This document shows positions 1 through 5,948 of a DNA stretch of 5,948 bases, in pieces. Within the stretch, counting starts at the first letter, position 1. Every line of letters starts with the position of its first letter. The stretch spans positions 1 to 5,948 of the forward strand of contig DOUV01001047.1 of the NCBI GenBank assembly GCA_003520455.1, given 5' to 3'. The translations under genes were made by a program, and so were the position numbers. The stretch is from Chloroflexota bacterium. Its GTDB lineage: Bacteria > Chloroflexota > Anaerolineae > Ardenticatenales > Ardenticatenaceae. Below the pieces are notes generated by a model. That model was not told where the DNA came from, did no database searches, and saw only the letters and a list, made by a program, of their open reading frames with translations.

Positions 1-1946
1 CCCGGCAGAACGCCCAGCGCCTCCAGGTGGGGAAACGAATCGGTCATGTGGGGCAGGTGGAGCGCGGCGACAAATTCTTCCTGGAAATGCGGGTCCACCG
101 CCGTCTCGACGTAATCGACTCGCCGGGCTGCTCTGGCGGCCTCGATGCGGCGCGCCTTGCTCAACAAGGCGATACGGGCACCATCCCCCGCGGCGTTGCC
201 GACGGCGTAGACGTGTTCCAGTTCGCAGTCGGGGTAGAGGCCCAGGATCATGGCGCGCAGGGGATCGATGTAGCTCCCGAAGGCACCGGCGAGCACGATC
301 TTATCGACCTTCGTGACCCCGCGGCGCCGCATCAGGAGCTTGCACCCGGCATACAAGGCCGCCTTCGCCAGCTGGATGTTGCGAACATCGTCCTGGGTAA
401 CGACGATTTCCTGTCCGGTCGCCGTCTGGTCGGCCGTGGCGAGCACGTACTCTCCCTTGGGACCGTTCCAGCGCAACCGCGGCGTGGTGGCCTCGGGCTC
501 CAGACGTCCATCCGGCCGCATGAGGCCAGATGTGTAGAGTTCGGCCACGGCTTCGATGATGCCGGAGCCGCAGATCCCGGTCGCTCCGATCTCCTCCGGC
601 GGCACCTCGTCCGACCAACGCTCACTGCCGATGACTCGGAAGCGTGGCTCCCCGGTGGCCAGGTCGATCCGGACACGCTCGATCGCCCCCGGCGCGGCCC
701 GTTGGCCGTGGGTGATCTGGGCACCCTCGAAGGCCGGGCCGGTGGGACTGCTGGCGCTCAGCAGGCGCTCGCGGTTGCCCAACAAAATCTCGGCGTTGGT
801 GCCCACGTCAATCACCAGCATCAGGTCGTCCTGCTGGTCGGGCGCCTCGGCGATCAGGACGCCCACGTTGTCGGCGCCAACGTGACCCGCTTCGAGGGCC
901 ATGAAGTGGACGTTGGCCCCCGGATGAAGCTTGAGCCCCAGCTCGCGGGCCTTGACGTCAACCGGGGCATGGGTTGCCAGGGTGAAGGGCGCCGCGCCCA
1001 GATCGGTCGGGTCCAGGCCGAGGAAAATGTGGTGCATGACGGTATTGCCCACCACGACCATCTCGTGGACGTCCCGCGCGCGCAACCCCGCCGCGTGCAT
1101 GGCCAGGCCGGTCAGCTTGTTGAGCCCCTTGATAATGGCCTCGTGCATCGTCCGCAGGCCATCGGCGTGCATCATCGCGTAGCTGACCCGGCTCATCAAG
1201 TCCTCACCATAGGTCACCTGGGGGTTCATCATCGCTTCGCTCGCCAGCACCTCGCCAGTGTGCAGGTTGCAGAGGTGAGCGGCCACGGTCGTCGAGCCGA
1301 GGTCCACTGCCAGGCCGTAGAGGCCCTCGTGGTAGCCCGGCTGCACGTCGATGACCTCAGCGTCGTTCCACACCACGACCGTCACACCTTGCTTCCCCTC
1401 TTTGAGCGCGGCACCGAGCCGGCGGAGGGCCTGCAGATCGATGCGCAACCCCTCAAAGCCCCATTCTCGGTGCAACGCCTCCTGAAGGCGCTCCCAGTCG
1501 CCTTTACGCTCACCGAGCCGGTGTGGCTCAACCTCGACAAAGACCTGGCGAAGGATCGGATCGAGCTCAATCGCACGCTCGGTCGCCGTCTTGCGGATGA
1601 TCTGCTTGCGTGCCTGGCTCTCGGGCGGCACTGTGACCAACACGTCGCCGGTGACGCAAGCTGCGCATGAGAGGCGCACCGTGCCGGGCTGAGGACCATT
1701 GCGGTGGGCAAAGTAGTCGCGCTCGTTGGCGCCGGCCGGGGTAACGTGGTCGGTGGCCGATTCGATCCCATGTTTCGGGAAGCTGCCGGCCTCGATGAGG
1801 ACCTTGCATTTACCGCACGTCTGGCGGCCACCGCAGATGCTATCAATGTCAACGCCGAGCTGGCGAGCCGCATCGAGCAGCGCGGTGCCTTCAGCAATCT
1901 GGGCCTGCCGACCCGATGGTTGGAATACCACGAGATGGGTTTTCAT
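1..1946 (-). CDS. Corrinoid-activating 2Fe-2S/ASKHA ATPase (RACo-like, DUF4445 family), 3' end cut by window
   Basis: The 648 visible codons have no stop. Residues 1-107 form a plant-type ferredoxin domain with C38, C44, C47 and C94 placed as 2Fe-2S ligands (CxxxxxCxxC, then a distal Cys in RLSCAAC; C97 is an extra Cys). A linker follows, then an ASKHA ATPase core: VDLGSTT (214-220), VVGNTVMHH (298-306), VIDVGTNAEI (378-387), GICGSG (457-462), VLAGAFGSYI (551-560) and VGNAAGDGA (582-590). Family knowledge: such proteins use ATP to drive one-electron reduction of inactive Co(II) corrinoid to Co(I). The corrinoid protein lies directly upstream, so it is the likely client. The residues reached at the left edge (FPHLEAL) resemble the C-terminus of this family, so little is missing. 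The start at 1946 (MKTHLVVFQPSG) fits family N-termini but lacks a well-spaced Shine-Dalgarno (GGAGG lies about 27 nt away). An in-frame ATG at 1985 overlaps the previous stop as ATGA and would add 13 residues. Confidence 0.9.
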   Translation of the reverse strand, partial: MKTHLVVFQPSGRQAQIAEGTALLDAARQLGVDIDSICGGRQTCGKCKVLIEAGSFPKHGIESATDHVTPAGANERDYFAHRNGPQPGTVRLSCAACVTGDVLVTVPPESQARKQIIRKTATERAIELDPILRQVFVEVEPHRLGERKGDWERLQEALHREWGFEGLRIDLQALRRLGAALKEGKQGVTVVVWNDAEVIDVQPGYHEGLYGLAVDLGSTTVAAHLCNLHTGEVLASEAMMNPQVTYGEDLMSRVSYAMMHADGLRTMHEAIIKGLNKLTGLAMHAAGLRARDVHEMVVVGNTVMHHIFLGLDPTDLGAAPFTLATHAPVDVKARELGLKLHPGANVHFMALEAGHVGADNVGVLIAEAPDQQDDLMLVIDVGTNAEILLGNRERLLSASSPTGPAFEGAQITHGQRAAPGAIERVRIDLATGEPRFRVIGSERWSDEVPPEEIGATGICGSGIIEAVAELYTSGLMRPDGRLEPEATTPRLRWNGPKGEYVLATADQTATGQEIVVTQDDVRNIQLAKAALYAGCKLLMRRRGVTKVDKIVLAGAFGSYIDPLRAMILGLYPDCELEHVYAVGNAAGDGARIALLSKARRIEAARAARRVDYVETAVDPHFQEEFVAALHLPHMTDSFPHLEALGVLP

Positions 1947-1981
1947 GGACGGGTTGAATTTTCCAACCTTTAACCTCCAAC

Positions 1982-2671
1982 TCATACCGGCTGCAGGACG
2001 CCCTGGCCGCGCCGGCTGGCCATGTAGGCCTTGGCGATGTCCACCGCCACCGCCGCGTCGCGCCCGTAGGCATCAGCGCCGACGGCCCTGGCAAACACCT
2101 CGGTCACCGGCGCTCCGCCGACCATGACGAAGATGCGGTCGCGGAGCCCCTCATCCTTCAGAGCCTGGACGACAACCCTCATGTAGGGCATGGTCGTGGT
2201 CAGAAGGGCACTCATCCCGATGATGTCGGCGTGGTGCTCCTTGACGGCGTTGAGGAAGGACTCGGCATCGTTGTTGATCCCGAGATTGATGACCTCGAAG
2301 CCGGCGCCCTCCATCATCATCGCCACCAGGTTCTTGCCGATATCGTGGATATCGCCTTTGACCGTGCCGATAACCATCGTCCCGACGCGTTCGGCCTCGG
2401 TCTCAGTGAGGAGCGGTCTCAGGACTTCCATGCCCCCCTTCATAGCATTGGCCGCCATCAGCACCTCGGGGACGAAGAGAATGCCGTCGCGGAAATCGAC
2501 GCCGACGATGTCCATCCCCGCCACCAGGCCTTGATCCAGAACCGCCTGGGGGGTGAACCCGCGACTCAGGGCCTCGTTGGTTGCCCCGACAACCTCATCC
2601 TTCAGGCCGTCGTAGAGATCGTCCTGCATCTGCAGAAACAGGTCTTCGCTCGACACATTCGAAAAATCCAT
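1982..2671 (-). CDS. Methyltransferase-cognate corrinoid (cobalamin-binding) protein, MtaC/MtbC/MttC-like
   Basis: 229 residues, the usual length for stand-alone corrinoid proteins. Residues 1-90 form the helical cap domain found before B12-binding domains (LFVPEVLMAANAMKGGMEVL at 65-84 is characteristic). Residues 91-225 are the Rossmann-like cobalamin domain: VKGDIHDIGKN at 104-114 contains the DxHxxG motif whose His109 is the expected lower axial cobalt ligand, SALLTTT (154-160) matches the SxL segment, and VGGAPVT (184-190) matches the GG segment lining the nucleotide tail. The protein would carry a methyl group between a substrate-specific methyltransferase and an acceptor transferase in the cytoplasm; the substrate cannot be told from the carrier. 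The ATG at 2671 is chosen over an in-frame ATG at 2710 because GAGGAG sits 9 nt upstream of it. The gene lies 70 nt after the dehydrogenase fusion and directly before the activator ATPase, a standard carrier-reactivator pairing. Confidence 0.93.
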   Translation of the reverse strand: MDFSNVSSEDLFLQMQDDLYDGLKDEVVGATNEALSRGFTPQAVLDQGLVAGMDIVGVDFRDGILFVPEVLMAANAMKGGMEVLRPLLTETEAERVGTMVIGTVKGDIHDIGKNLVAMMMEGAGFEVINLGINNDAESFLNAVKEHHADIIGMSALLTTTMPYMRVVVQALKDEGLRDRIFVMVGGAPVTEVFARAVGADAYGRDAAVAVDIAKAYMASRRGQGVLQPV

Positions 2672-2680
2672 GCTCGTATT

Positions 2681-2686
2681 CTCCTC
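2681..2686 (-). promoter_or_regulatory. Ribosome-binding site of the corrinoid protein
   Basis: GAGGAG on the minus strand, 9 nt before the ATG at 2671. It decides the start in favour of 2671 over the in-frame ATG at 2710, which would add 13 poorly family-like residues. Confidence 0.75.
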
Positions 2687-2702
2687 AAGGACGTGGGCGC
2701 GC

Positions 2703-2713
2703 TGCGTCACGCA
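2703..2713. repeat. 11-nt palindrome TGCGT-C-ACGCA in the intergenic spacer
   Basis: The 5-nt arms TGCGT/ACGCA flank a single base, about 32-42 nt upstream of the corrinoid ATG. It could be a regulator site or a tiny hairpin. Its length is close to what chance gives in GC-rich DNA, so only the pattern itself is asserted. Confidence 0.3.
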
Positions 2714-2741
2714 ATCGCATCACAAACGGCGAATCACGCCA

Positions 2742-4496
2742 CTACTCATCCAACAAGACCACCGGTTCCTGATAGTAGCGGACCCGTCGGCGGGCCAATT
2801 TCTCTTGCACGAGATGATCGAGCCAGGCACTCTTCGCGCCTAGCGGCTCATCCGCACGCAGACGCTGCAACGGGGCATTCAGGCGCAACACCCGGCCGGG
2901 AATGACGAAGCGGGTGATCCCGGCGGGCATGACTCGACCCTCGGTCGCGATGCGCAACACGCTTTCGGGAGTGAACTGTGGGAAGACGACCAGAGCCACC
3001 ATCTCAGGATACTGGGCTCTCAGGACATCACGGTCGGTGACGAGCGTGCGCTCGACGCGTCCCCACCCGGTGTAGCAGTTCACCGTAGCGTTGAGCACAT
3101 CGAGCCAATCGCCTTCAGCATCAGGCGCGACCTCCAGCAAAAAGCCGCGGTTATCAGCGGTCAGCAAGTAGGCCAGCGCGTTGCGGGCCCGCATCGCCTC
3201 TTGAATGTGATCCACCGGCACCGCCGTCAGCTTCAGGCCCGGCACGTGTTGTAGAGTCTTGAGCAAGCTGGAGACCTCACCGCCGGAGATGGCATGATAC
3301 CAGGTGTGAAGCTGCACGCCCTCATCTTCCTCGGGCGAGACGACCTGGACGATGGTGTGCGGAAAGTTGAGTTGCTTGAGGGCTGTCGTCCGCGTAGCGC
3401 CATCGAGCACGACATAGTGATCGCCCCATTCGGCCACCACCGGCGGATTGACCAGGCGACCCTCTTCTTCGAGGCGCGCGGCCAGATCGGCAACCCGTCG
3501 GGGGTCGAAGGCCTCGTGCGGGACCACCTTCTCCAGTGGCACGATCTTCAGCGCGAGCGTCTCCGAGGCGCGTTGGCGCCGCAGTACGGCCAGGACTTGC
3601 TCGACCACCGAGAGGGCAGCGGCCCGCTGGGCATCCTCGGTGCTGGCGCCGATGTGCGGCGTGGCAACCACCTTAGGGTGGCCGGCGAGGGCACTGTCCA
3701 CGTTCGGCTCATGCTCGAAAACGTCGAGCCCGGCACCGGCCAGCCGGCCCTCTTCGAGCGCCGTCAGCAGCGCCGGCTCGTCCACCACGCCACCACGGGC
3801 GGTGTTGATCAGGTAGGCCGTCGGCTTCATCAGAGCCAACTCGTTGGCGCCGATCAATCCCTCGGTCTCCGGGCGCATCGGGACGTGGAGCGTGACAAAG
3901 TCAGACTCGCGCAACAGATCGGGGAGGTCGCGCTGCTCGACACCCCACTCCAGCGCCAGCTCCGGCGTCAGGCGCGGTTGGTTCACGATCACCCGCATGC
4001 CGAAGGCCTGCGCGCGTTTCGCCACCTGTCGACCAATGCGGCCGAAGCCAATGATACCGAGCGTCCTCCCCGACAGGTCACTGCCCATCGACTGGGATTT
4101 CTCCCAGCGGCCCGCCTTCATGCTCTGGTCGGCCGCAATCAGCCGGCGCGCCAGGGCCAGCATCAGCGCCAGGGTGTGCTCGGCGACGGCGATGGTATTG
4201 GCATCCGGCGAATTGACGACTTCAACCCCTTGAACACGAGCCGCCGAGACATCAATGTTATCGAGGCCAGCGCCCGCCCGCGCGATCACGCGCAGGCGGT
4301 GACCGTAGTTGATCACCGACGCGGGCACTTTGGTGGTGCCCCGCACGATGAGCGCATCGTAGTTGCCGATGATTTGCTCGAGCTCACTGCGGGAGAGGCC
4401 CGGCCGGATATCGACGGTGGCGTGCTGGCGCAGCAACGCGACGCCATCTTCATGGACCGGATCGGCGATCAGGACATTCAGAGAGCCGGGATTCAT
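2742..4496 (-). CDS. serA: D-3-phosphoglycerate dehydrogenase fused to a ParB/SbnI/SerK-like C-terminal domain
   Basis: 584 residues. Residues 1-310 are a D-2-hydroxyacid dehydrogenase closest to the phosphoglycerate dehydrogenase type: substrate loop RGTTKV (52-57) and RAGAGLDNID (73-82), NAD-binding GFGRIG (150-155), and catalytic R234 (NTARGG), E263 (DVFEHEP) and H281 (TPHIGAST). The usual SerA tail (ASB plus ACT serine-sensing domain) is missing. From about residue 315 a different module starts: a ParB/sulfiredoxin-like N-terminal segment with VPHE (325-328), two helices, then VVLDGATRTTALK (362-374), followed by about 200 further residues (W399, YTGWGR at 475-480) that I cannot assign beyond resemblance in layout to the roughly 250-residue free-serine kinases SbnI and archaeal SerK. 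Expected role: NAD(P)-dependent oxidation of 3-phosphoglycerate, or reduction of hydroxypyruvate, with the second module possibly acting on serine/phosphoserine. The ATG overlaps the stop of the upstream aminotransferase (ATGA) and has GGAGG 4 nt before it. The symbol applies to the N-terminal half only. Confidence 0.88.
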   Translation of the reverse strand: MNPGSLNVLIADPVHEDGVALLRQHATVDIRPGLSRSELEQIIGNYDALIVRGTTKVPASVINYGHRLRVIARAGAGLDNIDVSAARVQGVEVVNSPDANTIAVAEHTLALMLALARRLIAADQSMKAGRWEKSQSMGSDLSGRTLGIIGFGRIGRQVAKRAQAFGMRVIVNQPRLTPELALEWGVEQRDLPDLLRESDFVTLHVPMRPETEGLIGANELALMKPTAYLINTARGGVVDEPALLTALEEGRLAGAGLDVFEHEPNVDSALAGHPKVVATPHIGASTEDAQRAAALSVVEQVLAVLRRQRASETLALKIVPLEKVVPHEAFDPRRVADLAARLEEEGRLVNPPVVAEWGDHYVVLDGATRTTALKQLNFPHTIVQVVSPEEDEGVQLHTWYHAISGGEVSSLLKTLQHVPGLKLTAVPVDHIQEAMRARNALAYLLTADNRGFLLEVAPDAEGDWLDVLNATVNCYTGWGRVERTLVTDRDVLRAQYPEMVALVVFPQFTPESVLRIATEGRVMPAGITRFVIPGRVLRLNAPLQRLRADEPLGAKSAWLDHLVQEKLARRRVRYYQEPVVLLDE

Positions 4497-5611
4497 CGTA
4501 CCTCCGAGCTTCCGATGTACGTCTCAACAGCCATGAAGAGGCGATCCAAATCGGGATCGGTCACCTCGCCCATGTGCGCGATGCGGAAGGATCTGTCCTT
4601 GAGGGGGCCGTAACCGTTGGAGATCTCCATCTCCAGGGTCGCAAGATAGCGGTTCAGTGCCCCGACGTCGATGCCACGCGTGTTGGCAACGGTCGTCACC
4701 GTCGGCGAGCGATAGCCCTCCTCCGCCATCAGGCCAAAACCAGTCGCCAGCGCCCAGCGCCGGGTCTTCTCGGCCAACGCCGCGTGACGGGCAAAGCGAG
4801 CCTCAAGCCCCTCATCGAAGATGAAATCGAGCTCGAGGCTGAGGGCCCGCATCAGCGAGATCGCCGGCGTGGCGGGGGTGGTATTTCTTTTGAGGTACTT
4901 CTCGAGGGTCAGAAAGTCAAAATACCAGCCGCGATCCGGGATGGACGCAGCGCGCTCGAGCACGCGGTCAGCGACCGCGGCGAAGGCCAGACCCGGCGGC
5001 ACTGCCAGGGCCTTTTGCGAGGAGGTCAGGCAAACATCCAGACCCCACTCGTCGGTGGGTATTTTGACCCCACCGAGGGACGAGACAGCATCCACGAGCA
5101 CGAACGTGTCCGGGCTGAGCTCCCGCACAGTGGCCGCGATCGCACCGACCGGGCTGGTGACGCCGGTACTGGTCTCGTTGTGGACGACGGTGATCGCATC
5201 CACGGGGCCGTCGCGTAATGCCGCCGTCAGCGCCTCACCGACCTGTTCGGGCTTGACGGCGGTAGTCCACTCGACGTCCACACGGATCGTCTCCTTGCCA
5301 CAGCCCCGAGCAACATCGTACCACCGCTGGCTGAAAGCGCCGTTGACGAAACTGATCACGCGGCGGCGGACGGCGTTACGAACCGCCCCCTCCTGCAGAC
5401 CTGAGCCGGAAGAAGCCAGAATATAGACCCGATTCCGGGTAAAGAAAAGCTGTTTGAGTTGTTCTTCGACCTTTGCGAATAGCGTTTCGAACTCGTCGCT
5501 GCGGTGGCCGATCATGGGCGCAGCCTGTGCGGCAAGGACCTCAGGCAGCACGTCCGTGGGACCGGGAATGAAGAGCCGTTGATGCGGCTTCGTTGTTGGT
5601 CGCGTGGTCAT
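4493..5611 (-). CDS. Class V PLP aminotransferase (alanine/serine-glyoxylate or phosphoserine aminotransferase type)
   Basis: 372 residues from the chosen ATG, the normal length for fold-type I class V enzymes of this group. Seen in order: RLFIPGPTDV near the N-terminus (12-21), GHRSDEF (35-41), the cofactor phosphate region ASSGSGLQEGAVRNA (66-80), HNETSTG (144-150), VDAVSSLGG (173-181) with Asp174 contacting the pyridine nitrogen, the Schiff-base lysine K200 in SSQKAL, and R343 in FRIAHMG, the usual carboxylate-binding Arg. It would transfer amino groups among alanine, serine, glyoxylate and hydroxypyruvate, or, given the overlapping phosphoglycerate dehydrogenase gene, convert phosphohydroxypyruvate to phosphoserine, a role class V members play in lineages without classical SerC. 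Substrate is not decidable from motifs. Start: ATG at 5611 has AGGGAGA 9 nt upstream; an in-frame GTG at 5650 and ATG at 5632 lack good sites. It is the first gene of the leftward operon. Confidence 0.92.
   Translation of the reverse strand: MTTRPTTKPHQRLFIPGPTDVLPEVLAAQAAPMIGHRSDEFETLFAKVEEQLKQLFFTRNRVYILASSGSGLQEGAVRNAVRRRVISFVNGAFSQRWYDVARGCGKETIRVDVEWTTAVKPEQVGEALTAALRDGPVDAITVVHNETSTGVTSPVGAIAATVRELSPDTFVLVDAVSSLGGVKIPTDEWGLDVCLTSSQKALAVPPGLAFAAVADRVLERAASIPDRGWYFDFLTLEKYLKRNTTPATPAISLMRALSLELDFIFDEGLEARFARHAALAEKTRRWALATGFGLMAEEGYRSPTVTTVANTRGIDVGALNRYLATLEMEISNGYGPLKDRSFRIAHMGEVTDPDLDRLFMAVETYIGSSEVR
4501..4505 (-). promoter_or_regulatory. Ribosome-binding site of the dehydrogenase fusion
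   Basis: GGAGG lies within the last codons of the aminotransferase gene, 4 nt before the overlapping ATG at 4496. The site and the ATGA overlap point to translational coupling and balanced production of the two enzymes. Confidence 0.65.
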
Positions 5612-5620
5612 ATGAATGGT

Positions 5621-5627
5621 TCTCCCT
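5621..5627 (-). promoter_or_regulatory. Ribosome-binding site of the aminotransferase
   Basis: AGGGAGA on the minus strand, 9 nt before the ATG at 5611. It favours this start over the in-frame GTG at 5650 and ATG at 5632. Confidence 0.65.
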
Positions 5628-5646
5628 GCCATGGCCAATGATTCGG

Positions 5647-5663
5647 GCACGTTTCTCGCACGT
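5647..5663. repeat. Direct repeat GCACGT-N5-GCACGT upstream of the operon
   Basis: Two identical hexamers repeat with an 11-nt period, about one helical turn, 36-52 nt upstream of the aminotransferase ATG. Such spacing is used by some tandem-binding regulators, but the units are short and may be chance. Confidence 0.3.
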
Positions 5664-5670
5664 CACCGGT

Positions 5671-5695
5671 AGCACGGAGCGCGTTGCGGTGCTCC
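5671..5695 (-). repeat. Pair of competing small hairpins in the operon leader
   Basis: In the leader RNA, GGAGCAC (5695-5689) can pair through GGAGC with GCTCC at 5680-5676, or through AGCAC with GTGCT at 5675-5671. The two 5-bp stems exclude each other. They resemble a very small switch, but no U-tract or known riboswitch core is attached, so function is unproven. Confidence 0.25.
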
Positions 5696-5727
5696 TCGGC
5701 CCCAAATCTCCAGCCCCGGAGAGAATA

Positions 5728-5948
5728 ATGTCTCAGCTCCTGGCTACTGGTTGCGTTGCTCCGCACCGCCCACTGGCGCCTGGACCAATGGATCCCACAC
5801 TATCCGAACCATTGATGAATAGGAAGCACGACAAGGAACAGTTTGGGCTGATCGAATCGGTTTGTCCAGTTATGGAGGCTGATCCGCGCGCCTTTCGAGT
5901 GCTCCGCGCCGTCGCGCGGCAGAATGCCCTCTCAACGCTCAGCCGCCG
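5728..5948 (+). CDS. Possible start of a divergent gene, unrecognised, cut by right edge
   Basis: A plus-strand frame is open from ATG 5728 to the window end (73 codons). GGAGAG lies 4 nt before this ATG. Further in-frame ATGs at 5788, 5815 and 5872 could be the true start, but none has a good ribosome-binding site. The part from 5872 onward (MEADPRAFRVLRAVARQNAL) has the helical, Arg/Ala/Leu-rich look and the GC-rich third positions of a real protein, and could precede a helix-turn-helix, as expected for a divergently transcribed regulator. The stretch before it looks less protein-like. No domain can be named. The opposite strand also has a 70-codon open frame here, so chance openness in GC-rich DNA is a real alternative. 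Confidence 0.35.
   Translation, partial: MSQLLATGCVAPHRPLAPGPMDPTLSEPLMNRKHDKEQFGLIESVCPVMEADPRAFRVLRAVARQNALSTLSR
5786..5814. repeat. Inverted repeat CAATGG-N17-CCATTG upstream of the operon
   Basis: Perfect 6-nt arms are separated by 17 nt, about 175-203 nt before the aminotransferase ATG, in the only substantial non-coding interval of the window. It could be an operator for a dimeric regulator of the leftward operon. If the plus-strand frame starting at 5728 is genuine it lies within coding sequence, which would weaken this reading. Confidence 0.3.

Follow-up and report, generated by a model that had tools for sequence, protein, structure and literature searches.

A phosphoglycerate dehydrogenase fused to a serine kinase-like domain in Chloroflexota, a candidate phosphoserine hub

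A single gene within a 5,948 bp stretch of DNA from a member of the Ardenticatenaceae (Chloroflexota; contig DOUV01001047.1; hereafter the window) joins a phosphoglycerate dehydrogenase (PGDH) to a domain with the predicted fold of the free-serine kinases SbnI and SerK, and a genome survey found the same fusion to recur widely in Chloroflexota. What the analysis establishes is the fusion itself, its predicted fold, the conservation of the catalytic residues, the order of the genes and the counts across genomes. On this basis we favor, at somewhat better than even odds, the reading that the fusion is a two-enzyme phosphoserine (Sep) hub, which works from serine together with the neighboring aminotransferase. 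Its halves may jointly lead from serine via Sep to an intermediate of sugar metabolism, rather than replacing the usual phosphatase. A preliminary description of the locus had noticed the fusion, which we confirm; the interpretation offered there is partly supported.

Open reading frame analysis and profile searches revealed four tightly packed genes on the minus strand of the window (Table 1). The stop of the aminotransferase gene and the start of the fusion overlap by 4 bases, the corrinoid protein gene begins 31 bases past the end of the fusion, and the start of the reactivase gene overlaps the corrinoid protein gene by another 4 bases. The fusion is indeed one uninterrupted frame of 584 codons without an internal stop, and the motifs IVPLEKVVPHE and LDGATRTTALK lie where they had been reported. 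An assembly artefact or a chance join was ruled out by the many fused relatives which searches with either half returned.

Table 1. Features of the window, listed in the direction of transcription.
Feature	Position	Strand	Basis
Class V (AGAT-type) aminotransferase	4493..5650	-	profile match and PDB sequence match
PGDH–SerK-like fusion	4496-2742	-	one 584-codon frame, ATG start
PGDH half of the fusion, residues 1-308	3573..4496	-	profile matches, triad, motifs
SerK/SbnI-like half of the fusion, residues 313-584	2742..3560	-	profile matches, motifs, predicted fold
Corrinoid protein (B12-binding, MtgC/MtbC-like)	1982..2710	-	profile matches
RACo/AcsV-like corrinoid reactivase	3..1985	-	profile matches; extends past the window end

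The N-terminal half carries all the elements of a PGDH. Pfam profile searches returned PF02826 (6.9e-66) and PF00389 (7.7e-32) for this half and no ACT domain match in the fusion. The model TIGR01327, which describes long PGDHs with a C-terminal regulatory part, matches residues 7-319 at 5.1e-116; the match covers only model positions 1-315 of 525 and reaches 388.5 bits against a cut-off of 454. The Arg-Glu-His triad (R234, E263, H281), the nucleotide motif GFGRIG and a VRGTTK loop are present, and H281, pointed out before as a dehydrogenase residue, is the catalytic His. By sequence, the nearest solved structure is the short PGDH 1wwk (“phosphoglycerate dehydrogenase”, 307 aa, 1.5e-77), presumably from Pyrococcus horikoshii, which is a separate protein there.

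Both the profiles and the predicted model of the C-terminal half agree with the whole-domain fold of SbnI and SerK, SbnI being nearer by sequence. The SbnI model NF033589 matches residues 315-583 at 1.3e-23 (83.7 bits, far under the equivalog cut-off of 350), and the archaeal SerK model NF053625 matches residues 318-546 at 2.7e-11 (43.1 bits, cut-off 380). ParB_N (PF02195) remained below its cut-off (0.11; 12.9 of 26.3 bits). Consequently, of the ParB/SbnI/SerK-like module proposed earlier, the SbnI/SerK part stands, whereas a canonical ParB is rejected. The last 272 residues align to staphylococcal SbnI (PDB 6nr6, 5ujd, 5uje; 1e-16) over nearly their full length. The key residues are P326-H327-E328, D365-G-A-T-R369, W399 and T528-R529, motifs that recur in all of the best 120 SerK-side matches; E328 and D365 correspond to the catalytic Glu (E20/E30) and Asp (D58/D69) of the SbnI/SerK kinases, and the TRF and the subsequent GR-L motif near the C-terminus are likewise common to SbnI and the fusion. 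The phosphate site differs, since the His preceding the phosphate-loop Arg in SbnI (DGVHR) and in the archaeal ADP-dependent SerK (DGHHR; TK0378, PDB 5x0b-5x0k; Pyrococcus furiosus 1vk1) is Thr in DGATR, although taking this His as a family-defining feature is an assumption of our analysis. DGATR or DGASR was found in all 210 proteins checked, window included, and we know of no activity for any member with the DGATR motif. SbnI is a standalone protein encoded in a siderophore operon. It makes Sep for a siderophore precursor.

When the C-terminal half served as query, the 7994 candidates with the most words in common were scored and 763, window included, were retained. Divided by length, the best 120 of these comprise 82 two-domain proteins, 32 three-domain proteins with an extra N-terminal PLP-enzyme domain and 6 short ones; all taxon-named matches listed belong to Chloroflexota, including Kouleothrix, Caldilinea, Anaerolineae and Ardenticatenaceae. 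The best 120 matches to the PGDH half alone, again with the window, all cover the SerK-like half in the alignment as well, 3 breaking off at its end. Three-domain proteins (P0045, P0058, P0092 and 29 other listed matches longer than 800 aa; loci L144, L148, L152, L155, L156 and L160) are ordered as PLP enzyme, PGDH domain without the catalytic triad (perhaps a linker or NAD-binding part) and SerK-like domain. The N-terminal domain of three such relatives was scanned and is nearest to threo-3-hydroxyaspartate ammonia-lyase and serine/threonine dehydratases.

Among the 298 genomes of the class to which G002, a genome with the fusion, belongs, 135 have SerK-like matches at E 0.001, 11 of them with 20-27-bit matches only. 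A full-size match occurs in 124 genomes, 34 fused (open frame of at least 561 aa) and 90 standalone, leaving 174 SerK-less genomes; these and all following genome counts are presence/absence calls in genomes of unstated completeness with kinship ignored. With the SbnI model, which is less sensitive, matches occurred in 22 of 301 genomes drawn phylum-wide and in 8 of the 15 genomes from which the loci of the relatives came, and a search of genome contigs with a single protein gave mostly plain PGDHs. The SbnI model likewise found a match, under its cut-off, in the control genome, Thermus composti, and the SerK-like family may thus extend outside Chloroflexota. In a tree of 88 domains, built by a quick method with SH-aLRT support only and with some standalone rows on long branches, the dehydrogenase fusions fall into one clade of 70 rows (SH-aLRT 96); this clade also takes in six standalone rows, of which L159 is truncated where its contig ends. 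One source labels several standalone relatives L-serine kinase (ATP) / ParB family regulator; to our knowledge, no test stands behind this label. Ten neighbor proteins at five standalone loci (RluA, TolB-like, two M23 peptidases, RecA, DltB-like, ProS, IOR alpha, an integron integrase encoded at L136:5880-6968 and one protein without a match at 1e-10) indicate no pathway. In the literature searched, no description of a PGDH-SerK fusion was found. A survey of the ParB-CTPase fold, which in the portion considered here describes the same core fold joined to lineage-specific domains, uses neither the word dehydrogenase nor Chloroflex in its main text (PMC12704722).

Judging from its sequence, the class V aminotransferase encoded in front of the fusion is likely the phosphoserine aminotransferase partner. 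Its nearest solved structure is the AGAT-type chain 2dr1 (“hypothetical serine aminotransferase”, 7.8e-69), which we take to be from Pyrococcus and which is a separate protein there; the SerC model TIGR01366 yields 77.0 bits, below its cut-off of 401.65. Such a gene directly precedes the fusion in at least six (G001, G002, G095, G367, G392, G410) of 27 genomes with fusion loci (26 of the class set plus G005), a lower bound, as G151 and several three-domain loci have little or no upstream sequence. In G498, the aminotransferase precedes a standalone SerK-like gene (L147). In G500 (L192), genes for GcvP and the aminotransferase are followed by those for a free PGDH (triad intact), a PGDH-SerK fusion (triad broken) and asparaginase; neighbors here and at similar loci are mostly serine, glycine and one-carbon genes. 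Three genomes (L132, L185, L186) encode an aldehyde ferredoxin oxidoreductase on the strand of the fusion, roughly 1 kb downstream of it.

In the proposed hub, the SbnI/SerK-type domain would phosphorylate free L-serine to Sep with a nucleotide donor, the aminotransferase would interconvert Sep and 3-phosphohydroxypyruvate, and the N-terminal dehydrogenase would interconvert the latter and 3-phosphoglycerate. The net direction would probably be from serine, Sep to 3-phosphoglycerate amounting to serine/glycine assimilation; where serine acetyltransferase is missing, Sep might also be turned into cysteine by a CysM-type synthase. The kinase activity, with its substrate and donor, the direction and possible channelling from one half to the other are inferred. 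The reading from serine rests on the precedent of Thermococcus kodakarensis and on the PGDH and aminotransferase being nearest to Pyrococcus among solved structures. According to the sections of the archaeal SerK paper used here, T. kodakarensis employs SerK, with ADP as phosphate donor, in forming cysteine from serine; together with an aminotransferase and SerA, SerK is also argued, from small changes in growth yield for which the authors could not rule out other causes, to turn serine into 3-phosphoglycerate, and SerA was shown to work in the biosynthetic direction as well (PMC5120207). The same sections report neighboring serK, aminotransferase and serA genes in Desulfurococcales, state that clear-cut bacterial SerK homologues were not found, and mention no fusion (PMC5120207). 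As for the donor, the 2025 fold survey reports, in the part drawn upon, a SerK-like protein that bound CTP, not ATP (PMC12704722). The changed His, scores well under the NCBIfam cut-offs, an aminotransferase gene in a minority of genomes and possible shared ancestry in the counts all speak against the hub, as does the biosynthetic activity of T. kodakarensis SerA.

If the two halves converge on Sep without a return to 3-phosphoglycerate, the fusion could instead be a dedicated Sep supply for one product such as cysteine or diaminopropionate, an alternative that we regard as unlikely. Matches to serine acetyltransferase (CysE) at E 1e-60 or better occur in 4/34 fused, 32/90 standalone and 89/174 SerK-less genomes (fused vs. 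SerK-less, Fisher 1.8e-5, kinship ignored), and the contrast is weaker at E 1e-15 (9/34, 38/90 and 106/174; Fisher 2.8e-4). Thus CysE at 1e-60 is absent from 30 of the 34 fusion genomes, five of these having weaker matches, and the six genomes with both aminotransferase and fusion have none at either threshold. A cysKM-type protein at 1e-50 is found in 32 of the 34. Eight such proteins were scanned: one, from G488, is a CysK over its cut-off with CysE adjoining on the contig, and for the other seven the cysM model gives the highest score, under its cut-off. No CysE match at all was found in the genomes of six of these seven, and a weak one in that of the seventh (G420). Phosphoserine is a substrate of some CysM enzymes, and SbnI supplies Sep toward a siderophore precursor. 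Against a single dedicated product, no cysteine or siderophore gene accompanies the fusion in the window or appears among the annotated neighbors of its relatives, and the three scanned three-domain proteins bear an enzyme of the serine/threonine dehydratase type, not a sulfhydrylase.

The preliminary description also considered the C-terminal module a serine sensor replacing ACT, i.e., a non-catalytic serine- or Sep-binding module regulating the dehydrogenase. It does occupy the place of ACT in long PGDHs and has the altered DGATR motif, and the fold serves as a switch or scaffold elsewhere, as the fold survey states in the part available (PMC12704722). Nevertheless, this role is rather unlikely, because a regulatory module would hardly be expected to persist after its enzyme has decayed. 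In the lineage of the window both halves look, from their residues, like working enzymes; in relatives the dehydrogenase half appears to decay and the SerK-like half to be the part not lost. Among the best 120 SerK-side matches, 43 of 82 two-domain and none of 32 three-domain proteins have an intact PGDH triad (not intact in 39 and all 32, respectively); it is also intact in 119 of the best 120 PGDH-side matches and in 17 of 26 class genomes with an alignable fusion, including all six with the aminotransferase in front. E328, D365 and R369, however, are kept in every SerK-side, PGDH-side and class-genome protein checked; for the best 120 matches of each search, this means 120/120 on both sides, 210 proteins together, where the SerK-side figure is biased by collection with that very half and the PGDH-side collection serves as the control. 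Mean identities of sampled pairs, restricted to those 45-75% identical in the SerK half, are 66% (PGDH half) vs. 53% (SerK half) for intact triads, 52% vs. 59% for two-domain pairs without R234, and 57% vs. 70% for three-domain pairs. Further, some standalone homologues have no PGDH match within the surrounding 8-11.5 kb. A separate SerA over the full-length PGDH cut-off is present in 30 of 33 fusion genomes (G445 left out of the 34), which rejects the fusion as the sole PGDH of these 30; of the remaining three, G410 has its other SerA in three frame-split pieces, G003 a C-terminal piece only and G008 shorter PGDHs only.

The corrinoid protein and the RACo/AcsV-like reactivase 3′ of the fusion suggest that the operon includes a methyl-transfer system; within the window, no gene was recognized as a methyltransferase, and of the loci searched, L001 alone shares the corrinoid neighbor. 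A RACo-like gene, 54% identical to that of the window, lies near the separate long SerA of G421 (L178:570-2564 and 3351-4265), which again connects serine genes with corrinoid chemistry. It is conceivable, if quite improbable, that methyl groups from a corrinoid methyltransferase combine with glycine to serine, which would be phosphorylated, transaminated and reduced to 3-phosphoglycerate, a reversed serine pathway acting as a carbon-assimilation shunt with Sep passed between the fused partners.

The earlier suggestion that the SerK-like half substitutes for phosphoserine phosphatase predicts a loss of serB alongside the fusion. Taking TIGR00338 matches of at least 60 bits, an arbitrary threshold that captures HAD-type phosphatases only, as SerB-like, such proteins occur in 23/34 fusion (15/26 two-domain, 8/8 three-domain), 47/90 standalone and 42/174 SerK-less genomes, the opposite tendency; their absence from all six aminotransferase-plus-fusion genomes fits the suggestion, yet 132 of the 174 SerK-less genomes lack them too. 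As the fusions form one clade and kinship is ignored, the CysE and SerB associations may reflect one event. Phosphoserine is a low-energy ester, and the PGDH step is unfavorable in the biosynthetic direction. Energy-conserving serine biosynthesis, in which PGDH and aminotransferase lead from 3-phosphoglycerate to Sep and the SerK half runs in reverse (Sep + AMP/ADP to Ser + ADP/ATP) in place of SerB, is distinctly improbable even though the window and six genomes hold all three steps together, because regenerating ADP/ATP from such an ester is uphill by about 20 kJ/mol on standard values, on top of the PGDH step, and no more than 4 of the 298 genomes, two of which have the fusion, contain a canonical SerB scoring above its cut-off in the first place.

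Known free-serine kinases come from a few archaea and from staphylococci. Here, a SerK-like domain is common in one bacterial class and, in 34 genomes, fused to an enzyme of the serine pathway, which ties the role of the serine kinase-like domain to phosphoserine. Proteins annotated as ParB or as PGDH-like in such genomes may belong to neither kind, and the fusion gives these bacteria a candidate route between serine and 3-phosphoglycerate.
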